Of a stretch of DNA of 64,000 bases, positions 1 to 64,000 are shown one piece after another. The stretch is from Acidimicrobiaceae bacterium (GTDB lineage Bacteria; Actinomycetota; Acidimicrobiia; Acidimicrobiales; Ilumatobacteraceae): contig CANFUE010000001.1 in NCBI GenBank assembly GCA_947450115.1, positions 62,001 to 126,000 of the forward strand, written 5' to 3'. Below the pieces are notes generated by a model, which worked only from the letters and a program-made list of their open reading frames with translations, made no database searches and had not been told where the DNA came from. Numbering within the stretch: the first letter of the stretch is position 1; each line of letters starts with the position of its first letter. Position numbers and translations under genes: made by a program.

Positions 1-444
1 GTCAGAAGCATTGGCAATGAACTCGTCAAGGGTGACGACCCCTGCGCCTACTGCACCCTGCGGACGCCAGACCACAATGGGTATGGGCTTTTCCAACAAT
101 GCAACTGCATTCACTGCGCGCTCGAGGTTTTCTGGGCCGGTAAAGAACAAACGTGTGTCGGAATCTTTCAAGATGTAAGCAACTTCATCGGCGTTCAGGT
201 GAAAGTTCACGGGAACACTTGAACCGCCAGCATGCAAAGTGCACAAATGTGCAAGAGCCGTTTCAACGCTGTTTTCTGCAAACACTGCAACGCGACGACT
301 TGGGCCAAGGTCGCTGGCATTGATTGCATTAATAATTTTGTTCACCAAGGTGTTGAGTTGTGGCCAGGTGAGCGCAGTGCGCCCATCGCGTACACCTACA
401 TCTGTTGGGTGAGACGCTGCAAACTCACGCAGCACAACTGCCAT
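1..444 (-). CDS. Acyl-CoA synthetase (AMP-forming), N-terminal part, cut by window edge
   Basis: The first 148 codons of an adenylate-forming acyl-CoA synthetase/ligase run off the left edge. The visible part has the usual N-terminal look of the family: an opening 'TALTWPQLN' segment, then 'RVAVFAENSVETALAHLCTL' and 'GGSSVPVNFHLNADEVAYIL', which matches the region where these enzymes test for available carrier/CoA substrate ('N..L...E...IL.DS'). The P-loop and adenylate motifs lie beyond the edge, so the substrate cannot be judged. The ATG at 444 lies only 2 nt after the bioY stop codon, so the two genes are probably co-transcribed. Family assignment is firm; specific function is open. Confidence 0.8.
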   Translation of the reverse strand, partial: MAVVLREFAASHPTDVGVRDGRTALTWPQLNTLVNKIINAINASDLGPSRRVAVFAENSVETALAHLCTLHAGGSSVPVNFHLNADEVAYILKDSDTRLFFTGPENLERAVNAVALLEKPIPIVVWRPQGAVGAGVVTLDEFIANASD

Positions 445-446
445 GA

Positions 447-1076
447 CTACTTACCCTTTGAAGAAACAGTTGCCCAAGCAAGTGGCGTGAGAAGACCAGC
501 AAGTGCCATCTTCAACAAGTCGCCCACCAAAAAGGGAGTCACACCGTAGGCAATGGCATTTGCATCGCCATTTGCTACTGGAATGTGCAAGTTGTGAGCA
601 AGCCACAATGCACCAAAGGCGTAGATGATGATGGTGCCAAATGCCATTGCGGCAAGTGACGACACCACTTCGCGGTCGTGACGGCGCTCGGCAAGTTTGC
701 CAATGACACCTGCGGCAACAATGAAGCCAACGAAGTAACCCAGTGTTGAACCAGTTCCGTTATGCCAACCTCCGTCGCCACCTGCGTAGAAAGGAAGACC
801 AACGAGGCCAAGACCCCAGTAGAGAGCCTGGCTGGCAATGCCACGACGCATGCCGAGTGCTGCACCTGACAACAAGACAGCAAATGTTTGGCCGGTGAGC
901 GGCACTGGCGTGAAGCCGAGAGAGAATTTCACCTGGGCAGCTGCTGCGGTGAGCAGCGCAAAACCAAGAACCAAAACGACGTCGCGCGTAATGGCGCGGG
1001 AGCGCACACTCGACTTTGGCAAAAGATCAACGAGAACTGTGGCCTTCGAGCCAGCGGTCAGGGTTGGGGTAGACAC
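447..1076 (-). CDS. bioY: BioY-type biotin transporter substrate-binding (S) component
   Basis: This is an integral membrane protein of about 209 residues with roughly six hydrophobic segments. It carries the BioY signature near the first membrane segments: 'AAAAQVKFSLGFTPVPLTGQ' followed by 'TFAVLLSGAALG'. BioY is the biotin-capturing S component of ECF transporters and works with shared EcfA/A'/T or alone. No ECF genes are visible here. I place the start at the GTG at 1076 rather than the GTG at 1088, because a GAGG Shine-Dalgarno sits 6 nt upstream of it. It is followed after 2 nt by an acyl-CoA synthetase gene, which could reflect shared transcription only. The divergent acyl-CoA dehydrogenase lies about 155 bp away. 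Confidence 0.88.
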   Translation of the reverse strand: MSTPTLTAGSKATVLVDLLPKSSVRSRAITRDVVLVLGFALLTAAAAQVKFSLGFTPVPLTGQTFAVLLSGAALGMRRGIASQALYWGLGLVGLPFYAGGDGGWHNGTGSTLGYFVGFIVAAGVIGKLAERRHDREVVSSLAAMAFGTIIIYAFGALWLAHNLHIPVANGDANAIAYGVTPFLVGDLLKMALAGLLTPLAWATVSSKGK

Positions 1077-1219
1077 AAAAAACCTCACTCAATTGTTTGT
1101 AGGGCAGTACTGCACGGCGAACCGTCGTCAAAGTGTACCGAGGTGACCCTTTTCTCAACGAGTTTCACGGTCTGGTACGAAGTTTTGGCTTCGATGTCGC
1201 ACAGGAAACGGTGCGCTAC

Positions 1220-1225
1220 TAGCGT
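1220..1225 (+). promoter_or_regulatory. -10 box TAGCGT, leaderless
   Basis: TAGCGT ends 7 nt before the GTG at 1233. There is no Shine-Dalgarno, so transcription probably starts at the start codon. Confidence 0.55.
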
Positions 1226-1232
1226 CTAACCC

Positions 1233-2519
1233 GTGACAGACCTTCCCGATATCGACCAGTTCCGTAAAGAAGCCCGTGTTTGGCTCGAGCAAAACGCCGA
1301 GGCACTGCCGGAAGCGGACAAATCTGACGACGAAGAGCAAGAAGTGCAGTGGGGCCACGGTTCCGACAACGTTGCCATCTTCCACAACTTCTCCGATGAG
1401 CAAGAACTTGAGCGCCTCAATGCAGTGAAGGCATGGCAACGCAAGAAGTTCGATGCTGGCTACGCAATGATCAACTGGCCAGAAGAGGTTGGCGGCCGTG
1501 GTCTTCCTGCCACCTACGTGCGCGCCTACACCACCGAAGAATCAAAGTTCCACATTCCTAGCGCTGGCGAGCTTCCCCCTACCTCAATGGGCCTCATTGC
1601 CACCACTGTTGGCGCATTTGGAACACCAGAGCAAAAAGAAATGTTTGTGAAGCCACTCATGAGCATGGAAATTTGTGGCTGCCAGCTCTTCAGCGAACCA
1701 AGCGCTGGTTCCGACCTTGCGTCACTCACTACTCGCGCTGTGCGCGATGGTGATGAGTGGGTTTTAAATGGTCAAAAAGTGTGGACCTCTGGTGCTCGTT
1801 TTGCTGAGTGGGGTTTGGCCATCACACGTCACGACTTCGATGTACCCAAGCACAAAGGCATGACCGCATTTATGGTTCCTTTCAACGCCCCTGGTGTTGA
1901 AGTGCGCGCCATTAAGCAAATGAGTGGTGGCGCAAACTTCAATGAAGTTTTCCTCACCGACGTGCGCATTCCCGACTCGTTGCGTCTTGGCCCCGTAGGC
2001 GACGGCTGGAAAGTTGCTCTCACCTGTCTTGGCTTTGAACGCGATCATTCAAGTGGCTCAACAAGCAGCCACACCGGTGGTACGTACAAGCAAGTCATTG
2101 CAGCCGCCGAATGGGCTGGCGTTGCAAATGACCCCATCATTCGTCAGTCACTTGCCGATCTTTACATCCAACACAAAGTTGCTCAACTCACCAACCGTCG
2201 TGCGGCAGCCGGCCTGCGTGCTGGTCAAACTCCCGGCCCTGAAGGTTCATTGGGCAAGTTGATGTGGACCGCAAACATGACACGCATTAGCGATGTCATC
2301 TCGCAAATTCTTGGCACACGTTTAGTTGCCGACAATGGCGAATGGGGTACTTACGCTTGGAACGAACACATTTTGGGCGCGCCTGGCTACCGCATTGCCG
2401 GTGGTAGCGACGAAGTGCAACGCAATATTGTTGGCGAGCGCGTGTTAGGTCTTCCACCAGAACCACGTGTCGACAAAGACGTTGCATTCAGCGAGGCACA
2501 GCGCCTCGCGCGCAAGTAA
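1233..2519 (+). CDS. Acyl-CoA dehydrogenase family protein
   Basis: A 428-residue FAD-dependent acyl-CoA dehydrogenase. Recognisable blocks are the flavin/substrate segment 'CQLFSEPSAGSDLASLTTRA' (about 150-170), 'VLNGQKVWTSGARFAEWGLA', the middle beta domain, and the C-terminal helical domain ending in 'GGSDEVQRNIVGERVLGLP'. The usual catalytic glutamate position near the C-terminus is not obvious; in this position the protein reads AGGSDEVQ, as in many FadE-type dehydrogenases of actinobacteria whose base lies elsewhere or that act on unusual (for example steroid or branched) acyl-CoAs. It starts at a GTG with a TAGCGT box 7 nt upstream. It runs toward the SDR gene (4 bp between the ends). 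Substrate unknown. Confidence 0.9.
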   Translation: MTDLPDIDQFRKEARVWLEQNAEALPEADKSDDEEQEVQWGHGSDNVAIFHNFSDEQELERLNAVKAWQRKKFDAGYAMINWPEEVGGRGLPATYVRAYTTEESKFHIPSAGELPPTSMGLIATTVGAFGTPEQKEMFVKPLMSMEICGCQLFSEPSAGSDLASLTTRAVRDGDEWVLNGQKVWTSGARFAEWGLAITRHDFDVPKHKGMTAFMVPFNAPGVEVRAIKQMSGGANFNEVFLTDVRIPDSLRLGPVGDGWKVALTCLGFERDHSSGSTSSHTGGTYKQVIAAAEWAGVANDPIIRQSLADLYIQHKVAQLTNRRAAAGLRAGQTPGPEGSLGKLMWTANMTRISDVISQILGTRLVADNGEWGTYAWNEHILGAPGYRIAGGSDEVQRNIVGERVLGLPPEPRVDKDVAFSEAQRLARK

Positions 2520-2523
2520 TTCG

Positions 2524-3279
2524 TTACTTGTAGTCGCGCCCGACGTTGCCAACAATTTTTGCTTGGCCAGCGGCGGAGTCGTCTTCAATCAATTCAATAA
2601 CTGCTACCGCAATGTCTTCAGCATGCAACATCACTGTTGCCGCAATGACAGGCTCTAGCCATGCTGCTGGGCGAGTTCCATCACCTGTTTGCTTCATGGT
2701 CATATCGGTATCGACCATGCCAGGAAGTACAGCGTTCACGCGAATTCCTTCGGCAGCAAAACCGGCACAACTTTCCACAATGCGCACAACGCCAACTTTG
2801 GTTGCTGAGTAAACAGGGTCGGTAGGCATGGCCTGCAAAGCAGCCACAGAAGCTGTGTTCACAATTGCGCCACCACCACGAGCACGCAGTGCCTTAATAG
2901 CTTCTTGAGTACCCATAGCTACGCCGCCCAAGTTCACTGCAATAACAGCAGATATTTTCTCGAGAGCGGCATCGGGCCACAGCGGTTCACCACAAATGAG
3001 TCCGGCGTTGTTGTGCACGATGTCGAGGCCGCCAAATGCTGCCGTAGCAAAAGCAAACATGGCACGCACACCAGCAGCAGTGGAAACATCTGCCTTCACC
3101 GTTACAACGTTGGCACCAGGCACTGCCTGCTGCGCAAGTGCGACAGTTTCCTTCAAGCCATCTTCATTGATATCGGCAGCAACCACCTTGGCGCCTTTTT
3201 GTGCGAGCAAAATAACTGTTGCGCGACCAATACCTGCGCCAGCGCCAGTAACGAGAGCATGCTTGCCTGAGATCTCCAT
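2524..3279 (-). CDS. SDR family NAD(P)-dependent oxidoreductase
   Basis: A classical short-chain dehydrogenase of 251 residues. It shows the cofactor motif TGAGAGIG at about 11-18, an acidic residue (AADIN) after beta-2 that favours NAD(H), the NNAG motif near 90, and the catalytic Tyr/Lys in 'YSATKVGVVR' near 155-160 with a preceding Ser (NTASVAAL). It lies 27 bp behind the small lipoyl protein gene on the same strand and may be co-transcribed with it. Possible roles include oxidation of a hydroxyacyl-CoA or small alcohol; nothing in the sequence fixes the substrate. Confidence 0.9.
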   Translation of the reverse strand: MEISGKHALVTGAGAGIGRATVILLAQKGAKVVAADINEDGLKETVALAQQAVPGANVVTVKADVSTAAGVRAMFAFATAAFGGLDIVHNNAGLICGEPLWPDAALEKISAVIAVNLGGVAMGTQEAIKALRARGGGAIVNTASVAALQAMPTDPVYSATKVGVVRIVESCAGFAAEGIRVNAVLPGMVDTDMTMKQTGDGTRPAAWLEPVIAATVMLHAEDIAVAVIELIEDDSAAGQAKIVGNVGRDYK

Positions 3280-3306
3280 GAGATAACTCTTTTCTATGTG
3301 TGCGGT

Positions 3307-3537
3307 TTAGTCGATGCTGCCAATTTGGGTGCCTACTTCGTAGGTTTCACCCTCTTCACCGGTGATGTGAACAACACCAGCTACTGGAGCTTCAATTTCG
3401 TTTTCGACTTTGTCGGTTTCAATGCGGTACAACACATCGCCAGGGGTGACAGCGTCGCCGTCGGCGACGAGCCATTCAACGAGGGTGCCTTCGGTCATGG
3501 AAACGCCGAGCTTAGGAATGCTGATGGGGGTAGACAT
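3307..3537 (-). CDS. Free-standing lipoyl (biotinyl/lipoyl attachment) domain protein
   Basis: The whole 76-residue protein is one lipoyl domain. It has the N-terminal 'ISIPKLGVSMTEGTLVEWLV' strand pattern and the lipoylation hairpin 'RIETDKVENEIEAP' with the target Lys in ETDKVE. Normally such a domain is the N-terminal module of an E2 acyltransferase; here it ends right after the fold (GTQIGSID), with no linker, E3-binding or catalytic domain. E1 beta and E1 alpha genes lie 0.7 kb away on the same strand, separated by an oppositely oriented DUF305 gene. It probably shuttles acyl or reducing groups for that E1 or for an E2 elsewhere. TAGAAC lies 7 nt upstream of the ATG. Confidence 0.88.
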   Translation of the reverse strand: MSTPISIPKLGVSMTEGTLVEWLVADGDAVTPGDVLYRIETDKVENEIEAPVAGVVHITGEEGETYEVGTQIGSID

Positions 3538-3577
3538 GGCTCTTGTTCTATCGGATTTTCATGGCACACTGCGAATT

Positions 3578-4243
3578 ATGGATTCTTCCCCAACCCCTGC
3601 CCCGCCAGAAACCGCCTCCGAGACCCTTCCCTGGTGGATGAACCCACTCAATATTGTCCTTCTCGTTGTGGCGGGCATTTTGCTCTCTGGGGCCATTGCC
3701 TTCACCGTTGGCGAGTCTCGTGGTCGCGGGGCACACAACGGGGCCGACATTGGCTTTCTTCAAGACATGCGCATTCATCACGAACAAGCAGTTGCGATGA
3801 GCCTCGTCTACATCGATGCATCGAGCGCTGGCAGCCCCACAGGACTCTCCACTCGAAGCGTATTGCGTCTCATTGCGCGTGAAATTATTGTCGATCAATC
3901 TGTCGAGTCGGGTCGCATGGTGCAAATGCTGCGCCAGTTCAAAGCATCTGAAACCAACGAGTCAGATCAAGTGATGGGGTGGATGAATGAACCACTCCCC
4001 CTCAACCAAATGCCGGGCTATGCCACCGATGCGCAGCTACAACAACTACGCAATGCACGAGGCAAAGATGCAGACATTCTTTTTGGGCAGTTAATGATTG
4101 CCCACCACAACGGCGGCATTCACATGGCTGAACATGCGGGCATGCATGGCAAAAACAGCGAAGTCACTGCTCTTGCCAAGGTCATGGCCACGGCTCAAAA
4201 ATCTGAAGTAATAGAACTCACTCGCCTCATTGGCAAGGAGTAA
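3578..4243 (+). CDS. DUF305 domain membrane-anchored protein
   Basis: A protein of about 221 residues with one N-terminal membrane helix ('PLNIVLLVVAGILLSGAIAF') and an extracytoplasmic DUF305 domain. The His/Met pairs typical of the family are present: 'FLQDMRIHHEQAVAMS' near 65-80 and 'MIAHHNGGIHMAEHAGMH' near 175-192. DUF305 proteins (for example cyanobacterial CopM) are linked to copper handling, and the His/Met pairs could bind metal. Upstream in-frame starts would overlap the divergent lipoyl gene completely, so I place the start at the ATG at 3578. Its orientation splits an otherwise same-strand E1 alpha/E1 beta/lipoyl/SDR cluster. Metal binding is inference. Confidence 0.85.
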   Translation: MDSSPTPAPPETASETLPWWMNPLNIVLLVVAGILLSGAIAFTVGESRGRGAHNGADIGFLQDMRIHHEQAVAMSLVYIDASSAGSPTGLSTRSVLRLIAREIIVDQSVESGRMVQMLRQFKASETNESDQVMGWMNEPLPLNQMPGYATDAQLQQLRNARGKDADILFGQLMIAHHNGGIHMAEHAGMHGKNSEVTALAKVMATAQKSEVIELTRLIGKE

Positions 4244-4249
4244 ATGCCT

Positions 4250-5251
4250 TTATTTGTTGAGTGATTTGATAGCTGCAACGATGTCGGCAACCTGGGGAAC
4301 AAACGCTGTTTCCAAGTTCTTCGCATACGGCACTGGTGTGTTTTGTCCACCAACACGAGCAACTGGCGCAGCAAGAGTGCCGAACAGTTCTTCGTGAATA
4401 CGGCTAGACAATTCAGCACCAAAACCACAGCGAGTTACTGCTTCGTGAACAACAACTGCACGCTTGGTTTTTGAAACCGATGCGAGAACTGTTGCCTCGT
4501 CGAGTGGAACAAGTGTGCGCAAGTCGATGACTTCAACAGACACTCCCTCGCCAGCAAGAATCTCGGCTGCTTTCACGGCGTCGTGTACTTGCTTGCCATA
4601 AGAAATGACAGTGACGTCTTTTCCTTCGCGGACAATGTTTGCCTTGCCAAGTGGAATGCGGTTGTCGCCCACTGGTACATCACATGCGTACTGAGGATCC
4701 CAATACATGAGCATTGGTTCAACAAAGAGCACTGGGTCTGGATCAAAGATGGAGCTGATGAGCAAGCCCTTTGCATCTGCAGGGTTCGAAGGAACAACGA
4801 CCTTGAGCCCAGGTGTATGCACTGCCCATGCTTCGAGCATCTCTGAGTGCTGAGCGCCAAACTGGCGGCCAGCACCAGCGCTGGTGCGAATAACCAGAGG
4901 AACCGTGGTTTGCCCACCCGACATGTAGCGAATTTTTGCCGCATGGTTGGTGATTTGGTCGAGACACACGGCAATGAAGTCCATGATCATGATTTCAGCA
5001 ACTGGTTTGTAACCAGCAATGGCAGCACCTACTGCAGCACCAATGATGGCAGCTTCAGAAATAGGGGTCTTACGCACACGGTGTGTTCCGTATTTTGTAG
5101 AGAGGCCCTTGGTGATTTTGTACACGCCACCAGATGGCTCGGCAATGTCTTCGCCCAACAAGAAAACTTTCTCGTCGAGACCCATTGCGATGTCCATTGC
5201 TTCGTTGAGCGCGAGGCCCATTGGGATAATGCGGGGTTCAGTAGTGGTCAT
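4250..5251 (-). CDS. 2-oxoacid (pyruvate/acetoin-type) dehydrogenase E1 subunit beta
   Basis: A 333-residue transketolase-like beta subunit of a heterotetrameric thiamine-diphosphate E1. Characteristic stretches are 'EALNEAMDIAMGLDEKVFLL', 'GEDIAEPSGGVYKITKGL', the 'R..TPISEAAIIGAAVGAA' segment and the C-terminal domain 'VIDLRTLVPLDEATVLASV', all typical of PdhB/AcoB/BkdB. It follows E1 alpha after 9 nt, clearly one operon. With E1 alpha it would decarboxylate a 2-oxoacid or cleave acetoin and pass the acyl group to a lipoyl domain. Sequence alone does not separate pyruvate, branched-chain and acetoin enzymes; the nearby small lipoyl protein and the lack of local E2/E3 genes argue for an unusual arrangement. 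Confidence 0.9.
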   Translation of the reverse strand: MTTTEPRIIPMGLALNEAMDIAMGLDEKVFLLGEDIAEPSGGVYKITKGLSTKYGTHRVRKTPISEAAIIGAAVGAAIAGYKPVAEIMIMDFIAVCLDQITNHAAKIRYMSGGQTTVPLVIRTSAGAGRQFGAQHSEMLEAWAVHTPGLKVVVPSNPADAKGLLISSIFDPDPVLFVEPMLMYWDPQYACDVPVGDNRIPLGKANIVREGKDVTVISYGKQVHDAVKAAEILAGEGVSVEVIDLRTLVPLDEATVLASVSKTKRAVVVHEAVTRCGFGAELSSRIHEELFGTLAAPVARVGGQNTPVPYAKNLETAFVPQVADIVAAIKSLNK

Positions 5252-5260
5252 GGTTGTCTC

Positions 5261-6253
5261 TCACTTAATGATTTCTTCGTAAACGTCTGTGTACAACTCG
5301 TCGAGTGATGGTTCAGGGCTATTCATTGCGAATTCCACTGCGTCGTCCACCATGGCAACGATCTTGTCTTCGATTTCAGCAAGCTGTGCTTCTGTAGCGT
5401 GACCGTTTTCCAACAACCAAGCACGGAAGGCCGGCACTGGGTCGGCAGCCATTGCAGCCTTGCGCTCTTCTTTTGGCATGTACTCCATGGCGTCACCCAT
5501 GAGGTGACCATAGAAACGATACGTACGAGCTTCAATGAGGGTTGGACCCTCACCCGCACGTGCACGTGCAATTGCTTCGCCAGCGGCATGCCACATTGCA
5601 ACAGGATCATTACCGTTGACTGTTACTGCAGGCATCCCGTAAGCAGCACCACGCTCTGATATGTACTCAACGCCAGTTGACATTGACATTGGTGTGTGCT
5701 CGCCGTAGAGGTTGTTTTGGCAAACGAAAATGACCGGCAATTTCCATACCGCAGCCATGTTCATGCCTTCATGGAACGCACCAATGTTGGAAGCACCATC
5801 GCCAAAGTTCACCACGGTGACTTGGTCGGTTCCTGCAAGCTGCGCTGCGAGTCCGAATCCATTTGCAATGGGGATACCCGAACCTACGATGCCAGTCGTT
5901 ACAACTAAGCCCGAGTCGGGGTGTGTGATGTGCATTGGGCCACCCTTGCCCTTGCATGTTCCTGTGGAACGACCAAGGAACTCTGCCCATAGTTCACGCA
6001 TCGGAACACCTTTTGCGAGGTGGTCGTGGAGGCCACGATAAATGGTGACCACGTAGTCATCGGGGCGAAGGTGCACGGCATAACCGGCGCTAATGCACTC
6101 TTGTCCGCGTGGCGAGTAATAGATCAATTGGATTTGACCACTCGTCAACATGGAGCGAAAACGCTCGTCGGTGGTTTTGATCTTGTTTTGGATCTCGTAC
6201 ATCTGTACGAGGGTTTCACGATCTGGTGAATCGGGACGGTTAGTTGTTGCCAT
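5261..6253 (-). CDS. 2-oxoacid (pyruvate/acetoin-type) dehydrogenase E1 subunit alpha
   Basis: The alpha subunit (about 330 residues) carries the thiamine-diphosphate motif 'GDGASNIGAFHEGMNMAAVW' ending in the conserved NN of 'FVCQNNLYG'. It also has the phosphorylation-loop-like region 'TYRFYGHLMGDAMEYM' and the opening 'YYSPRGQECISAGYAVHL'. I chose the ATG at 6253 because the 20 residues before it in the longer frame look unlike the family. It is followed by E1 beta after 9 nt. The 'YGEHTPMSMSTGV' substrate region resembles acetoin-type E1 alpha (AcoA) at least as well as pyruvate E1, so the substrate stays open. It acts in the cytoplasm with a lipoyl carrier. Confidence 0.9.
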   Translation of the reverse strand: MATTNRPDSPDRETLVQMYEIQNKIKTTDERFRSMLTSGQIQLIYYSPRGQECISAGYAVHLRPDDYVVTIYRGLHDHLAKGVPMRELWAEFLGRSTGTCKGKGGPMHITHPDSGLVVTTGIVGSGIPIANGFGLAAQLAGTDQVTVVNFGDGASNIGAFHEGMNMAAVWKLPVIFVCQNNLYGEHTPMSMSTGVEYISERGAAYGMPAVTVNGNDPVAMWHAAGEAIARARAGEGPTLIEARTYRFYGHLMGDAMEYMPKEERKAAMAADPVPAFRAWLLENGHATEAQLAEIEDKIVAMVDDAVEFAMNSPEPSLDELYTDVYEEIIK

Positions 6254-6416
6254 AGGGTCTCGTATGCCTTTACAAATCCGAAAACGGGATGTGGGTTTCT
6301 CAATAGTCTTCAAAAAAAATATTGCCCTGCTTTCCTATCAGAAAAAGGGTCTCACCAAGGTGGTCGAACGGCGAGCGGCGAATGAAAATGCCGCCCAGAC
6401 ATCAAAACTTGCCTCG

Positions 6417-7325
6417 CTACACAGCTTTTGCGGCGAGGAAAGCCGCCAGCTCGCGGGGCTTGTCGCCCTGAATGCTATGACCAGCCCCGTCGATGACGAG
6501 TACCTCTGCACGGCTTTGGCGCCGCAACAACTCGGCAACATCAGCATCGTCCACCACGGGCGAGGTTCCTCCGCGTAACAACGTGAGGGGGCATTCCAAC
6601 GAACCGATGAGGTCCCACAGTTTGCCGAGCGCATCACCCGAGATGGGCTCTGAGTTTTCACTACGTATATGGCTACGACGGTCGTAACGCCATTGCCATG
6701 ACCCATCTTCAAGTTGTTTGGCGTTATGCAAAATGCCGCGACGCAACGACTCAATGGTGCGTGTGGGGTTGTGCTCAATGGTGCGCTTCAACAAGTCGTC
6801 AAATGAAGCAAAGGCTTGCGGACCATTCACGAAGTCGAGAATTGCTTTTGCTTTATCGCCATTCACACCTGGCGTGATATCGACGAGCACCAGTTCCTGA
6901 ACCAAATGCGGTGCATGGCCGGCAAGCGCTAACGAGGTAAGACCTCCCAAAGACATACCCACCACAACTTTGGCCCGCGGGGCATGGCGCTCAATGACTT
7001 CAGCAATATCGACCGCCATGGAGTGTGGCGAGTACATCGCATCGTCTCGCCATGACGAGTGTCCGTGCCCAGGCAAGTCGACCACGAGCGCTGGCACACC
7101 GAGATCTAAAAGAACCGTGTCCCAGGTGTGCGCGTTTTGTGACCCACCGTGAACAAAAACCATCTGGGGTTCTGCACTTCCCCACTTCAGAGCACTCACA
7201 GTACGACCGTCGGCAAGTTGATGTTCGATACGCACAACAACTGGGTTTGGCGATGCCGTCAAGGCATACTCGGCAATGTTCTCATGGAACAATGCAAACT
7301 CGTTATAAGGCACTCTTTCCATCAT
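6417..7325 (-). CDS. Alpha/beta hydrolase
   Basis: A 302-residue alpha/beta-fold hydrolase. The parts seen are the oxyanion strand 'MVFVHGGSQNAHTWD' (about 55-68), 'VVDLPGHGHSSWRDD', the nucleophile elbow 'VVGMSLGGLTSLALAG' with Ser near 124, an acid in 'TSPVVDDADV' and the catalytic His in 'VIDGAGHSIQGDKP' near the C-terminus. The start is either the ATG at 7325 or the second, directly adjacent ATG at 7322, which has the better distance to a GAGGA Shine-Dalgarno. It is followed at 11 bp by nothing on its own strand, since the L,D-transpeptidase gene ends upstream of it at 7337, so it could be the last gene of that transcript. Substrate unknown. Confidence 0.85.
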   Translation of the reverse strand: MMERVPYNEFALFHENIAEYALTASPNPVVVRIEHQLADGRTVSALKWGSAEPQMVFVHGGSQNAHTWDTVLLDLGVPALVVDLPGHGHSSWRDDAMYSPHSMAVDIAEVIERHAPRAKVVVGMSLGGLTSLALAGHAPHLVQELVLVDITPGVNGDKAKAILDFVNGPQAFASFDDLLKRTIEHNPTRTIESLRRGILHNAKQLEDGSWQWRYDRRSHIRSENSEPISGDALGKLWDLIGSLECPLTLLRGGTSPVVDDADVAELLRRQSRAEVLVIDGAGHSIQGDKPRELAAFLAAKAV

Positions 7326-7336
7326 TCCTCACATCT

Positions 7337-8407
7337 TCAGGGAAGCGAACTCGCAGGAGAAACGGTAGACGTTGTTGCAGTAGGCACTGGTGCTGGAAGT
7401 GTGGTGGTGGTTTTTTGCTTCGCAGTGGTGGTGGTCACCACAACAGTTGACGTAGTGGAAGTTGAACTTGTTGTGGTGGTGTAGTTCGGGTCAGGTTTAT
7501 CGGCAGGCGGAATAGGTGCGCCGTACTCTTCGGGCTCTTTGACCCCATCGAATACATACACACGGTCGCCATAGGCAACAAGTGTCTGGAAATATTCGGA
7601 AATGTGCATTGGAATGCGCACACAACCATGAGATGCCGGCGTGTTTGGCACTTGCGCTGCGCCATGCACTGCAATTCCACCGTTGAAATACACGGGGTTC
7701 CACATTGTGCCAAGTTTGCTTTGACGAGTGCCAGTTTTGCGGTTGTAGAAGTAATACAGCCCGCCGGGAGTAACAGCTTTACCGCATACACCTTTTTTGA
7801 GTGGCTCAGTACCAGGGTTACCTTGTTCACCTGGGTCAATGGTGACTTCTTCGCACCAATCTTCCCCGGTGCCCGTAGAAATATGTGTTACCAAAATGGG
7901 CTTGCCCTTTTTGAAGACCACCATGACTTGCTCGGGGAGATAAATCTCAACATGAGTTTCCGTCGGCGCCTGTGCGCGACGCGGCACAATGAGGTTGTCT
8001 TGTTGCATGATCTGCCATGCCTCAGGAGAAATAGCACCAGTCGCTTTTGTTCTTGGCGTTTTCAACACAAGTGTTTCAAAGGCCCACACAGACTGAGTGG
8101 TGTTGTATCCAAAATCACCATCAATAAGGTTTGGGTCGAAGGAGAGATCTTTCAACCTTTGTTGAAGTCGCCGCACATCTGGGCCATGCATACCTGCCTT
8201 AAGCGTGCGCTTGAGCGTGGGCGTTGTTGTGGTTGGTCCACTTGCAATTGTTGACGTTGTGCCGGGGCTGTTGGTACCACTACTGGCTGCAACTCCTATT
8301 GCAACAACTCCAGCGAGAAGCGCAGCGGCTACGACAGCTGGCCACCACCGACGAACATGACTCGGCGCAACATCGAACTCTTGCGGAAAATCGTCAATCG
8401 GATTCAA
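7337..8407 (-). CDS. L,D-transpeptidase (YkuD) with peptidoglycan-binding domain
   Basis: A 356-residue cell-wall enzyme. It has a short cytoplasmic N-terminus, a membrane anchor at about 21-42 ('WWPAVVAAALLAGVVAIGVA'), a Thr-rich linker, and a PG_binding_1 domain at about 65-130 ('LKAGMHGPDVRRLQQRLKDL'). The YkuD catalytic domain at about 150-290 has the active-site block 'HGAAQVPNTPASHGCVRIP' containing the Cys nucleophile, and a low-complexity Thr/Ser/Val tail follows. It makes 3-3 cross-links or attaches proteins to peptidoglycan. Two extra Cys pairs (DWCEEV, KGVCGK) could form disulfides. The start overlaps the 3' end of the upstream glycosyltransferase gene by 14 bp, suggesting translational coupling. 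The Thr tail resembles those on other exported proteins of this window. Confidence 0.92.
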   Translation of the reverse strand: MNPIDDFPQEFDVAPSHVRRWWPAVVAAALLAGVVAIGVAASSGTNSPGTTSTIASGPTTTTPTLKRTLKAGMHGPDVRRLQQRLKDLSFDPNLIDGDFGYNTTQSVWAFETLVLKTPRTKATGAISPEAWQIMQQDNLIVPRRAQAPTETHVEIYLPEQVMVVFKKGKPILVTHISTGTGEDWCEEVTIDPGEQGNPGTEPLKKGVCGKAVTPGGLYYFYNRKTGTRQSKLGTMWNPVYFNGGIAVHGAAQVPNTPASHGCVRIPMHISEYFQTLVAYGDRVYVFDGVKEPEEYGAPIPPADKPDPNYTTTTSSTSTTSTVVVTTTTAKQKTTTTLPAPVPTATTSTVSPASSLP

Positions 8408-9134
8408 TTGCTCGAAGCTCTTTACGCAAAGTGAACATTTCCTTCAGTATTTTGCGAATGACTGATGGCGAGCTGAGCGTTGACACGCCACGAGTGCGTG
8501 GGAAATAATCGACCCCAAATTGAATAACACTCATTCCGAGTTTCTTTGCTCGGATGACGAGCTCGGCATCAATAAAAGAGCCTTCGCTCTTCAATTCAAT
8601 TTTCTCAAAAATTGAACCGCGGCAAAGCTTGAATGCAAAGTTGATGTCACGCATTTTGACGCCAAAAAATACACGTACGAGTCCGTTATAGAACTGTGAG
8701 TACACAGTACGCACATAGCCTTCGCCAGTTCTGTCGAAACGATATGCGCTCACAATGTCGGCTTCGTAATAGCGCAGCAAGCGCACTGCGCGTCGGACCT
8801 CAAGCATGTCGAAGGGAAGATCGGCGTCGGTGTAAAGAACAAGGTCGCCAGATGCAGTGGCAAAGCCAGTTTTCATTGAACCACCCAATTTGCGATTCAC
8901 AGGGTGATGCACCACTTTGACGCGAGGGTCGCCTTCGGCAGCATTGTCGGCAATTTGTGGGGTCTTATCGGTAGATGCATCATCGATGATGATGAGTTCA
9001 TACGTTTCGATATCGCCATCGGCAATGAGTGCATCGCAGAGTTCACGGCCAGCCGAGAGAGCCCGTTCGAGATAAGCCTCTTCATTCCACATCGGGAAAA
9101 ATATGGAAAGTTTCTTGAAATGTGCAGCGTCCAT
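8394..9134 (-). CDS. Family 2 glycosyltransferase (dolichyl/undecaprenyl-phosphate sugar synthase type)
   Basis: A 246-residue GT-A fold glycosyltransferase. 'LSIFFPMWNEEAYLERAL' opens the nucleotide-sugar binding fold, 'ELIIIDDASTDKT' and 'LVLYTDADLPFDM' supply the metal-binding Asp residues (DAD near 107-109), and 'DINFAFKLCRGSIF' resembles the acceptor region of DPM1/GtrB-like enzymes. No transmembrane segments follow the catalytic domain, so it is the soluble or peripheral type. It probably moves a sugar from a nucleotide donor onto a polyprenyl phosphate. The start is placed at the ATG at 9134; the longer frame adds residues unlike the family. Its last 14 bp overlap the L,D-transpeptidase gene, fitting a cell-envelope operon. 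Confidence 0.87.
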   Translation of the reverse strand: MDAAHFKKLSIFFPMWNEEAYLERALSAGRELCDALIADGDIETYELIIIDDASTDKTPQIADNAAEGDPRVKVVHHPVNRKLGGSMKTGFATASGDLVLYTDADLPFDMLEVRRAVRLLRYYEADIVSAYRFDRTGEGYVRTVYSQFYNGLVRVFFGVKMRDINFAFKLCRGSIFEKIELKSEGSFIDAELVIRAKKLGMSVIQFGVDYFPRTRGVSTLSSPSVIRKILKEMFTLRKELRAIESD

Positions 9135-9196
9135 AGCGGTGTTTAGGCTAGTGGCGCAGACCCAATGCGCGACACCGCTCACGAACCTCGTGGCAG

Positions 9197-9202
9197 TAGC
9201 GT
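9197..9202 (+). promoter_or_regulatory. -10 box TAGCGT, leaderless
   Basis: TAGCGT ends 6 nt before the ATG at 9209. No Shine-Dalgarno is visible. Confidence 0.5.
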
Positions 9203-9208
9203 AAGCAC

Positions 9209-9625
9209 ATGGCTACGGGCGAACGGATATGGCAATTCTTTACCCCACTCTCTCGCGCCTGGAACCGTGTCCTATTTCTCACGTGGGCACTTTTCGCCGT
9301 GGCGATGGGTTTTTTGGCAGCAACGAGCCAACGCACGGGAAAACGTCTGTGGTGGGTCGATGCCCACGGCATGCACCTCTTTTTTACCATTGCCCTCATC
9401 TACTTCAGCGCCGTTGTGGTCATGGGGCTTGCAATCAAACAGTCGCGATTCGCCATGGCTGTGGCAGTTCTCTGTGGCATTGCCCACATTGTGAGCGCCA
9501 GTTTCGACCTCTCGGGCATAACTGGGTCGGCTACCGCCGCATTCATACTGGCTATTTCCACCCTTGCCGCAAGCCTCGCTTGTAGTGCCGGCATCGGACA
9601 GCGCCCCGGCACAACAGCCCAGTAA
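9209..9625 (+). CDS. Hypothetical four-helix membrane protein
   Basis: A 138-residue protein with four predicted membrane helices: 'VLFLTWALFAVAMGFLAAT', 'HLFFTIALIYFSAVVVMGLA', 'AMAVAVLCGIAHIVSASFDL' and 'AAFILAISTLAASLACSAGI'. I do not recognise a family, and no catalytic motif is visible. It is transcribed away from the glycosyltransferase gene, with only 74 bp between the two starts, so their promoters overlap or abut. The TAGCGT box 6 nt upstream supports this ATG. The hydrophobic layout argues that it is a real gene. Confidence 0.75.
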   Translation: MATGERIWQFFTPLSRAWNRVLFLTWALFAVAMGFLAATSQRTGKRLWWVDAHGMHLFFTIALIYFSAVVVMGLAIKQSRFAMAVAVLCGIAHIVSASFDLSGITGSATAAFILAISTLAASLACSAGIGQRPGTTAQ

Positions 9626-9682
9626 AGCCTCCTCTGAATGAGCACTAGTCTGACTAGAAATTGAGAGTGGTGGGGGCTACAC

Positions 9683-9916
9683 ATGCGCACGATCAAACAT
9701 CCATTATCTGGGGCTCTATACGACCTCACGAACGACGGCACTGTCTTGGTGCAAAAAGATGGAGCTACGGGCGAGTTCACCAGTGAAGGCAGATACATCA
9801 CTGGCGCCATCAAACAATGCGACCCGCATATTTGTGTGTGGATCGCCGGTCGCCAAGTTCCTTCGAATCCTCGCGCAGGCGCACAATCACTCATCGACGA
9901 CAAAGGAAGCAAATGA
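9683..9916 (+). CDS. Small hypothetical protein upstream of a Rieske oxygenase
   Basis: A 77-residue soluble protein ('MRTIKHPLSGALYDLTNDGTV' at its start) that I cannot place in a named family. The N-terminal half reads like a short beta-rich domain (GALYDL, TVLVQKDGATGEFTSEG, RYITGA), followed by a 'CDPHICVWI' stretch with two Cys. Its stop codon overlaps the ATG of the Rieske oxygenase (ATGA), so the two are translationally coupled, and a role with that enzyme (assembly or substrate-related) is a fair guess but no more. A purine-rich GGTGGGGG sequence lies upstream of the ATG as a possible ribosome-binding site. Confidence 0.75.
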   Translation: MRTIKHPLSGALYDLTNDGTVLVQKDGATGEFTSEGRYITGAIKQCDPHICVWIAGRQVPSNPRAGAQSLIDDKGSK

Positions 9917-11277
9917 GCATCACATCGAACGATAAAACTTCTGCTCGCTCACCGGGCCTCAACTATCAAGATCTTCACGAGCGCGACTCGCGCCCTGTCC
10001 CTGAAGTTTTGCGTTGGCAAAGTGGTGGCTGGCTTGGAGACGAAGATATCCCTGTATCGCGTTACACGAGCCGTGAATTCCATGAGCTTGAAAAAGAGAA
10101 AATGTGGAAGCGCGTTTGGCAAATGGCGTGCCGCGAAGAAGACATTCCCGAAGTGGGCGACACGCTGGTGTACGAAATTTGCGATATCTCATTGCTCGTA
10201 GTGCGCACTTCAGAAAGCGAAATTAAGACCTACTACAACGCTTGCCTGCACCGTGGCCGACAACTCCGCGAGTTCGACGGCAATGCACAGGAACTGCGCT
10301 GTCCATTTCACGGTTTTTGCTGGAATCTCGACGGTTCGCTCAAACAAGTTCCTTGTGAATGGGACTTCCCCCATGTTGACAAAGCTGAGTGGAGTCTTCC
10401 CGAAGTAAATGTTGCAACATGGGGCGGATTCGTATTCATCAACCTCGACCCAAACTGCGAGTCATTTGAATCATTCCTCGGAGATTTCGGATGGCACTTT
10501 GAAAAGTGGCCGTTAGAGAAGCGCTACAAGAGCGTTCACGTTGCACGCATTTTTCCTTGTAACTGGAAAGTAGTGCAAGACGCTTTTAGCGAGGCATTCC
10601 ACGTGGTTGCAACTCACCCACAATTGCTCGCTGCTATTGGCGATGCAAACTCACAGTACGACTGGAAAGATAACTATTCGCGCGCAATTACCCCGAATGG
10701 AACACCAAGTCCGCACATCAAGTGGACTCCCACCGAACAAGAAATGTTCGATGCAATGTCTGACCGCAGGCTTGATGAACCACCAATTGTCACACTCGCC
10801 GATGGAGCCACGGCTCGTTCTACCGCTGGCGACGGCGGACGCGCGATGTTGAAAGAAGTACTTGGCGATGCAGCCGACGAAATCAGCGATGCTGAACTTA
10901 GTGACAGCATTTATTACACGCTGTTTCCTAACTTCCACCCGTGGGGCGCCTACAACCGCATCTGCTATCGCTTTCGCCCCTACGAAGACCGTCACGACAT
11001 GTCGGTGATGGAATGCATGTACCTCGAGCCATACGATGAGTCGCAGCCAAAACCACCAGCGGTTCCCATTCATTGGCTTGGTGTTGACGACGACTGGGCA
11101 GAAGCTCCTGAACTCGGTTTGCTTGCTCGCGTCTTTAACCAAGACACGTACAACTTGCCAAAGGTGCAAAAAGGTCTCAAGAGCATGAAAAAGCCTGGGG
11201 TCACCTTGGCCAACTATCAAGAGACGAAAATACGTCACTTCAATAAGTTGCTCTCTGACTGGATCGCAAAGCCGTAG
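9913..11277 (+). CDS. Rieske non-heme iron aromatic ring-hydroxylating oxygenase, alpha subunit
   Basis: A 454-residue oxygenase. The Rieske [2Fe-2S] ligands are Cys111, His113, Cys130 and His133 (CLH...CPFH). The C-terminal catalytic domain has 'DAFSEAFHVVATHPQ', where the His residues plus a later Asp would bind the mononuclear iron. The length and the bulky N-terminal extension fit the alpha subunits acting on aromatic or other ring substrates. It overlaps the preceding 77-residue gene by 4 nt. No ferredoxin reductase or beta subunit gene is next to it; the [3Fe-4S]/[4Fe-4S]-type ferredoxin at 19.7 kb is too far away to assign as partner. The substrate cannot be told from the sequence. Confidence 0.92.
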   Translation: MSITSNDKTSARSPGLNYQDLHERDSRPVPEVLRWQSGGWLGDEDIPVSRYTSREFHELEKEKMWKRVWQMACREEDIPEVGDTLVYEICDISLLVVRTSESEIKTYYNACLHRGRQLREFDGNAQELRCPFHGFCWNLDGSLKQVPCEWDFPHVDKAEWSLPEVNVATWGGFVFINLDPNCESFESFLGDFGWHFEKWPLEKRYKSVHVARIFPCNWKVVQDAFSEAFHVVATHPQLLAAIGDANSQYDWKDNYSRAITPNGTPSPHIKWTPTEQEMFDAMSDRRLDEPPIVTLADGATARSTAGDGGRAMLKEVLGDAADEISDAELSDSIYYTLFPNFHPWGAYNRICYRFRPYEDRHDMSVMECMYLEPYDESQPKPPAVPIHWLGVDDDWAEAPELGLLARVFNQDTYNLPKVQKGLKSMKKPGVTLANYQETKIRHFNKLLSDWIAKP

Positions 11278-12711
<1,434 letters not shown>

Positions 12712-13899
12712 CTACTGCGCAAGTACGCGTTGCATGAGTTCTGCAAGAAGCGCTATTCGTGGTGCAATGCTGTCGACAACAACATGCTCTGTTTCGCCAT
12801 GCGCACCGCCACCCACTGCACCTAAGCCGTCGAGAGTGCGAATGCCGAGTGCCGCCGTGAAGTTACCATCGGAGCCTCCGCCTACGGAGACCCCATTGAT
12901 ACTTTCTGCCATCACTGCACGTTGAGACTCCACCGCGAGTGCAAACAATTCTTTCGACATTGAAGAATGCATTGGCGGGCGATGCAATGAACCACTCACA
13001 GAAATGCTGGCCCCCGGCACAACAGGAACAAGTGAAGACATCAGTTTCTCAACGCGAATTTTTTCTTCCGGCACAACAACACGAGCATCTACTAACACCT
13101 GCGCCTCTGCAGGAACGGTGTTGTCGGTTGTTCCTGCGCTGGCCACCGTGGGCGTGACCGTGGTACCAAGTTCTGCATTACCAAAAGTAGAAATACGTTG
13201 TACTTGGTGTGCGAGTTCCAGTAGAGCGTTGATTCCCTTTTCTGGTTCTAAACCAGCATGTGAAGCCCGACCGCTGATACGCACGTCAAATGTTCCTGTG
13301 CCCTTGCGTGCAATTTTCAATGCCCCGCCATCGGCACTTGGTTCAAGCACAAGTACAGCACCAGTTTTGCCGAGTGCCAGTGCGCGCTCTTCAATGAGCG
13401 CCCGACTCGTAGAGGAACCAATTTCTTCATCGGCGGTCCACAACATTTCAATTCCTGAAGTGTCAACTCCAGAACTTTGCAAAATTGCTACGGCATAAAT
13501 TGCCTGCACAATTCCTGCAGCCATGTCGAATACACCTGGCCCGCGTAATACCCTGCCATCGTTATTAAAGGGCCGTGTGGCAAGAGTTCCTAAAGGGTGA
13601 ACAGTGTCGTGATGTCCTAACAACAAAATCTGCGGATCACCACTTGCCGGCATATACACATGTGGACCCACAGGGGAATGGATCTGCACCGACGAACGTC
13701 CTGCAACACGTTGAATGATGCTCTCTAACATTGCAGCACTTTTTGCCACTTGGCCTGCATCGCGAGAAGGAGACTCGATATTGACCAATGCCTCAATATC
13801 GCCCACGATGTCGGATAACTGCAGCTGAGCGGCGGCAAGGAAAGGATGCATCCCTAGATGTTGCCACGACGCCCACCACTTTCGTAGCCAATTTCGCAT
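12712..13899 (-). CDS. M20 family metallopeptidase (carboxypeptidase G2-like)
   Basis: A peptidase of about 395 residues with the two-domain M20 layout. The metal-binding positions are His and Asp in 'LLGHHDTVHP' and 'GPGVFDMAAGI', and the catalytic Glu-Glu in 'WTADEEIGSSTSR'. The dimerisation domain starts with 'GRASHAGLEPEKGINAL' and the C-terminal metal ligand lies in 'GAVGGGAHGETEHVV'. It probably releases a C-terminal amino acid or deacylates a small peptide or amino acid derivative. No signal peptide is obvious. Two starts are possible (ATG 13899 with a close GAGG, or ATG 13851). The divergent lipase starts only 11 bp away. Confidence 0.9.
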   Translation of the reverse strand: MRNWLRKWWASWQHLGMHPFLAAAQLQLSDIVGDIEALVNIESPSRDAGQVAKSAAMLESIIQRVAGRSSVQIHSPVGPHVYMPASGDPQILLLGHHDTVHPLGTLATRPFNNDGRVLRGPGVFDMAAGIVQAIYAVAILQSSGVDTSGIEMLWTADEEIGSSTSRALIEERALALGKTGAVLVLEPSADGGALKIARKGTGTFDVRISGRASHAGLEPEKGINALLELAHQVQRISTFGNAELGTTVTPTVASAGTTDNTVPAEAQVLVDARVVVPEEKIRVEKLMSSLVPVVPGASISVSGSLHRPPMHSSMSKELFALAVESQRAVMAESINGVSVGGGSDGNFTAALGIRTLDGLGAVGGGAHGETEHVVVDSIAPRIALLAELMQRVLAQ

Positions 13900-13904
13900 A
13901 ACCT
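13899..13904 (+). promoter_or_regulatory. -10 box TAACCT, leaderless
   Basis: TAACCT ends 6 nt before the ATG at 13911. It overlaps the first codon of the divergent M20 gene if that starts at 13899. Confidence 0.45.
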
Positions 13905-13910
13905 CACCAC

Positions 13911-15143
13911 ATGCGTCGTTTCTCCCCTGCCTTGTGTCTCTCCCTCGCTGCTCTCGTCGCACTTGTTTCCTGCGGCTCCAGTACTTCTGTTGCGCCATCA
14001 ACCACGGCGAGCATTGCAACCACATCAACAGTGTCGGCAACTCCACCCACCACCGCAGTTACACCCACCACCGCTCTATCTGCCGATTTTTATCAACCAC
14101 CGAGCAACCTCAGCACTTTGAAACCTGGCGATCTCATTCGCTCCACTCTTTTTTCCACCACGAATGATTTCACTGCATTTACCGTTCTCTATGCGTCACG
14201 CTCTGTCTCTAATGCACCAGTAGTTGTGAGCGGCATGGTGTGGGTACCCAATACTCCCACCGCTGGTAACCCACTCATTTCTTACGCGCATGGCACCACT
14301 GGCATCGCCGATGAATGCGCACCAAGTAAAAGCAATGGCGCGGGGGAAACGGGAGTCATTGCGAACATATTGGTACCAAAGGGCTATATCTTTGCTGCGA
14401 CCGACTATGAAGGGCTCGGCACGCCAGGCGTGCATCCATATGTTGTAGGCATCAGCGAAGCACACAGCATGCTCGACATCATTCGTGCAGCACGACAACT
14501 TACTGAGTCGAGTGGCAAGTCGGTGGTGTGGGGCCATTCACAAGGTGGTGGCGCGGCATTAATGGCAGCAGAAGTTGCACCGAAGTACGCGCCCGATGCA
14601 CAAGTAATTGGTGCCGTCGGCGGTGCACCTGTTGTTGAACTCGACAAACTGAGCAGCGTCTTTTCCACAACCGACTCTTTTGGTTTCATGTTCATGGTTG
14701 CTGCAGGTTTTCGCGCTGCGTACCCCGACCTTGACCTCTCGAAACTAATGACTCAAAAAGGCCTCGACATGGTTGCTCTCGCCGAAAGCACATGCACCGA
14801 CGTCATTACAACCGTGCGTGGTACCGATGTGAAGACCTACCTCTCCGCTGCATCACTCAATGCCGAACCACTTTTATCGCACCTTGAAGCGAATACTCCG
14901 GGAAATGCAGCAACAAATGTTCCCATTTTTGTGTATCACGGTGAAGCCGACGAGCTCATTCCTGCTGCTACTTCACTCCAGTATTTCCAACGCGCATGCG
15001 CAACGGGCGGGTACAACATTGAACGCAAGACCTACCCTGGGGCTTCACATGTAAGTGTGCTCTTTAGTGCTTCTGAAGATATCCAACGGTGGATTGCTGA
15101 TCGTTTTAACGCAATTGCACCTACCCCGACTCCGTGTGGGTAG
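13911..15143 (+). CDS. Secreted lipase (LIP family) lipoprotein
   Basis: A 410-residue exported alpha/beta hydrolase. The N-terminus is a lipoprotein signal peptide with the lipobox LVSC, giving a lipidated Cys21, followed by a Ser/Thr linker. The catalytic Ser lies in 'VVWGHSQGGGAALMAA', the acid in 'YHGEADELIPAATS' and the His in 'YPGASHVSVLFS'. The 'SYAHGTTGIADECAPS' and 'GVHPYVVGISEAHSMLDIIR' segments match the secretory lipase family (Pfam LIP), known from fungi and actinobacteria. It would act outside the membrane on lipids or esters. A TAACCT box 6 nt upstream suggests a leaderless mRNA. Confidence 0.9.
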   Translation: MRRFSPALCLSLAALVALVSCGSSTSVAPSTTASIATTSTVSATPPTTAVTPTTALSADFYQPPSNLSTLKPGDLIRSTLFSTTNDFTAFTVLYASRSVSNAPVVVSGMVWVPNTPTAGNPLISYAHGTTGIADECAPSKSNGAGETGVIANILVPKGYIFAATDYEGLGTPGVHPYVVGISEAHSMLDIIRAARQLTESSGKSVVWGHSQGGGAALMAAEVAPKYAPDAQVIGAVGGAPVVELDKLSSVFSTTDSFGFMFMVAAGFRAAYPDLDLSKLMTQKGLDMVALAESTCTDVITTVRGTDVKTYLSAASLNAEPLLSHLEANTPGNAATNVPIFVYHGEADELIPAATSLQYFQRACATGGYNIERKTYPGASHVSVLFSASEDIQRWIADRFNAIAPTPTPCG

Positions 15144-15167
15144 TACTGCATCGGCAAAGATATACCT

Positions 15168-16055
15168 ATGGAATTCATTGCCAACTTGATGACCGCCGAA
15201 GAAGACCCCGTTACATGGTCTCAAACACGTGAAGCGGAAGGTTGGCACGTACTGGGATGCGCAGATCACTTCTTTAGCCCCAATAAAAGTTACCCACATG
15301 TTTGGGTCACGCTTGCCACCATGGCGGCTGCAACAAAAAAAGTAAAACTCACCACTTCGTTTGCAAATAATTTATTTCGTTCGCCGGTGGAATTTGCACA
15401 AGCGTCTTTGCAAATGCAGTCGGTCTCGCATGGCAGGTTCGAAGCAGGTCTGGGTGCTGGTTGGGAAAAAGCAGAAGCTGAAGGTTCAAGCATTCGTTAC
15501 CCGAGCCCTAGCGAACGCGCCGGAATGTATATCGAGTCCGCACATATTGTGAGAGAACTTTTCGATACGGGTGGCTGCACTTTTGCCGGCAAGTACTACA
15601 CCATGAATGTTCCAAAAATTGGGCCGATGCCTGCTGCTGGCCCTCCCCCACTCGTTGCATCATTAGGTGGACCACGCACTATTAAAGGCATTGCCCCTAT
15701 TGCTGACCGCGTGGAAATCAAACTCATCTCTGGCATCACACGCAACGGAAGCGTTGACCTTCCGGCAATGACCACGGTTCCCGAGTCGCATTTATACGAC
15801 CTGGTTCAACAAGTACGTGAAGTGAACCCGACGGTTCCGCTGAGCGTATTCATTTTGTGCAGCGTTGGCGAAGATGCGCGCACCACTGCGGTCGCGAACA
15901 TGTTGGGCGATTCGTTTCTTGGTGGGTTCTATGGGTCGGCTGCAAAAGTATCGGAGTCGATGTTTCGCCTCGCTGAGGCCGGCATTGACCGCGTGGAAGT
16001 GAGCCCGTTTACCGAGAGCAGTTTCGCCACGTTGGCGACGAAACTTTTTGCATAA
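15168..16055 (+). CDS. LLM class (F420-type) oxidoreductase
   Basis: A 295-residue luciferase-like monooxygenase-fold protein. It starts with 'MEFIANLMTAEEDPVTWSQT', then shows 'GCADHFFSPNKSYPHVWVTL', 'VKLTTSFANNLFRSPVEFAQ' and 'GRFEAGLGAGWEKAEAEGS', the usual cofactor-binding pattern of F420- or FMN-dependent members, and near the C-terminus 'GIDRVEVSPFTESSFATL'. Substrate and reaction are unknown. The gene follows the lipase by 24 bp and might share its transcript. Two more proteins of this superfamily occur in the window (48.5 kb and 56.9 kb), typical of F420-using actinobacteria. Confidence 0.88.
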   Translation: MEFIANLMTAEEDPVTWSQTREAEGWHVLGCADHFFSPNKSYPHVWVTLATMAAATKKVKLTTSFANNLFRSPVEFAQASLQMQSVSHGRFEAGLGAGWEKAEAEGSSIRYPSPSERAGMYIESAHIVRELFDTGGCTFAGKYYTMNVPKIGPMPAAGPPPLVASLGGPRTIKGIAPIADRVEIKLISGITRNGSVDLPAMTTVPESHLYDLVQQVREVNPTVPLSVFILCSVGEDARTTAVANMLGDSFLGGFYGSAAKVSESMFRLAEAGIDRVEVSPFTESSFATLATKLFA

Positions 16056-16069
16056 AAGTGACGCAGTAG

Positions 16070-16155
16070 TGCCCGGGATGGGACTTGAACCCATACGGCT
16101 ATTTCTAGCCAGGGGGGTTTAAGCCCCCCGCGTCTGCCTATTCCGCCACCCGGAC
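16070..16155 (-). tRNA. tRNA-Leu (anticodon TAA)
   Basis: An 86-nt class II tRNA on the minus strand. The acceptor stem is GTCCGGG/CCCGGGC, the anticodon loop CTTAAAC lies inside a GC-rich stem and gives anticodon TAA, a long variable arm follows (CTGGCTAG...ATAGCC) and the T loop reads TTCAAGT. The 3' CCA is not encoded (A followed by CTA). Decodes UUA. Confidence 0.95.
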
Positions 16156-16162
16156 GCCGCCT

Positions 16163-16513
16163 TTAGGCTACGCGCTCGGAAGCCAAGATCGCACGAGAAA
16201 ACGCGGCGGGCTGTGGCGTGGATTGCAAAAGTTGCTCGACTTCTTCCCATAATGCTGTTCGTAGTGTGCACGACTCGGCGAGTGAGAGCTGGTTGAGCAC
16301 CACGATGCCTTCAATCATGTCGGCAAGGACCCCAGCTAGTGGCCGACCTTTAATGGCCACGGCAACCACGCCGCCGCCTTGGCGACGACGAATGGTTCGC
16401 TGTACCCCAACCACTCGTGGCGGGCTGCGAAACCCTGGAGCAACGAGACCGTACCGCCCGGCCACCGCACCCAGCAGCTGAGCTGCACAAGTAAAGGTGG
16501 CGGTATCGGACAT
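16163..16513 (-). CDS. Hypothetical protein
   Basis: A protein of 116 residues with no family that I recognise. It reads as a small alpha/beta protein ('GVVAVAIKGRPLAGVLADMI', 'EGIVVLNQLSLAESCTLRTA', 'EEVEQLLQSTPQPAAFSRAI') with an Arg-rich patch 'QRTIRRRQGGG'. The start is placed at the ATG at 16513. It ends 7 nt upstream of the tRNA-Leu gene on the same strand, so the tRNA may be processed from the same transcript. It is divergent from the nuclease-like gene. Confidence 0.65.
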   Translation of the reverse strand: MSDTATFTCAAQLLGAVAGRYGLVAPGFRSPPRVVGVQRTIRRRQGGGVVAVAIKGRPLAGVLADMIEGIVVLNQLSLAESCTLRTALWEEVEQLLQSTPQPAAFSRAILASERVA

Positions 16514-16550
16514 ATATGCATCATGACAGCGGGGTGTCACAGCAATTCTC

Positions 16551-16556
16551 TAATGT
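16551..16556 (+). promoter_or_regulatory. -10 box TAATGT, leaderless
   Basis: TAATGT ends 6 nt before the GTG at 16563. Confidence 0.5.
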
Positions 16557-16562
16557 TGCGCC

Positions 16563-17483
16563 GTGAGCGACGCACCTTTCAACCCCATTCAAACCATGGT
16601 GCTCAATGTGCTTGCCAAACGTGGCGACTTTGTTCCCAGTTCTCCCGAGTTAGCAACAGAAGTAGAAGAGCACCTCTGCGACGCACTTTCCCCCATTGTT
16701 GCTCATTACAGCACAAGTAACCCGTTGTGGATCACCAAGCATGCGCTCAGCACCGTGCATGGTTGCGAGGCACACCACGTTGCGTCGCGCGACTCCTTTG
16801 CTTGGACCATTGCATCTGTGCGCGGCACCGTTGCTCACAAAGCAATTGAAATTCTCATTAATTCACGAATGGTGCGCAGCCCTGGCGAATACGTCGACGA
16901 CGCACTCGATCGCATCGTTGAATCAGAACGTGGCACGGCGTCGGACTTCATTGCTTCGCTATCACTTGGCGAACAAGCCGACCTCCGCTCTCAAGTCGTT
17001 GACCTTGTTACCAAATACGAAGACTCATTTCCCAAACTCGAAATGCGCTGGCGCCCGGTAGTGGAAAGCAACGCAAAAGTAGAGCTCTTTGGTGGTGCTG
17101 TTGTGATGAGCACGCGTGCCGACTTAGTGATTGGCGCTCCCGGGAGCAAGGTCATTATCGACATCAAATCAAGCCGTATCATGACGGCCCATCGCGAAGA
17201 CCTGCGTTTTTACTCCCTTGTCGAAACACTGCGCGCCCGGCAATCTCCGCGGCTCACCGCAACATTTTCTCTAGAGACACAACGCATCGATGCTGAAGAC
17301 GTATCTATTTCTACTCTCAGCGTTGCCGTTCATCGCTTGGTTCAAGGCGCACAACTCTTGCATGAACTCGACCAAGAAAAACGCGTGCCTACTCGCCGCA
17401 GCGGCAGTACGTGTTACTGGTGTCCACTCGCCGCTCACTGCAGCGAAGGCCAAGAGTTTTTAACCGGCGACCGCGACGCCTAG
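16563..17483 (+). CDS. PD-(D/E)XK nuclease superfamily protein (RecB/Cas4-like)
   Basis: A 306-residue protein with the RecB-type nuclease pattern. A His lies in 'GTVAHKAIEILI' (near 98), an Asp in 'STRADLVIG' (near 188), and the D-x-K pair in 'VIIDIKSSRIM' (near 200). Four Cys frame the domain: one early (VHGCEAHH, near 67) and three at the end in 'STCYWCPLAAHC'. In Cas4 and AddB that arrangement binds a [4Fe-4S] cluster. There are no CRISPR or AddA genes nearby. A single-strand DNA exonuclease role in repair is likely. It starts at a GTG with a TAATGT box 6 nt upstream. It ends over the convergent VOC gene by 24 bp. Confidence 0.82.
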   Translation: MSDAPFNPIQTMVLNVLAKRGDFVPSSPELATEVEEHLCDALSPIVAHYSTSNPLWITKHALSTVHGCEAHHVASRDSFAWTIASVRGTVAHKAIEILINSRMVRSPGEYVDDALDRIVESERGTASDFIASLSLGEQADLRSQVVDLVTKYEDSFPKLEMRWRPVVESNAKVELFGGAVVMSTRADLVIGAPGSKVIIDIKSSRIMTAHREDLRFYSLVETLRARQSPRLTATFSLETQRIDAEDVSISTLSVAVHRLVQGAQLLHELDQEKRVPTRRSGSTCYWCPLAAHCSEGQEFLTGDRDA

Positions 17484-18089
17484 ATCCATAACAGCAAAAG
17501 GAACGCCGAGTGCGGCACCACTGCGGGCACTGGCAATTCTTCTTCCGGGTTGTGTTGCTGGTTTTGGAGTTCCCAAAATATCGGGGCCCAAAAAAGCACT
17601 CAGGGCATCGATATCGCTGACATTCACCACGAATCCCCACAGATGGGTGTGTTCTACTTGCTCTTGCGCACTCACCACTTCCACCACAACCGAACCCAGT
17701 TTGTGAAATGCCTGTTGCATACCAGGCCCTGCGTCGCGAATACGTTTAACCGGAGCACCAGTTGCCGCAGTAATTGCCGCACAGGTGACATCGAGAGAGT
17801 TTGTGCGCACCACCACATGGTCGACGCCTAAACAACCCACGCGACCTTGAGGAAGAGGAAGCGTCAGCGTATTCAATGCGCGCGCAGTGGGAATAGCGTC
17901 GACGACACCAGCATCGATGTCGGATATTTCCCAAGAAACCATTCCAGCGGGAAGCGTGGAATCAACGACAAGAACTACATCGCCAAGCGAGAACCGCGAC
18001 TCAGATGAAGTTGCCGAAAGAAGGTGGAAGCCAAAAGCCTCCCAAGGTTCCGCAGAACCACCCACCACCACAGCGGTGATGAGACTCAT
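17460..18089 (-). CDS. VOC (glyoxalase/bleomycin-resistance fold) family protein
   Basis: A 209-residue protein with the paired beta-alpha-beta-beta-beta modules of the vicinal oxygen chelate fold. The middle 'VGCLGVDHVVVRTNSLDVTC' with 'AAITAATGAPVKRIRDAG' is the typical start of such a module, and 'SVVVEVVSAQEQ' provides the metal-binding Glu position. 'LWGFVVNVSDIDALSAFLGP' begins another module. The enzyme class is uncertain (isomerase, lyase, dioxygenase or binding protein). It lies 15 bp behind the bL37-like gene and overlaps the 3' end of the nuclease gene. Confidence 0.75.
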   Translation of the reverse strand: MSLITAVVVGGSAEPWEAFGFHLLSATSSESRFSLGDVVLVVDSTLPAGMVSWEISDIDAGVVDAIPTARALNTLTLPLPQGRVGCLGVDHVVVRTNSLDVTCAAITAATGAPVKRIRDAGPGMQQAFHKLGSVVVEVVSAQEQVEHTHLWGFVVNVSDIDALSAFLGPDILGTPKPATQPGRRIASARSGAALGVPFAVMDLGVAVAG

Positions 18090-18104
18090 CGCACGAGGCT
18101 CGAG

Positions 18105-18191
18105 TTAGCCGCGGCCCATGTTGGGACGCTTGCCGTGATTTGCTTTTGAACGGCGGAGCTTTGCCTTGCGCTTTTTGGTCTTCTTTGACAT
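18105..18191 (-). CDS. Small basic ribosomal protein, bL37-like (28 residues)
   Basis: A 28-codon frame encodes a very basic peptide: 'MSKKTKKRKAKLRRSKANHG', then 'KRPNMGRG'. The ending 'ANHGKRPN' and the run of Lys/Arg match the small bL37 protein of the large subunit described in mycobacterial ribosomes (about 24 residues). Such genes are normally missed because of their size. A TAGTCT box lies 8 nt before the ATG, and the reading frame is closed by TAA. It probably folds only on rRNA. Identification rests on memory of the family; a profile search would settle it. Confidence 0.65.
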   Translation of the reverse strand: MSKKTKKRKAKLRRSKANHGKRPNMGRG

Positions 18192-18199
18192 AGGTTCGC

Positions 18200-18205
18200 A
18201 GACTA
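18200..18205 (-). promoter_or_regulatory. -10 box TAGTCT, leaderless
   Basis: On the minus strand TAGTCT ends 8 nt before the ATG at 18191. It supports the bL37-like gene. Confidence 0.45.
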
Positions 18206-18214
18206 TCGGTGAAA

Positions 18215-19693
18215 TCAGCCTTTTCGCCACCGGGCTCGGCCATTGGCGTAGGCCTCCCCCGTGGCGCTCGTGGTGGCACACACGTAAGAAACTTTGCTTT
18301 CAGCAATTCCCTGTGCCCCAATTGGGGCGCAATAGGCACCTGGGCTCACGTATTTCACCCCGCTTGGCATGGTGCTGGTCGTGCTCGGCTGCGTGACTGA
18401 AGTCGCAATTGATGATGACGGAGACGTGCCCGACGTACCGCAGCCGTCCACAAGTTTTTTGACGCGCCCATATTCACTTTGGTCCATAGATAGTTTCCAC
18501 CGGGCCTTGATGGACACCCAGTCGGAAATATATGTGCACTGATACGACACCAATGGCGGCAACCAATTACTCGGGTCTTTGTCAGATTTTTCTTGGTTCA
18601 CCGTGTCGGTGACAGCGCGCAATGTTCGTGCATCACTCAAGTCATTGGCATACAGCGTGCGCTGGGCAGTGGTCCATGCCCATGCACCAGAATCCCACGC
18701 TTCTTTTAATGCGACAACGTGGTCGATATCAATATTGCCCTTGTCGCTCCACCGTGCGCCGTCGTATGGCGACAACCAGTCTCCAGCCATCACCACGCAG
18801 CCAAATGGGTCAACTTGTGCTTTTGTCAGGCTGTCACGAATGAGCACTTCTTCGCGCGTGTCACAACCATTACCATCGAGATCTTTCCAATGCGGGAAGA
18901 GCTCACGCACATAACCACTGGGGTGCTCATTTTCCACAACGATGGTGGCCAACAGTGCAGCCGTTGAGCCCGCTGCTACTCCACCGGCTGCAATCGAAGT
19001 GCTTGAACGCAGAAGTGTTGTGGAAGTTGAAGATGAAGTGGATGTTGCCGAGGAGGTTCCACAGCCTTCGAGAAGTTTCTTAATGCGACCGTATTCACTT
19101 TGGTCCATGGTGAGATTCCACTGCACTTTTACGGCAACCCAGTTTGCAAGGTAAGTACAGCGGTAGGAAACAAGGGGTGGCAAGTAGTTACTCGGATCTT
19201 TTTCGCCCTTTTTTGCATTCTCGCTATTTGTCACCACATTTAACGTGATGCGATGCTCAACATCGTTTGCATATTCACTACGTCGTGCAGTGCTCCATGC
19301 CCAACCACCGGAGTCCCATACTTCTTTTAAGGAAACCAAATGGTCAATTTGTACATCGCGACCAAGAAGCCACGTACGACCATCGTATGCAGAAAGCCAT
19401 TTTCCGGTTGTGACCGTGCATCGCGTGCCTGATTTCTGCACTGCCTGCAAACTGTCACGCTCTAAAACTTCAGCACGCGTGTTACACCCATCTTTATCGA
19501 CATCTTTATTTTCAACAAAAAGTGCACGTTGAAAACCGCCTTTATGTTCATTTGAAACGGTGATTTTGGCAAGACCTTCTAACGGAGGAAGAGTGACCAC
19601 CGGCTGTGTACTTGCGCTTGCATGTTGCGACACAGAGGAGCACGACATCACTACTACCACTGCTGCACCATGAGCAATGACGCGCCATTTCAT
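18215..19693 (-). CDS. Secreted lipoprotein with two tandem HNH (DUF1524-type) nuclease domains
   Basis: A 492-residue exported protein with signal peptide and lipobox (VVMSC). Two homologous copies of an HNH-type nuclease domain follow, at about 45-215 and 245-415. Each has a D-x-D-G-C calcium-loop-like segment (KDVDKDGCNTR; KDLDGNGCDTR), the catalytic D-H pair (QIDHLVSLKEVWDSGG; DIDHVVALKEAWDSGA), then 'YANDV', 'N.EK..KDPSN.LPPLVSY.C' and a closing 'MDQSEYGR.KKL..GCG'. A Ser/Thr linker separates the copies. The end carries a small Cys-pair module ('GAYCAPIGAQG...YVCATT') ending in GRARWRKG. It probably degrades extracellular DNA for nutrition or defence. A TAGGGT box lies 6 nt upstream. The duplication is unusual. 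Confidence 0.9.
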   Translation of the reverse strand: MKWRVIAHGAAVVVVMSCSSVSQHASASTQPVVTLPPLEGLAKITVSNEHKGGFQRALFVENKDVDKDGCNTRAEVLERDSLQAVQKSGTRCTVTTGKWLSAYDGRTWLLGRDVQIDHLVSLKEVWDSGGWAWSTARRSEYANDVEHRITLNVVTNSENAKKGEKDPSNYLPPLVSYRCTYLANWVAVKVQWNLTMDQSEYGRIKKLLEGCGTSSATSTSSSTSTTLLRSSTSIAAGGVAAGSTAALLATIVVENEHPSGYVRELFPHWKDLDGNGCDTREEVLIRDSLTKAQVDPFGCVVMAGDWLSPYDGARWSDKGNIDIDHVVALKEAWDSGAWAWTTAQRTLYANDLSDARTLRAVTDTVNQEKSDKDPSNWLPPLVSYQCTYISDWVSIKARWKLSMDQSEYGRVKKLVDGCGTSGTSPSSSIATSVTQPSTTSTMPSGVKYVSPGAYCAPIGAQGIAESKVSYVCATTSATGEAYANGRARWRKG

Positions 19694-19699
19694 AATGAA

Positions 19700-19705
19700 A
19701 CCCTA
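19700..19705 (-). promoter_or_regulatory. -10 box TAGGGT, leaderless
   Basis: On the minus strand TAGGGT ends 6 nt before the ATG at 19693. Confidence 0.5.
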
Positions 19706-19745
19706 ACTGTTGGTTTTACGCGAATACACGCAACTTACGTTTCAT

Positions 19746-19997
19746 TTACGCAACAGCAGTTTCGTTCATTTCAATGAAAATGCATTCGCCTGGGCACATC
19801 TCGGCCGACTCCACAACAAGTTGATGATGTTTCAAAGGAACCCACGCCAAACTTCCGCCTCCACCTGGGTCATTGAGTGGAAATGCCTCTTCTGCAACAT
19901 AGGCAATACCGTCTTCAAGCTGCACGAATACATCGGGGCAATGGTCAACACATAGCCCGTCACCTGTACAAAGGTCTTGGTCGATCCACACATGCAC
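19746..19997 (-). CDS. Ferredoxin ([3Fe-4S]/[4Fe-4S] type)
   Basis: An 83-residue ferredoxin. Cluster ligands are in 'DQDLCTGDGLCVDHCPDVF' and 'EMCPGECIFIE'. The C-x5-C-x3-CP spacing with the distant CP is that of the actinobacterial small ferredoxins that feed electrons to cytochromes P450 or oxygenases; the family often holds [3Fe-4S] when the second ligand is not Cys, but here a Cys is present. I start at the GTG at 19997, which gives the usual 'HVWIDQDLC' beginning and has a TAGTTT box 8 nt upstream; a longer frame to 20018 exists. Its promoter overlaps that of the divergent oligopeptidase gene. No P450 gene is nearby. Confidence 0.87.
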   Translation of the reverse strand: MHVWIDQDLCTGDGLCVDHCPDVFVQLEDGIAYVAEEAFPLNDPGGGGSLAWVPLKHHQLVVESAEMCPGECIFIEMNETAVA

Positions 19998-20005
19998 GAA
20001 AAGAG

Positions 20006-20011
20006 AAACTA
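20006..20011 (-). promoter_or_regulatory. -10 box TAGTTT, leaderless
   Basis: On the minus strand TAGTTT ends 8 nt before the GTG at 19997. It lies 24 bp from the divergent -10 box at 20035. Confidence 0.4.
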
Positions 20012-20034
20012 CACGCAAGGTGCAGGCGACGCTC

Positions 20035-20040
20035 TACCCT
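20035..20040 (+). promoter_or_regulatory. -10 box TACCCT, leaderless
   Basis: TACCCT ends 6 nt before the GTG at 20047, which supports that start. Confidence 0.5.
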
Positions 20041-20046
20041 GAGGAT

Positions 20047-22086
20047 GTGAATCTCAACGCACCCATAGCCCTCCGCCAAGAACATATATGGAAACGCCCC
20101 ACCGGCGACGTCAATGACCCTTGGGCATGGTTGCGCAATAAAAATGACCCCGGCACCATTTCCTACCTTGAGGAAGAAAATGCGTATGCGCAAGTGTGGT
20201 TTGCACAATGCTCACCAAGCGTTGAAAATCTCTTTGAAGAAATCAAAAGTCGTGTTCAAGAAACCGATATGTCGGTACCGACCCAACACGGACCGTGGTG
20301 GTATGTCTCCAAAACAATTGAAGGCATGGCATATGGAATACATTGCCGTGGAGCAAGTGCAACAACCGCAGGAGACCACATCATCCTCGATGAGAACATC
20401 GAGGCTGGTGAAGAGGAATACTTTTCGCTGGGAGTTGCAGAAATCAGCGCTGACCATTCACTCTTGGCCTGGTCTTACGACACCGATGGCAGCGAGCAAT
20501 ACACCATGCGTATTCGCAATCTTGTCGATGGCAAAGACCTTCCCGACATTTTGCATGATACGTCTTATGGAGGTGTCGCTTTTAGCGCCAACAACGAATA
20601 CCTTTTTTATGTCGTCAACGATGAAGCCCTGCGCCCCTTTCGCGTCATGCGCCACCGTATGGGCGAGCCGCAAAGTACCGACGTTTTGGTATACGAAGAC
20701 CTCGACGAGAGGTTTTTTGTGGGCCTTGGGCTCACGCGTTCAAGCAATTACATCATCATTGAGTCGGCATGTCGCACCACAAGTGAAGCGCATATTGTCG
20801 ATGCACATTCTCCACTGACCCCACCAACATGTGCCCGCCCTCGCGAGGAAGGCCTTGAATACAGTATCGACGACTGGGAATCTTCGTTTGTTGTTTTAAC
20901 CAACCTTGAAGCGGAAGACTTTTGTGTTCATACCGCACCTCACAACGACCCGAGTAATTGGTCAATACTCATTGAGCACATTTCTGGTCGCCGTATTACC
21001 GATATTGATCCGTTTCAAAAATTTCTCGTTGTTTACGAATGGCAAGATGCTCAACCTTGCGTTCGCCTTGTTTTTCCCGACACTTCGCATCGCGTCATTG
21101 CTATTCTCAACGAGCCACACGATGTTGAACTCGATAGCAACCCTGAGTGGACCGCACAAACGCTTCGTATTCAGTACCAGTCACTCACGACACCAAATAC
21201 GGTTGCCGAATACAGCGTGGTAGAGAATTCTTTAACGACCCTCAAACAAACAGTGGTTCCCAATGTCGACTTGTCACAATACGTAGCAACTCGCGAATGG
21301 GCCACTTCACACGACGGAACCCGCGTGCCGGTCGACATCGTGCGCCACCGCAACACTCTTCAAGACCGTTCTGCACCTACTGTTCTATACGGCTATGGAA
21401 GTTACGAAATTTCCATCGCGCCACGTTTCTCAGTCACGCGCTTTTCACTTCTCGACCGCGGGTGGATATGGGCCATTACTCACCCCCGCGGCGGTGGCGA
21501 GATGGGTAGGCGGTGGTACCTCGGTGGTCAACTACTCACGAAGCGCAATACATTCCTCGACACCATTGCAAGTGCTGAACATCTGGTGTCGCAAGGTTGG
21601 GCGCGCTCTGGCGGCGTCGCGTTGTACGGCGGTAGTGCTGGCGGCCTTCTTGTGGGCGCATGCATCAATATGGCGCCCGCCGTATTTGGGGCAGCAGTAG
21701 CTGCTGTTCCTTTTGTTGATGTGGTGACCACTATGAGCGACCCAACGCTTCCGCTCACCGTGACGGAATGGGAAGAGTGGGGCGACCCTCGCAGCGAACC
21801 GTGGGCCTCGTACATGTTGTCGTACTCGCCTTACGACAACGTAGAAGACAAGAAGTACCCGGCGCTCTATGTCACGGCAGGATTAAATGACCCGCGTGTG
21901 AGTTACCACGAACCAGCGAAGTGGGTTGCAAAATTACGATCAATGAAAACAAATACAAACGACATTTTTTTTCGTTGCGAAATGGGCGCTGGTCATGGTG
22001 GTCCGTCGGGGCGTTATGAGCATTGGCGCGATGAAGCACACACCATTGCATTCATGCTGCAACAACTACCAACACACTCAAAATAA
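20047..22086 (+). CDS. ptrB: Oligopeptidase B-like prolyl oligopeptidase (S9A)
   Basis: A 679-residue serine peptidase. An N-terminal beta-propeller (about 70-390) precedes the alpha/beta hydrolase domain, which begins at 'VLYGYGSYEISIAPRFSV'. The catalytic Ser is in 'VALYGGSAGGLLVGACIN', the acid in 'VTAGLNDPRVSYHEPAKW' and the His in 'MGAGHGGPSGRYEHW'. The 'THPRGGGEMGRRWYLGGQLL' block is typical of oligopeptidase B, which cuts peptides shorter than about 30 residues after basic residues in the cytoplasm. The GTG start at 20047 is preferred because of the TACCCT box. Its last 35 bp overlap the convergent MauE-like gene. Confidence 0.92.
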   Translation: MNLNAPIALRQEHIWKRPTGDVNDPWAWLRNKNDPGTISYLEEENAYAQVWFAQCSPSVENLFEEIKSRVQETDMSVPTQHGPWWYVSKTIEGMAYGIHCRGASATTAGDHIILDENIEAGEEEYFSLGVAEISADHSLLAWSYDTDGSEQYTMRIRNLVDGKDLPDILHDTSYGGVAFSANNEYLFYVVNDEALRPFRVMRHRMGEPQSTDVLVYEDLDERFFVGLGLTRSSNYIIIESACRTTSEAHIVDAHSPLTPPTCARPREEGLEYSIDDWESSFVVLTNLEAEDFCVHTAPHNDPSNWSILIEHISGRRITDIDPFQKFLVVYEWQDAQPCVRLVFPDTSHRVIAILNEPHDVELDSNPEWTAQTLRIQYQSLTTPNTVAEYSVVENSLTTLKQTVVPNVDLSQYVATREWATSHDGTRVPVDIVRHRNTLQDRSAPTVLYGYGSYEISIAPRFSVTRFSLLDRGWIWAITHPRGGGEMGRRWYLGGQLLTKRNTFLDTIASAEHLVSQGWARSGGVALYGGSAGGLLVGACINMAPAVFGAAVAAVPFVDVVTTMSDPTLPLTVTEWEEWGDPRSEPWASYMLSYSPYDNVEDKKYPALYVTAGLNDPRVSYHEPAKWVAKLRSMKTNTNDIFFRCEMGAGHGGPSGRYEHWRDEAHTIAFMLQQLPTHSK

Positions 22087-22450
22087 GAAAAACAATATTT
22101 CTCCACACGTGGTTCATCGATAAAGGTGCCCGCGACACAGCGCCAAAACATCTACATGCCGGCCGCTCTCCACGGCGTAGTAACTGAACAATGCGCACAG
22201 TGAAACCGCCGAGCAATACACATGCAGCGATTCCTGTTGCAACAAGTGCAACTTGTGAAATGAGCAAAGCACCAAGCACCACCTCACACCAAGGCAGAGT
22301 CCATTTCAGTGTCACATCAATGACCTGATGACCAGTACTAAAGGGCGTACTTGCAACGCTCCATTGTTTCCCTTGTGCAAGTTTGCTGACACCCGCCCAT
22401 ATAAACATGAGCCCCAGAGCAATACTCACAAGCACGCGCAGTGCGTTCAC
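22052..22450 (-). CDS. MauE/DoxX-like membrane protein
   Basis: A 132-residue protein with four membrane helices: 'LVSIALGLMFIWAGVSKLAQ', 'LPWCEVVLGALLISQVALVA', 'GIAACVLLGGFTVRIVQLL' and 'NIVFLILSVLVVVAA'. It carries the 'C.CFG' motif after helix 3 (PACRCFGAVS). This is the pattern of MauE-family proteins, which assist disulfide formation or methylamine dehydrogenase maturation and resemble the redox-active membrane proteins of the DoxX/VKOR neighbourhood. Its start overlaps the flavin reductase stop by 4 nt, so the two are translated together. Function beyond thiol redox chemistry is a guess. Confidence 0.8.
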   Translation of the reverse strand: MNALRVLVSIALGLMFIWAGVSKLAQGKQWSVASTPFSTGHQVIDVTLKWTLPWCEVVLGALLISQVALVATGIAACVLLGGFTVRIVQLLRRGERPACRCFGAVSRAPLSMNHVWRNIVFLILSVLVVVAA

Positions 22451-22941
22451 TCGGGGAATTCAACCTCTACAACTTTGCCCCGATAAAACGCCATTGCATT
22501 TTGCGAGACACCAGTGGGCGTATGGAGATGCGTCACTCTCCCCACCACAAAGAAGTGGTCGCCATAAAGGACATCAGAGTCGAGGTCGCAGTCAATATGG
22601 GCAAGCGAACCAGCAATAGCGGGTGCACCGTTCAAAGAAGGCGACCACTCAACATCTGCAAATCGGTCGTCTGACTCTTTTGCAAATTTCCAACACACAT
22701 CTGCTTGGTTCTCTGCCAACACATTCACACAGAACTTCCCTGTTCCTCTTAATGAATTCCAAGTCTTTGATTGAGTTCCAGGAAGGAAACCGACCAAGGG
22801 AGGTTCAAGGGAAACAGAAACAAAGGAGCCAATGGTGATTCCTTGAGGAATGCCATCGGAATCAATTCCAGTTACTACTACAACGCTTGTTGGCACATGG
22901 CCAAGCACATCGCGGAATTGTCGAGAATCAAATGTGGTCAC
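22447..22941 (-). CDS. Flavin reductase family protein (FMN-binding)
   Basis: A 164-residue flavin reductase-like split-barrel protein. Recognisable are 'FRDVLGHVPTSVVVVTGIDS', the flavin-binding 'GITIGSFVSVSLEPPLVGFL', 'SKTWNSLRGTGKFCVNVLAE' and 'LYGDHFFVVGRVTHLHTPTG', and the end 'AMAFYRGKVVEVE'. Such proteins reduce free FMN/FAD with NAD(P)H for a partner monooxygenase. The GTG at 22941 is supported by a TACGAT box 6 nt upstream. It is coupled to the MauE-like gene by a 4-nt overlap. The partner oxygenase is not evident here. Confidence 0.9.
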   Translation of the reverse strand: MTTFDSRQFRDVLGHVPTSVVVVTGIDSDGIPQGITIGSFVSVSLEPPLVGFLPGTQSKTWNSLRGTGKFCVNVLAENQADVCWKFAKESDDRFADVEWSPSLNGAPAIAGSLAHIDCDLDSDVLYGDHFFVVGRVTHLHTPTGVSQNAMAFYRGKVVEVEFPE

Positions 22942-22947
22942 ACCTAC

Positions 22948-22953
22948 ATCGTA
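22948..22953 (-). promoter_or_regulatory. -10 box TACGAT, leaderless
   Basis: On the minus strand TACGAT ends 6 nt before the GTG at 22941. Confidence 0.45.
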
Positions 22954-22975
22954 ACAATTTTGCCGAGGCAAAGAT

Positions 22976-23845
22976 CTACAAATGAAAGTTCAAACCCTCA
23001 TAGGCAGTGAACACATTGCAACCAGCCGACTTGCCAACAGCTGCTAAACACGCTGCCGAAGCATCGAGCGCATCATCGGAGCGTGATGGGTCGTGATGGA
23101 ATAACGCAAGGTTCTTCACCCCATGGGTGGTTGCCACCCATACCGCGTACTCCGCGGTGCAATGACCCCAGGTTGATTTCACTGCAAATTCTTGCGGCGT
23201 GAACTGTGAATCGTGAATGAGAAGGTCTACACCTTCTACTAGTTCGCGAGCTCCATCACTGATTCCATGTGAACCATCGGTCGGTTGTTGGTGATCAGAT
23301 AAATAGGCAATGGATTTGCCATTGAGTTCAATGCGAAAGCCCAACGTTGCTCCAACATGAGGAATAGTGCGTGCTTTGACACGAACATCATCAATCATGA
23401 AATCAGAACTTGGGGTATCGACAAATGAAATTTCTCCTGGAATGCGTGACAGCCCTACCGGGAAAAGTGGAGGGCTCACCAACTTGTCGAAAACTGCTTG
23501 CAGCGTCATCCCATCATCTTGCTGTGGGCCGCGCACGGTGAGAAGAGTTTCCTCATTCAACAGCGGCGCAAAAAAAGGCAGACCTTGTGTGTGGTCGAAG
23601 TGTGAGTGCGTGAGCAGGCACGTGCCGACAAATTTGGTGTCACGTGTGAGACATTCTTTTCCGAAATATCGTAAGCCGGTTCCGAGGTCGAACAAGATGG
23701 GCTGGTTGCCCGGTGAAAGCACTGAAACACATGAAGTGTTGCCGCCGTATCGCATGATGTCGTCGCCATGGCACGGAGTGGAACCACGAACGCCATGGAA
23801 TGTGACCGAGAACGTCGTCTCAGAACCTGTGTCGTGCCCCCGCAT
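22976..23845 (-). CDS. MBL fold metallo-hydrolase (phosphodiesterase/RNase Z-like)
   Basis: A 289-residue metallo-beta-lactamase fold protein. The metal site is 'LLTHSHFDHTQGLPFF' (HxHxDH), with further ligands in 'IPHVGATLGF', 'IAYLSDHQQ' and 'LALFHHDPSRSDD'. 'FHGVRGSTPCHGDDIMRYGG' and 'NTSCVSVLS' at the N-terminus match a subgroup related to PhnP, cyclic-nucleotide phosphodiesterases and RNase Z, often annotated as MBL fold hydrolase. I start at the ATG at 23845, supported by a TAGCGT box 8 nt upstream; a longer frame reaches 23875. It is divergent from the epoxide-hydrolase-like gene. Confidence 0.85.
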   Translation of the reverse strand: MRGHDTGSETTFSVTFHGVRGSTPCHGDDIMRYGGNTSCVSVLSPGNQPILFDLGTGLRYFGKECLTRDTKFVGTCLLTHSHFDHTQGLPFFAPLLNEETLLTVRGPQQDDGMTLQAVFDKLVSPPLFPVGLSRIPGEISFVDTPSSDFMIDDVRVKARTIPHVGATLGFRIELNGKSIAYLSDHQQPTDGSHGISDGARELVEGVDLLIHDSQFTPQEFAVKSTWGHCTAEYAVWVATTHGVKNLALFHHDPSRSDDALDASAACLAAVGKSAGCNVFTAYEGLNFHL

Positions 23846-23853
23846 AAGAGATG

Positions 23854-23859
23854 ACGCTA
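23854..23859 (-). promoter_or_regulatory. -10 box TAGCGT, leaderless
   Basis: On the minus strand TAGCGT ends 8 nt before the ATG at 23845. Confidence 0.45.
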
Positions 23860-23926
23860 CGCCTCTTTGCGACAAGGTGTAAATGTTGATGAGCGTGACG
23901 TTGGTCGCAAGGCCTCATTCACCGAC

Positions 23927-23932
23927 TACCGT
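23927..23932 (+). promoter_or_regulatory. -10 box TACCGT, leaderless; promoter of the UGSC operon
   Basis: TACCGT ends 6 nt before the ATG at 23939, the first gene of the three-gene unit that ends in the selenoprotein. No Shine-Dalgarno is present. Confidence 0.5.
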
Positions 23933-23938
23933 TCATGT

Positions 23939-24823
23939 ATGGGCAACATCACACCTCAATCTGGGGAAGCAACGGCCAATGGCATCGACTTCCACTATCT
24001 CACCCTCGGCAGTGGCCCACTAGCCCTTTGTCTTCATGGTTTTCCCGACACAGCACATTCGTGGATTCCCACAATGAATCACATCGCCGATGCAGGCTTC
24101 ACAGCTGTTGCGCCTTTTATGCGTGGTTATGCCCCCACGTCGCTCGCCGCCGATGGGTGCTATCAAACAGCCGCACTTGCTCATGATGCCGTTGCACTCC
24201 ATGAGGTACTTGGTGGTTCAGACGATGCCGTCATCATTGGCCACGACTGGGGCGCGCCTGCAACATATGGAGCGGCATTGCTCGCTCCTGAACGGTGGAA
24301 AAAAGTTGTGGGCATGGCAGTGCCACCAGGGCCAGCACTCGGTCTAGCTTTTCTCAACAATTTAGAACAAGTGCGAAAAAGTTGGTACATGTTTTTTTTC
24401 CAACATGGTCTTTCCAACTTTGTGGTACCTGCCAACAATTACGCATTCATCGACAAAATTTGGGCCGATTGGTCGCCAACATTTGATTCGGGCAACGCTG
24501 CTCAACATGTGAAAGACGCACTCGGAACTCCTGAAAATGTCTTGGCTGCACTTGGTTACTATCGTGCAGCTTTGGGCGATGGTTATAAAAATCCCGCATA
24601 CGGCGAATTGCAATCGCGCATGGGGTCGGAAGTCCCTCCACAACCTCTTCTCTACCTCCATGGTGAAAACGACGGCTGCATTGGTGTCGACGTCATGGAG
24701 TCGTCGCAATCCATGTCAGGAGACAATGTCGTTTATGAAGTAGTACAAAATGCCGGGCATTTTTTACAGCTAGAACAACCCCATATCGTTGGTACACGCA
24801 TTGCAGATTGGATTTCCTCATGA
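23939..24823 (+). CDS. Epoxide hydrolase/haloalkane dehalogenase-like alpha/beta hydrolase
   Basis: A 294-residue alpha/beta hydrolase whose nucleophile elbow is 'VIIGHDWGAPATYGAALLA', placing Asp103 as the nucleophile as in epoxide hydrolases and dehalogenases rather than Ser. The oxyanion part is 'CLHGFPDTAHSWIPTM' (HGFP), and the catalytic His is in 'VVQNAGHFLQLEQP'. 'LYLHGENDGCIG' holds the likely third acid. The gene is the first of a tight unit: its stop overlaps the ATG of the thioredoxin-fused gene (ATGA), and the selenoprotein gene follows. Its substrate could be an epoxide or an ester handled together with those redox proteins. That link is inference from gene order. Confidence 0.85.
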   Translation: MGNITPQSGEATANGIDFHYLTLGSGPLALCLHGFPDTAHSWIPTMNHIADAGFTAVAPFMRGYAPTSLAADGCYQTAALAHDAVALHEVLGGSDDAVIIGHDWGAPATYGAALLAPERWKKVVGMAVPPGPALGLAFLNNLEQVRKSWYMFFFQHGLSNFVVPANNYAFIDKIWADWSPTFDSGNAAQHVKDALGTPENVLAALGYYRAALGDGYKNPAYGELQSRMGSEVPPQPLLYLHGENDGCIGVDVMESSQSMSGDNVVYEVVQNAGHFLQLEQPHIVGTRIADWISS

Positions 24824-26256
24824 AACCTCAACTCCCCGATGGCATCGTGGCAATTGTGAAGCGCGAATGCGCCACGTGCGTCATGGTCGACCCGTTGTTT
24901 GCCAACATCGCAGCAAGTGACACTCCCCTCACGGTCTACACGCAAGACGACCCAACGTTTCCTACATCGGTAACTGCACTTCACGATGCAGACCTCTCGG
25001 TGTCGTGGCATTACGACATTGAAACCGTGCCCACGTTACTCCGCATCGAAAACGGCGAGGAAGTAGATCGGACCTTTGGTTGGAGCAAAGATGCCTGGCA
25101 GAAGTTCACGGGTATTACCGACCTCGGCGCAGACCTTCCCGTTATGAGACCCGGATGTGGCTCGCTGAGCGTTGACCCCAACTTAGAAGATGAGTTACGT
25201 GTTCACTTTACAAGTTCCACCCTGCATTCACGACATGTTGAACTTGCTAGTGCTGAAGACGAATTCGAATCGATGTTCACACGCGGCTGGACCGATGGCT
25301 TACCTGTTATTCCACCCACACCCGAACGCGTGTTGCGCATGCTCACTGGAACAACACGTAGCCCACAAGATGTAGTTGCTATTGCGCCGCCGAACTTGGT
25401 GGAATTAACCGTCGAGAAAATAGCAATTAATGCGGTAATGGCTGGTGCGCTTCCTGAATACTTACCGTGGATCATTACCGCACTAGAAGCAGTGTGTAAT
25501 GACGAATTCAATATGCATGGCGTACTCGCCACCACAATGCCCGTTGGCCCGGTCATTATTTGCAATGGTCCAGGCACCAAAGCAATTGGCATGAACAGCG
25601 GTATCAACGTATTTGGGCAAGGCAACCGCGCAAACCTCACCATTGGTCGTGCTGTACAGCTCACCATTCGCAATGTTGGCGGTGGTAAACCTGGCGAAGT
25701 CGACCGCGCTACGCATGGCAACCCAGGAAAACTGAGTTTCTGCTTTGCCGAAGATGAAGCCGGCTCACCATTTGGAACTTTGGCGCAAGGGCGCGGTATT
25801 GCTCCTCAGCAAAATGCCGTCACGGTTTTTGCTGGCGAAGGACCGCGCTGTGTTGTTGACCAGGCAGCACGTACACCTGAACAACTCACCAATTCTTTTG
25901 CCGCGTGCCTACGCGCAACACACCACCCCAAGTCGGTGCTCTCCTTCGATGCAATTCTTGTCATCAGCCCCGACCATTCGCGCGTATATGCCGAAGCCGG
26001 ATGGGGTCGCGAAAAAATATTGAGCGAGCTCTATGCGCGCCTCAATATTCCTGGCGCCGAACTCGTGAAGGGCGCGCTCGACATGGCCGAAGGCTTGCCC
26101 GCCAAGTTTGCCGACCGCATTGTGCCCAAATTCAAGGCTGGGGGAATCCTTCTGGCCCATGCTGGTGGCGGAGCGGGGCTCTTTTCTTCAATTATTGGCG
26201 GATGGGCCAACGGAGCCATGGGCAGTACACCCGTGACACGACCCGTCCTTTCATGA
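24820..26256 (+). CDS. Thioredoxin-like domain fused to UGSC-partner domain
   Basis: A 478-residue protein with two parts. Residues 1-105 form a thioredoxin-like domain with the redox pair C17-A-T-C20 and a cis-Pro at 71 ('ETVPTLLRIENG'). From about 155 a large domain begins: 'GWTDGLPVIPPTPERVLRML', then 'TVEKIAINAVMAGALPEYLP', 'NMHGVLATTMPVGPVIICNG', 'GINVFGQGNRANLTIGRAVQ' and 'NPGKLSFCFAEDE'. I recognise this second part as a family of unknown function found beside UGSC (seleno)proteins. Its start overlaps the previous stop (ATGA), and the selenoprotein begins 13 nt after its stop. It could reduce, or be reduced by, the selenocysteine of its neighbour. That is inference. Confidence 0.82.
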   Translation: MKPQLPDGIVAIVKRECATCVMVDPLFANIAASDTPLTVYTQDDPTFPTSVTALHDADLSVSWHYDIETVPTLLRIENGEEVDRTFGWSKDAWQKFTGITDLGADLPVMRPGCGSLSVDPNLEDELRVHFTSSTLHSRHVELASAEDEFESMFTRGWTDGLPVIPPTPERVLRMLTGTTRSPQDVVAIAPPNLVELTVEKIAINAVMAGALPEYLPWIITALEAVCNDEFNMHGVLATTMPVGPVIICNGPGTKAIGMNSGINVFGQGNRANLTIGRAVQLTIRNVGGGKPGEVDRATHGNPGKLSFCFAEDEAGSPFGTLAQGRGIAPQQNAVTVFAGEGPRCVVDQAARTPEQLTNSFAACLRATHHPKSVLSFDAILVISPDHSRVYAEAGWGREKILSELYARLNIPGAELVKGALDMAEGLPAKFADRIVPKFKAGGILLAHAGGGAGLFSSIIGGWANGAMGSTPVTRPVLS

Positions 26257-26269
26257 CAGACTGTCAGCC

Positions 26270-26794
26270 ATGAGCGCGCCCATTCTTCTCGACCCCACCA
26301 ATGAGTCACGGCCTGCGCAGCGCGAGCAGCTTGCGCGCCCCACTTCAATCAATGGTCTCACCGTTGGGTTGCTCGACATTGCAAAAGCGCGAGGTGATAT
26401 TTACCTCAACCGCCTAGAAGAACTACTTGTTGCCGAAGGTGCCAAAGTTTTGCGCTTTCGCAAACCCACTTTCACCAAACCTGCTCCGCCCGACCTGCGG
26501 CATGAAATTTCCATTCAATGCAATGTGGTCATTGAAGCACTCGCCGATTGAGGCAGTTGTACGTCGTGCAGTGTGCACGACATCGCAGACTTAGAACTAC
26601 GTGGAGTGCCCTCACTCTTTATTGCCTCCAGCGAGTTTATTAATGCTGCGTCTTCGCAAGCTGAAGCACTTGGCTTCCCCGATGTTGCGCGCGTTTTTGT
26701 GGGTCACCCCATCCAAGATCGTACCGACGATGAGATGCGTGAACTTGCCGAACTTTCCTTCCCAGAAATTCTGCGCAAAATCACTTCTGCATAG
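26270..26794 (+). CDS. UGSC-family selenoprotein (in-frame TGA read as selenocysteine)
   Basis: A continuous 174-residue frame if the TGA at 26549-26551 is read as Sec94. The motif is U94-G-S-C97-T-S-C100, preceded by 'NVVIEALAD' and followed by 'SVHDIADLELRGVPSLFIAS'. This is the UGSC motif that names a (seleno)protein family in which Cys replaces Sec in relatives (CGSC). The N-terminal half 'TSINGLTVGLLDIAKARGDI' reads as a Rossmann-like beta-alpha fold and the second half continues it without break to 'ELSFPEILRKITSA'. A SECIS-type hairpin follows the TGA. Ordinary gene calling stops at 26551 or calls a false gene from the GTG at 26573. Its function is unknown; a redox or thiol-transfer role is likely. 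The 3' end overlaps mutY by 14 bp. Confidence 0.88.
26563..26581 (+). promoter_or_regulatory. Bacterial SECIS (selenocysteine insertion) hairpin
   Basis: Directly after the TGA (26549-26551) an 8-bp perfect stem, GTCGTGCA (26563-26570) with TGCACGAC (26574-26581), closes a 3-nt loop GTG (26571-26573). The loop begins 19 nt after the TGA and starts with G. Bacterial SECIS elements sit 16-37 nt from the UGA to the apical loop and need a G among the first loop bases, so position and form both fit SelB recognition. The stem also encodes T-S-C-S-V-H-D of the protein. Confidence 0.85.
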
Positions 26795-27662
26795 TTGATG
26801 GCAGTTGGTACCCCATTGCGGAGTATTCAACGAGCCCTTCTTTAACCAAGGCTTCTGCTAAGCGCACAGCTCGTTCAACATCGGCGATTTCCATCACCAC
26901 AGTGAGTCGCTCAGATGCAACTCCACTTACAGTGAGCGCCTTCATCAATTTTCCGCGCGCCTGACGATCAGAGCCGGCAAACTTTGCCTGCGGCTTGCTC
27001 GTAAATGCCGAGGCCTTTGCGGGGTCAACGTCCCCATGCATTCCACCTCTCCAGCCGCACTGCGCAAAAACTGGGCACTCCTCACAATGCGCTGTTCGCG
27101 CGGTGCATACCGTTGCCCCGAAGTCCATCATCACTTGGTTCCAGTCACGCGAAAAGCCAATGGGGAGCCATTCATCGGCTAGTTCTTGTGCGGCACGAGC
27201 GTTTAATGCTTTGCCCGAAATGCGCGCCAATACTCGCGCAACATTGGTGTCGACCACAGCAACATCTGCATCGAATGCAAAGGTCAACACAGCACGTGCG
27301 GTGTACGGACCCACACCAGGAAGTTCGAGGAGCTCGCTTAAGGTGCTCGGCACCTCACCATCAAAACGATTCACCATCATTTGCGCCGCAAGTTGCAAAT
27401 TTTTACAGCGTCTGGGGTAGCCCATCCCCTGCCACTCCACCAACATGTCGGCTAACGATGCAGCAGCACAAGCGCGCGGCGTGGGAAAGAGAGAAACGAA
27501 TCTTTCAAAGCGTGGCAATACGCGAGGCACGTGTGTTTGTTGAAGCATCACTTCAGACACCAACACGTGCCATGGGTCTTGTGTTTCACGCCATGGCATG
27601 TTGCGCAGTTGAGGAAGCCCCCACTGCAACAGAAGTTCAGGAACGTTGTTTATGCGTTCCAA
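26781..27662 (-). CDS. mutY: A/G-specific adenine glycosylase
   Basis: A DNA repair enzyme of about 293 residues that removes adenine opposite 8-oxoguanine. Seen are the catalytic helix 'VLVSEVMLQQTHVPRVLPRF' with the Glu, the helix-hairpin-helix 'ELLELPGVGPYTARAVLTFA' with the later Asp in 'VAVVDTNVARVLA', and the [4Fe-4S] ligands 'VCTARTAHCEECPVFAQC'. The C-terminal NUDIX-like domain of long MutY proteins is absent or replaced by a short winged-helix-like end ('RLAEALVKEGLVEYSAMGYQ'). The start is uncertain: I use the TTG at 27662 as the nearest candidate before 'RINNVPELLLQW'; longer frames reach 27743 inside the MaoC gene. It overlaps the MaoC and the selenoprotein genes slightly. Confidence 0.87.
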   Translation of the reverse strand: MERINNVPELLLQWGLPQLRNMPWRETQDPWHVLVSEVMLQQTHVPRVLPRFERFVSLFPTPRACAAASLADMLVEWQGMGYPRRCKNLQLAAQMMVNRFDGEVPSTLSELLELPGVGPYTARAVLTFAFDADVAVVDTNVARVLARISGKALNARAAQELADEWLPIGFSRDWNQVMMDFGATVCTARTAHCEECPVFAQCGWRGGMHGDVDPAKASAFTSKPQAKFAGSDRQARGKLMKALTVSGVASERLTVVMEIADVERAVRLAEALVKEGLVEYSAMGYQLPSTMQK

Positions 27663-28165
27663 GCAGCATTGACATCGTATGGGCGAATGCGCTCTGGGGC
27701 GTTTGCGCGCTTCCACACCATCACGCGACGACGGAAGTAGCACACTTCCTTGCCATCTTGGTTAAAGCCTTTAGTTTCTACCGTCACAATGCCACGATCA
27801 TTTTTTGACTTTGATTCAGCAATTTCGAGCACACGTGTTTCCGCATGAATGGTGTCGCCGTGAAACGTTGGGAACTTGTGTTGCAGTGTTTCCACTTCGA
27901 GGTTTGCAATGGCTGCACCACTGACATCGGGAACGCTCATGCCCAACACGAGCGAGTACACCAAGTTGCCCACAACTACGTTGCGACCCTGCACGCTTTG
28001 CGAAGCAAACCAATCGTTGGTGTGTAATGGGTGATGGTTCATGGTGATCATGCAAAACAAATGATCGTCGTACTCGGTAATGGTTTTTCCTGGCCAGTGG
28101 CGATACACATCGCCCACAGTGAAGTCTTCTAAACAGCGGCCAAAGGGACGTTCATGAGTTGTCAT
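27650..28165 (-). CDS. MaoC-like (hot-dog fold) hydratase, mesaconyl-CoA hydratase type
   Basis: A 171-residue MaoC-like dehydratase. 'FGRCLEDFTVGDVYRHWPGK' and 'TITEYDDHLFCMITMNHHPL' with 'HTNDWFA' is the hydratase-2 pattern with the catalytic Asp and His (D47-type and H52-type positions in the 'NHHPLHTND' stretch), and 'GNLVYSLVLGMSVPDVSGAA' follows. The overall form resembles mesaconyl-CoA/beta-methylmalyl-CoA hydratases and related short-chain (R)-enoyl-CoA hydratases. Malyl-CoA-lyase-like genes at 39-41 kb could be pathway partners, which is inference. A TAGCGT box 6 nt before the ATG points to a leaderless mRNA that may also carry mutY. Confidence 0.83.
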   Translation of the reverse strand: MTTHERPFGRCLEDFTVGDVYRHWPGKTITEYDDHLFCMITMNHHPLHTNDWFASQSVQGRNVVVGNLVYSLVLGMSVPDVSGAAIANLEVETLQHKFPTFHGDTIHAETRVLEIAESKSKNDRGIVTVETKGFNQDGKEVCYFRRRVMVWKRANAPERIRPYDVNAAWNA

Positions 28166-28171
28166 ACCGAA

Positions 28172-28177
28172 ACGCTA
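28172..28177 (-). promoter_or_regulatory. -10 box TAGCGT, leaderless
   Basis: On the minus strand TAGCGT ends 6 nt before the ATG at 28165. Confidence 0.5.
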
Positions 28178-28220
28178 ACTCACTTGAGGCGTCTTGCAAA
28201 AGTGCAGAGCCGAACCCCAC

Positions 28221-29441
28221 CTACAACTTGCGCATGGGGCCAGAATCATCATCTGGTAACGCGGGCAATGGGTACTGCCCTGTGCGGTCGCGCGGAGCAT
28301 GACGCTCTACCCAATCGATAGTGCTCTCGCCTCTGCCCACTGCATCTTCTGCAACTTTGCGCAAAGGCTTCAAGCGATCTTTCCTCTCGAGCGACCATGG
28401 GCCAACGCGTAACGACAAGTAACACGACGCCCCCACCACAATAGGAAGCCAAAATTGTGCGAGACGATAGGTCAATACACCTACGGTTGCAGAACTGCGC
28501 GATAAACCAAAGCCCACGATGGTGGGAATATAAATGCCCTCAACGATTCCCAGGCCACCTGGGGTAATGGGCACAACCGCCATTACGTTTGCCAAACCAA
28601 ATGCCACGATGAGTCCATCAATTGCAATGTGCCCGCCAAAAGCACGCAAGAACACAAAGAGTGCAGCCATATCGAAAAGCCAATTTGCTAATGCCCAGCC
28701 CGCAACACGCCACAGTAATTGCCTGTCGGCAATGAGACCTTCGAGTCGGTTTCCTAAATGGCGAATCACTTCACATGCGTGGTCGGCATCAATACGTACA
28801 TGTTGGGCAAGCCAACGCACTGCTCGCTCTGCGCGACCTTGACCTTCTACCAATCCAAAAATGAGACCAGCGGCCACAAGCATAAGAACAATGCCCACAA
28901 TGGCTGCTGCTCCGTACAACGCGTTCACTCCTCGAATAGGAATGGAAATAATGAGCCCCACCCACAAGATGAGGTTCAGCATTACAGCAGAGCCAATGCC
29001 GGCGGTAGCTAATGCAAAACCCGCATCGGGCCCTTGTATTCCCGACAAAGTAAGTAGCCGATAACCAAGTGCAGAAGATGCTGCACTGCCACCAGGCATG
29101 ATGCTGCCGAGCGACTTTGTGCTGAGTTGAATCCGAAAAAGTCGCAACACAGGCATTTTGTGTCCTTCGCTCCCCAACGCAGCTCGCGTGAGAAGCGAAT
29201 AACAAAAAAGTCCAACGAATTCAAGCAGTACACCAAATGCCAACATCGTCTTATCGACTTCAAAGAGGTCATGAAAGGCTTGGCGGAACCCGGGAACAAG
29301 CGGGAAAATAAAAAAATAAATAACTGCAGCAAAGCCAACGGTCTTTAACGTGCGCAACCACACTTTGCGTTTGTTTGCCGCTGCCTCTAATGATGCACTC
29401 GCAGAGTTGCTTGGCTGTTCGCCGCTCGACTGCATTGTCAT
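28221..29441 (-). CDS. Lysylphosphatidylglycerol synthase TM region-like (YbhN/UPF0104) protein
   Basis: A 406-residue protein with about eight membrane helices. Hallmarks are 'LSTKSLGSIMPGGSAASSAL' (the 'P.G.....' loop after helix 3), 'ALANWLFDMAALFVFLRAFG' and 'VVPITPGGLGIVEGIYIPTI', all typical of the YbhN/AglD/MprF flippase-like integral domain. It probably moves a lipid or lipid-linked precursor; no synthase domain is attached. The 45-residue cytoplasmic tail 'LRKVAEDAVGRGESTIDWVE' is lineage-specific. Its start overlaps the stop of the serine hydrolase gene by 4 nt, so both are co-translated. Confidence 0.85.
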   Translation of the reverse strand: MTMQSSGEQPSNSASASLEAAANKRKVWLRTLKTVGFAAVIYFFIFPLVPGFRQAFHDLFEVDKTMLAFGVLLEFVGLFCYSLLTRAALGSEGHKMPVLRLFRIQLSTKSLGSIMPGGSAASSALGYRLLTLSGIQGPDAGFALATAGIGSAVMLNLILWVGLIISIPIRGVNALYGAAAIVGIVLMLVAAGLIFGLVEGQGRAERAVRWLAQHVRIDADHACEVIRHLGNRLEGLIADRQLLWRVAGWALANWLFDMAALFVFLRAFGGHIAIDGLIVAFGLANVMAVVPITPGGLGIVEGIYIPTIVGFGLSRSSATVGVLTYRLAQFWLPIVVGASCYLSLRVGPWSLERKDRLKPLRKVAEDAVGRGESTIDWVERHAPRDRTGQYPLPALPDDDSGPMRKL

Positions 29442-30427
29442 AGGTTAGTTACATTCTGCACAAGCCGCAGTAACTGCGACAGCACTGCTGGTCGTAAAGA
29501 GGCATCGGTTTTCCCTAATCGCACCAAAATAAAGTCTTTTTCTGGAATGATCACCGTGTATTGACCCTCATATCCCGTTGCAACGAGCGAGTTTTCACAT
29601 TTTGGCCATACCCACCAATGCGCCCCATAAAGGTTTCCCGTTTCTTCATCGGTAGCAACAACTGTTCGTGCGTGGTTTACCCAATTGTTGGGAAGAAGTT
29701 GCTGACGTGTTCCATGAACTTCAACGAAACCACCATGCATATACAACTCACCAAACTTCATGAAGTCACGTGTAGTTGCATACACATAGGAAGAGCCAAC
29801 AAAATTTCCTGCATCGTCACACTTTGCAATTGCGCTTGTCATACCAAGTGGTTCAAAGAGTCGCGTCGACAAAAAGTTCAGGAATCGTTCTTTACGCACT
29901 TGCGCAGTTGCATGAACAATGTCTCGACACAAAATATCGCCAATGCAACGGCAAAGAATATTGGTAGTACCAGACGAATAGTTCCAGACAGTTCCACTAG
30001 GCGCAGCAAGTGGCAAGGCTGCGGCGTACGCGCCATGGTCGGCAATACCCTTGCCGAACAACATGTCGATGACATGAGAGTTTTCACCATCTACGTAATC
30101 TTCAATCCATTCCAAGCCAGAGCGCATCTCCATTAGGTCTTGCCAAGTAATGGCAGCGCGTGGCGACCCTTGCCACTCGGCCATCGGTGCCGGAGCAAGA
30201 ACATCGACGAGGCCATCTTTCACCAACATTCCCACCAACGCATGGGTCATGCTCTTTGCCATTGACCATGAAATGTGTGTGCTGTTTGGCCCGCACGGTG
30301 TGGCGTATCCCGACCCGTATGCCTCGTAGAGCATTTCGCCCTTGTACTGCACCAGCAACGCATGGGTTTCTCCGTGAGTTTCCGCAGGAGGGATGAGTGG
30401 CTCACCAAACGCCTGCGTTTCCCCCAT
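29438..30427 (-). CDS. Serine hydrolase (beta-lactamase/DD-peptidase fold)
   Basis: A 329-residue protein of the class C beta-lactamase/esterase family. The Ser-x-x-Lys pair is in 'STHISWSMAKSMTHALVGML' (SMAK, near 52-55), the Tyr motif in 'VWNYSSGTTNILC' (near 146), and the end has 'VATGYEGQYTVIIPEKDFIL' in place of the KTG box (Gly-Tyr/His-x-Gly). No signal peptide is seen, so it likely acts in the cytoplasm as an esterase or amidase rather than a penicillinase. TAGACT lies 6 nt before the ATG. It forms an operon with the YbhN-like gene, overlapping by 4 nt. Confidence 0.88.
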   Translation of the reverse strand: MGETQAFGEPLIPPAETHGETHALLVQYKGEMLYEAYGSGYATPCGPNSTHISWSMAKSMTHALVGMLVKDGLVDVLAPAPMAEWQGSPRAAITWQDLMEMRSGLEWIEDYVDGENSHVIDMLFGKGIADHGAYAAALPLAAPSGTVWNYSSGTTNILCRCIGDILCRDIVHATAQVRKERFLNFLSTRLFEPLGMTSAIAKCDDAGNFVGSSYVYATTRDFMKFGELYMHGGFVEVHGTRQQLLPNNWVNHARTVVATDEETGNLYGAHWWVWPKCENSLVATGYEGQYTVIIPEKDFILVRLGKTDASLRPAVLSQLLRLVQNVTNL

Positions 30428-30433
30428 TTCGTC

Positions 30434-30439
30434 AGTCTA
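30434..30439 (-). promoter_or_regulatory. -10 box TAGACT, leaderless
   Basis: On the minus strand TAGACT ends 6 nt before the ATG at 30427. Confidence 0.5.
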
Positions 30440-30499
30440 GGCGCTGTGACATTGGGCAGAAATCCTGTGCGCAGTAAGACACAGCCGCACTTTTCTCAC

Positions 30500-30505
30500 T
30501 AGCGT
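30500..30505 (+). promoter_or_regulatory. -10 box TAGCGT, leaderless
   Basis: TAGCGT ends 8 nt before the ATG at 30514. Confidence 0.5.
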
Positions 30506-30513
30506 TTGCACCC

Positions 30514-32133
30514 ATGACAAGCACGACCGCATCTCTTCCCACCCCCGATCTGCAAACCGCCGCAGCCATCATTGAAACGGCGCGCGCCATGGTGGGCAAA
30601 GGTGTCCGTACACTCGCCGCAACCGGTGGGCCCGATGTGCAACAAGTTCTTGCTTACGACCTCGCCCATGCAGCATCTGCTGTTGAAACTGCGCGCTCGA
30701 TGCTCGACTACGGCGCCAAAGGAAACGCTGAAGGTCTTCTTGCTTGCGCCTTCACTGCCGACATGGTGCACGACCTCATTACACGTCTCATTGGGCGTGA
30801 AAAACTGTGGGGCGTCAACCCCGCCGACATTGCACACGCACACGATTTCGTTGCAACGTTTCGCGACCCAGAATTCTTAGCTTCGCTTGCCAGCACACAA
30901 GGCCCACGTCACCTCGATTCAGACTTCGAAATGGTGCAAGACACTTTCCGTGCTTTCGCCAATAAAGAAGTAGCGCCACGCGCAGAGCACGTACACCGCT
31001 TCAACGAAGATGTTCCTGAAGCAATCATTTCGGGTCTTGCCGACATGGGTGCATTCGGTTTATCCATTCCTGCTGAATACGGCGGCTACAGCGAAGGTGG
31101 CGATGGCGAATACATGGGCAATGTCATTGCAACTGAAGAATTGTCACGCGGTTCACTCGGCATTGGTGGTTCGCTCATTACCCGCCCCGAAATTCTCGCT
31201 CGCGCACTCATGAAGGGTGGCACCGAAGAGCAAAAGATGGAATGGTTGCCGAAACTTGCCAGCGCAGAAGTTCTTGCAGCTGTTGCAGTAACTGAACCCG
31301 ACTTCGGTAGCGACGTAGCAGGCGTGAAAACCACTGCGACACCAGGCGAAGCTCCAGATGGGCGCAAGGGCTGGCGCATTAATGGTGTGAAAACATGGTG
31401 TACCTTTGGCGCCCGCGCCGACGTGCTCATGTTGCTCGCGCGCACAGGCACCGACCGCAGCCTTGGCCATAAGGGTCTGAGCTTGTTCATCGTGCCAAAG
31501 CCCCACGGCGATGCACACGGCTTCATGTTCTCGCAAGATGAAGGCGGGAAGATGGAAGGTCGCCCCATCGACACCATCGGCTACCGCGGTATGCACTCTT
31601 ATGAAATTGCGCTCGACAACTGGTTCGTTCCTGCAGAAAATCTCATTGGCCTCGAAGGTGGACTCGGTAAGGGTTTCTATTTCCAAATGGCTGGTTTTGA
31701 AAATGGTCGTTTGCAAACCGCTGCACGTGCTGTTGGAGTGATGCAGGCTGCTTACGAAGCCGCTTACGACTACGCAAACAACCGCGTGGTGTTTGGTAAG
31801 AACGTTGCCGAATACCAACTCACACAAGTGAAGCTGGGTCGCATGGCCGCCATCATTCAGGCAAGTCGTCAGTTCAGCTATGAAGTAGCCAAGCTCATGG
31901 CAAAGGGCGAAGGCACCATGGAAGCAAGCATGGTGAAGGCTTACGTATGTAAGGCCGCCGAATGGGTGTCACGCGAAGCGATGCAAATTCATGGCGGCTT
32001 TGGCTATGCCGAGGAATACTCAGTGAGCCGTCTCTTTGTAGACGCTCGAGTGCTTTCCATTTTTGAAGGTGCCGACGAAACTCTGTGCTTGAAAGTAATT
32101 GCTCGTCAACTTGTCGACGCTGCCGGCAAGTAA
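30514..32133 (+). CDS. Acyl-CoA dehydrogenase family protein (long form)
   Basis: A 539-residue acyl-CoA dehydrogenase. An extra N-terminal helical domain (about 1-135) precedes the normal core; the core has 'FGLSIPAEYGGYSEGGDGEY', the flavin segment 'VAVTEPDFGSDVAGVKTTAT', and the C-terminal 'QIHGGFGYAEEYSVSRLFVD' with the catalytic Glu in 'SIFEGADETLCLKVIARQ'. Thus, unlike the other dehydrogenase at 1.2 kb, this one keeps the usual base. The long form resembles the dehydrogenases of the AidB-like/long ACAD class often linked to unusual acyl groups. Substrate unknown. A TAGCGT box 8 nt upstream supports this ATG. The gene is single, followed by an 121-bp gap before the next. Confidence 0.9.
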   Translation: MTSTTASLPTPDLQTAAAIIETARAMVGKGVRTLAATGGPDVQQVLAYDLAHAASAVETARSMLDYGAKGNAEGLLACAFTADMVHDLITRLIGREKLWGVNPADIAHAHDFVATFRDPEFLASLASTQGPRHLDSDFEMVQDTFRAFANKEVAPRAEHVHRFNEDVPEAIISGLADMGAFGLSIPAEYGGYSEGGDGEYMGNVIATEELSRGSLGIGGSLITRPEILARALMKGGTEEQKMEWLPKLASAEVLAAVAVTEPDFGSDVAGVKTTATPGEAPDGRKGWRINGVKTWCTFGARADVLMLLARTGTDRSLGHKGLSLFIVPKPHGDAHGFMFSQDEGGKMEGRPIDTIGYRGMHSYEIALDNWFVPAENLIGLEGGLGKGFYFQMAGFENGRLQTAARAVGVMQAAYEAAYDYANNRVVFGKNVAEYQLTQVKLGRMAAIIQASRQFSYEVAKLMAKGEGTMEASMVKAYVCKAAEWVSREAMQIHGGFGYAEEYSVSRLFVDARVLSIFEGADETLCLKVIARQLVDAAGK

Positions 32134-32254
32134 ATACTGACGATTCATGATTTAGGACCACGGGGGACCACTTCCCCGAGGTACCTTCGTGGCGCTCTGG
32201 AGTTACCTTCTTCACGTTGACGCTTAATGCGTTCCACTGCCTTGAAGGGGTCCC

Positions 32255-35200
32255 ATGATTTCGTTCACTTCTCCTCGTTTGCGTCGCATTGCCGCACTGT
32301 TGCTTCTCACAGGGCTCGGCGCTGGTGCCGCCGGTTGCGGTTCATCAGAAAGCTCCAAAACCCGCAACGGTGCAGTCGGCGAAATACCAACCACATGCGT
32401 CCTTGGTGGGCGTGGACCAACAGGTGGAGTTGTCGTTTCGCTTGCGGCCACAACGAGCGGGACCTCCGTGGAGTCTGCACCTGCTAACTGGACCACAGAG
32501 TCTCAAGTGAACTGGAAAACTATTTCTGCACGGGTGAACGAATACCGTGGTGGCGGCTTTAGTGACTGGAAACTTCCCACCGACGACCAGATGAATACCC
32601 TCGGCAATCCAATTCTGCGGTACGTCGGCGGAAATATGATCTGGTCGTCTACAGCAATTAGTGGCTCCACCTCCGCATGGTACTGGCGCGGATATAGCTT
32701 CGCAGCCGACCAGACTGCCGGCCCCTCGGCTGCCGGTTGGGTAATGAATGCATTCCCAATACGTAACTTCGTTGAAGCAGACACACCGTGCATGGGGGCT
32801 CCCGTTACTACAACCACTTCCACCACAATTGTTCCTCAATCGTGTTCGGCAGGAGGTCTCTGCAAAGTTGGCGATACTGGTACCGGGGGTGGAGTTGTCT
32901 TTTCCACAATTATTGATGCCGCTGGCAACACCGCAATTCTTGAAGCCGCTCCTTCGAACTGGAGTATTTCACCTAGCCAGCCCGAAACTGTTGGCACGCG
33001 CACAGTATCCCCTCCGGAAGCCAGCGAAGGAAATGCATCGAAAATCGCGGCCGCATATCGTGGCGGAAGCAAGAGCGACTGGCGACTTCCAGTAGCAAGT
33101 GAACTCATTTCACTATGCAAACTGAGCGGAAAGCTTTTGGGAACATCCCCTTTTTGGGCAGACAACAGTGGCGGTCTATTGAGCGTTGTGAATGCGGCAG
33201 ATTGTGCAATAAGTACATATCGACCATCGTTCCCTACTTACTTTGTTCGACCCGTACGCAACTACACAGTCTCAGATGCCGTACGCAAGGCAGCTGTGCA
33301 GTACTACACCGTGAACCCCACAACAACGTCCACAACGTCCACAACTTCTACAACATCCACAACATCCACAACATCCACGTCTACAACTTCTACGTCTACA
33401 ACCGTTGCACCTACCACTACAAAGGCCGCATCAAAATGTGCAAGTGGTGGTGCATGTGCAGTTGGTGACACGGGTCCAGGCGGCGGCATTGTTTTCTATG
33501 TTTCACCTACACCTATCAACGCCGCAGCAGGAATCAGTGATGGTGGAAAATATCTAGAAGCGGCCCCCAACACGTGGAATGGCGGGACTTCTGACCCAGC
33601 TCTGCCATGGTGCGACAAGACCACCACCATGATTGGCAACCCCACTGACAGCGGCACAGGAGCTTTCAATACAAAAAGATTAGTTGCGGCTTGTAGTGCA
33701 ACTTCAGCGGCGAACGTTGTTGCAAACTTGTATTTCAACAAGTGGGATGACTGGTTCTTGCCATCGGGGTGGGAGCTCTCGTTTATGTGGAACAACCGAG
33801 TTAAAATTGGTGGGTTTAACAACTCAGTTGCGTATTGGAGTTCATCAGAAGTTCCTGGCAACGTTGCTAAAGGTGCACAACGCCTCGTTTTCGAACCCGT
33901 TAACTGGGTACAAGATACGAAAGCCGGCAATTTCTTAGTACGCCCTATTCGCGCATTCAGCGAAGGTGCAGTTCCTCCGAAGCCACCAGTTCAGACAACT
34001 ACGACAACAAGCACACTGCCACTCGCAGCACCTTGCGTCGGCAAATGTCAAATTGGAAATCGGGGTCTGGGTGACGGAACTATTATTGCAGTGTCAACAG
34101 ACGGCCCCACGACGAGATACCTCATCGTTGCGCGTGACGGTTGGAATAACACTGCCATCGACCCGAAAATGACCCGGGCCGAAGCCCAAGTCGCCGTAGA
34201 TGCGTATAAACCTAACGGCACTTCTGGTTGGACACTTCCCTCTTATCTTGATCAGTGGGGCTTTATGGGGCAAATGGTGTACGTCTGCAAATGGGCTCAC
34301 CAAGAGACGACAACAAGTTCATGGTGCGATATTTCTAAACCACTGCGCAAAGGGTGGTCGAACGGTAATGACACAATGTCTTATTGGACCTCGCATCCAA
34401 CAAGCTGGCAAGGTTCGCCCGGCTACGGAATGGTTTGGAAAATCGGAACCGATGGAACGGCCGCTAACGAATTTCTGAACACCAAAAGCTATGTGCGCCC
34501 TGTACTTGAGTTCTCCTATACGGAGCCTCCCGCACCAACAACAACCACAACAGTTCCACAAATTTGTGCAACGGGTGGAGTGTGCAAAATTGGTGATGTC
34601 AGCCCAACAGGTGGCCTGATTGTGAAGTTCACTGGAACCTCATCTTCAGGAATCGACTACTTAGAAGTTGCACAGAAGAACTGGGACGAAGGTATCGCTG
34701 GTGTTGACAACAACAACGGTGGTGACCCATGGACCAAATTAGCCAACGCTGCGACCTTTGCCAGCAAATACCGTGGTGGCGGAAAAACAGATTGGCACCT
34801 ACCCAACCTTACGGAAATGCGTCAGGCATTTACGGTGACAGAAGCTGCAACGTACACCTCTACAACTGGCAGCAATGGCCAACGCACATGCAAAGTCAAT
34901 ACTGCACCAGGTATTGGTGGCAATGGTATGTGGTACCTGTACGGCGACTATTGGCTCTCTTCAGGAATACCAGAAAAATTCACGACTCCTTCAGGTGCGG
35001 TATACCCAGTGCTCACCACCGATGATGTTGCTGCCGCAGATTGGCAACTGAGTGTTCGCCCCATGCGAACCGGCAAGTACAACGGGCCAGCGATGACTTA
35101 CGTAAACCCTAGATTCACTCCTGCAGAGTGTGAAAATGCCGCCATCGCAACCACCACCACAGCGCCCGACACTCGTACGTGCGCCCAAGGTGGATTGTGC

Positions 35201-35665
35201 AGAGTTGGTGATGAAGGCCAGCGAGGCGGAGTTGTCATTGCAGTGAACAATTCCAAACCAAGAGGTCAACGCAATGTGGAAATGGCGAAATACGGTTGGC
35301 TCTACGCACGAGGCGACTGCGAGCAGTCAGGACTCTTCAACTCGTGCATCGGTGGCGAATGGGCAGAATGGAAAGCCAGCGGCACTGGTGACCATTATCG
35401 ATTCCCCACCGTTGCTGAATTGCAATCCATTAGATTCTTATCACAGGCCAACAAAGACAAACTGGGCTTACGAGACTCATCTTATTACAGCAGTGAAAAC
35501 TGTGGTAGATACATGACGACGAATGTCCCCCTTGAATCATGGACCGAAGGTGGATCTCAAGCCATGTCATACAACATTACCGACGCTCACTGTGCTGTGA
35601 GATGGAAGACCGGAGACCCTTCTCCAGAAATCATCGCATTCACTCGGCCAGTAAGAAACTTCTAA
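32255..35665 (+). CDS. Six-module secreted lipoprotein (DUF1566/Lcl-like repeats)
   Basis: A 1136-residue exported protein. The signal peptide ends with the lipobox 'GAAGC' (Cys28). Six diverged modules of about 150-200 residues follow, each opening with a Cys/Gly motif such as 'CSAGGLCKVGDTGTGGGVVF' and closing with 'RP(V/I/M)R(N/A/T)F'. They begin near residues 48, 196, 394, 594, 770 and 976. Each includes a 'G..DW.LP...E' segment, the signature of DUF1566/Lcl-C-like domains seen in surface proteins. Thr/Ser linkers separate modules; the linker after module 2 is a (TTS)n run encoded by 9-bp repeats. It is probably a surface adhesion or binding protein. AAGGGG lies upstream as Shine-Dalgarno. 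A strong terminator follows. Confidence 0.85.
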   Translation: MISFTSPRLRRIAALLLLTGLGAGAAGCGSSESSKTRNGAVGEIPTTCVLGGRGPTGGVVVSLAATTSGTSVESAPANWTTESQVNWKTISARVNEYRGGGFSDWKLPTDDQMNTLGNPILRYVGGNMIWSSTAISGSTSAWYWRGYSFAADQTAGPSAAGWVMNAFPIRNFVEADTPCMGAPVTTTTSTTIVPQSCSAGGLCKVGDTGTGGGVVFSTIIDAAGNTAILEAAPSNWSISPSQPETVGTRTVSPPEASEGNASKIAAAYRGGSKSDWRLPVASELISLCKLSGKLLGTSPFWADNSGGLLSVVNAADCAISTYRPSFPTYFVRPVRNYTVSDAVRKAAVQYYTVNPTTTSTTSTTSTTSTTSTTSTSTTSTSTTVAPTTTKAASKCASGGACAVGDTGPGGGIVFYVSPTPINAAAGISDGGKYLEAAPNTWNGGTSDPALPWCDKTTTMIGNPTDSGTGAFNTKRLVAACSATSAANVVANLYFNKWDDWFLPSGWELSFMWNNRVKIGGFNNSVAYWSSSEVPGNVAKGAQRLVFEPVNWVQDTKAGNFLVRPIRAFSEGAVPPKPPVQTTTTTSTLPLAAPCVGKCQIGNRGLGDGTIIAVSTDGPTTRYLIVARDGWNNTAIDPKMTRAEAQVAVDAYKPNGTSGWTLPSYLDQWGFMGQMVYVCKWAHQETTTSSWCDISKPLRKGWSNGNDTMSYWTSHPTSWQGSPGYGMVWKIGTDGTAANEFLNTKSYVRPVLEFSYTEPPAPTTTTTVPQICATGGVCKIGDVSPTGGLIVKFTGTSSSGIDYLEVAQKNWDEGIAGVDNNNGGDPWTKLANAATFASKYRGGGKTDWHLPNLTEMRQAFTVTEAATYTSTTGSNGQRTCKVNTAPGIGGNGMWYLYGDYWLSSGIPEKFTTPSGAVYPVLTTDDVAAADWQLSVRPMRTGKYNGPAMTYVNPRFTPAECENAAIATTTTAPDTRTCAQGGLCRVGDEGQRGGVVIAVNNSKPRGQRNVEMAKYGWLYARGDCEQSGLFNSCIGGEWAEWKASGTGDHYRFPTVAELQSIRFLSQANKDKLGLRDSSYYSSENCGRYMTTNVPLESWTEGGSQAMSYNITDAHCAVRWKTGDPSPEIIAFTRPVRNF
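33323..33376 (+). repeat. 9-bp tandem repeat encoding Thr-Thr-Ser
   Basis: Six head-to-tail 9-bp units (ACAACGTCC and variants with ACAACTTCT and ACAACATCC) encode the Thr-Thr-Ser linker between modules 2 and 3 of the six-module lipoprotein. The last three full units are identical. Length change by slippage would keep the frame. Confidence 0.85.
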
Positions 35666-35684
35666 CAAAAAGTAGTTTAAAAAG

Positions 35685-35713
35685 GCGGGGCTCTGAGAAG
35701 CCCCGCTTTTTTT
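35685..35713. terminator. Strong bidirectional intrinsic terminator
   Basis: GCGGGGCT (35685-35692) pairs perfectly with AGCCCCGC (35699-35706) around a 6-nt loop. Seven T follow on the plus strand, and an A-run before the stem gives a T-run for the minus strand. It ends both the six-module lipoprotein and the convergent HAD gene. Confidence 0.93.
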
Positions 35714-36410
35714 ATTTATCAGAAAAGAAATGAACTACTTCTTCCAAGGAAACAATGCGATGGACATCGTGACCCTCAGCGAATCCGTAAGGGTCTACAA
35801 GCACTGGAACAAGCCCCACGCCTCGTGAGCCCTGCACATCCATAATGAGCGAATCACCCACATAGGCAATGCGTGATGGGTCAATGTCGGGCAGCAATTC
35901 AAGTGCAATGTGGAAAATACGAGGATCAGGTTTTTGAATACCAACGATGTGGCTATCAATCACAAAACGCACCGGGGCCAATGGACCCTCCCCTACCTGA
36001 CAAATGGCACTCTGTCGCAAAGTATCTTCTATTTGTCCACTTGCGTTGCTCACAATGCCAATGGGAACTCCCCTGTTGTGCAATGTTTGAAGAACTGCTT
36101 TGGCGTGTGCAGTGGGGTGTCGCCATAAATTGGCAACACCTTTCACCCTCCCAAAGACATGTAGTGCTTCTTCGCGTACATTGGCTTTCACTCCAACGGT
36201 CTCGAGGTAGACGTTGTCGTATTGCGTCCAATCATTTTCACCAGCGGTACTTGCCGACTTCGCCGCCATTCCCGCATAGTGTGCCCGAGCATGCACATCG
36301 TGGTCTATCGATGCTCCGTAATAGGCAAGCAGTGGAGCAAGAACCGTCGGGTCTGGGAGTACCAACACTCCACCAGCATCGAACAAAACTGCATCAATTT
36401 TTCCCTGCAT
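35712..36410 (-). CDS. HAD family hydrolase
   Basis: A 232-residue haloacid-dehalogenase-fold protein. Motif I is 'VLFDAGGVLV' (nucleophile Asp10), and the second Asp of the phosphatase DxD is replaced by Gly, as in a subset related to the epoxide-hydrolase N-domain and dehalogenases. Motif II is 'IGIVSNASGQ', motif III 'IVGIQKPDPRIF' (Lys), and motif IV 'IAYVGDSLIMDVQGSRGVGL'. The cap is the helical C1 type ('HYAGMAAKSASTAGENDWTQ'). The missing general acid Asp makes phosphatase activity less certain. It ends within the shared terminator with the six-module lipoprotein gene. Confidence 0.87.
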   Translation of the reverse strand: MQGKIDAVLFDAGGVLVLPDPTVLAPLLAYYGASIDHDVHARAHYAGMAAKSASTAGENDWTQYDNVYLETVGVKANVREEALHVFGRVKGVANLWRHPTAHAKAVLQTLHNRGVPIGIVSNASGQIEDTLRQSAICQVGEGPLAPVRFVIDSHIVGIQKPDPRIFHIALELLPDIDPSRIAYVGDSLIMDVQGSRGVGLVPVLVDPYGFAEGHDVHRIVSLEEVVHFFSDK

Positions 36411-36449
36411 TTCAATAGTCTCTCACGAGTCATATACCTGCAGCTTCTT

Positions 36450-39323
36450 TTATGAGCAAAGTAGGAGTTCCTTCGCTTTCGCGATAGTTCCATCGCGACC
36501 ATCTGTCGAAAATATTTTGTATAACTTCATTGACTCTTTACGCACGGTGGAGTGACTAAACCCAAGCTCATCTCCAATTTCTTGAATGGTTAACTGACGC
36601 GCAAGACCTTCAAGTACATCAAATGTTCGATCGTTGATTCCCAACCGCGCGGCACATGAGCGCCGCGCAAGCGACAATGCTCTGCGTCCGCGAGTAGCCC
36701 TCCATGTCATCTCTGAATTCTCCGCAAGAAGCAATTCCTCTTCGCAGTTCATTTGCAACACGCGCTGTGGATCGATGACCGCGAGTAGCTCCAAGAGGTC
36801 AACGAGCGAGGCGAGCCCCCAGAGCGACTGCTGAGACATCTCTGATTCTTTTTTTGCTTCAAGCAAAAGTTCAACTGCAGTTTCATATTCACCATGGGCA
36901 ATTTGTGCAAGAGCTAGGTAACGCTTGACGGGGCCCTTTAATGCATTTCCGATAAACAAGACATGATGATCCGCATACGGGGAAAGCAGATCAACACCCT
37001 TTCGAGCAATTTCACCGCGACCGCATAGATGCGCCGCCTCAATTGCATTTGCAATAATGGATATCCAACCAATTTCTTTGTCTTCGTCTTCAAATGCTTC
37101 CAAGATGCTGTCCAAATACAAATTGGTGTACTCGCTATTTTGCGCCGAGGCGTTAATGAGTGCCGCAGAGGAACGCGCATAGATATTGCCAATAAGTGGA
37201 ATCTCTTTGTTCATGAACTTCAGCAGTTCAGGGTCAATCACCCTTTCCATAGCCACCAGAATTTGTTGTTCGAGCAGTACAACGAGCCGACCAGGCTCAT
37301 CGGCAAGCTCACCAATGCGGTATGCAACAGTGGCTAGGTCCTGCGATTCCTGGAGTTCACCACGGGAGAAGGCGCGCGCAGATACGAAGAAAGATACCCA
37401 CCACTGAGCAATGGTGTTGTCGCCTTCTGAAAGTTCAGCTTGGAAAATGCGCAGTTCCGCATCTGCTTGTGCGTAATCGCCCACTTGCCATAAATTAATA
37501 ATGAAGTAATAACGCGCAGAGTACATGAGATGTTGATCTGCAACAGTGAGCCGCATTGCTTGTTGAGAAGTTTCAAGACGTTCTTTGAGAAATTCTGGAG
37601 ATTGATGAGTTCCATGCCATGCAAGCAAAATACTGAGTAGCGCATCATTGGAAATGTCTCCGCCAGAGTTGACCTCTGCTTCTATACGACCATTATTTGC
37701 AAGTTCCCGCCCCAGTGATGTGTAAGCCTTCCAATCGCGAGATGCCATATTGGTATACAAACGACGGCTGTTATTTCCCAAACGTTTTTGCCGAACCGCA
37801 TCTGTCTCACCCTGCGGATGAACCGTCATTTTCCCTTTTGTCGGGACTGCAGCGACAGACAATGCATACTTGGCCATCACTCTCACTCGGGTGTCGGGTT
37901 TCAACGACACTAATTCGACTTTTTCAAATGCTTCTAAGAGCGGTTCACGATCGGGAGTGAAATCTTGTCGCTCGCTCCATTCAATGAGTGCTCTCGCTTC
38001 AAGTTCTACATTGTGCAATTCACCTGCCAACCCAAAAGCATCAAGAGCATTTTTACGACCTTCAATTCGCTCCCCAATTGATATTTGTGCGCGCGCAATA
38101 TGTATAAGTAGTTCGACATGCTCAATCTGGGTGTGGTGTTCTTGCCGCAATAACCATGAAGCAGCATTTTTTACTCCACTATGGTGCCCCTTGCTCACAG
38201 CATATTGAAGAGCGTTTTGAACAATAGGAATTCCCACCTCAGAGTTCAGCGCTGATCCAGACTCTGAAACATGCTTCATCGCCTGGGAGAACATTTCCTC
38301 AGATGCGAGCGCCTGCGCGATGGCAGAGTGGAAATCTCGACGTTGCGCATAGGAGAGACGCATAATGAGTTGCTGCGCATACAACGCATGTTTAAATTCG
38401 ATGATGTCGTGAAATGGCGCGATGATTCCCAACTCAAGAGCCCTGCGAAGATCTGCAGTTAAGTGATTGACGTCGAGTCCACAATGAAGGGCTGCTTCAT
38501 GGAGAGTACTTTGGCGAGTTGATGTGCCGCACAAGGCACAAAGTGCTACCGCCAACTCGCTAGCCCCAAGTAGATCTATACGAGCATCGAGCAGTCGACT
38601 CACTTCTGTTGGCGGTGACATCGTGCTGAGTTCATTAATAGAGGTTGCCGTCTTCAATACCTCATGAACAAAAAATGGATTTCCGCTCGTGAGGCGGACC
38701 AAGCTTTTTTCTAATCCGTCTGCAATTACAGTTCCCGTGATGTGCTCCGCGAGCAAAAGTGTTGCCTCTTGACTCAACGGTCCAATAGTCAGACTCTTCA
38801 TCATTCTGTGAAGTGCTCGAAATGCGACGTTCTCCGAGCCATCTAATGCCGGAAGAACTGGTCGAGATGCAACGATGATTCCTACGCCTAAATTTTGGGC
38901 ATGTTCAAATGCACGTACAGCCGAGTGCATTGACTGCTGATCCCACCACTGAAAATCATCAAAGAAGAAAACGGTAGGTTTAGCGCTTGCCATCGTAAAA
39001 ATACGCCGGAAAAAAACTGAAAGATCACCTGATCCTGATGTGCGTTGTGGCGGAGCCAGAGAAATTAATTCTCCAAGCCTCAACACCATGCCATAGGGGT
39101 CATAACTATCAAGTTCAGTAGCACGCAGAGAAATAACATTCACGAGTTGTTCTTTTGCGTAGCGACGAACAACTTCCAATAAATGGCTCTTACCGATGCC
39201 AGGTTCCCCAATAATCTGCTGAAGCTGCCCTTCGCCGTCGCCGACTGCACGAACTACAGACCTCAGTTGCTTGACTTCAGCATCTCTGCCCACCATGAAT
39301 AGATCATTCAGTTCACCAGGCAC
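36450..39323 (-). CDS. LAL-type (large ATP-binding LuxR) transcriptional regulator
   Basis: A 957-residue regulator. The N-terminus has an AAA-ATPase module with Walker A 'IIGEPGIGKSHLLEVVRRY' (near 40) and Walker B 'TVFFFDDFQWWDQQS' (near 120). A long helical, TPR-like middle follows ('HVELLIHIARAQISIGERIE' and similar). The end is a LuxR helix-turn-helix: 'RLTIQEIGDELGFSHSTVRK' near 913-935. It belongs to the MalT/LAL family, which binds an inducer and ATP before activating promoters. It lies divergent from the two malyl-CoA-lyase-like genes (93 bp apart) and may control them. It starts at a GTG with TAGTGT 6 nt upstream. The C-terminal motif begins after a Cys-rich 'RRSCAARLG'. Confidence 0.87.
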   Translation of the reverse strand: MPGELNDLFMVGRDAEVKQLRSVVRAVGDGEGQLQQIIGEPGIGKSHLLEVVRRYAKEQLVNVISLRATELDSYDPYGMVLRLGELISLAPPQRTSGSGDLSVFFRRIFTMASAKPTVFFFDDFQWWDQQSMHSAVRAFEHAQNLGVGIIVASRPVLPALDGSENVAFRALHRMMKSLTIGPLSQEATLLLAEHITGTVIADGLEKSLVRLTSGNPFFVHEVLKTATSINELSTMSPPTEVSRLLDARIDLLGASELAVALCALCGTSTRQSTLHEAALHCGLDVNHLTADLRRALELGIIAPFHDIIEFKHALYAQQLIMRLSYAQRRDFHSAIAQALASEEMFSQAMKHVSESGSALNSEVGIPIVQNALQYAVSKGHHSGVKNAASWLLRQEHHTQIEHVELLIHIARAQISIGERIEGRKNALDAFGLAGELHNVELEARALIEWSERQDFTPDREPLLEAFEKVELVSLKPDTRVRVMAKYALSVAAVPTKGKMTVHPQGETDAVRQKRLGNNSRRLYTNMASRDWKAYTSLGRELANNGRIEAEVNSGGDISNDALLSILLAWHGTHQSPEFLKERLETSQQAMRLTVADQHLMYSARYYFIINLWQVGDYAQADAELRIFQAELSEGDNTIAQWWVSFFVSARAFSRGELQESQDLATVAYRIGELADEPGRLVVLLEQQILVAMERVIDPELLKFMNKEIPLIGNIYARSSAALINASAQNSEYTNLYLDSILEAFEDEDKEIGWISIIANAIEAAHLCGRGEIARKGVDLLSPYADHHVLFIGNALKGPVKRYLALAQIAHGEYETAVELLLEAKKESEMSQQSLWGLASLVDLLELLAVIDPQRVLQMNCEEELLLAENSEMTWRATRGRRALSLARRSCAARLGINDRTFDVLEGLARQLTIQEIGDELGFSHSTVRKESMKLYKIFSTDGRDGTIAKAKELLLCS

Positions 39324-39329
39324 ATCAGC

Positions 39330-39335
39330 ACACTA
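39330..39335 (-). promoter_or_regulatory. -10 box TAGTGT, leaderless
   Basis: On the minus strand TAGTGT ends 6 nt before the GTG at 39323. Confidence 0.5.
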
Positions 39336-39404
39336 CCGCAAGGGCAAAATATGCGATTTACCTCATTCCACTTGCAGCACTTCGCAATGAGGGTGCCGAA
39401 GCCC

Positions 39405-39410
39405 TACCAT
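39405..39410 (+). promoter_or_regulatory. -10 box TACCAT, leaderless
   Basis: TACCAT ends 6 nt before the GTG at 39417. Confidence 0.5.
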
Positions 39411-39416
39411 TGAGGC

Positions 39417-40466
39417 GTGCGTAGTGCTAAAGACTTCTTCAAACCTCTCGCCGTTGGTGCTCCCGAGCCCGTGCGCGAGATTCCGTTCCGCCCCAGTCGT
39501 GTCATTCACTTCTTCCCACCACAAATTGAAAAAATGGTGGCAAAGCTTCCCGACACCATTCCGAACGTCGACATTCTTCTCGGCAACTTGGAAGACGCTA
39601 TTCCGATGGCCGATAAGGCAGCTGCTCGCGCCGGGTTCATTCATGTGGCAAAGACCATGCCAATGGGCGACACGCAATTGTGGACACGCGTGAACAGCCT
39701 CGACTCCCCTTGGTTCTTAGACGATGTCACCGACATCGTTACCCAGGCCGGCGACAAAGTTGATGTCATCATGATTCCCAAAGTGGAAGGCCCAGAAGAT
39801 ATTCACTATGTTGACCGTTTGCTTGCACAACTTGAAGCGCGCGCAGGGTTGAAGCGCCCCATTTTGGTTCACGCACTTTTGGAAACAGCTCGTGGTGTGG
39901 CAAACGTAGAAGAAATTTGTGGTGCTTCACCGCGCATGCAGGGCCTGTCACTAGGGCCAGCAGACCTTGCAGCAAACCGCCGCATGAAAACCACACGTGT
40001 GGGTGGCGGACACCCCGACTATGTGGTGCGCAAAGACCCAAACCCCGATGCACCCGACGCACCGCGCGAAGTATTCCAACAAGACCTCTGGCACTACACC
40101 ATTGCCCGCATGGTCGACGCATGTGCAATGCATGGCATCTTGCCTTTCTATGGCCCATTTGGCGACATCAAAGACGTGGTGGCCTGTGAAGACCAATTCC
40201 GCAATGCCTACTTGCTCGGTTGCGTTGGTGCGTGGAGTTTGCACCCTGTGCAAATCGATATCGCAAAGCGCGTCTTTAGCCCACGCCCGCAAGATGTGCT
40301 TCAAGCTCAACGCGTCATCGATGCAATGGGCGACGGCACTGGCGCCATCATGCTCGATGGAAAAATGGAAGACGATGCTTCCGTCAAACAATGCAAAGTA
40401 GTTGTTGAGCTTGCGAAGCAACTTGCTGCGCGCGATCCACATCTTGCTTCGCTCTACGGCTATTAA
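39417..40466 (+). CDS. HpcH/HpaI aldolase family protein, L-malyl-CoA/beta-methylmalyl-CoA lyase type
   Basis: A 349-residue CitE-like TIM-barrel enzyme. The family pattern is visible in '[20 protein letters not shown]' (LEDA, phosphate/CoA loop with metal-binding Glu/Asp), '[20 protein letters not shown]', '[20 protein letters not shown]' (metal Glu) and '[20 protein letters not shown]' (metal Asp). The extended middle and C-terminus ([15 protein letters not shown]) match Mcl-type lyases that split malyl-CoA to acetyl-CoA and glyoxylate. It is followed by a second family member after 26 bp, the pattern of mcl1/mcl2 of the ethylmalonyl-CoA and related routes. Starts at a GTG with TACCAT 6 nt upstream. 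Confidence 0.85.
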
Positions 40467-40492
40467 AATTTCATAGTAAAAGGATTATTGCA

Positions 40493-41359
40493 ATGTCTGC
40501 TCTTCGCCCTCGCCGCTCTGTTCTCTATATGCCTGCTGCAAATGAGCGGGCACTAGAAAAAGCAAAAGGCATCTCTGCCGATGCACTCATTTTCGACCTC
40601 GAAGATGCAGTGTCACCCGACTCCAAAGATGCAGCACGTGAAAACGCTGTAAAGGCAGCTTCATCGGGCGAATACGGCAAGCGTGAAATCACCATTCGCT
40701 GCAATGGCCTAGACACCCCATGGGGCGCAGCCGATATTGCCGCTGCTGCCAAAGCATGCGTGTCGGCAATTGTGATTCCCAAGGTGAGCGATGTCAAAAC
40801 TCTCGACGAGGTGTCGCGCCACTTAGACGCTGCTGGCGCACCAAAGGAAATGTTCATTTGGGCGATGATTGAAACACCAACTGCCATTCTCGACGCACGC
40901 GCTATTGCCGCTCACCCTCGCGTTGCCGTTTTGGTCATGGGCACAAACGACCTCGCCAAAGAACTGCGCGCTGCCCAAATACCTGGCCGCGCTCCTCTTT
41001 ATTCGCATCTTGCCACTGCACTTCTTGCTGCACGTGAAGCTGGGAAGCCCATCATCGACGGTGTGTTCAACAACATCAAAGACGCCGACGCATTCCGTGA
41101 GGAATGTGTTCAAGGTATGGAGATGGGCTTCGACGGTAAAACCCTCATTCACCCCGACCAGGTTGCCATTGCCAACGACGTATGGGCACCAAGTGAAGCT
41201 GAAGTGGAGCATGCACGTAAGGTCATTGCGGCATTCGATGAAGCGCTTGCCGCAGGCAAAGGCGTAGTTCAACTCGACGGCAAGATGATTGAAAACTTGC
41301 ACGTTGCCAATGCACAGCGCGCCATTGCAATTGCCGATGCAATTGCTGCATTGAACTAA
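40493..41359 (+). CDS. CitE-like CoA ester lyase/malyl-CoA thioesterase
   Basis: A 288-residue CitE-type protein. It has 'RRSVLYMPAANERALEKAKG', the 'DALIFDLEDAVSPDSKDAAR' loop (LEDA), 'AIVIPKVSDVKTLDEVSRHL', 'MFIWAMIETPTAILDARAIA' (Glu) and 'VLVMGTNDLAKELRA' (Asp). It is shorter than the upstream protein and resembles the CoA-ester lyases/thioesterases such as (3S)-malyl-CoA thioesterase (Mcl2). With the upstream lyase it would convert a lyase product such as malyl-CoA to malate. Substrate inference comes from the pair, not from a unique motif. It ends 5 bp before the convergent dienelactone hydrolase gene. Confidence 0.87.
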   Translation: MSALRPRRSVLYMPAANERALEKAKGISADALIFDLEDAVSPDSKDAARENAVKAASSGEYGKREITIRCNGLDTPWGAADIAAAAKACVSAIVIPKVSDVKTLDEVSRHLDAAGAPKEMFIWAMIETPTAILDARAIAAHPRVAVLVMGTNDLAKELRAAQIPGRAPLYSHLATALLAAREAGKPIIDGVFNNIKDADAFREECVQGMEMGFDGKTLIHPDQVAIANDVWAPSEAEVEHARKVIAAFDEALAAGKGVVQLDGKMIENLHVANAQRAIAIADAIAALN

Positions 41360-41364
41360 CTCAG

Positions 41365-42045
41365 TTACAAATTCGCGCGAAAGAGCGCAAGCGTGCGTGT
41401 CCACGCCGTGCTTGAAGCTGCTGCGTTGTACACCTCGGGACGCTCATCGTTGAAAAACGCATGGTCGGTACCGGCGTACACGTGAAACGTGGCGTTCTTT
41501 CCACGCTTGCGCAGGTCTTCTTCAAGAGCCTTTGCCATTTCAGGCGAAGCGAATGCATCATTTTCTGCATAGTGCCCTTCCACAACTGCACTGAGCGCGT
41601 CCCAATTGGGTTGCGCTTCTGGCCAGGGAATAACACCGTAAAAAGGGGCAGCTGCAGCAACTGCGTCGGGACGCTGGCAAGCCAAAGCCAACGTGAGGCC
41701 GCCGCCCATACAAAAACCAACCACACCCACTTTGGTGCGACCAGTTTTTTCTTGAAGAAAGTCAACTGCTCCGCTCATGTCTTTTGCTGCGTGTTGCAGG
41801 TTGAGACCCATCATCAACTTGCCCGCTTCATCGGGTTCAGTACTTGACTCGCCGTTATAGAGGTCGGGAGCAAGCACTGTGAAACCTTCTGCGGCCAAAC
41901 GGTCGGCAACATCGCAAATGTGTGGAACCAGCCCCCACCACTCTTGAATGAGCACTACACCTGGAGCAGATGCGTTGCCGGCATTGCTCGCCAAGTAACC
42001 GCTACAGGTTCCACCATTGCTTTTAAATGAAACGTTCTCGCCCAT
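41365..42045 (-). CDS. Dienelactone hydrolase family protein
   Basis: A 226-residue alpha/beta hydrolase of the dienelactone hydrolase family. The nucleophile is Cys in 'VGVVGFCMGGGLTLALACQR' (near 118), the conserved Glu lies in 'VVLIQEWWGLVPHICDVADR' (near 34), and the Asp and His are in 'HYAENDAFASPE' and 'HVYAGTDHAFFNDER'. Such enzymes open lactone rings in aromatic degradation, but the family also covers other esterases. A clear Shine-Dalgarno (AAAGGAG) lies 7 nt before the ATG, in contrast to most neighbours. The Cys nucleophile and Glu are both present, so it should be active. Confidence 0.92.
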   Translation of the reverse strand: MGENVSFKSNGGTCSGYLASNAGNASAPGVVLIQEWWGLVPHICDVADRLAAEGFTVLAPDLYNGESSTEPDEAGKLMMGLNLQHAAKDMSGAVDFLQEKTGRTKVGVVGFCMGGGLTLALACQRPDAVAAAAPFYGVIPWPEAQPNWDALSAVVEGHYAENDAFASPEMAKALEEDLRKRGKNATFHVYAGTDHAFFNDERPEVYNAAASSTAWTRTLALFRANL

Positions 42046-42077
42046 GTGTGCTCCTTTGTCATTATTGAGTATTCATC

Positions 42078-42917
42078 TTAAATTGCCGACCGTGTTAATA
42101 GCTCTACTGCAGGTGGGCATTGCGCCGCGAGGCCATGCAGCGGCAACGCCTGTACCTCATGCACCCCATCACTACTCACTATTGCCTTACACAGCCCAAA
42201 AGGAACTTCACTTGCATCGCGATGCCATGGTTGCACCAATCGCCGTTGCGATATTTGTCGGTCGAGGTCTTGCACAATGCCTGCATACAAAGCATCGGGC
42301 AATCGTGACCCCATGCTTGCCGACAACAACACAGGGCGCTCAGCACAATAGGCAGCACTCGCCAATGACAATGAGCCTGCACTGCTCCATGCAACTGTTG
42401 AGCCAGTTGCATATGCCGACAACAACACAACATCAGCATTTGATGCGGCAATGGCCCCATGCGATGCGTTCACTAAATATGAAGGAATCTCAAGGCGTTC
42501 CAGAACACGAATCATGTGATCGGCGCCGTTGTCGCCATCAACCACACACACCTCAACACCACTCGTTGCTCCGGCAATGACGAGAGCATGAGCAACATCA
42601 AACGACCAGCCATCAACGCAGACAAGTGCACCGTCAGCAATTTCTCCCGCCAAATGTTCGGCGGTCCTATCGGCATGCACCTGTTCAACACAGTCATGCA
42701 ACGCCCGGTACGGCTCGCTAGCGGTCACCACATGTGCACAGAGCCACCAGAGAGGCCCACACAGGGGATGGCGCTCCACAATGCGCCGAGTAGTAACAAC
42801 CACGCTCGCGGGGTCGAGAACGAGCCCCGAGAGGGCTGAAGCGGTCTCCAAAACGAGGTCGGGGGCGTCAACATGCCCGGCACGTGCCAAATACCTCAGA
42901 TGTTCTATGGGATGCAC
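42078..42917 (-). CDS. eIF2B/initiation factor 2B-like (NagB/RpiA-fold) protein of unknown function
   Basis: A 279-residue protein that I place tentatively in the eIF2B/MtnA-like family. The stretch 'DVVLLSAYATGSTVAWSSAG' with 'SLSLASAAYCAERPVLLSAS' matches the 'D.vl.GAdav...G.v.nk.Gt..lA..A....pf.v' pattern, and 'GVEVCVVDGDNGADHMIRVL' then 'IPSYLVNASHGAIAASN' is the preceding strand and loop. MtnA/R15P isomerase active-site residues are not clear. It starts at a GTG with a TACCTT box 7 nt upstream, and its promoter faces that of the thioredoxin-like gene. It may be a sugar-phosphate isomerase relative or a regulator; function unknown. Confidence 0.6.
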   Translation of the reverse strand: MHPIEHLRYLARAGHVDAPDLVLETASALSGLVLDPASVVVTTRRIVERHPLCGPLWWLCAHVVTASEPYRALHDCVEQVHADRTAEHLAGEIADGALVCVDGWSFDVAHALVIAGATSGVEVCVVDGDNGADHMIRVLERLEIPSYLVNASHGAIAASNADVVLLSAYATGSTVAWSSAGSLSLASAAYCAERPVLLSASMGSRLPDALYAGIVQDLDRQISQRRLVQPWHRDASEVPFGLCKAIVSSDGVHEVQALPLHGLAAQCPPAVELLTRSAI

Positions 42918-42924
42918 TTACACC

Positions 42925-42930
42925 AAGGTA
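42925..42930 (-). promoter_or_regulatory. -10 box TACCTT, leaderless
   Basis: On the minus strand TACCTT ends 7 nt before the GTG at 42917. It lies 12 bp from the divergent box at 42943. Confidence 0.45.
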
Positions 42931-42942
42931 GTGCCAACTTGC

Positions 42943-42948
42943 TACCGT
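42943..42948 (+). promoter_or_regulatory. -10 box TACCGT, leaderless
   Basis: TACCGT ends 7 nt before the GTG at 42956. Confidence 0.5.
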
Positions 42949-42955
42949 TTCACCT

Positions 42956-43444
42956 GTGGCAACTACCCCTTCCCCAGATCTTGTTCTCACCACCGTCGCT
43001 GGAGACAGCCAGACCCTGAACGAATGGCTGACAACCTTCCACATGGCAACAGTGGTCATTGACCCGTACACCAATGAAAGCTCGTGGATTCTCGATACCG
43101 CAGCACGCGTTTTGCGTAGTTTCATGGGCGCAGCAGTGCGCGTGAATTTCATTGTTACTGCAAGTGCCGACGAAGCAAAGCAATTCCTTGGGCCACTCGC
43201 CACAGAGTTCCTTACCTTTGCCGACCCCACTCGTGAAGCAGTGCGTCAACTTGGTCTTGCACAACTTCCCGCATTTGTTTTTATTCAAAGTGATCTTTCC
43301 ATCGGCGCCGCAGCCGAAGGTTGGCGCCCCGTGCAGTGGCGTGAAGTGGCAACAAAAATCGCCACCACCACTTCGTGGTCACAGCCCACCATTCCAGGGC
43401 CGAAAGACCCCAGTCCGTACGCTGGCACGCCGGCTCTTGTGTGA
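42956..43444 (+). CDS. Thioredoxin-like fold protein without CXXC
   Basis: A 162-residue protein whose strand order ('MATVVIDPYTNESSWILDTA', 'AVRVNFIVTASADEAKQFLG', 'TREAVRQLGLAQLPAFVFIQ' with a cis-Pro) resembles TlpA/redoxin-like folds. Where the redox CXXC would sit, the sequence reads DPYTNESSW, with no Cys, so classical thiol exchange is unlikely. It may be a structural or binding relative. Its stop overlaps the start of hrpB (GTGA), so the two are coupled in translation. It starts at a GTG with TACCGT 7 nt upstream. Function unknown. Confidence 0.7.
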   Translation: MATTPSPDLVLTTVAGDSQTLNEWLTTFHMATVVIDPYTNESSWILDTAARVLRSFMGAAVRVNFIVTASADEAKQFLGPLATEFLTFADPTREAVRQLGLAQLPAFVFIQSDLSIGAAAEGWRPVQWREVATKIATTTSWSQPTIPGPKDPSPYAGTPALV

Positions 43445-45960
43445 CACTTCCACTCACCGACCTTCCCGTCGAAGAGTGTGTCTCTCAACTTTCAACTGCG
43501 CTCTTTAACGCACGTCGCGCTGTTCTCGTAGCGCCACCTGGTTCGGGCAAAACAACACTTGCTCCGCTACGCCTTTTAGAAACCTCGTGGCTATTGCCAA
43601 ATGAACGCATTGTGATGCTTGAGCCACGCAAACTCGCTGCACGTGCAGCTGCACGACGTATGGCGCACATGCTGGGTGAAAAAGTGGGCGACACCGTTGG
43701 CTATCAAACACGCGATGAACGTGTGATTGGGCCGAACACACGCATTGAAGTTCTCACCGAAGGTGTACTCACACGTCGCTTGCAAAGCGACCCCGACCTT
43801 CCCAATGTGGGCATCGTCATATTCGATGAGGTACACGAGCGCAACTTGCCCGGTGACCTCGGCCTTGCCTTGTTGCTTCATGCACAAGAGTCTTTGGGTT
43901 CTCAACAACGCATCTTGCTGATGTCGGCAACACCCGACACCGACAGGTGGTGTAACTATTTGGGAAGTGCAACAGGTGAACCTGCGCCGGTGATTTCTTC
44001 TACCGGCACGCTCTTTCCTGTTGAGGTGCACTGGTGGCGCTCACCCACCGTGCGCAAAGGCCAACGCCGCGACGACGAACGCCTGGAAAATAAAGTTGCA
44101 ACCACTGTTGTTCGTGCACTGCGCGAAACCGAAGGCGATATTTTGGTTTTCTTGCCAGGCATCGGCGAGATTCGCCGCGCAATGACGGCAACAGAAAGTG
44201 TGATTGAAGGGGCAGTTGACCTCTTTCCACTTGCCGGTGCCCTTTCCTTAGAAGAACAAGATGCGGCACTTGCCCCCAGCCGACCCGGACGACGTCGCAT
44301 TGTGTTTTCGACCGATATTGCCGAGAGCTCACTCACTGTCGATGGCGTACGAGTAGTAATTGACTCGGGCATTGCTCGTGCACCTCGGTTCGACCCTCGT
44401 ACTGGCATGACCCGCCTCACCACCGTCAACATCAGCCAAGCAAGTGCTCACCAACGTGCAGGTCGCTCGGGGCGCCTCGGCAATGGCACGGCTTACAGGC
44501 TCTGGCCACAAGCAGAACACGGGTCGCGTCGTTCACAAGTGGAACCAGAAATTTTGCAAGTCGACCTCGCTCAAGTTGCTCTTGAACTCGCTGCATGGGG
44601 TGTTGATGTTCAAGAACTTGCCTTTCTCGACACCCCCCCTGCAGCGGCATTTGAAAAAGGTCGCACGTTGCTCACTCTCATCGGTGCACTCAACAGCGAA
44701 GGCACCATTACCGAACTCGGCAAGAAGATGCTTTCGCTGCCACTCCACCCTCGCCTCGGAGCAATGGTGATGAGTGCGACGTCGCAAGAACTGTGGACGG
44801 CGTGCCTGCTTGCCTGCCTACTCGAAGAGCGCGACATAGTTCGCGGACTACGTGACAACGTTCCTGAAGACTTGGCATGGCGAATTGAGTGTGTCGATGG
44901 ATCAAGTAGCGACGACCGCATCGACCGCCGCGCCAGTGCTCGCGTGCGCGACCAAGCTCGCGATTTATTGAGCAGAGCCAACCGCGTTCACGGGGCACAT
45001 GGTTCGAGTGAATCGGTGGTGGTTCACGAAACTGGCAAACTTCTCTTGCGGGCGTACCCCGATTGGCTCGCTGTGCGCAAAACTGCCGGCGGGCAATTTC
45101 AATTACGCAGTGGAGCTGCAGCATGGATGCCCAAAAATGCTCATTTGGCAGATGAGCAATTTCTCGTTGCTGCCGACCTCGACGGCGACCGCAAAAACAG
45201 CCGTATTCGCCTTGCAGCAGCGCTCTCACAAGAAGACATCACCGACCAACTCGCAGAATTCATGACCGTCAGCAATGAGCTCGTGTGGGACCGCGAACGA
45301 AACGACCTCGTGCGCCAAATTGAATGGAAGCTCGATGGCATGCGCTTGCGTACTGTGCGTCAAAAACCTGAGCCGAGCGAAGAAACCACTGCCGCACTCA
45401 TCGAGCGCATTCAGGCAACGAGCCTGCAGGCACTCACATGGAACGACAATGCGGTCTCGCTGCGTCAACGCGTTTCCTTCCTGCATTCGCGTAACAACGA
45501 GTGGCCCGACTGGAGCAACAAGAACTTGCTCGCCAGCCTCGGTGAATGGCTCGCGCCGTATCTCGCAGGGTGCACTTCACGAAGTGACCTTGAAGCACTG
45601 AACGTGAGTCTCATTTTGCGCAGTGGGCTTCCCATGCACCTTGGCAGCGAACTCGATACGCTCGCCCCCGAACGCATCACGCTAAACAATGGCGCCGAGT
45701 TCACCATTGCCTATCGGGGTGATGAACCCCCACGCATCTCAGCACGAGTGCAAGCGTTCTATGGCGTCACCATTCACCCTTGTATTGGCGCCGGTGAGGT
45801 TCCACTCGTGGTCGAGCTCCTCTCGCCTGCCCAACGCCCTGTGCAAGTGACAAGTGACCTTCCTGCTTTTTGGGCGGGTTCATGGGCAGAAGTGCGCAAA
45901 GAAATGGCGGGGCGCTACCCCAAACATTCGTGGCCAGCCAATCCAAACGTGCGCGAGTAG
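43441..45960 (+). CDS. hrpB: ATP-dependent helicase HrpB
   Basis: An 839-residue DEAH-box helicase. Motif I is 'LVAPPGSGKTTLAPLRLL' (near 30-47), motif II 'VGIVIFDEVHERNLPGDLG' (DEVH), motif III 'LLMSATPD', motif V 'FSTDIAESSLTVDGVRVVID' and motif VI 'AHQRAGRSGRLGNG'. The long C-terminal part with 'ERDIVRGL', 'LLRAYPDWLAVRK' and a 'GEVPLVVELLSPAQRPVQVT' ending is the HrpB-specific tail. HrpB is an RNA helicase-like protein of uncertain role. The GTG start at 43441 overlaps the preceding stop by 4 nt. Confidence 0.93.
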   Translation: MTLPLTDLPVEECVSQLSTALFNARRAVLVAPPGSGKTTLAPLRLLETSWLLPNERIVMLEPRKLAARAAARRMAHMLGEKVGDTVGYQTRDERVIGPNTRIEVLTEGVLTRRLQSDPDLPNVGIVIFDEVHERNLPGDLGLALLLHAQESLGSQQRILLMSATPDTDRWCNYLGSATGEPAPVISSTGTLFPVEVHWWRSPTVRKGQRRDDERLENKVATTVVRALRETEGDILVFLPGIGEIRRAMTATESVIEGAVDLFPLAGALSLEEQDAALAPSRPGRRRIVFSTDIAESSLTVDGVRVVIDSGIARAPRFDPRTGMTRLTTVNISQASAHQRAGRSGRLGNGTAYRLWPQAEHGSRRSQVEPEILQVDLAQVALELAAWGVDVQELAFLDTPPAAAFEKGRTLLTLIGALNSEGTITELGKKMLSLPLHPRLGAMVMSATSQELWTACLLACLLEERDIVRGLRDNVPEDLAWRIECVDGSSSDDRIDRRASARVRDQARDLLSRANRVHGAHGSSESVVVHETGKLLLRAYPDWLAVRKTAGGQFQLRSGAAAWMPKNAHLADEQFLVAADLDGDRKNSRIRLAAALSQEDITDQLAEFMTVSNELVWDRERNDLVRQIEWKLDGMRLRTVRQKPEPSEETTAALIERIQATSLQALTWNDNAVSLRQRVSFLHSRNNEWPDWSNKNLLASLGEWLAPYLAGCTSRSDLEALNVSLILRSGLPMHLGSELDTLAPERITLNNGAEFTIAYRGDEPPRISARVQAFYGVTIHPCIGAGEVPLVVELLSPAQRPVQVTSDLPAFWAGSWAEVRKEMAGRYPKHSWPANPNVRE

Positions 45961-45972
45961 ACCTCTAGCCCC

Positions 45973-45978
45973 TACCGT
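45973..45978 (+). promoter_or_regulatory. -10 box TACCGT, leaderless
   Basis: TACCGT ends 6 nt before the ATG at 45985. Confidence 0.5.
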
Positions 45979-45984
45979 AGAGGT

Positions 45985-47637
45985 ATGGCTGATTTTGACT
46001 TCACCGAGATCTTCCCCCTCGGCCCCGACACCACTACTTACCGCTCTCTTGGAAGCGAGGGTGTCTCTACCTTCGACTCTCCTGCTGGCACATTTTTACG
46101 TGTTGAGACAAGCGCCATCACTTTGCTTACCAGCACCGCCATGCGCGATATTGCTCACCTCTTGCGCGCTAGCCACTTGCAACAACTCGCCAACATCTTG
46201 GATGACCCAGAAGCAAGCGACAACGACCGCTTTGTTGCACTCGACCTATTGAAAAATGCAAGCATTGCAGCCGGTGGAATTTTGCCGATGTGCCAAGACA
46301 CCGGCACTGCAATTGTGAAAGGCAAGAAAGGCCAATTTGTTTTCACTGGTGGTGGCGACGAAGAAGCAATTGCGCGCGGCATTTACAACACGTATCTCAC
46401 CAGCAACTTGCGCTATAGCCAAATGGCTCCGCTCAACATGTACGACGAGGTCAACACCGGCAATAACCTTCCTGCTGAAATCAAAATTTCTGCCGTCGAT
46501 GGTGATGCATACAAGTTTCTCTTCATGGCAAAGGGTGGCGGCTCTGCGAACAAGAGCTACCTCTTCCAAGAAACCAAAGCTCTGCTTAATGAAAAGGCGC
46601 TTTTGCCTTGGCTGTTCGACAAAATGAAAACTCTCGGCACGGCAGCTTGCCCGCCGTATCACCTTGCTGTTGTTATTGGTGGAACCTCTGCAGAAATTGC
46701 AGTGGAAACAGCAAAGCTTGCCAGCGCTCGTTACCTTGATGCGCTCCCCACTGCAGGTAGCGCACTCGGCCATGCGTTTCGTGATATTGACCTCGAGCAA
46801 AAAGTATTGAAACTTGCCCAGCAAACTGGAATCGGTGCGCAATTTGGTGGCAAGTACTTCTGCCACGACGTCCGCGTGGTGCGCCTTCCTCGCCACGGTG
46901 CAAGTTGCCCCGTTGCTTTTGCCGTGTCGTGCAGTGCCGACCGTCAGGCGCTCGGAAAAATTACCGCCAAAGGCATTTTCCTTGAAGAACTTGAAACCGA
47001 CCCCGCACGTTTCTTGCCCGAAATTACTGAAGACCAACTCGCCAGCGAAGTAGTTCAAATAGATCTCACACAACCCATGAGCGACATTCGCAAAAAGTTG
47101 TCGCAGTACCCCGTGAAAACACGCGTCATGCTCACTGGCCCCATGGTGGTGGCACGCGATATTGCACACGCAAAAATCAAAGAGCGCATCGACGCTGGTG
47201 GCGGCATGCCGCAATACATGAAAGATTTCTGCGTGTATTACGCCGGCCCGGCAAAAACACCTACAGGTATGGCTTCAGGTTCATTCGGCCCTACCACTGC
47301 CGGACGCATGGACTCATATGTTGATGAGTTCCAAGCACAAGGCGGCAGTTTCGTCATGCTCGCTAAGGGCAACCGCTCTGCGCAAGTAACAAATGCCTGC
47401 AAAACACACGGTGGTTTTTACTTAGGCTCCATTGGTGGCCCTGCTGCACGCCTTGCTCAAGACTGTATTACCAAAGTGGAAGTGTTGGAGTACGCAGAAC
47501 TCGGCATGGAAGCAGTATGGAAAATTGAAGTAAAAGATTTCCCAGCGTTCATTGTGGTGGACGACAAAGGAAACGACTTCTTCGACTTGGTGAACAAGCC
47601 GTATCAGCCCAGCCCAGTTTCTATCTCCAAGCACTAA
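45985..47637 (+). CDS. Class I fumarate hydratase
   Basis: A 550-residue [4Fe-4S] fumarase of the single-chain FumA/FumB type. Cluster and substrate segments are '[20 protein letters not shown]' (Cys near 99), '[18 protein letters not shown]' (Cys), '[20 protein letters not shown]'-like region with Cys, and the C-terminal beta part '[20 protein letters not shown]' then '[17 protein letters not shown]'. It interconverts fumarate and malate in the TCA cycle. Its length matches FumA (about 548). TACCGT lies 6 nt upstream; it is a single gene followed at 9 bp by a convergent one. Class I fumarase is oxygen-sensitive, so its use in an aerobe is notable but not rare. Confidence 0.93.
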
Positions 47638-47646
47638 GGCTTGGCG

Positions 47647-48471
47647 TTAGCTCAATTCGCCAGCAAGCTCACCTAATCGCTTTTCGCCTGCACTGGTTTG
47701 GCCACCACGGGCCATGAAGTTCTGCATTGCAGTTTGTGCACGCGGGTCGGCGAGCAACCGGTTGAAGCCAATAGCTTCTTGCAAGAGTTCATCGTGAACA
47801 TTGTGGTCGCTGCGCAAAATTGCAGCCTTTGCTTCTTGCACCGCCGCCGGCGGAAACGATGCGATGCGTTGAGCCATACGATTCACAAAAGGCCACAACT
47901 CGTCTTTGTTTAACGTGCGATTGACCCAACCCCATTGCTCAGCAGTATCGGCGTCAATATCGTCGCAACCAAGTACCACTTCCAGTGCCCGCGAACGCCC
48001 TACTAAACGCGATAGACGCACAGTGCCGCTTCCGCCGGGAATAATACCGAGCGCAACTTCTGGCTGGTTGAAAACCGCCTTGCCACGCAGCGCAAAACGC
48101 ATGTCGCAACTGAGCGCCAGTTCGCTTCCCCCACCGCCAATGCGGCCTTCGATGACGGCAATAGTTGCTTTGGGCATTTCGCGAAATGCTTCACACATTT
48201 TTGTAAACGTGTTGAGTTCAGTGGGTGTGGGCAAGTTTTGCGGAATTTGCAATATAAGACCCACGTCGAAGTGAGGGATGAAGAAGTCGGGGTTGTCCGA
48301 ACTTAAGACCACCACCCGCACATCGCTATCGCTAGCGAGTTGATCTGCAAGTTTCGCCATCTCGCCATAGAGACCGAGGTCGAAAATGTTGATGGGTGGA
48401 TTATTGATGACCACCGACGCCACTGCGTCGACCACTTCCACACGCGCTAATTGATATTCGGAATAGTCCAT
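47647..48471 (-). CDS. Enoyl-CoA hydratase/isomerase (crotonase) family protein
   Basis: A 274-residue crotonase. Oxyanion-hole segments are 'VVVLSSDNPDFFIPHFDVGL' and 'AVIEGRIGGGGSELALSCDM', and the second catalytic region 'FNQPEVALGIIPGGSGTVRL' keeps one Glu of the hydratase pair; the first usual Glu position reads GGGSEL, so it is present there too. 'VVLGCDDIDADTAEQWGWVN' is the usual closing module. It could hydrate enoyl-CoA in fatty acid or amino acid degradation. It has a good Shine-Dalgarno (TAGGAG). It is preceded by the LLM gene after 8 bp, so they form an operon. Confidence 0.9.
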   Translation of the reverse strand: MDYSEYQLARVEVVDAVASVVINNPPINIFDLGLYGEMAKLADQLASDSDVRVVVLSSDNPDFFIPHFDVGLILQIPQNLPTPTELNTFTKMCEAFREMPKATIAVIEGRIGGGGSELALSCDMRFALRGKAVFNQPEVALGIIPGGSGTVRLSRLVGRSRALEVVLGCDDIDADTAEQWGWVNRTLNKDELWPFVNRMAQRIASFPPAAVQEAKAAILRSDHNVHDELLQEAIGFNRLLADPRAQTAMQNFMARGGQTSAGEKRLGELAGELS

Positions 48472-48479
48472 TGCATCTC

Positions 48480-49385
48480 CTACAAAAGTGACTTCATGGC
48501 AGCACGAGTTGCTGCTACTTCATCGGGGTTTCCACCAAATTCCACTGCGCCAAAGTCGGTGACACCAATGTCGCGCAACGCGCTTACTCGTTCACACACT
48601 TCTGCTGCACTTCCCACAATGGCAATATCGGCTGGCCCCGCTGCACCTTCTAGGTCGAGCATGGCGCGGTAACTAGGCAACTGCCCGTATATGGCAAAGG
48701 TTTGAGAAGCGCGGGCTAAGGCACCTGCACGATCTTGGGTCACACACACTGGCAATGCCGCGATGACGCGGGGTGTTGGCTTTCCTGCTTCATCGGCTGC
48801 GCGGTTGAGCGTAGGAATAGTGTGCGACGACAATGTGGCTGGCCCTGTGCACCAGGTAAGTGTGCCATCGGCAAGCGCACCAGTTACTCGCAACATTTGC
48901 TCGCCAAGGGCCGCAACTACAACTGAAAATGGTTGGGATCCGGCGGCCGATACTTCAGCATGAGCGGAATACACCTCACCGCTAAATGACACTTTCGATG
49001 TTTGTGCAATTTGCGTAAGGATGGTGAGGTACTCACGCATGTGGCGCACCGGTTTGTCGAATGACATCCCCATCATGTTCTCAATCACAATTTTATGACT
49101 CAACCCAATGCCTAAGCACAACCGGCCACTTGCTGCCGCGTTCACGGTGAGGCACTGCTGCGCCAACATCATGGGGTGGCGTGGGTATGTGGGTACTACT
49201 GCAGTGCCTAGTTCGATGCGTGGCACTTCACGCCCAACAACAGCGAGAGTGGTGAGAGTATCGTGGCCAAATAATTGTGGCGCCCAATAACTTGCAAAAC
49301 CATCTTGTTCAACGACGCGAGCCTCGGCCACTATGGAATCGAGGGTTCCACTAGTAATTGCTCCACCAAAAATTCCTATTTTCAT
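48480..49385 (-). CDS. LLM class (F420-type) oxidoreductase
   Basis: A 301-residue luciferase-fold oxidoreductase. It begins 'MKIGIFGGAITSGTLDSIVA' and shows 'VEQDGFASYWAPQLFGHDTL', 'RIELGTAVVPTYPRHPMMLA', 'SGRLCLGIGLSHKIVIENMM' and 'PRVIAALPVCVTQDRAGALA', the F420-dependent pattern (TIGR03564-like). Starts elsewhere would add residues unlike the family; the ATG at 49385 has a TACGGT box 7 nt upstream. It precedes the enoyl-CoA hydratase by 8 bp, so a role in the oxidation of an acyl-type compound is possible. Substrate unknown. Confidence 0.88.
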   Translation of the reverse strand: MKIGIFGGAITSGTLDSIVAEARVVEQDGFASYWAPQLFGHDTLTTLAVVGREVPRIELGTAVVPTYPRHPMMLAQQCLTVNAAASGRLCLGIGLSHKIVIENMMGMSFDKPVRHMREYLTILTQIAQTSKVSFSGEVYSAHAEVSAAGSQPFSVVVAALGEQMLRVTGALADGTLTWCTGPATLSSHTIPTLNRAADEAGKPTPRVIAALPVCVTQDRAGALARASQTFAIYGQLPSYRAMLDLEGAAGPADIAIVGSAAEVCERVSALRDIGVTDFGAVEFGGNPDEVAATRAAMKSLL

Positions 49386-49392
49386 GAGCGAA

Positions 49393-49398
49393 ACCGTA
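49393..49398 (-). promoter_or_regulatory. -10 box TACGGT, leaderless
   Basis: On the minus strand TACGGT ends 7 nt before the ATG at 49385. Confidence 0.5.
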
Positions 49399-49422
49399 TC
49401 ACTCACAGAGGAACGAAATTCT

Positions 49423-51039
49423 CTAGGCGAGGCTCACTAGGTCGAGCCATGACTTATTGAAGTAATCCACTTCGCCATCGGGCAGCAAAAGCACTTTGGT
49501 TGGCGAGAGTCGCTCAACAAATTCGGGGTCGTGGCTCACGAAAATGATTGCGCCCTTCCAATCGGAAAGTGAGTTGGCAATTGATTCGCGACTCGCAGGG
49601 TCGAGGTTGTTTGTTGGTTCGTCGAGCAAGAGCAAGTTGTTGCGACCCACCATCAACATAGCAAGAGCCAGTTTTGTTTTTTCTCCACCCGAGAGCGTTC
49701 CTGATTCTTGGAACACTTTGGTTCCCGAGAGGCCGAACATGCCCAAATAGCCGCGTAATTGAGTTTCAGTCAGTGCCAACTGTGGCGGAGCTTCTTTACG
49801 CATGTGGTCGATGAGGTTGGCGTGTGGGTCGAGGTTGTCGTGCTCTTGTGCGTAGTAACCCATTTGCACTTTGTAGCCAAACTCAAAGTTGCCGAGGTTC
49901 GCTTCTGTTTCACCAGCCAAAATACGCAACAAGCTCGTTTTGCCCGCACCGTTCAGACCCAAAATGAGCAATCGCTCACCTCTACCTAAATCAAATGAAA
50001 CATCTTCAAAAATAGCTGGCCCGGCATACGCCTTCGACAAGTGACTCACCGTGATGACCGTTTCACCAGCTTGTGGCGGGTCGGGGAACTTCACTTTCAT
50101 GACGCGATCTTTTGCACCAGCTTTAGTGCGAGTTGACTCCATACGATCAATGCGCTTTTCAATGCTGTGCGCCATGCTTGCTTTAGTTGCTTTTGCACCA
50201 AAGCGGTCGACCAAAGTTTGCAGGCGGTCAATTTCTTTCGACTCCATTGCAGCTTTCTTAGCTGTTCTGCGCTCATCGTCGGCACGTGACGTTTTGTATT
50301 GCGTATAGGTTCCTTTGTATTCCACCAAGGTGCCCACTTCATCTTCACCTGGTCGGTCGAGATGTAGTACGCGAGTAATAGCTTCATCGAGCAACTCAAG
50401 GTCGTGGCTAATAACAAGCAATGCTCCGCGATATTGGCGCAAAAAGTTCAGTAACCAGTTTTTTGCATCAACGTCGAGGTGGTTGGTGGGCTCATCGAGC
50501 AACAACATGTCGCTGCCTGCAAACAAAATGCGCGCAAGTTCAACTCGACGACGCTCTCCACCCGAGAGAACACCTAACTGCAAATCGAGGCGGTCGGGCT
50601 TGAGCCCCAAGCCTGCAGCAATGGAGCGTGCTTCGCTATCGGCCGAATAGCCACCCTTATCGCGAAATAGTTCTTCGGCTTTGGTGTACTTGCGAATGTT
50701 TGCTTCGCTGGCATTTTCTTCCATGCCAATGCGCAATTTTTCTAATCGAATGAGATCTTCGTCAATATTGCGGCCCGACAAAATATGGTTCACTGCAAGT
50801 CGTCCGTCGAACTGACCAGCTGCGCGGGGGTCTTGCGACAGATAGCCATAGCCACCTTTGCGCAAAATATCGCCCTTCGTGGGGTCGTTGTCGCCACCGA
50901 GAGTTTTGAAAAGCGTGGTCTTGCCTGCGCCATTGCGACCCACAAGGCCCACCTTGTCGCGTGGCATCACGGTGAAGGTTGCGCCTTCGACAATGGTCTT
51001 GCCGCCTATTTCGACGGTGATGGCATTGACTTGAAGCAC
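49423..51039 (-). CDS. ABC-F family ATP-binding protein
   Basis: A 538-residue protein with two ABC ATPase modules and no membrane domain. Walker A motifs are 'VGRNGAGKTTLFKTLGG' and 'LGLNGAGKTSLLRILAG', signature motifs 'LSGGERRRVELARILFAG' and 'LSGGEKTKLALAMLMVGR', and Walker B segments 'MLLLDEPTNHLD' and 'LLLLDEPTNNLD'. The interdomain linker (about 240-320, rich in Lys/Glu/Arg) is the element that enters the ribosomal E site in the ABC-F translation factors. It is a translation factor of the EttA/Uup type or an antibiotic-resistance factor; no drug context is seen here. It starts with a GTG (51039). Confidence 0.93.
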   Translation of the reverse strand: MLQVNAITVEIGGKTIVEGATFTVMPRDKVGLVGRNGAGKTTLFKTLGGDNDPTKGDILRKGGYGYLSQDPRAAGQFDGRLAVNHILSGRNIDEDLIRLEKLRIGMEENASEANIRKYTKAEELFRDKGGYSADSEARSIAAGLGLKPDRLDLQLGVLSGGERRRVELARILFAGSDMLLLDEPTNHLDVDAKNWLLNFLRQYRGALLVISHDLELLDEAITRVLHLDRPGEDEVGTLVEYKGTYTQYKTSRADDERRTAKKAAMESKEIDRLQTLVDRFGAKATKASMAHSIEKRIDRMESTRTKAGAKDRVMKVKFPDPPQAGETVITVSHLSKAYAGPAIFEDVSFDLGRGERLLILGLNGAGKTSLLRILAGETEANLGNFEFGYKVQMGYYAQEHDNLDPHANLIDHMRKEAPPQLALTETQLRGYLGMFGLSGTKVFQESGTLSGGEKTKLALAMLMVGRNNLLLLDEPTNNLDPASRESIANSLSDWKGAIIFVSHDPEFVERLSPTKVLLLPDGEVDYFNKSWLDLVSLA

Positions 51040-51107
51040 CGACCTATCGTGTCACCACTCACGCTCAGTAACAACCACCATTTCAAATAGGCAGCGTGAC
51101 TTTCGTT

Positions 51108-52091
51108 TTAACCTACAGGTGCAGCGACGCTTGGCGAAGGCGATGTTGTAGCTACCACAGCGGTTGTGGCTACGGGAATCGTTGTTGCAGGAACTGTTGC
51201 GACGGTGGTGGCAGCGGCGGGAACACTGGTTGCCACTGATACCGGCGAAGATGTGGCATTACCCGCCACAGTTGTTACAGACCCGGCACCTAGAGCAGTT
51301 GTTGTGGGCATTACACCCTGCAATACCCGCGAATCATCTTGGAAATAGACCTTCATGCAATCGCCAGGAGCCGTAGGTGCAACACCCACGGCACGAGCAA
51401 TTGCCGTTGCGAGAACAATGCGACCATCGGGGCTGGGGTGAATGCCGTCGTTAGAACGCAACGAGCGGGTGGCAGAAATAGTACGCCAGTCGAGAAGCGA
51501 AATATTTTTATGCTCGGCTACTAGTTCTTCAATAATGGTATTGACATCTGCCTGTGACTTACGAAATTCAGTGGTGTTAATGAGCAGTATCGGCAACGGA
51601 GAGACGCGCGCAATGGTTTTTTCCATCGCTGTGCGGTAACGCTCTTTGTTGCCGTCGTAGTTTGAACCGAGCCCAATGACAACGGCATCCCAGCCTTCAC
51701 TCCAGCGGCGGTCGAGAACCTTGCCTGCAAACTCTGCAAATTGTCCTGCTTCAGCTTCAAGTGCCACATTCCAGCCTTGAGGAACCATGAGACCACATGC
51801 TTCATTGCCATAGCGTTTTGCAATTGACGCCATGATGGAGTCGCCAATCATGAGCAAATGATTTCCTTGGGCAACTGACCCCAACACTGCACCCTGCAAC
51901 TTTGGAAACGTCACATCGGAAGCAAGATTCGGTGGCAAAGTTGCAACACCTACAAAATCATTTCCCGGAATGCGACCCACTCCATCGAGCACTCCTCCAT
52001 TGGCATCGCCCGACACCAAAGAGCACGCCGACACGCCAGCAGCAAGGAATGCTGTTGCCAAAACAATGGGCAGGATCTTGCGGTTGAACAT
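51108..52091 (-). CDS. SGNH/GDSL-like hydrolase lipoprotein
   Basis: A 327-residue exported protein. The signal peptide ends in the lipobox 'GVSAC' (Cys23). The SGNH blocks are 'HLLMIGDSIMASIAKRYG' (block I with Ser), 'AVVIGLGSNYDGNKERY' (Gly and Asn blocks) and 'SLRSNDGIHPSPDGRIVLAT' (block V with Asp and His). The C-terminal 85 residues are an Ala/Thr/Val-rich low-complexity tail. The layout fits an extracytoplasmic esterase or acyltransferase-type SGNH enzyme, possibly acting on cell-wall glycans. It follows no close same-strand gene; a related but distinct SGNH gene is at 57.8 kb. Confidence 0.82.
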   Translation of the reverse strand: MFNRKILPIVLATAFLAAGVSACSLVSGDANGGVLDGVGRIPGNDFVGVATLPPNLASDVTFPKLQGAVLGSVAQGNHLLMIGDSIMASIAKRYGNEACGLMVPQGWNVALEAEAGQFAEFAGKVLDRRWSEGWDAVVIGLGSNYDGNKERYRTAMEKTIARVSPLPILLINTTEFRKSQADVNTIIEELVAEHKNISLLDWRTISATRSLRSNDGIHPSPDGRIVLATAIARAVGVAPTAPGDCMKVYFQDDSRVLQGVMPTTTALGAGSVTTVAGNATSSPVSVATSVPAAATTVATVPATTIPVATTAVVATTSPSPSVAAPVG

Positions 52092-52134
52092 CAGGGTTCT
52101 AGTCCACCGCCAAAAAGCCGCAAAAGCAAGTCAA

Positions 52135-52557
52135 TTATGAGTGACTAGTGCCATTGCTTTTGCGCAATTCGTCGCGAATCTCCGCTAAAAGATCATTTGT
52201 AGAAGGAACTGCCGCTGCAGTACGAAACTTGTTGTACAACTTCACAATAGAGAACATCACAAATGCAACAAGTAAAAAGTTGATGACTGCCGACAACAAG
52301 GTTCCAAACGGCAAGAAACTTCCGTTCAGTGTGAGGCCTTTGTTGTTGAAATTTGGTTGCTTCCCACCAAATATGGCGCCCAAAATACCGCCCAAAATAC
52401 CTTGGTTGTCTTTGCCGTCACCTGCAAAGGCATCGATAATGGTTTTGAAAGTCGCACCCATCACAAAGGCAACACCAATTTCCACCACGTTGCCACGATC
52501 AATGAATTCGCGGAACTCTTTCACCACTTTGCTGGGTTTTTCAATTGCTTTTGGCAT
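52135..52557 (-). CDS. mscL: Large-conductance mechanosensitive channel
   Basis: A 140-residue MscL. The first half has the conserved N-terminal amphipathic part and TM1: 'EFREFIDRGNVVEIGVAFVM' followed by 'GATFKTIIDAFAGD'. TM2 is 'FLPFGTLLSAVINFLLVAFV', and the C-terminal bundle follows ('STNDLLAEIRDELRKSN'). The periplasmic loop contains a Gly/Asn-rich segment (GKQPNFNNKG). It opens under membrane tension to release solutes in osmotic downshock, fitting a planktonic life. The start at 52557 is supported by TACATT 6 nt upstream. Confidence 0.94.
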   Translation of the reverse strand: MPKAIEKPSKVVKEFREFIDRGNVVEIGVAFVMGATFKTIIDAFAGDGKDNQGILGGILGAIFGGKQPNFNNKGLTLNGSFLPFGTLLSAVINFLLVAFVMFSIVKLYNKFRTAAAVPSTNDLLAEIRDELRKSNGTSHS

Positions 52558-52563
52558 GTACCC

Positions 52564-52569
52564 AATGTA
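52564..52569 (-). promoter_or_regulatory. -10 box TACATT, leaderless
   Basis: On the minus strand TACATT ends 6 nt before the ATG at 52557. It lies just before the stop of the MFS gene at 52581. Confidence 0.45.
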
Positions 52570-52580
52570 GGTCACGAAGA

Positions 52581-53855
52581 CTATTCGGAAATGGGATCGC
52601 TTTCAAGATCGCTGAACTTGTCAATTTTACGTAACGAAGGAAACAAGAACCAGAACAGCCCAACGATGCCAACAGTTGCTAATCCGCCACCAACTACCGC
52701 AGCAGGAGCACCAAACGCCTGCGAGGCAACACCTGACTCAAATGCACCAAGTTCATTAGAAGCACCGATAAATACATTTTCTACTGCCAACACACGACCA
52801 CGTTTATCGTCGGGGGTGACAAGCGGAACGATGGAACCACGAATGAACACACTCACCATGTCGGCACCGCTCAAAACAATGACTGCAGCAAATGCAACAA
52901 CATAACTATGAGTCATCCCCAGCACCACCGTTGCAAAACCAAAAGTTGCCACAACAAAAAACAACAGCCGACCAATGTGGCGACGTGCGGGTTTGAAAGC
53001 TAAAAACAGCGCTACGCCAGCAGCACCAATTCCCGCTGCTGCACGCAGCCAACCGTATGCAACGTCGCCTACATGCAGCCGCTCTTCTGCAATTACTGGC
53101 AGCAGTGCAATGGCCCCACCAAAGAGAACAGCAAAGAGATCGAGTGAAATTGCTGCGAGCAAAATAGGCGTACGGCGAATGAAGCGCAAACCTTCCAGTG
53201 CATCGTGCAACGTTGGTCGCTCACGATGTAGTTCAGTTGCGGCTTGCCCAGTTTTCACTCGCATCAAACTCAGCAGGCCAATGAAAATGAGCCCCGATGC
53301 CACCGCGTATGCCACCCACGGGTCGATGCTGTACAAAAGCCCCGATGATGCTGGCCCAAGAATGGCTGCACCAGTCCAAGTTGCAGACGACAGCGCCACA
53401 ACTGCTGGCAGGCCACCTGGTGGCGCAACCATTGGCCAAATGGAACGGGCGGCAGGCGCAATAAAAGCACGTGACACGCCGTAAAGAAAAGTAATGAAAA
53501 ATATAGGGGCAACTGCAGTGGGGTGAGTGCGGGCATAGAACATGAGCGCAAGTGCTGAAATGAGCTCGCCTCCAATTCCCAACATGGCAATTTTCTTGCG
53601 TTGGAATCTGTCGGCCACAATGCCCGTTACTAAAACCAATAGTGCGGCCGGCAAGAACTCGACAAGCCCAATCCACCCAATGTCAATTTCTCTGCCCGTA
53701 ATGTCGTACACCTGCTTGCCAAGGGCTGCTGCCTGCAGCATGAGCCCCGTATAAAGCGTGGTGGAGTAGATGAGCATATTGCGCACAGCAGGAACGCGAA
53801 TGACGTCGCGAGTGGTTAACTCTGGCGGCGTTGATGGAGAAGCAGCATTTGACAC
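52581..53855 (-). CDS. MFS transporter (EntS/MFS_3-like)
   Basis: A 424-residue protein with about twelve membrane helices. The motif-A-like loops are 'VLVTGIVADRFQRKKIAMLG' (after TM2) and 'FKPARRHIGRLLFFVVATFG'. The overall pattern with 'TPDDKRGRVLAVENVFIGAS' before the last helices matches the MFS_3/EntS-type exporter group. It probably exports a small molecule or drug; the substrate cannot be told. It starts at a GTG, with a TAGTCT box 9 nt upstream. It is divergent from the amidase by 46 bp. Confidence 0.88.
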   Translation of the reverse strand: MSNAASPSTPPELTTRDVIRVPAVRNMLIYSTTLYTGLMLQAAALGKQVYDITGREIDIGWIGLVEFLPAALLVLVTGIVADRFQRKKIAMLGIGGELISALALMFYARTHPTAVAPIFFITFLYGVSRAFIAPAARSIWPMVAPPGGLPAVVALSSATWTGAAILGPASSGLLYSIDPWVAYAVASGLIFIGLLSLMRVKTGQAATELHRERPTLHDALEGLRFIRRTPILLAAISLDLFAVLFGGAIALLPVIAEERLHVGDVAYGWLRAAAGIGAAGVALFLAFKPARRHIGRLLFFVVATFGFATVVLGMTHSYVVAFAAVIVLSGADMVSVFIRGSIVPLVTPDDKRGRVLAVENVFIGASNELGAFESGVASQAFGAPAAVVGGGLATVGIVGLFWFLFPSLRKIDKFSDLESDPISE

Positions 53856-53864
53856 GGTCTTGGC

Positions 53865-53870
53865 AGACTA
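53865..53870 (-). promoter_or_regulatory. Possible -10 box TAGTCT
   Basis: On the minus strand TAGTCT ends 9 nt before the GTG at 53855, slightly longer than the usual spacing here. Confidence 0.35.
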
Positions 53871-53901
53871 GCGGCTAGGCAGAACGTGCTAGAACTTTTT
53901 C

Positions 53902-55347
53902 ATGGGGAATATCGCAGAAGAAACGCGCTGGCTCGATGCAACGGCACAAGCAGCACTTGTACGAAATAAAGAAGTCACGGCAAGCGAACTTGCTGAAGCG
54001 GCAATCTTGCGCATTGAGCAGTTGAATCCCCTCATCAACGCAGTCAATATTCCGTGGTTCAAGCATGGTCGTGAACTCGCCAAGCAGGTTGATGCAACAC
54101 GTCCTCACACCGCATTTGCTGGTGTGCCCTTTTTACTCAAAGACCTCCACACCATGTACGAGGGTCAACATATTTCGCAGGGCAACAAAGCACTGAAAGA
54201 GGCAAACTACATAGCCACTTCCGACACCACGTTGGTATCGCGCTTCAAACAACAGCACTTTGTTTTTCTCGGTCGTACGAGCTCCCCCGAGTTCGGCAGC
54301 TTGCCCGTTACCGAGCCTGAAGCGTGGGGCACCACTCGTAACCCATGGAACACCAACTACACGCCAGGCGGTTCAAGTGGCGGCGCTGCAGCTGCAGTTG
54401 CGTCTGGCATGGTTCCTATTGCTCATGCCAGCGATGGTGGTGGTTCCATTCGTGTTCCTGCTTCATGCTCTGGTCTCGTTGGGTTAAAGGTTTCTCAAGG
54501 TCGCATCTCTGTTGGCCCCACACGTTTAGAAACAAACCTTGGCGTAGAACTTGCTGTTTCACGCAGCGTGCGCGACATTGCGGCACTGCTCGATGCAGTA
54601 CACGGCCCCGGCGTTGGTGACACCGTCATCGCTGCCCTTCCTTCTCGCCCGTATGTTGAAGAGCTCACGGCGAACCCTGGAAAATTACGCATTGGGTTTG
54701 TTCAATCACATTTCAATGGCAACCCCATTCATCCAGAATGTGCAACAGCAGTAAACGATGCCGCGCGCTTACTGGAATCACTTGGTCATCATGTTGAACC
54801 CGCATTTCCCGCCGCAATGAATGACCCCAGAGCAGGAGCACGCTTTATGGCGTTGTGGTCAACCAACATGGCAACAAGCCGACAAAGTATTTCTGCGATG
54901 TTGGGCCGCGAAGTAACTGCTGACGATGTTGAGCTCGTCAACTGGACAATGGCGGAGTACGCAGCACATGTGAGCGCGCTCGACTATGCATTAGCCATCA
55001 ATGAGAACGGCGTCTTTCGGCGTGCAGTTCAACAATGGTGGGAAGATGGTTGGGATATTTTGCTCACGCCAACTCTGGCAGCACCACCACTTGCCATTGG
55101 TGTTTCTGCGAACAACCCCAATGACCCAATGGCTCCACTCAAAATTGCTGGCGAATGGATGGGCTTCACCGCGCAATTCAATACCACCGGCCAACCTGCT
55201 ATCAGTTTGCCACTGCATATGACCGCCGACGGATTGCCTGTTGGCGTGCAACTCGTTGGTGCGTTCGGACGTGAAGACATTCTCATTCGCTTAGCTGCAC
55301 AAATGGAAACAGCCGCGCCGTGGGCGCACCTCACGCCAAATATTTAA
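53902..55347 (+). CDS. Amidase signature family protein
   Basis: A 481-residue amidase. The Ser-cisSer-Lys triad is visible: Lys in 'GVPFLLKDLHTMYEGQHISQ' (near 79), cis-Ser and Ser in 'GGSSGGAAAAVASGMVPIAH' and 'ASDGGGSIRVPASCSGLVGL'. It hydrolyses amide bonds of small molecules and is not obviously GatA, which would be longer in context and paired with gatB/gatC; none are near. It could act on nitrile- or amide-derived nutrients. It ends over the convergent SDR gene by 4 bp. Confidence 0.9.
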   Translation: MGNIAEETRWLDATAQAALVRNKEVTASELAEAAILRIEQLNPLINAVNIPWFKHGRELAKQVDATRPHTAFAGVPFLLKDLHTMYEGQHISQGNKALKEANYIATSDTTLVSRFKQQHFVFLGRTSSPEFGSLPVTEPEAWGTTRNPWNTNYTPGGSSGGAAAAVASGMVPIAHASDGGGSIRVPASCSGLVGLKVSQGRISVGPTRLETNLGVELAVSRSVRDIAALLDAVHGPGVGDTVIAALPSRPYVEELTANPGKLRIGFVQSHFNGNPIHPECATAVNDAARLLESLGHHVEPAFPAAMNDPRAGARFMALWSTNMATSRQSISAMLGREVTADDVELVNWTMAEYAAHVSALDYALAINENGVFRRAVQQWWEDGWDILLTPTLAAPPLAIGVSANNPNDPMAPLKIAGEWMGFTAQFNTTGQPAISLPLHMTADGLPVGVQLVGAFGREDILIRLAAQMETAAPWAHLTPNI

Positions 55348-56132
55348 CGTGCGGTCCAGCCACCATCGACAACAACGTTTTGTCCTGTCATAAAACTTGA
55401 TGCATCGCTTGCTAAGAAGAGCAGCGCTCCATCAAGTTCGTGGGCAAAGCCCATTCGTGGAATCGGTGAGTTTGTAGTGATGTAGCGCTGGCTTCCTTCA
55501 TCACTTTCCATACCCGCGGTCATTTCCGTTTCAAACCAACCTGGGCACAGTGAATTCACGCGAATGCCTTTACGTGCCCACTGCAATGCAAGCTCACGCG
55601 TCATATTGATAACTGCACCTTTACTTGCTGAATAGTTGGCTTGCTTAATGGGCGTTGCTCCAACAAGACCAAGCATGGAAGCAATGTTCACGACGCATCC
55701 ACTTTTGCGTTCCACCATTCCCACTCCCGCCAATTTGCAGAGGTGCCATACGCCAACGGTGTTCACCTGCATCACGTCTTCAAACGTTTCTAAAGTTTCC
55801 ACTTCAATTCCGCCGGTGCGGGAAATTCCTGCGTTATTAACCAAAATGTCAATCCGCCCAAAATGCTTTTCCACCGTGGCAACAAGATGTTCACGATCTT
55901 TTGCAATGCCCACATCACCTGGCACAGCAAGCGCACCTGGCAACTCAGCAGCAAGTGCTTCAAGGCGGTCGGCGCGACGTGCAGAAATTGCCACCTGCGC
56001 CCCCACTGCATGCAGCACCTTGGCAAAGCGCACACCCAAGCCCGATGAGGCCCCAGTAACTAATGCAACTTTCCCGTCGAGGCGAAATTGTGAGAGCGGG
56101 TCAAGGGCACGGGGGTCAAACTGGTCTGGCAC
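55344..56132 (-). CDS. SDR family NAD(P)-dependent oxidoreductase
   Basis: A 262-residue short-chain dehydrogenase. 'KVALVTGASSGLGVRFAKVL' (TGASSGLG), an Arg pair after beta-2 ('ISARRADRLEAL') that favours NADPH, 'ILVNNAGISR' (NNAG), 'YSASKGAVINMTRELALQW' with the catalytic Tyr/Lys, and 'PGWFETEMTAGM' are all present. It resembles fabG-like and gluconate 5-dehydrogenase-type members. The GTG at 56132 is chosen; a longer frame would overlap the divergent hydrolase. It lies 19 bp from that gene's start. Confidence 0.88.
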   Translation of the reverse strand: MPDQFDPRALDPLSQFRLDGKVALVTGASSGLGVRFAKVLHAVGAQVAISARRADRLEALAAELPGALAVPGDVGIAKDREHLVATVEKHFGRIDILVNNAGISRTGGIEVETLETFEDVMQVNTVGVWHLCKLAGVGMVERKSGCVVNIASMLGLVGATPIKQANYSASKGAVINMTRELALQWARKGIRVNSLCPGWFETEMTAGMESDEGSQRYITTNSPIPRMGFAHELDGALLFLASDASSFMTGQNVVVDGGWTAR

Positions 56133-56138
56133 GGTTAC

Positions 56139-56144
56139 TACGAT
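56139..56144 (+). promoter_or_regulatory. -10 box TACGAT, leaderless
   Basis: TACGAT ends 7 nt before the ATG at 56152, which is why that start is preferred over the ATG at 56143. Confidence 0.45.
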
Positions 56145-56151
56145 GGCAGAT

Positions 56152-56907
56152 ATGGAAACCTCAGACACAGTTTTACGACCATTGGTGCTTCTCGTACATG
56201 GTGCATGGCATGGCGCTTGGTGCTGGGCGGCACTGCAAAGTGAGCTCGATCAACTCGGTATTGCCTCTCTAGCTATCGATTTGCCTGGTCATGGGGCTTC
56301 CACGTTGCCGCTCTCCGACATGCACGGAGATGCCCAACATGTTGCCGATGTCGCTACCAAAATCGGGCGACCCGTTGTGCTTGTGGGCCACTCATATGGC
56401 GGCGGGGTCATTGGAGAAGCTGCTCACATATTGCGCGACTCAACAACTGCTCCCGTACAGCACCTCATGTACCTCACCGCGTTTTGTCTTGAGGTGGGTG
56501 AAAGTGTGGGCGGTCTTGCTGCATCACTACCCGCAGAAAACACTCTGCTTGGTGGAGCATTGCTACCGGGCCCCGACGGAGCAAGCGGCGGCACCTTTGT
56601 GCTCGACTGCACAAAAGCTCACGACGCGCTCTACGGCTGCTGCCCTACCAATGTGAGCGATGCAGCAATTGCGCGACTTTCGCCTCAACCCATGGCAACT
56701 CTTGGTCAGCCAACAAGTGGTGCACCATGGAAAACAATTCCCAGCACCTACGTGGTGTGTGAACAAGACCAGGCTATTCACCCCAACCATCAGCGCATCA
56801 TGGCCGAGCGCTGCGGCACCGTGCTCAGCCTCAACACCGACCACTCACCTTTCGTGTCAATGACGGTGGAAACTGCAGACATCATCAAGAACATTGTGCT
56901 TGCATGA
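56152..56907 (+). CDS. Alpha/beta hydrolase (esterase/hydroxynitrile lyase-like)
   Basis: A 251-residue alpha/beta hydrolase. It begins with 'LVLLVHGAWHGAWCWAALQS' (oxyanion strand), has 'AIDLPGHGASTLPLSD', the Ser elbow 'VVLVGHSYGGGVIGEAAHIL', the acid in 'YVVCEQDQAIHPNHQRI' and the His in 'LNTDHSPFVSMTVE'. This layout (HGAWHGAWCW, GHSYGG, DHSPF) is that of the plant esterase/hydroxynitrile-lyase-like group, often lipase-like in bacteria. Its stop overlaps the next ATG by 4 nt, so it is translationally coupled to the LLM gene; a joint pathway is likely. Confidence 0.87.
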   Translation: METSDTVLRPLVLLVHGAWHGAWCWAALQSELDQLGIASLAIDLPGHGASTLPLSDMHGDAQHVADVATKIGRPVVLVGHSYGGGVIGEAAHILRDSTTAPVQHLMYLTAFCLEVGESVGGLAASLPAENTLLGGALLPGPDGASGGTFVLDCTKAHDALYGCCPTNVSDAAIARLSPQPMATLGQPTSGAPWKTIPSTYVVCEQDQAIHPNHQRIMAERCGTVLSLNTDHSPFVSMTVETADIIKNIVLA

Positions 56908-57809
56908 AGGTTCGCATTGGTTACGGCCTCGGTGTACGCACACACCTCAACGACACATCGTTTTTTGATGTTGTCGACGCACTTGAAGACTTGAAGTTCG
57001 ACAGCCTGTGGGTGAGTGAGCGCATTGGCGCTGAAGCACCCGACCCCGTCGTAGCAATGTCGGTTGCTGCTGCTCGCACCAAGAAGTTGAAATTCGGCAT
57101 GAGTGTGATGGTGTTGCCCGGACGCAACCCCGTGCTCTTAGCTAAACAACTCGCCACGCTCGACCGCATGTCGAATGGTCGTTTACTCCCCGCTTTTGGT
57201 CTTGGAGTTGCCGACGTTGCCGAACAACAAGCTTTCGGCGTCGAGCGCTCTACACGCGCAAAGCTCTTCAATGAAACGCTTGAAGTAGTGCGCAAATGTT
57301 GGAACGATGACGTGGTCAACCACGACGGAGAATTTTTCCAACTCAACAACTTGCGCGTACTGCCAAAGCCCCAGCAACAACCACCAGACGTATGGCTTGG
57401 TGGTATTGCCCCAAGTGAACTCAAACGCATCGCACGTACTGCCGATGGCTGGTTGCCCTCGTTTGTTACCCCTGCTGATGCCGAGGCAGGCTGGGCCACT
57501 ATTGGCGAGCATGCAAAAGAGCACAACCGCAGTATTGACCCCGAACACTTCGGCGTTCTCATTCCCTATGCGTTGGGCAAAGTGCCGAGCGCACTCATGG
57601 CTGGCTTGGCCGCACGCCGGCCCGATTTGGCCGACCCCAGCGTCCTTGTTCCCAACAGTTGGGATGCACTCACCAAAACGATTCAAGATTTCATTTCTGT
57701 TGGCGCAAGCAAGTTCGTTGTATTGCCTATTGTGGAACCCACCAGCGCTACACATTGGATCAGCCATCTTGAAGAAGCCTCTCGCATACTTTTGCCGCTA
57801 CAAAACTAG
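56904..57809 (+). CDS. LLM class (F420-type) oxidoreductase
   Basis: A 301-residue luciferase-fold protein. It starts 'MKVRIGYGLGVRTHLNDTSF' and shows 'LKFDSLWVSERIGAEAPDPV', 'KLKFGMSVMVLPGRNPVLLA', 'GRLLPAFGLGVADVAEQQAF' and 'PPDVWLGGIAPSELKRIART', the pattern of the TIGR03854-type F420-dependent family. It is joined to the upstream hydrolase by a 4-nt overlap and followed by an SGNH gene whose start probably lies inside its last 41 bp. Its substrate is unknown. Confidence 0.88.
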   Translation: MKVRIGYGLGVRTHLNDTSFFDVVDALEDLKFDSLWVSERIGAEAPDPVVAMSVAAARTKKLKFGMSVMVLPGRNPVLLAKQLATLDRMSNGRLLPAFGLGVADVAEQQAFGVERSTRAKLFNETLEVVRKCWNDDVVNHDGEFFQLNNLRVLPKPQQQPPDVWLGGIAPSELKRIARTADGWLPSFVTPADAEAGWATIGEHAKEHNRSIDPEHFGVLIPYALGKVPSALMAGLAARRPDLADPSVLVPNSWDALTKTIQDFISVGASKFVVLPIVEPTSATHWISHLEEASRILLPLQN

Positions 57810-58530
57810 TTTTCTTTCCAGCATTACTGTTCTCACCTGTATCAGCCTTGGCATCGGTGCACTGTCTGTCAATGCAAGCAACTCTGTAGCGAAGAAAGAT
57901 GAGCGACCCGAAGCATTGATTGTTGGCGACTCAGTCATGAGCGTGCTCGGTGTTTTTGATGCAGCTCTCAAGGAACTTCATAAAAAACATCCGGTGTTGT
58001 TTCAGGCGCAGCCGTGTCAGTTACTTACCCTCTCTGGCTGCATTCCCGAGACAAAAGAGAGCGCCTTTGAACGATTCAAAAATGCGCGAGGAAAATTCAG
58101 TGATGTCATCGTCGTCGCTACTGGCTACAACGAATTCAGCGACCAAATCTTCATCGATGCCATCAAAAAGTTTCGAGACGAAGCCAAGAAACAAAAGGTT
58201 TCCATTATTTGGTTGACCTACCGCGAAAATGGAAATGTCACAGAAAAAGCCAAACGGTATAATTCCATCTTGCGTCGCGTCGCTAAATCCGACCCGAAGT
58301 TTTTCCTTTACGACTGGAACGATTTCTCACTGGGAAGGTTGAGTTGGTTTAGCGGCGATCGCATTCATATGAGTCGTGGAGGCGGCACCAACTTGTCGCG
58401 CTATTTAAGTAAAGCAATTGGTGAGGTCGTTGACATTCGTCATTCGCAGGCAACGACAACAACGTCGTCGACGTCAACAACTACCACTGTGGTTGCCGAG
58501 ACCACCACTACTTCCCTACTTGCGGGGTGA
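57769..58530 (+). CDS. SGNH-fold exported protein with Thr-rich tail
   Basis: A protein of about 253 residues. An N-terminal signal-like segment ('KTSFLSSITVLTCISLGIGA') precedes the SGNH-like domain: 'ALIVGDSVMSVLGVFDAALK' (block I), 'VIVVATGYNEFSDQIFIDAI' (Gly/Asn blocks) and 'WFSGDRIHMSRGGGTNLSRY' (Asp/His, block V). A Thr/Ser/Val-rich tail closes it. No ATG or GTG fits the start; the TTG at 57769 gives a good signal peptide and overlaps the LLM gene by 41 bp. It looks like the SGNH domain attached to acyltransferases in wall modification, here alone. It ends 15 bp inside the convergent SnoaL-like gene. Confidence 0.72.
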   Translation: MKKPLAYFCRYKTSFLSSITVLTCISLGIGALSVNASNSVAKKDERPEALIVGDSVMSVLGVFDAALKELHKKHPVLFQAQPCQLLTLSGCIPETKESAFERFKNARGKFSDVIVVATGYNEFSDQIFIDAIKKFRDEAKKQKVSIIWLTYRENGNVTEKAKRYNSILRRVAKSDPKFFLYDWNDFSLGRLSWFSGDRIHMSRGGGTNLSRYLSKAIGEVVDIRHSQATTTTSSTSTTTTVVAETTTTSLLAG

Positions 58531-59016
58531 CTGAACGAAACGGTCGGGAGCAAATGCTGGCTCCACCATCAACTTCTGGTTCCAGTCGTGGGTGAGGCGA
58601 CGATGCGCAATACGCCAATCGCCGTTACGTAATTCAAAACTGTCAAAGTAGCGACCCGCAAAATTTTCTAGGTACTCGCCACCGTCGTTGCTGCAGCGAT
58701 GCCACGCAAGAATTTGTGTTTCTGCTTCTGCAGTGGTGAGTGATGTAAATGAAAACACTGTGTCGGAAGGAAAATGCTTCGTTGCTATGGCATAGCCGCG
58801 CAAACTCGTTGTTGCATGCTTTGCGAAGTCGGCACCAAGGCCATTAAACGATCCGTAGTCTGCTGTGCCATCGGCATGAAATGCAGAAGCCACAAGTTCG
58901 GGGTCGCAACGGTCAATGCCCAGGCAATAATTCAAAATGCAACGCCGCATCGCGCGTTCTGCTGCAATTGCTGCTTCGGGAGACAAGGGGCCATTGAGTT
59001 CTTGTGGAGTCGTCAT
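58516..59016 (-). CDS. SnoaL-like/NTF2-fold protein
   Basis: A 166-residue protein with the NTF2-like cone fold: 'AAIAAERAMRRCILNYCLGI' opens the helix pair, 'DRCDPELVASAFHADGTADY' follows, and 'GRYFDSFELRNGDWRIAHRR' provides the closing strands. Such proteins include isomerases, dehydratases and the small subunits of ring-hydroxylating oxygenases; no catalytic residue is certain. I place the start at the ATG at 59016, with TACAGT 8 nt upstream. It overlaps the SGNH gene at its 3' end. Function unknown. Confidence 0.82.
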   Translation of the reverse strand: MTTPQELNGPLSPEAAIAAERAMRRCILNYCLGIDRCDPELVASAFHADGTADYGSFNGLGADFAKHATTSLRGYAIATKHFPSDTVFSFTSLTTAEAETQILAWHRCSNDGGEYLENFAGRYFDSFELRNGDWRIAHRRLTHDWNQKLMVEPAFAPDRFVQSPRK

Positions 59017-59024
59017 AGAAGTGA

Positions 59025-59030
59025 ACTGTA
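59025..59030 (-). promoter_or_regulatory. -10 box TACAGT, leaderless
   Basis: On the minus strand TACAGT ends 8 nt before the ATG at 59016. Confidence 0.45.
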
Positions 59031-59157
59031 GTTCAGCCAATTGTGTTGTTGATTACCGGCACAGCGGTCGCCGCAGCCATAAAAGCCGCTACTCCACCCA
59101 ACGACAACCGTCGCAAGCCGAGCAAAGAAAGCAGTTGTAAGACCCAAAATTACTGAG

Positions 59158-59268
59158 TCAGCCTTTTTCTTGGTATGCCTTCAATGACGCCATACCAAAT
59201 AAAATTGCGCCGGTGAAAACGACGAAGAAGATGACAGCACCAAATGAGAAAAGAGCAGCCTCAGACAT
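59158..59268 (-). CDS. Tiny single-helix membrane protein (36 residues)
   Basis: A 36-codon frame starting at the ATG at 59268 reads 'MSEAALFSFGAVIFFVVFTG' and continues with a Gly-rich helix end and 'MASLKAYQEKG'. It has one clear membrane helix (about 5-27) and a charged C-terminal tail. Its ATG directly follows the TAA of the upstream small gene, and a GGAG Shine-Dalgarno sits inside that gene's end, so it is translated from the same mRNA. It is too short for usual gene callers. I do not recognise the family. It may form a small complex with the neighbouring two-helix protein, both downstream of the rhodopsin. Confidence 0.62.
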   Translation of the reverse strand: MSEAALFSFGAVIFFVVFTGAILFGMASLKAYQEKG

Positions 59269-59457
59269 TTACTTGCTCCTTTGGCCGGCAAGAAGAAATG
59301 CGCCGAGTGCGAGAATTGATGGAACCCACACCCCAACATAGATCCCGTTGAGTTTGTCACTTTGATCATTCCCTGCAAAATACAGTGAAATACTCAACGC
59401 CAAACTTGCCGCAGCTGACAACAGAACAGAGATTTGCAGAATGAGTTTTGGCTTCAT
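59269..59457 (-). CDS. Small two-helix membrane protein (62 residues)
   Basis: A 62-residue protein 'MKPKLILQISVLLSAAASLA' with a second helix 'IYVGVWVPSILALGAFLLAG', joined by a polar loop (YFAGNDQSDKLN). No motif or family is recognised. It starts at the ATG at 59457; TTAGGGTG lies just upstream. It is followed immediately (no gap) by the 36-residue gene. Upstream, beyond a terminator-like hairpin, is the rhodopsin gene on the same strand. Role unknown; association with the rhodopsin or another membrane complex is a guess from gene order. Confidence 0.68.
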   Translation of the reverse strand: MKPKLILQISVLLSAAASLALSISLYFAGNDQSDKLNGIYVGVWVPSILALGAFLLAGQRSK

Positions 59458-59479
59458 ATTGCACCCTAACCCAGATATG

Positions 59480-59523
59480 AAAAAAGGGATGGATGTGCGG
59501 CTTATTGCCACACATCCACCCCT
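59480..59523 (-). terminator. Intrinsic terminator or attenuator after the rhodopsin gene
   Basis: A 16-position stem with two mismatches (59485-59500 with 59508-59523) and a 7-nt loop lies 12 bp downstream of the rhodopsin stop on the minus strand. It is followed by a run of about five to six T. It separates rhodopsin from the two tiny membrane protein genes and may act as a terminator or partial attenuator. Confidence 0.75.
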
Positions 59524-59535
59524 TTAATACTTTTT

Positions 59536-60249
59536 CTAGTGTGAATCGCCCGAACGAGCCTTAGCAATGTTCAAAATCATCAAACCAAACAAGCCTTTAG
59601 CCGTAATGTCGGCCACTGTGTAAGCGAGTTGACGTGCAGTCTCTGCGCCCTCGTTACCAGCATCAAAGATCACTGGGAACAAATAGCCAATGGGATACAC
59701 CAACCAAGTAAGCAACAAAATCGCTGTTGCATTCTTCATTGACGATGCAACCGGACCCTTTTCGCGTGCTCCAGCAGCCTTCAACTCACCTGACAAGGTG
59801 AACAAGATGTAAAGAAATGGCAACATCGAGAGGATCCAGAAGGTCCACTTCGTGCCATCACTCGATGCAGTTTCGCCTGGGTAGCCAAGTGCAATCATAA
59901 GCACAGTCGCTGGCACCAAAGTCGACATCAATTTCTTGCGACGCTCTGCAGTAACTCCCAACACAATGAGCAATTCGATGACGAGCAATGGCACTGTGAT
60001 GAGCCAGTCTGCGTAACGATATCCCTGGTTGACGGTACCTTCTGCCCATCCACTCCACATTCTGTAGTAGTGGTAACCAGCGATACCCACAACAACAGCC
60101 GAGACAGCTACGCCCGATTGATATTGCTTTGCGACACTTTTGATTTGCGTCAGGAAATAAACAAATGCCCCGAGCATCACTGCAGTTCCAAAAGAAAGCG
60201 CGTTATATACCAGTTGGTTCAAATTGCTATCTTCAAAAACCATCTTCAT
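59536..60249 (-). CDS. Proton-pumping microbial rhodopsin (green-type, DTE)
   Basis: A 237-residue seven-helix retinal protein. Helix C reads 'GYRYADWLITVPLLVIELLI': Asp81 (proton acceptor), Thr85 and Glu92 (donor) form the DTE set of outward proton pumps. Leu89 matches position 105 of proteorhodopsin, where Leu gives green absorption. His60 and Arg78 match the His75/Arg94 of proteorhodopsin, and helix G 'YTVADITAKGLFGLMILNIA' has Asp214 and the Schiff-base Lys218. A strong Shine-Dalgarno (AGGAG) supports the ATG at 60249. No retinal-forming or carotenoid gene is near. The tRNA-linked GNAT islet lies directly upstream. It pumps protons in light to support ATP formation. Confidence 0.95.
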   Translation of the reverse strand: MKMVFEDSNLNQLVYNALSFGTAVMLGAFVYFLTQIKSVAKQYQSGVAVSAVVVGIAGYHYYRMWSGWAEGTVNQGYRYADWLITVPLLVIELLIVLGVTAERRKKLMSTLVPATVLMIALGYPGETASSDGTKWTFWILSMLPFLYILFTLSGELKAAGAREKGPVASSMKNATAILLLTWLVYPIGYLFPVIFDAGNEGAETARQLAYTVADITAKGLFGLMILNIAKARSGDSH

Positions 60250-60367
60250 GTGATGTCTCCTACTTCATTAGTGGTACACGCGGAAATACGGTTCCACTCG
60301 AGTTCAACATAACGAAGCATGATGAATCATTTGTGAGCCTCATCAACGGAAGTCAGAAGTAAGTATT

Positions 60368-60407
60368 AATTGGCAGCCCCAACGGGATTCGAACCCGTGC
60401 CGCCACC
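60368..60407. repeat. 40-bp direct repeat, distal copy of tRNA-Glu 3' end (att-like)
   Basis: Identical over 40 bp to 60974-61013, which is the 3' end of the tRNA-Glu gene (variable arm, T arm, acceptor strand, CCA and 3-4 nt beyond). Beyond both ends the sequences differ. Here the 5' half of a tRNA is missing, so this is not a functional tRNA. Confidence 0.9.
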
Positions 60408-60439
60408 CTCATGTCACTCTTGCGGCGGTAAATGCAGGT

Positions 60440-60946
60440 TTACGACGGTTTCTGTATCCAATACCTGCGTATTGCAACCCCATCATGCTCCACGATGTTT
60501 TCGAGAACTCCGCCACGAGATTCAATGGTTTTAATAGAGCCAAGATTCTCGTTACCACAGGTGACGAGAACTTCTGATACCCCTAATTCATAAACCAACT
60601 GAAGTGATTGTCGCAAAATTTCTTTTGCAAACCCCTGTCTGCGAAACCCTGGGCGAACTCCGTACCCAATGTGTCCTCCCATGTGCAAGAGAAAGTCATT
60701 AAGGCAATGGCGAATACTTACTCGCCCAATGAGGCTCCCTCCACTTTCGGCAATCAAAAAACTTGCCGGTACACGACCCTCCACAAGATTCTGGCCTAGA
60801 GACTCATTGTGGAGAATCTCCAGATAACTAGACCAAGGCATGCCCTCGTCGTACCCAAGCAGATATTCCCAGTTCTCTTTTGCTAGTTCGACATGACCTT
60901 GTACGGCCTCAGCCTCATCAGAAATGTGAAGGGGACGAAGTTCCAT
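60440..60946 (-). CDS. GNAT family N-acetyltransferase (islet cargo)
   Basis: A 168-residue GNAT protein. Motif A is 'IGYGVRPGFRRQGFAKEILR' (Q/R-x-x-G-x-A, binding the acetyl-CoA pyrophosphate), 'SGGSLIGRVSIRHCLNDFLL' is motif D, and 'VLVTCGNENLGSIKTIESRG' is motif B with the conserved Asn. It acetylates a small amine or protein N-terminus, perhaps an antibiotic or ribosomal target; sequence cannot tell. It is the only gene in the islet bounded by the tRNA-Glu repeats. It has the same orientation as tRNA-Glu and starts about 30 bp after the tRNA's 3' end, so it could be expressed from the tRNA promoter. Origin by transfer is inferred from the repeats. Confidence 0.88.
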   Translation of the reverse strand: MELRPLHISDEAEAVQGHVELAKENWEYLLGYDEGMPWSSYLEILHNESLGQNLVEGRVPASFLIAESGGSLIGRVSIRHCLNDFLLHMGGHIGYGVRPGFRRQGFAKEILRQSLQLVYELGVSEVLVTCGNENLGSIKTIESRGGVLENIVEHDGVAIRRYWIQKPS

Positions 60947-60973
60947 CGAGTAATTAAATCACTCGTCGTCTTC

Positions 60974-61013
60974 AATTGGCAGCCCCAACGGGATTCGAAC
61001 CCGTGCCGCCACC
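60974..61013. repeat. 40-bp direct repeat, proximal copy within tRNA-Glu (att-like)
   Basis: The 3' part of the intact tRNA-Glu gene plus a few bases beyond its CCA; matches 60368-60407 without mismatch over 40 bp. Confidence 0.9.
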
Positions 61014-61052
61014 TTGAGAGGGTGGTGTCCTAGGCCACTAGACGATGGGGCC
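60977..61052 (-). tRNA. tRNA-Glu (anticodon CTC)
   Basis: A 76-nt gene including an encoded CCA (73 nt without). Acceptor GGCCCCA/TGGGGCT, anticodon loop CTCTCAA (anticodon CTC) on a CCACC/GGTGG stem, T loop TTCGAAT. Its 3' part is duplicated at 60368-60407. It lies 84 bp downstream of tRNA-Gln and near gltX. Confidence 0.95.
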
Positions 61053-61084
61053 AAGTAGCGGTCGTCAGGTTATCAGTGGGTGGG

Positions 61085-61118
61085 AAACAAAAGGCCCGAG
61101 CGCGCAAGCGTTCGGGCC
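61085..61118 (-). terminator. Intrinsic terminator after tRNA-Gln
   Basis: A 10-bp stem with one G-T type mismatch (61093-61102 with 61109-61118) and 6-nt loop, then TTTTGTTT on the minus strand. It lies about 20 nt past the 3' end of tRNA-Gln, between it and tRNA-Glu. Confidence 0.85.
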
Positions 61119-61136
61119 AACATTGTTGAGTATTTG

Positions 61137-61208
61137 CTGGGGAGCAAGGAATCGAACCCTGAATAACAGAACCAGAATCTGCTGTGTTGCCAGTTACACC
61201 ACTCCCCA
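61137..61208 (-). tRNA. tRNA-Gln (anticodon CTG)
   Basis: A 72-nt gene. Acceptor TGGGGAG/CTCCCCA, anticodon loop TTCTGGT (anticodon CTG) on a GCAGA/TCTGT stem, T loop TTCGATT, discriminator G. CCA is not encoded (CAA follows). It is transcribed toward tRNA-Glu. Confidence 0.95.
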
Positions 61209-61256
61209 ATGGAGCACCCTGATTGTATCGCCACGATGGGAAATGAAAACCGCCTA

Positions 61257-61874
61257 TTAGCCAGTGATCTTCCAAAGGTTTCCGAAGCCAATGACACGAG
61301 CAAGAGCGATTCCTACGCCCTCTTTCACATGCTTCTTGAAGGCGCTCTTCCCCGCAATAGGGCTATTAGACGAGGATGACGTTGTGGCTTCAAAGTTCCA
61401 CTCGTGAGCGGTGAGGCGTGAACGCAGCTCGTGGTACGGGTCGGTCACAATCATTATTCGTTCAATATTGGCAAAATCGGAGTCGGTCGTCACGAGTTTT
61501 CTCACATTGCGTAATGCCTCATAAGTGGAACGCGATGATGACTCTTGCAACAGATCCTCTTGTGGAACTCCTTGTTCACGCAAAAAGATTGCCGATGCCG
61601 ACGCTTCGGTAAAACGGTCACCTGGTTTGTTTCCCCCGGTGAGCACAATGCGTGGTGCAACCTTCTGCTTCCACAAATTGAACGCGTGCTCAAGCCGTGC
61701 TTTCAAAAGCGGCGAAGGAACGCCATCATATTGCGCAGCACCCATCACCACAATGGCATCAACTTGCGCAGTTGATTGCGTGCGACCAACACGCCACACT
61801 TCGAAGACTGTCAGACCCACGTATGAAGAACCGACACAAAGTACCAACGCGAGTAATTGCGCTACCCGTTTCAT
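61257..61874 (-). CDS. YdcF family (DUF218) protein
   Basis: A 205-residue protein. An N-terminal membrane helix ('QLLALVLCVGSSYVGLTVFE') precedes the DUF218/YdcF domain: 'STAQVDAIVVMGAAQYDGVP' with 'SPLLKARLEHAFNLWKQ', 'RIVLTGGNKPGDRFTEASAS', and 'ESSSRSTYEALRNVRKLV' are the recognised blocks. Some YdcF proteins bind S-adenosylmethionine and others act in vancomycin or cell-envelope responses (SanA). The topology suggests an extracytoplasmic domain. It ends just before tRNA-Gln on the same strand and follows gltX by 13 bp, thus gltX-ydcF-tRNA is one direction. Confidence 0.87.
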   Translation of the reverse strand: MKRVAQLLALVLCVGSSYVGLTVFEVWRVGRTQSTAQVDAIVVMGAAQYDGVPSPLLKARLEHAFNLWKQKVAPRIVLTGGNKPGDRFTEASASAIFLREQGVPQEDLLQESSSRSTYEALRNVRKLVTTDSDFANIERIMIVTDPYHELRSRLTAHEWNFEATTSSSSNSPIAGKSAFKKHVKEGVGIALARVIGFGNLWKITG

Positions 61875-61887
61875 AGCAAAGGTGTTT

Positions 61888-63300
61888 TTACTTTGCGAGC
61901 CGCTGCGTTGCTGCTACTAAACGAGCAAGGGTTGTTTCGCGACCCAAAAGCTCGAGCGACTCAAAAAGCGGTGGCCCCACTGTGCGGCCCGTAATGGCAA
62001 CACGAATAGGTGCTTGCACTTTTCCGAGTTTCAAACCGTGCTTTTCGCCCACCTGTTCAATCACTGCTTTCAACGCATCGTGATTCCACTCTGCAGTTGC
62101 ATAAGCAGCCGTTGTTTCACTGAGCACAGCACTCGCCCACTCATCTTTTGTTGCCTTTGCCCAAGAGGCATCGTCAATTGCGGGTTCATCGAGAAAGAAG
62201 AAGTCGACCATTGCCGGAACTTCAGTGAGTGCAGTGACACGTGTTTGCACAAGTTCTGCCATCCCACGGAAAATATCTTGTTTGAAATTACCTGCGGGCC
62301 ACGGCATGGTTTCACCGGTGAGGAATGGTTCACATTCGGCAATGAAAACTTCGAGTGGCATTTTACGAATGTATTCACCGTTGAATGCCTGCAATTTTTG
62401 AATATCAAAGAATGCCGGTGAATGGTTCACATCTTCCAAGCGGAATGTGTCAACAATGTGCTGCCAAGGAACAATTTCGGTATCGCCAGCAGGTGCCCAA
62501 CCCAAGGTCATGAGGTAGTTCACCATTGCGTCGGGAAGAATGCCTTCTTCGCGATATTGCTCAACTGCAACTTTGTCGCGGCGCTTCGACAACTTCTTGC
62601 GTTGCTCATTTACCAGCACAGGAACATGTGCCCATGTAGGCGGTGCAACATTGAGCGCATTCCAAATCATTTGTTGCTTCGGAGTGTTTGGTAAGTGTTC
62701 TTCTGCACGCACCACATGCGTGATGTTCATGATTTGGTCGTCAACTACGTTCGCGAGAAGGAACATTGGTGTTCCATTTCCGCGCAAGAGCACGAAGTCT
62801 TCGATGGTGGCATTGTCGAATTTCACTTCGCCACGCACGAGGTCGTGCACCACTGTTTCACCGCCAGGAACTCGGAATCGCAGCACACGGCCCGGGCCAG
62901 GCTCTAACCCACGGTCGCGGCTATAGCCGTCGTACCCCGGCTTGCCCGATGCTTTGGCGCGTTCTTGCACTTGTTCACCGGTGAGGTCGCAGAAATACGC
63001 CTTACCTTCTGCATGAAGCTTCATAGCCGCATCAATATGTGCCTGCGCATTTGCCGACTGGAAGTACGGCCCTTCAAATTGAGGGTGATCGTTGTTGATG
63101 CCAAGCCACGCGAGTGCGTCAATAATTCCTTGGGTCCACTGCGGTTCGTTACGCGACTCGTCGGTGTCTTCAATGCGCAAGACGAAGGTGCCGCCTTCGC
63201 GCAACGTGAGTGCCCAGTTGTACAGAGCGGTGCGGGCACCACCCACGTGGAAAAAGCCGGTGGGTGATGGAGCGAAGCGGTAGCGAGGAGTGGTTGTCAT
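61888..63300 (-). CDS. gltX: Glutamate-tRNA ligase
   Basis: A 470-residue class I aminoacyl-tRNA synthetase. The HIGH-type signature is '[20 protein letters not shown]' (HVGG) and the second is '[20 protein letters not shown]' (KLSKR). The anticodon-binding domain follows ('[20 protein letters not shown]' onward). In most actinobacteria GltX also charges tRNA-Gln with Glu for GatCAB to amidate; the tRNA-Gln and tRNA-Glu genes directly downstream on the same strand fit that non-discriminating role. A TAATCT box lies 9 nt before the ATG. Convergent overlaps are absent. Confidence 0.96.
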
Positions 63301-63309
63301 GACCCTTGC

Positions 63310-63315
63310 AGATTA
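63310..63315 (-). promoter_or_regulatory. -10 box TAATCT (spacing 9)
   Basis: On the minus strand TAATCT ends 9 nt before the gltX ATG at 63300. An AAGGGT also precedes the ATG, so a short leader is possible. Confidence 0.35.
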
Positions 63316-63340
63316 CCGACCCCACCCCACCAAGAGTTGT

Positions 63341-63703
63341 TTAGAGCGCGAACTTTTGGAGGTCACTCAGTTCGACGAACTCCAAAGTGTGTAAATGCGT
63401 GGCGTGCAAGTTCACCTGTGGTGCATGACCCGCTTCAAAAGCTTCTTGCCAACGCATGGCACACAAGCACCAGTGATCGCCAGCCTTCAAACCTGCAAAT
63501 CCGTATTGCGGCATTGGCGTTGATAAGTCGTTGCCTGCCGCTTTGGAGAATGCAAGAAACTCATCGGTCATGACGGCGCATACTGTGTGCACACCATGGT
63601 CGTCGCCGCCTGTTTCACAGCAGCCCGTGCGGTAAAAACCAGTCATTGGATCGGTGCAACATGTTGCAATGGGTTCACCAAAAACGTTCGGCTGAGTTGT
63701 CAT
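63341..63703 (-). CDS. DUF2237 family protein
   Basis: A 120-residue protein of the DUF2237 family. It starts 'MTTQPNVFGEPIATCCTDPM' with 'TGFYRTGCCETGGDDHGVHT' and ends 'LHTLEFVELSDLQKFAL'; 'VCAVMTDEFLAFSKAAGNDL' and 'GLKAGDHWCLCAMRWQEAFE' are the family blocks. Several conserved Cys and His residues could bind metal. Function is unknown. It sits 40 bp upstream of gltX on the same strand and may share its transcript; the partial lysA lies next in that direction. Confidence 0.88.
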   Translation of the reverse strand: MTTQPNVFGEPIATCCTDPMTGFYRTGCCETGGDDHGVHTVCAVMTDEFLAFSKAAGNDLSTPMPQYGFAGLKAGDHWCLCAMRWQEAFEAGHAPQVNLHATHLHTLEFVELSDLQKFAL

Positions 63704-63738
63704 GCAATATGTCTAGCGTGAAACGGCGCCGAGAACAC

Positions 63739-64000
63739 TCAGGAGGGGTTGAGGGTGAGGAGATCTTCGTAGGTTTCGCGGCGGCGCACCACGCGGGCTT
63801 GGCCATCTTTCACAAAAATGACCGCAGGCTTGGTGACCATGTTGTAGTTCGAGGCCATGGAGTAGCCATAAGCGCCAGTAACCGGAGTAGCGAGCAAGCT
63901 GCCCACTTTAAGCTCAGCAGGAACCTGTGCCTCTTCAATCACAATGTCGCCACTTTCGCAATGCTTGCCAACAACGCGCACGCTGCGCGGCCGCAGAGCA
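63739..64000 (-). CDS. lysA: Diaminopimelate decarboxylase, C-terminal part, cut by window edge
   Basis: The last 86 codons of a PLP-dependent decarboxylase of the LysA type run in from the right edge. 'VGKHCESGDIVIEEAQVP' contains the active-site Cys-Glu-Ser-Gly-Asp region (the CESGD motif that closes the active site from the second subunit), then 'GSLLATPVTGAYGYSMASNY' with the Tyr that binds PLP phosphate and 'NMVTKPAVIFVKDGQARVV'. It makes lysine from meso-diaminopimelate. The N-terminal barrel with the PLP Lys lies outside the window. Confidence 0.93.
   Translation of the reverse strand, partial: ALRPRSVRVVGKHCESGDIVIEEAQVPAELKVGSLLATPVTGAYGYSMASNYNMVTKPAVIFVKDGQARVVRRRETYEDLLTLNPS

Follow-up and report, generated by a model that had tools for sequence, protein, structure and literature searches.

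How does a single gene come to lie, with no recombinase beside it, between an intact tRNA gene and a second copy of that tRNA's 3' half? The question is raised by a 606-bp islet within a 64,000-nucleotide stretch of DNA (the window) from an Acidimicrobiaceae bacterium, whose genome is a 2.09-Mb draft of 66 contigs, ~90% complete; the islet contig, C1, is 217 kb long. A repeat search returned a 40-bp direct repeat at 100% identity and a spacing of 606 bp (Table 1). The repeat consists of tRNA-Glu(CTC) positions 40-76, the 3' 37 nt, plus three bases beyond the CCA. A chance origin of the 40-bp repeat was rejected, since across the 64-kb window exact direct repeats of 20-mers occur elsewhere only in a tandem at 33350/33359 shifted by 9 bp. 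The outer flank of the distal copy runs on into the native downstream sequence of congeners.

The sequence-only reading had described the 3' half of tRNA-Glu as present twice, in the same orientation and exact over 40 bp, and this was reproduced by the repeat search together with ARAGORN, which also found the CCA of the intact tRNA to be templated, as claimed. The single GNAT gene placed between the repeats proved to be one intact ORF with Pfam matches, filling 84% of the islet with ~30 bp on each side. The reported lack of an integrase was borne out: the GNAT is the sole sizeable ORF, and contig C1 contains no tyrosine-recombinase match. At 606 bp, the description of an element far below the usual island size also holds. 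A search for extra genomic copies of the repeat, suggested by the same reading, found its 31-bp core once more, in the isoacceptor tRNA-Glu(TTC). The islet has a GC content of 47.5% compared with 52.4% for the window, and the neighbouring rhodopsin gene is also low at 47.9%. The near-palindrome between the tRNA and the GNAT folds as a hairpin without a U-run (z -2.2, with 6 of 200 shuffles equally good). No comparably short islet was present at any other tRNA among the examined tRNA loci of this genome.

Table 1 Features of the tRNA-Glu islet, in window coordinates.
Feature	Coordinates	Strand	Basis or remark
tRNA-Glu(CTC), intact, CCA encoded; integration target	60977..61052	-	ARAGORN
tRNA-proximal 40-bp repeat copy (attachment-site copy inside tRNA)	60974..61013	-	100% identity; tRNA positions 40-79
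tRNA-distal 40-bp repeat copy (truncated tRNA-Glu 3' end)	60368..60407	-	repeat search
Islet interior, 566 bp, missing from congeners	60408..60973	-	DNA search of 60 relatives; empty sites
GNAT acetyltransferase gene, 168 aa, intact, sole cargo	60440..60946	-	ORF list; Pfam PF13302/PF00583
19-bp near-palindrome CGAGTGATTTAATTACTCG, between tRNA and GNAT start codon	60947..60965	-	read from sequence

To establish the history of the locus, we compared it with the tRNA-Glu loci of relatives, a comparison that the sequence-only reading had named as one that could refute integration. A DNA search of 60 relatives revealed an uninterrupted site with one repeat copy in four genomes of the same genus (G007, G002, G004 and G008), and the finding survived. 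In all four, the rhodopsin-side flank abuts the tRNA side with a 40- or 41-bp overlap, and joining the window flanks in silico gave 70/70 identical columns across the junction with G007. The islet interior (query 909-1474) had no match among the matches listed in the 60 relatives. We therefore place the insertion in the lineage of this genome. The single-repeat sites, together with an islet that has no integrase and a gene that the searched congeners do not have, uphold the earlier suggestion of integration at a tRNA 3' end. Foreign DNA that brought the GNAT gene and its own copy of the 3' end of tRNA-Glu inserted precisely in the 3' half of tRNA-Glu(CTC); the insertion rebuilt the tRNA and left the truncated copy at the far side.

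A fifth congener, G005, also has one repeat copy, with a different left neighbour. The gene to the left of tRNA-Glu belongs to the bacteriorhodopsin family here and in several congeners and is undecaprenyl-diphosphatase-like (named by eye) in G005. This swap (window 58516-61052 compared with L040) is a second variable spot beside the islet. Two further genomes, G003 (L046:6144-6997) and G011 (L048:5509-6389), have a gene that is TetR-like by eye splitting tRNA-Gln from tRNA-Glu, where the gap in the window is only 83 bp; considered as an islet, this gene was rejected, as it has no tRNA repeats.

The cargo was characterized by its Pfam matches to Acetyltransf_3 (PF13302; E 3.7e-10, 41.1 bits against a cut-off of 25.4) and Acetyltransf_1 (PF00583; E 1.4e-9, 38.6 bits against 20.7). 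Homologues are present in 4 of 100 other family genomes, at no more than 49% identity, and in 22 of 394 other class-level genomes (E 1e-10). An Arthrobacter homologue is 54% identical and its frame appears broken. Phage and plasmid records contain distant GNATs only (<60% identity), and in viral contigs neither a GNAT relative nor an exact 33-bp core was found. Taken together, the empty sites in congeners, the interior without a listed match and the sparse, distant homologues identify the islet as a clean insertion of foreign DNA. The insertion was probably recent, as suggested by the far repeat copy, which is unselected and still 40/40 identical. The predicted GNAT structure is of low confidence (mean pLDDT 58) and in the PDB it resembles generic GNATs such as SpeG, and thus we claim no substrate. 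The start codon lies ~30 bp after the tRNA and the promoter scan showed no promoter-like site at the GNAT start, which suggests that the gene may be read from the tRNA-Glu promoter.

We also considered whether relatives of this GNAT form a family of mobile islets. The ~40 class- and phylum-level homologue loci inspected, most of them with 1.5 kb on each side, have no adjacent tRNA, with the exception of G086, whose homologue lies ~120-140 bp past the second copy of a tRNA-Gly 3' end. The idea was rejected: GNAT cargo and islet form are not generally linked. The G086 locus (L058:5258-6985) contains a 985-bp islet running from tRNA-Gly(GCC) to a copy of its 3' half and of the terminator-like region that follows, and the GNAT beyond the far copy of this islet is the closest family homologue of the window GNAT.

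Because the islet carries no recombinase, the enzyme that placed it either acted in trans or has been lost. The host genome, 90% complete, encodes four tyrosine recombinases. Two are full-length and look like XerC/XerD (C8 and C13), one lies in a tRNA-Val element (4.4 kb) and one in a tRNA-Arg island (13.7 kb). No helper integrase for tRNA-Glu was found among the tyrosine recombinases of the host, the class searched. The tRNA-Val element (L066:5501-9946, contig C7 of the host, G000) is bounded by two tRNA-Val(GAC) copies that share positions 1-61 and not the 3' end, and it encodes a short tyrosine recombinase of 256 aa and an RCC1-repeat protein of 1005 aa. The ~13.7-kb island behind tRNA-Arg(TCT) (L065:2542-16000, contig C31) encodes a 432-aa integrase, a large restriction-like helicase protein that PADLOC matches to type IIG and a protein of 1339 aa with a PADLOC match to PDC-S37. 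A weak tRNA fragment is present at C31:16225-16279.

To get a broader picture of this attachment site, we ran a 31-bp core pattern on 221 family genomes and counted same-strand pairs on one contig. This revealed nine further tRNA-Glu(CTC) 3'-repeat elements in eight family genomes, spanning 1.0-19 kb, a size distribution that is biased because draft contigs favour short over long elements. Individually they measure 1046 bp (G598), 1181 and 1744 bp (G503), 1778 bp (G061), 2064 bp (G098), 3660 bp (G591), 4805 bp (G067), 6234 bp (G517) and 19008 bp (G018), and seven of the nine have no tyrosine-integrase match. Outside the family, G045 has a 2216-bp element at tRNA-Glu(TTC), likewise without such a match, and G054, of the same order, a 9368-bp element at tRNA-Glu(CTC). 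Across the element-bearing genomes searched, only the elements of G517, G018 and G054 contain a tyrosine integrase. The cargo is one metallo-hydrolase gene in G598, a short-chain dehydrogenase together with a sulfotransferase-like protein whose match falls just under the Pfam cut-off in G503, and by eye a DNA cytosine methylase and an ATPase in G591. An integrase scrap suspected by eye in the G061 islet was not confirmed. The 1744-bp G503 element has a clean, single-copy empty site in G494; for G598 an empty site was not definable, as the gene also occurs in G074 and the other genomes do not conserve the far flank.

The two G503 islets (L150:1-1370 and L149:3400-5275) differ from one another, have no integrase and sit next to separate tRNA-Glu(CTC) copies. 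Relatives of the dehydrogenase region of the larger islet, at 79-82%, occur in four congeners, where their contigs are not the ones with the tRNA-Glu matches. The same genome repeats the 3' end of tRNA-Lys(TTT) (L198:7982-8055) at offsets 4439 and 4715, in a tandem tRNA-flanked arrangement with a tyrosine integrase in the region.

The independent G503 islet also bears on whether the window islet is real. The genome is a draft of many contigs judged from its assembly, and a GNAT fragment could have been misjoined at the 40-bp repeat. We regard this as highly improbable, since misjoining on both sides via one 40-bp sequence would require the fragment itself to carry a tRNA end, the contig is long, and an islet of the same design has an empty site of its own.

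The precise rebuilding of the tRNA, together with the repeated use of one half of this tRNA by unrelated cargos, indicates site-specific recombination. Insertion of a DNA circle in the Campbell manner, through general (RecA) recombination, would require nothing more than the 40 bp of perfect identity, including the three bases outside the tRNA, which the locus offers. We consider such an event very unlikely: 40 bp is short for RecA, and one and the same tRNA-Glu half bounds independent cargos in several genera, as site-specific integration gives.

We interpret the islet as a 606-bp non-autonomous integrative cassette, CIME-like or of the "additive island" type, inserted by a recombinase that is specific for tRNA-Glu and was supplied in trans, and give this reading a probability of about 0.6. 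A circular form bearing the 40-bp core would have recombined into the tRNA, and the recombinase may have come from an integrase-bearing tRNA-Glu element or from a phage or plasmid no longer present. Possible helper elements with an integrase at tRNA-Glu(CTC) are those of G517 (6.2 kb), G018 (19 kb) and G054 (9.4 kb), and G086 has an integrase ~0.7 kb 3' of tRNA-Glu(CTC). A candidate helper at tRNA-Glu(TTC) in G067 was rejected, as the integrase sits beyond tRNA-Phe and no repeat was found. Several observations count against the cassette interpretation, namely that no tRNA-Glu helper integrase was found in the host, that no circular form was seen, that the viral contigs yielded nothing, and where the repeat starts. 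The window repeat begins at tRNA position 40 compared with positions 30-37, in or just before the anticodon loop, for most other elements, which may reflect a different crossover point or enzyme.

The main rival is that the islet is the remnant of a larger integrase-bearing tRNA-Glu island in which internal deletion removed the integrase and every gene except one but spared both att sites; strictly defined, this would be a solitary CIME. Full-size, integrase-bearing elements do occupy tRNA-Glu in the family, element sizes run from 0.6 to 19 kb with no clear break, and CIMEs are described as decayed elements that retain their att sites (PMC7563491). Such decay had little time if, as the 40/40 identical repeats imply, the insertion was probably recent. 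Furthermore, the GNAT has no gene fragments at its flanks, its ORF takes up most of the islet, and tblastn of five integrases detected no integrase trace. We therefore consider a remnant possible, if rather doubtful. The sequence-only reading had left three options side by side: a minimal cassette, a satellite of an integrase elsewhere and the rest of a larger island. The short integrase-free elements at tRNA-Glu in other genera shift this choice towards a non-autonomous cassette, and the deletion remnant keeps the lesser standing just given.

Three known systems offer comparisons. Small gene cassettes inserted at tRNAs, tRNA-Glu among the named sites, form additive flexible genomic islands in Ca. 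Actinomarinales (PMC7771536), which are likewise Actinobacteria with rhodopsins. The islet resembles them in being small, in its position at a tRNA and in ending with a repeated tRNA fragment. However, those cassettes lie mostly within one cell-envelope island and use several tRNAs, whereas the islet stands alone next to a rhodopsin gene, holds one gene and has empty sites in congeners, and the text of PMC7771536 gives no cassette size of the islet's order. CIMEs (cis-mobilizable elements) of Streptococcus are decayed ICEs or IMEs, 1.2-13 kb in the classical form and 130-220 bp and gene-free as microCIMEs (PMC7563491). Like them, the islet keeps both att sites at the 3' end of the target gene and has cargo only, with recombination and transfer genes absent; its size lies between the two forms. 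Strict membership requires an ICE or IME ancestor, and none was found as a parent of the islet, which we call CIME-like. Tycheposons, the tRNA-bounded cargo elements of streamlined aquatic bacteria, span 4-200 kb and carry a xerD-type tyrosine recombinase (PMC10872708), a description that the islet, tRNA-bounded with cargo as it is, does not fit in either size or recombinase.

Closer at hand, the islands of G517 and G018 in the family and G054 in the order occupy the same half of the same tRNA-Glu(CTC), with G517 repeating the whole tRNA. They differ in their 6-19 kb and their own tyrosine integrase, and G517 and G054 carry methylase and restriction-like cargo. Compared with tRNA-integrated islands in general, the islet has the 3'-end repeat, the intact tRNA and the empty site in relatives, and lacks an integrase of its own. 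By analogy with these systems, the islet is an example of an already reported kind of mobile DNA, of unusually small size.

More speculatively, and in our view improbable as a whole, the tRNA-Glu 3' end in this family could be the attachment site for a pool of integrase-free cassettes, mostly of one to three genes, that circulate between genomes with recombinases acting in trans and, in suitable orientations, expression of the first gene from the tRNA promoter. Such a pool would be comparable in logic to integron cassettes, but without an integron integrase. The islet itself is a very clean and very small case of a gene acquired at a tRNA locus, and its empty site is known. How recombinase-less cassettes move is not settled by PMC7771536, PMC7563491 or PMC10872708, and the islet and the other short integrase-free tRNA-Glu elements provide a defined set in which to ask it.
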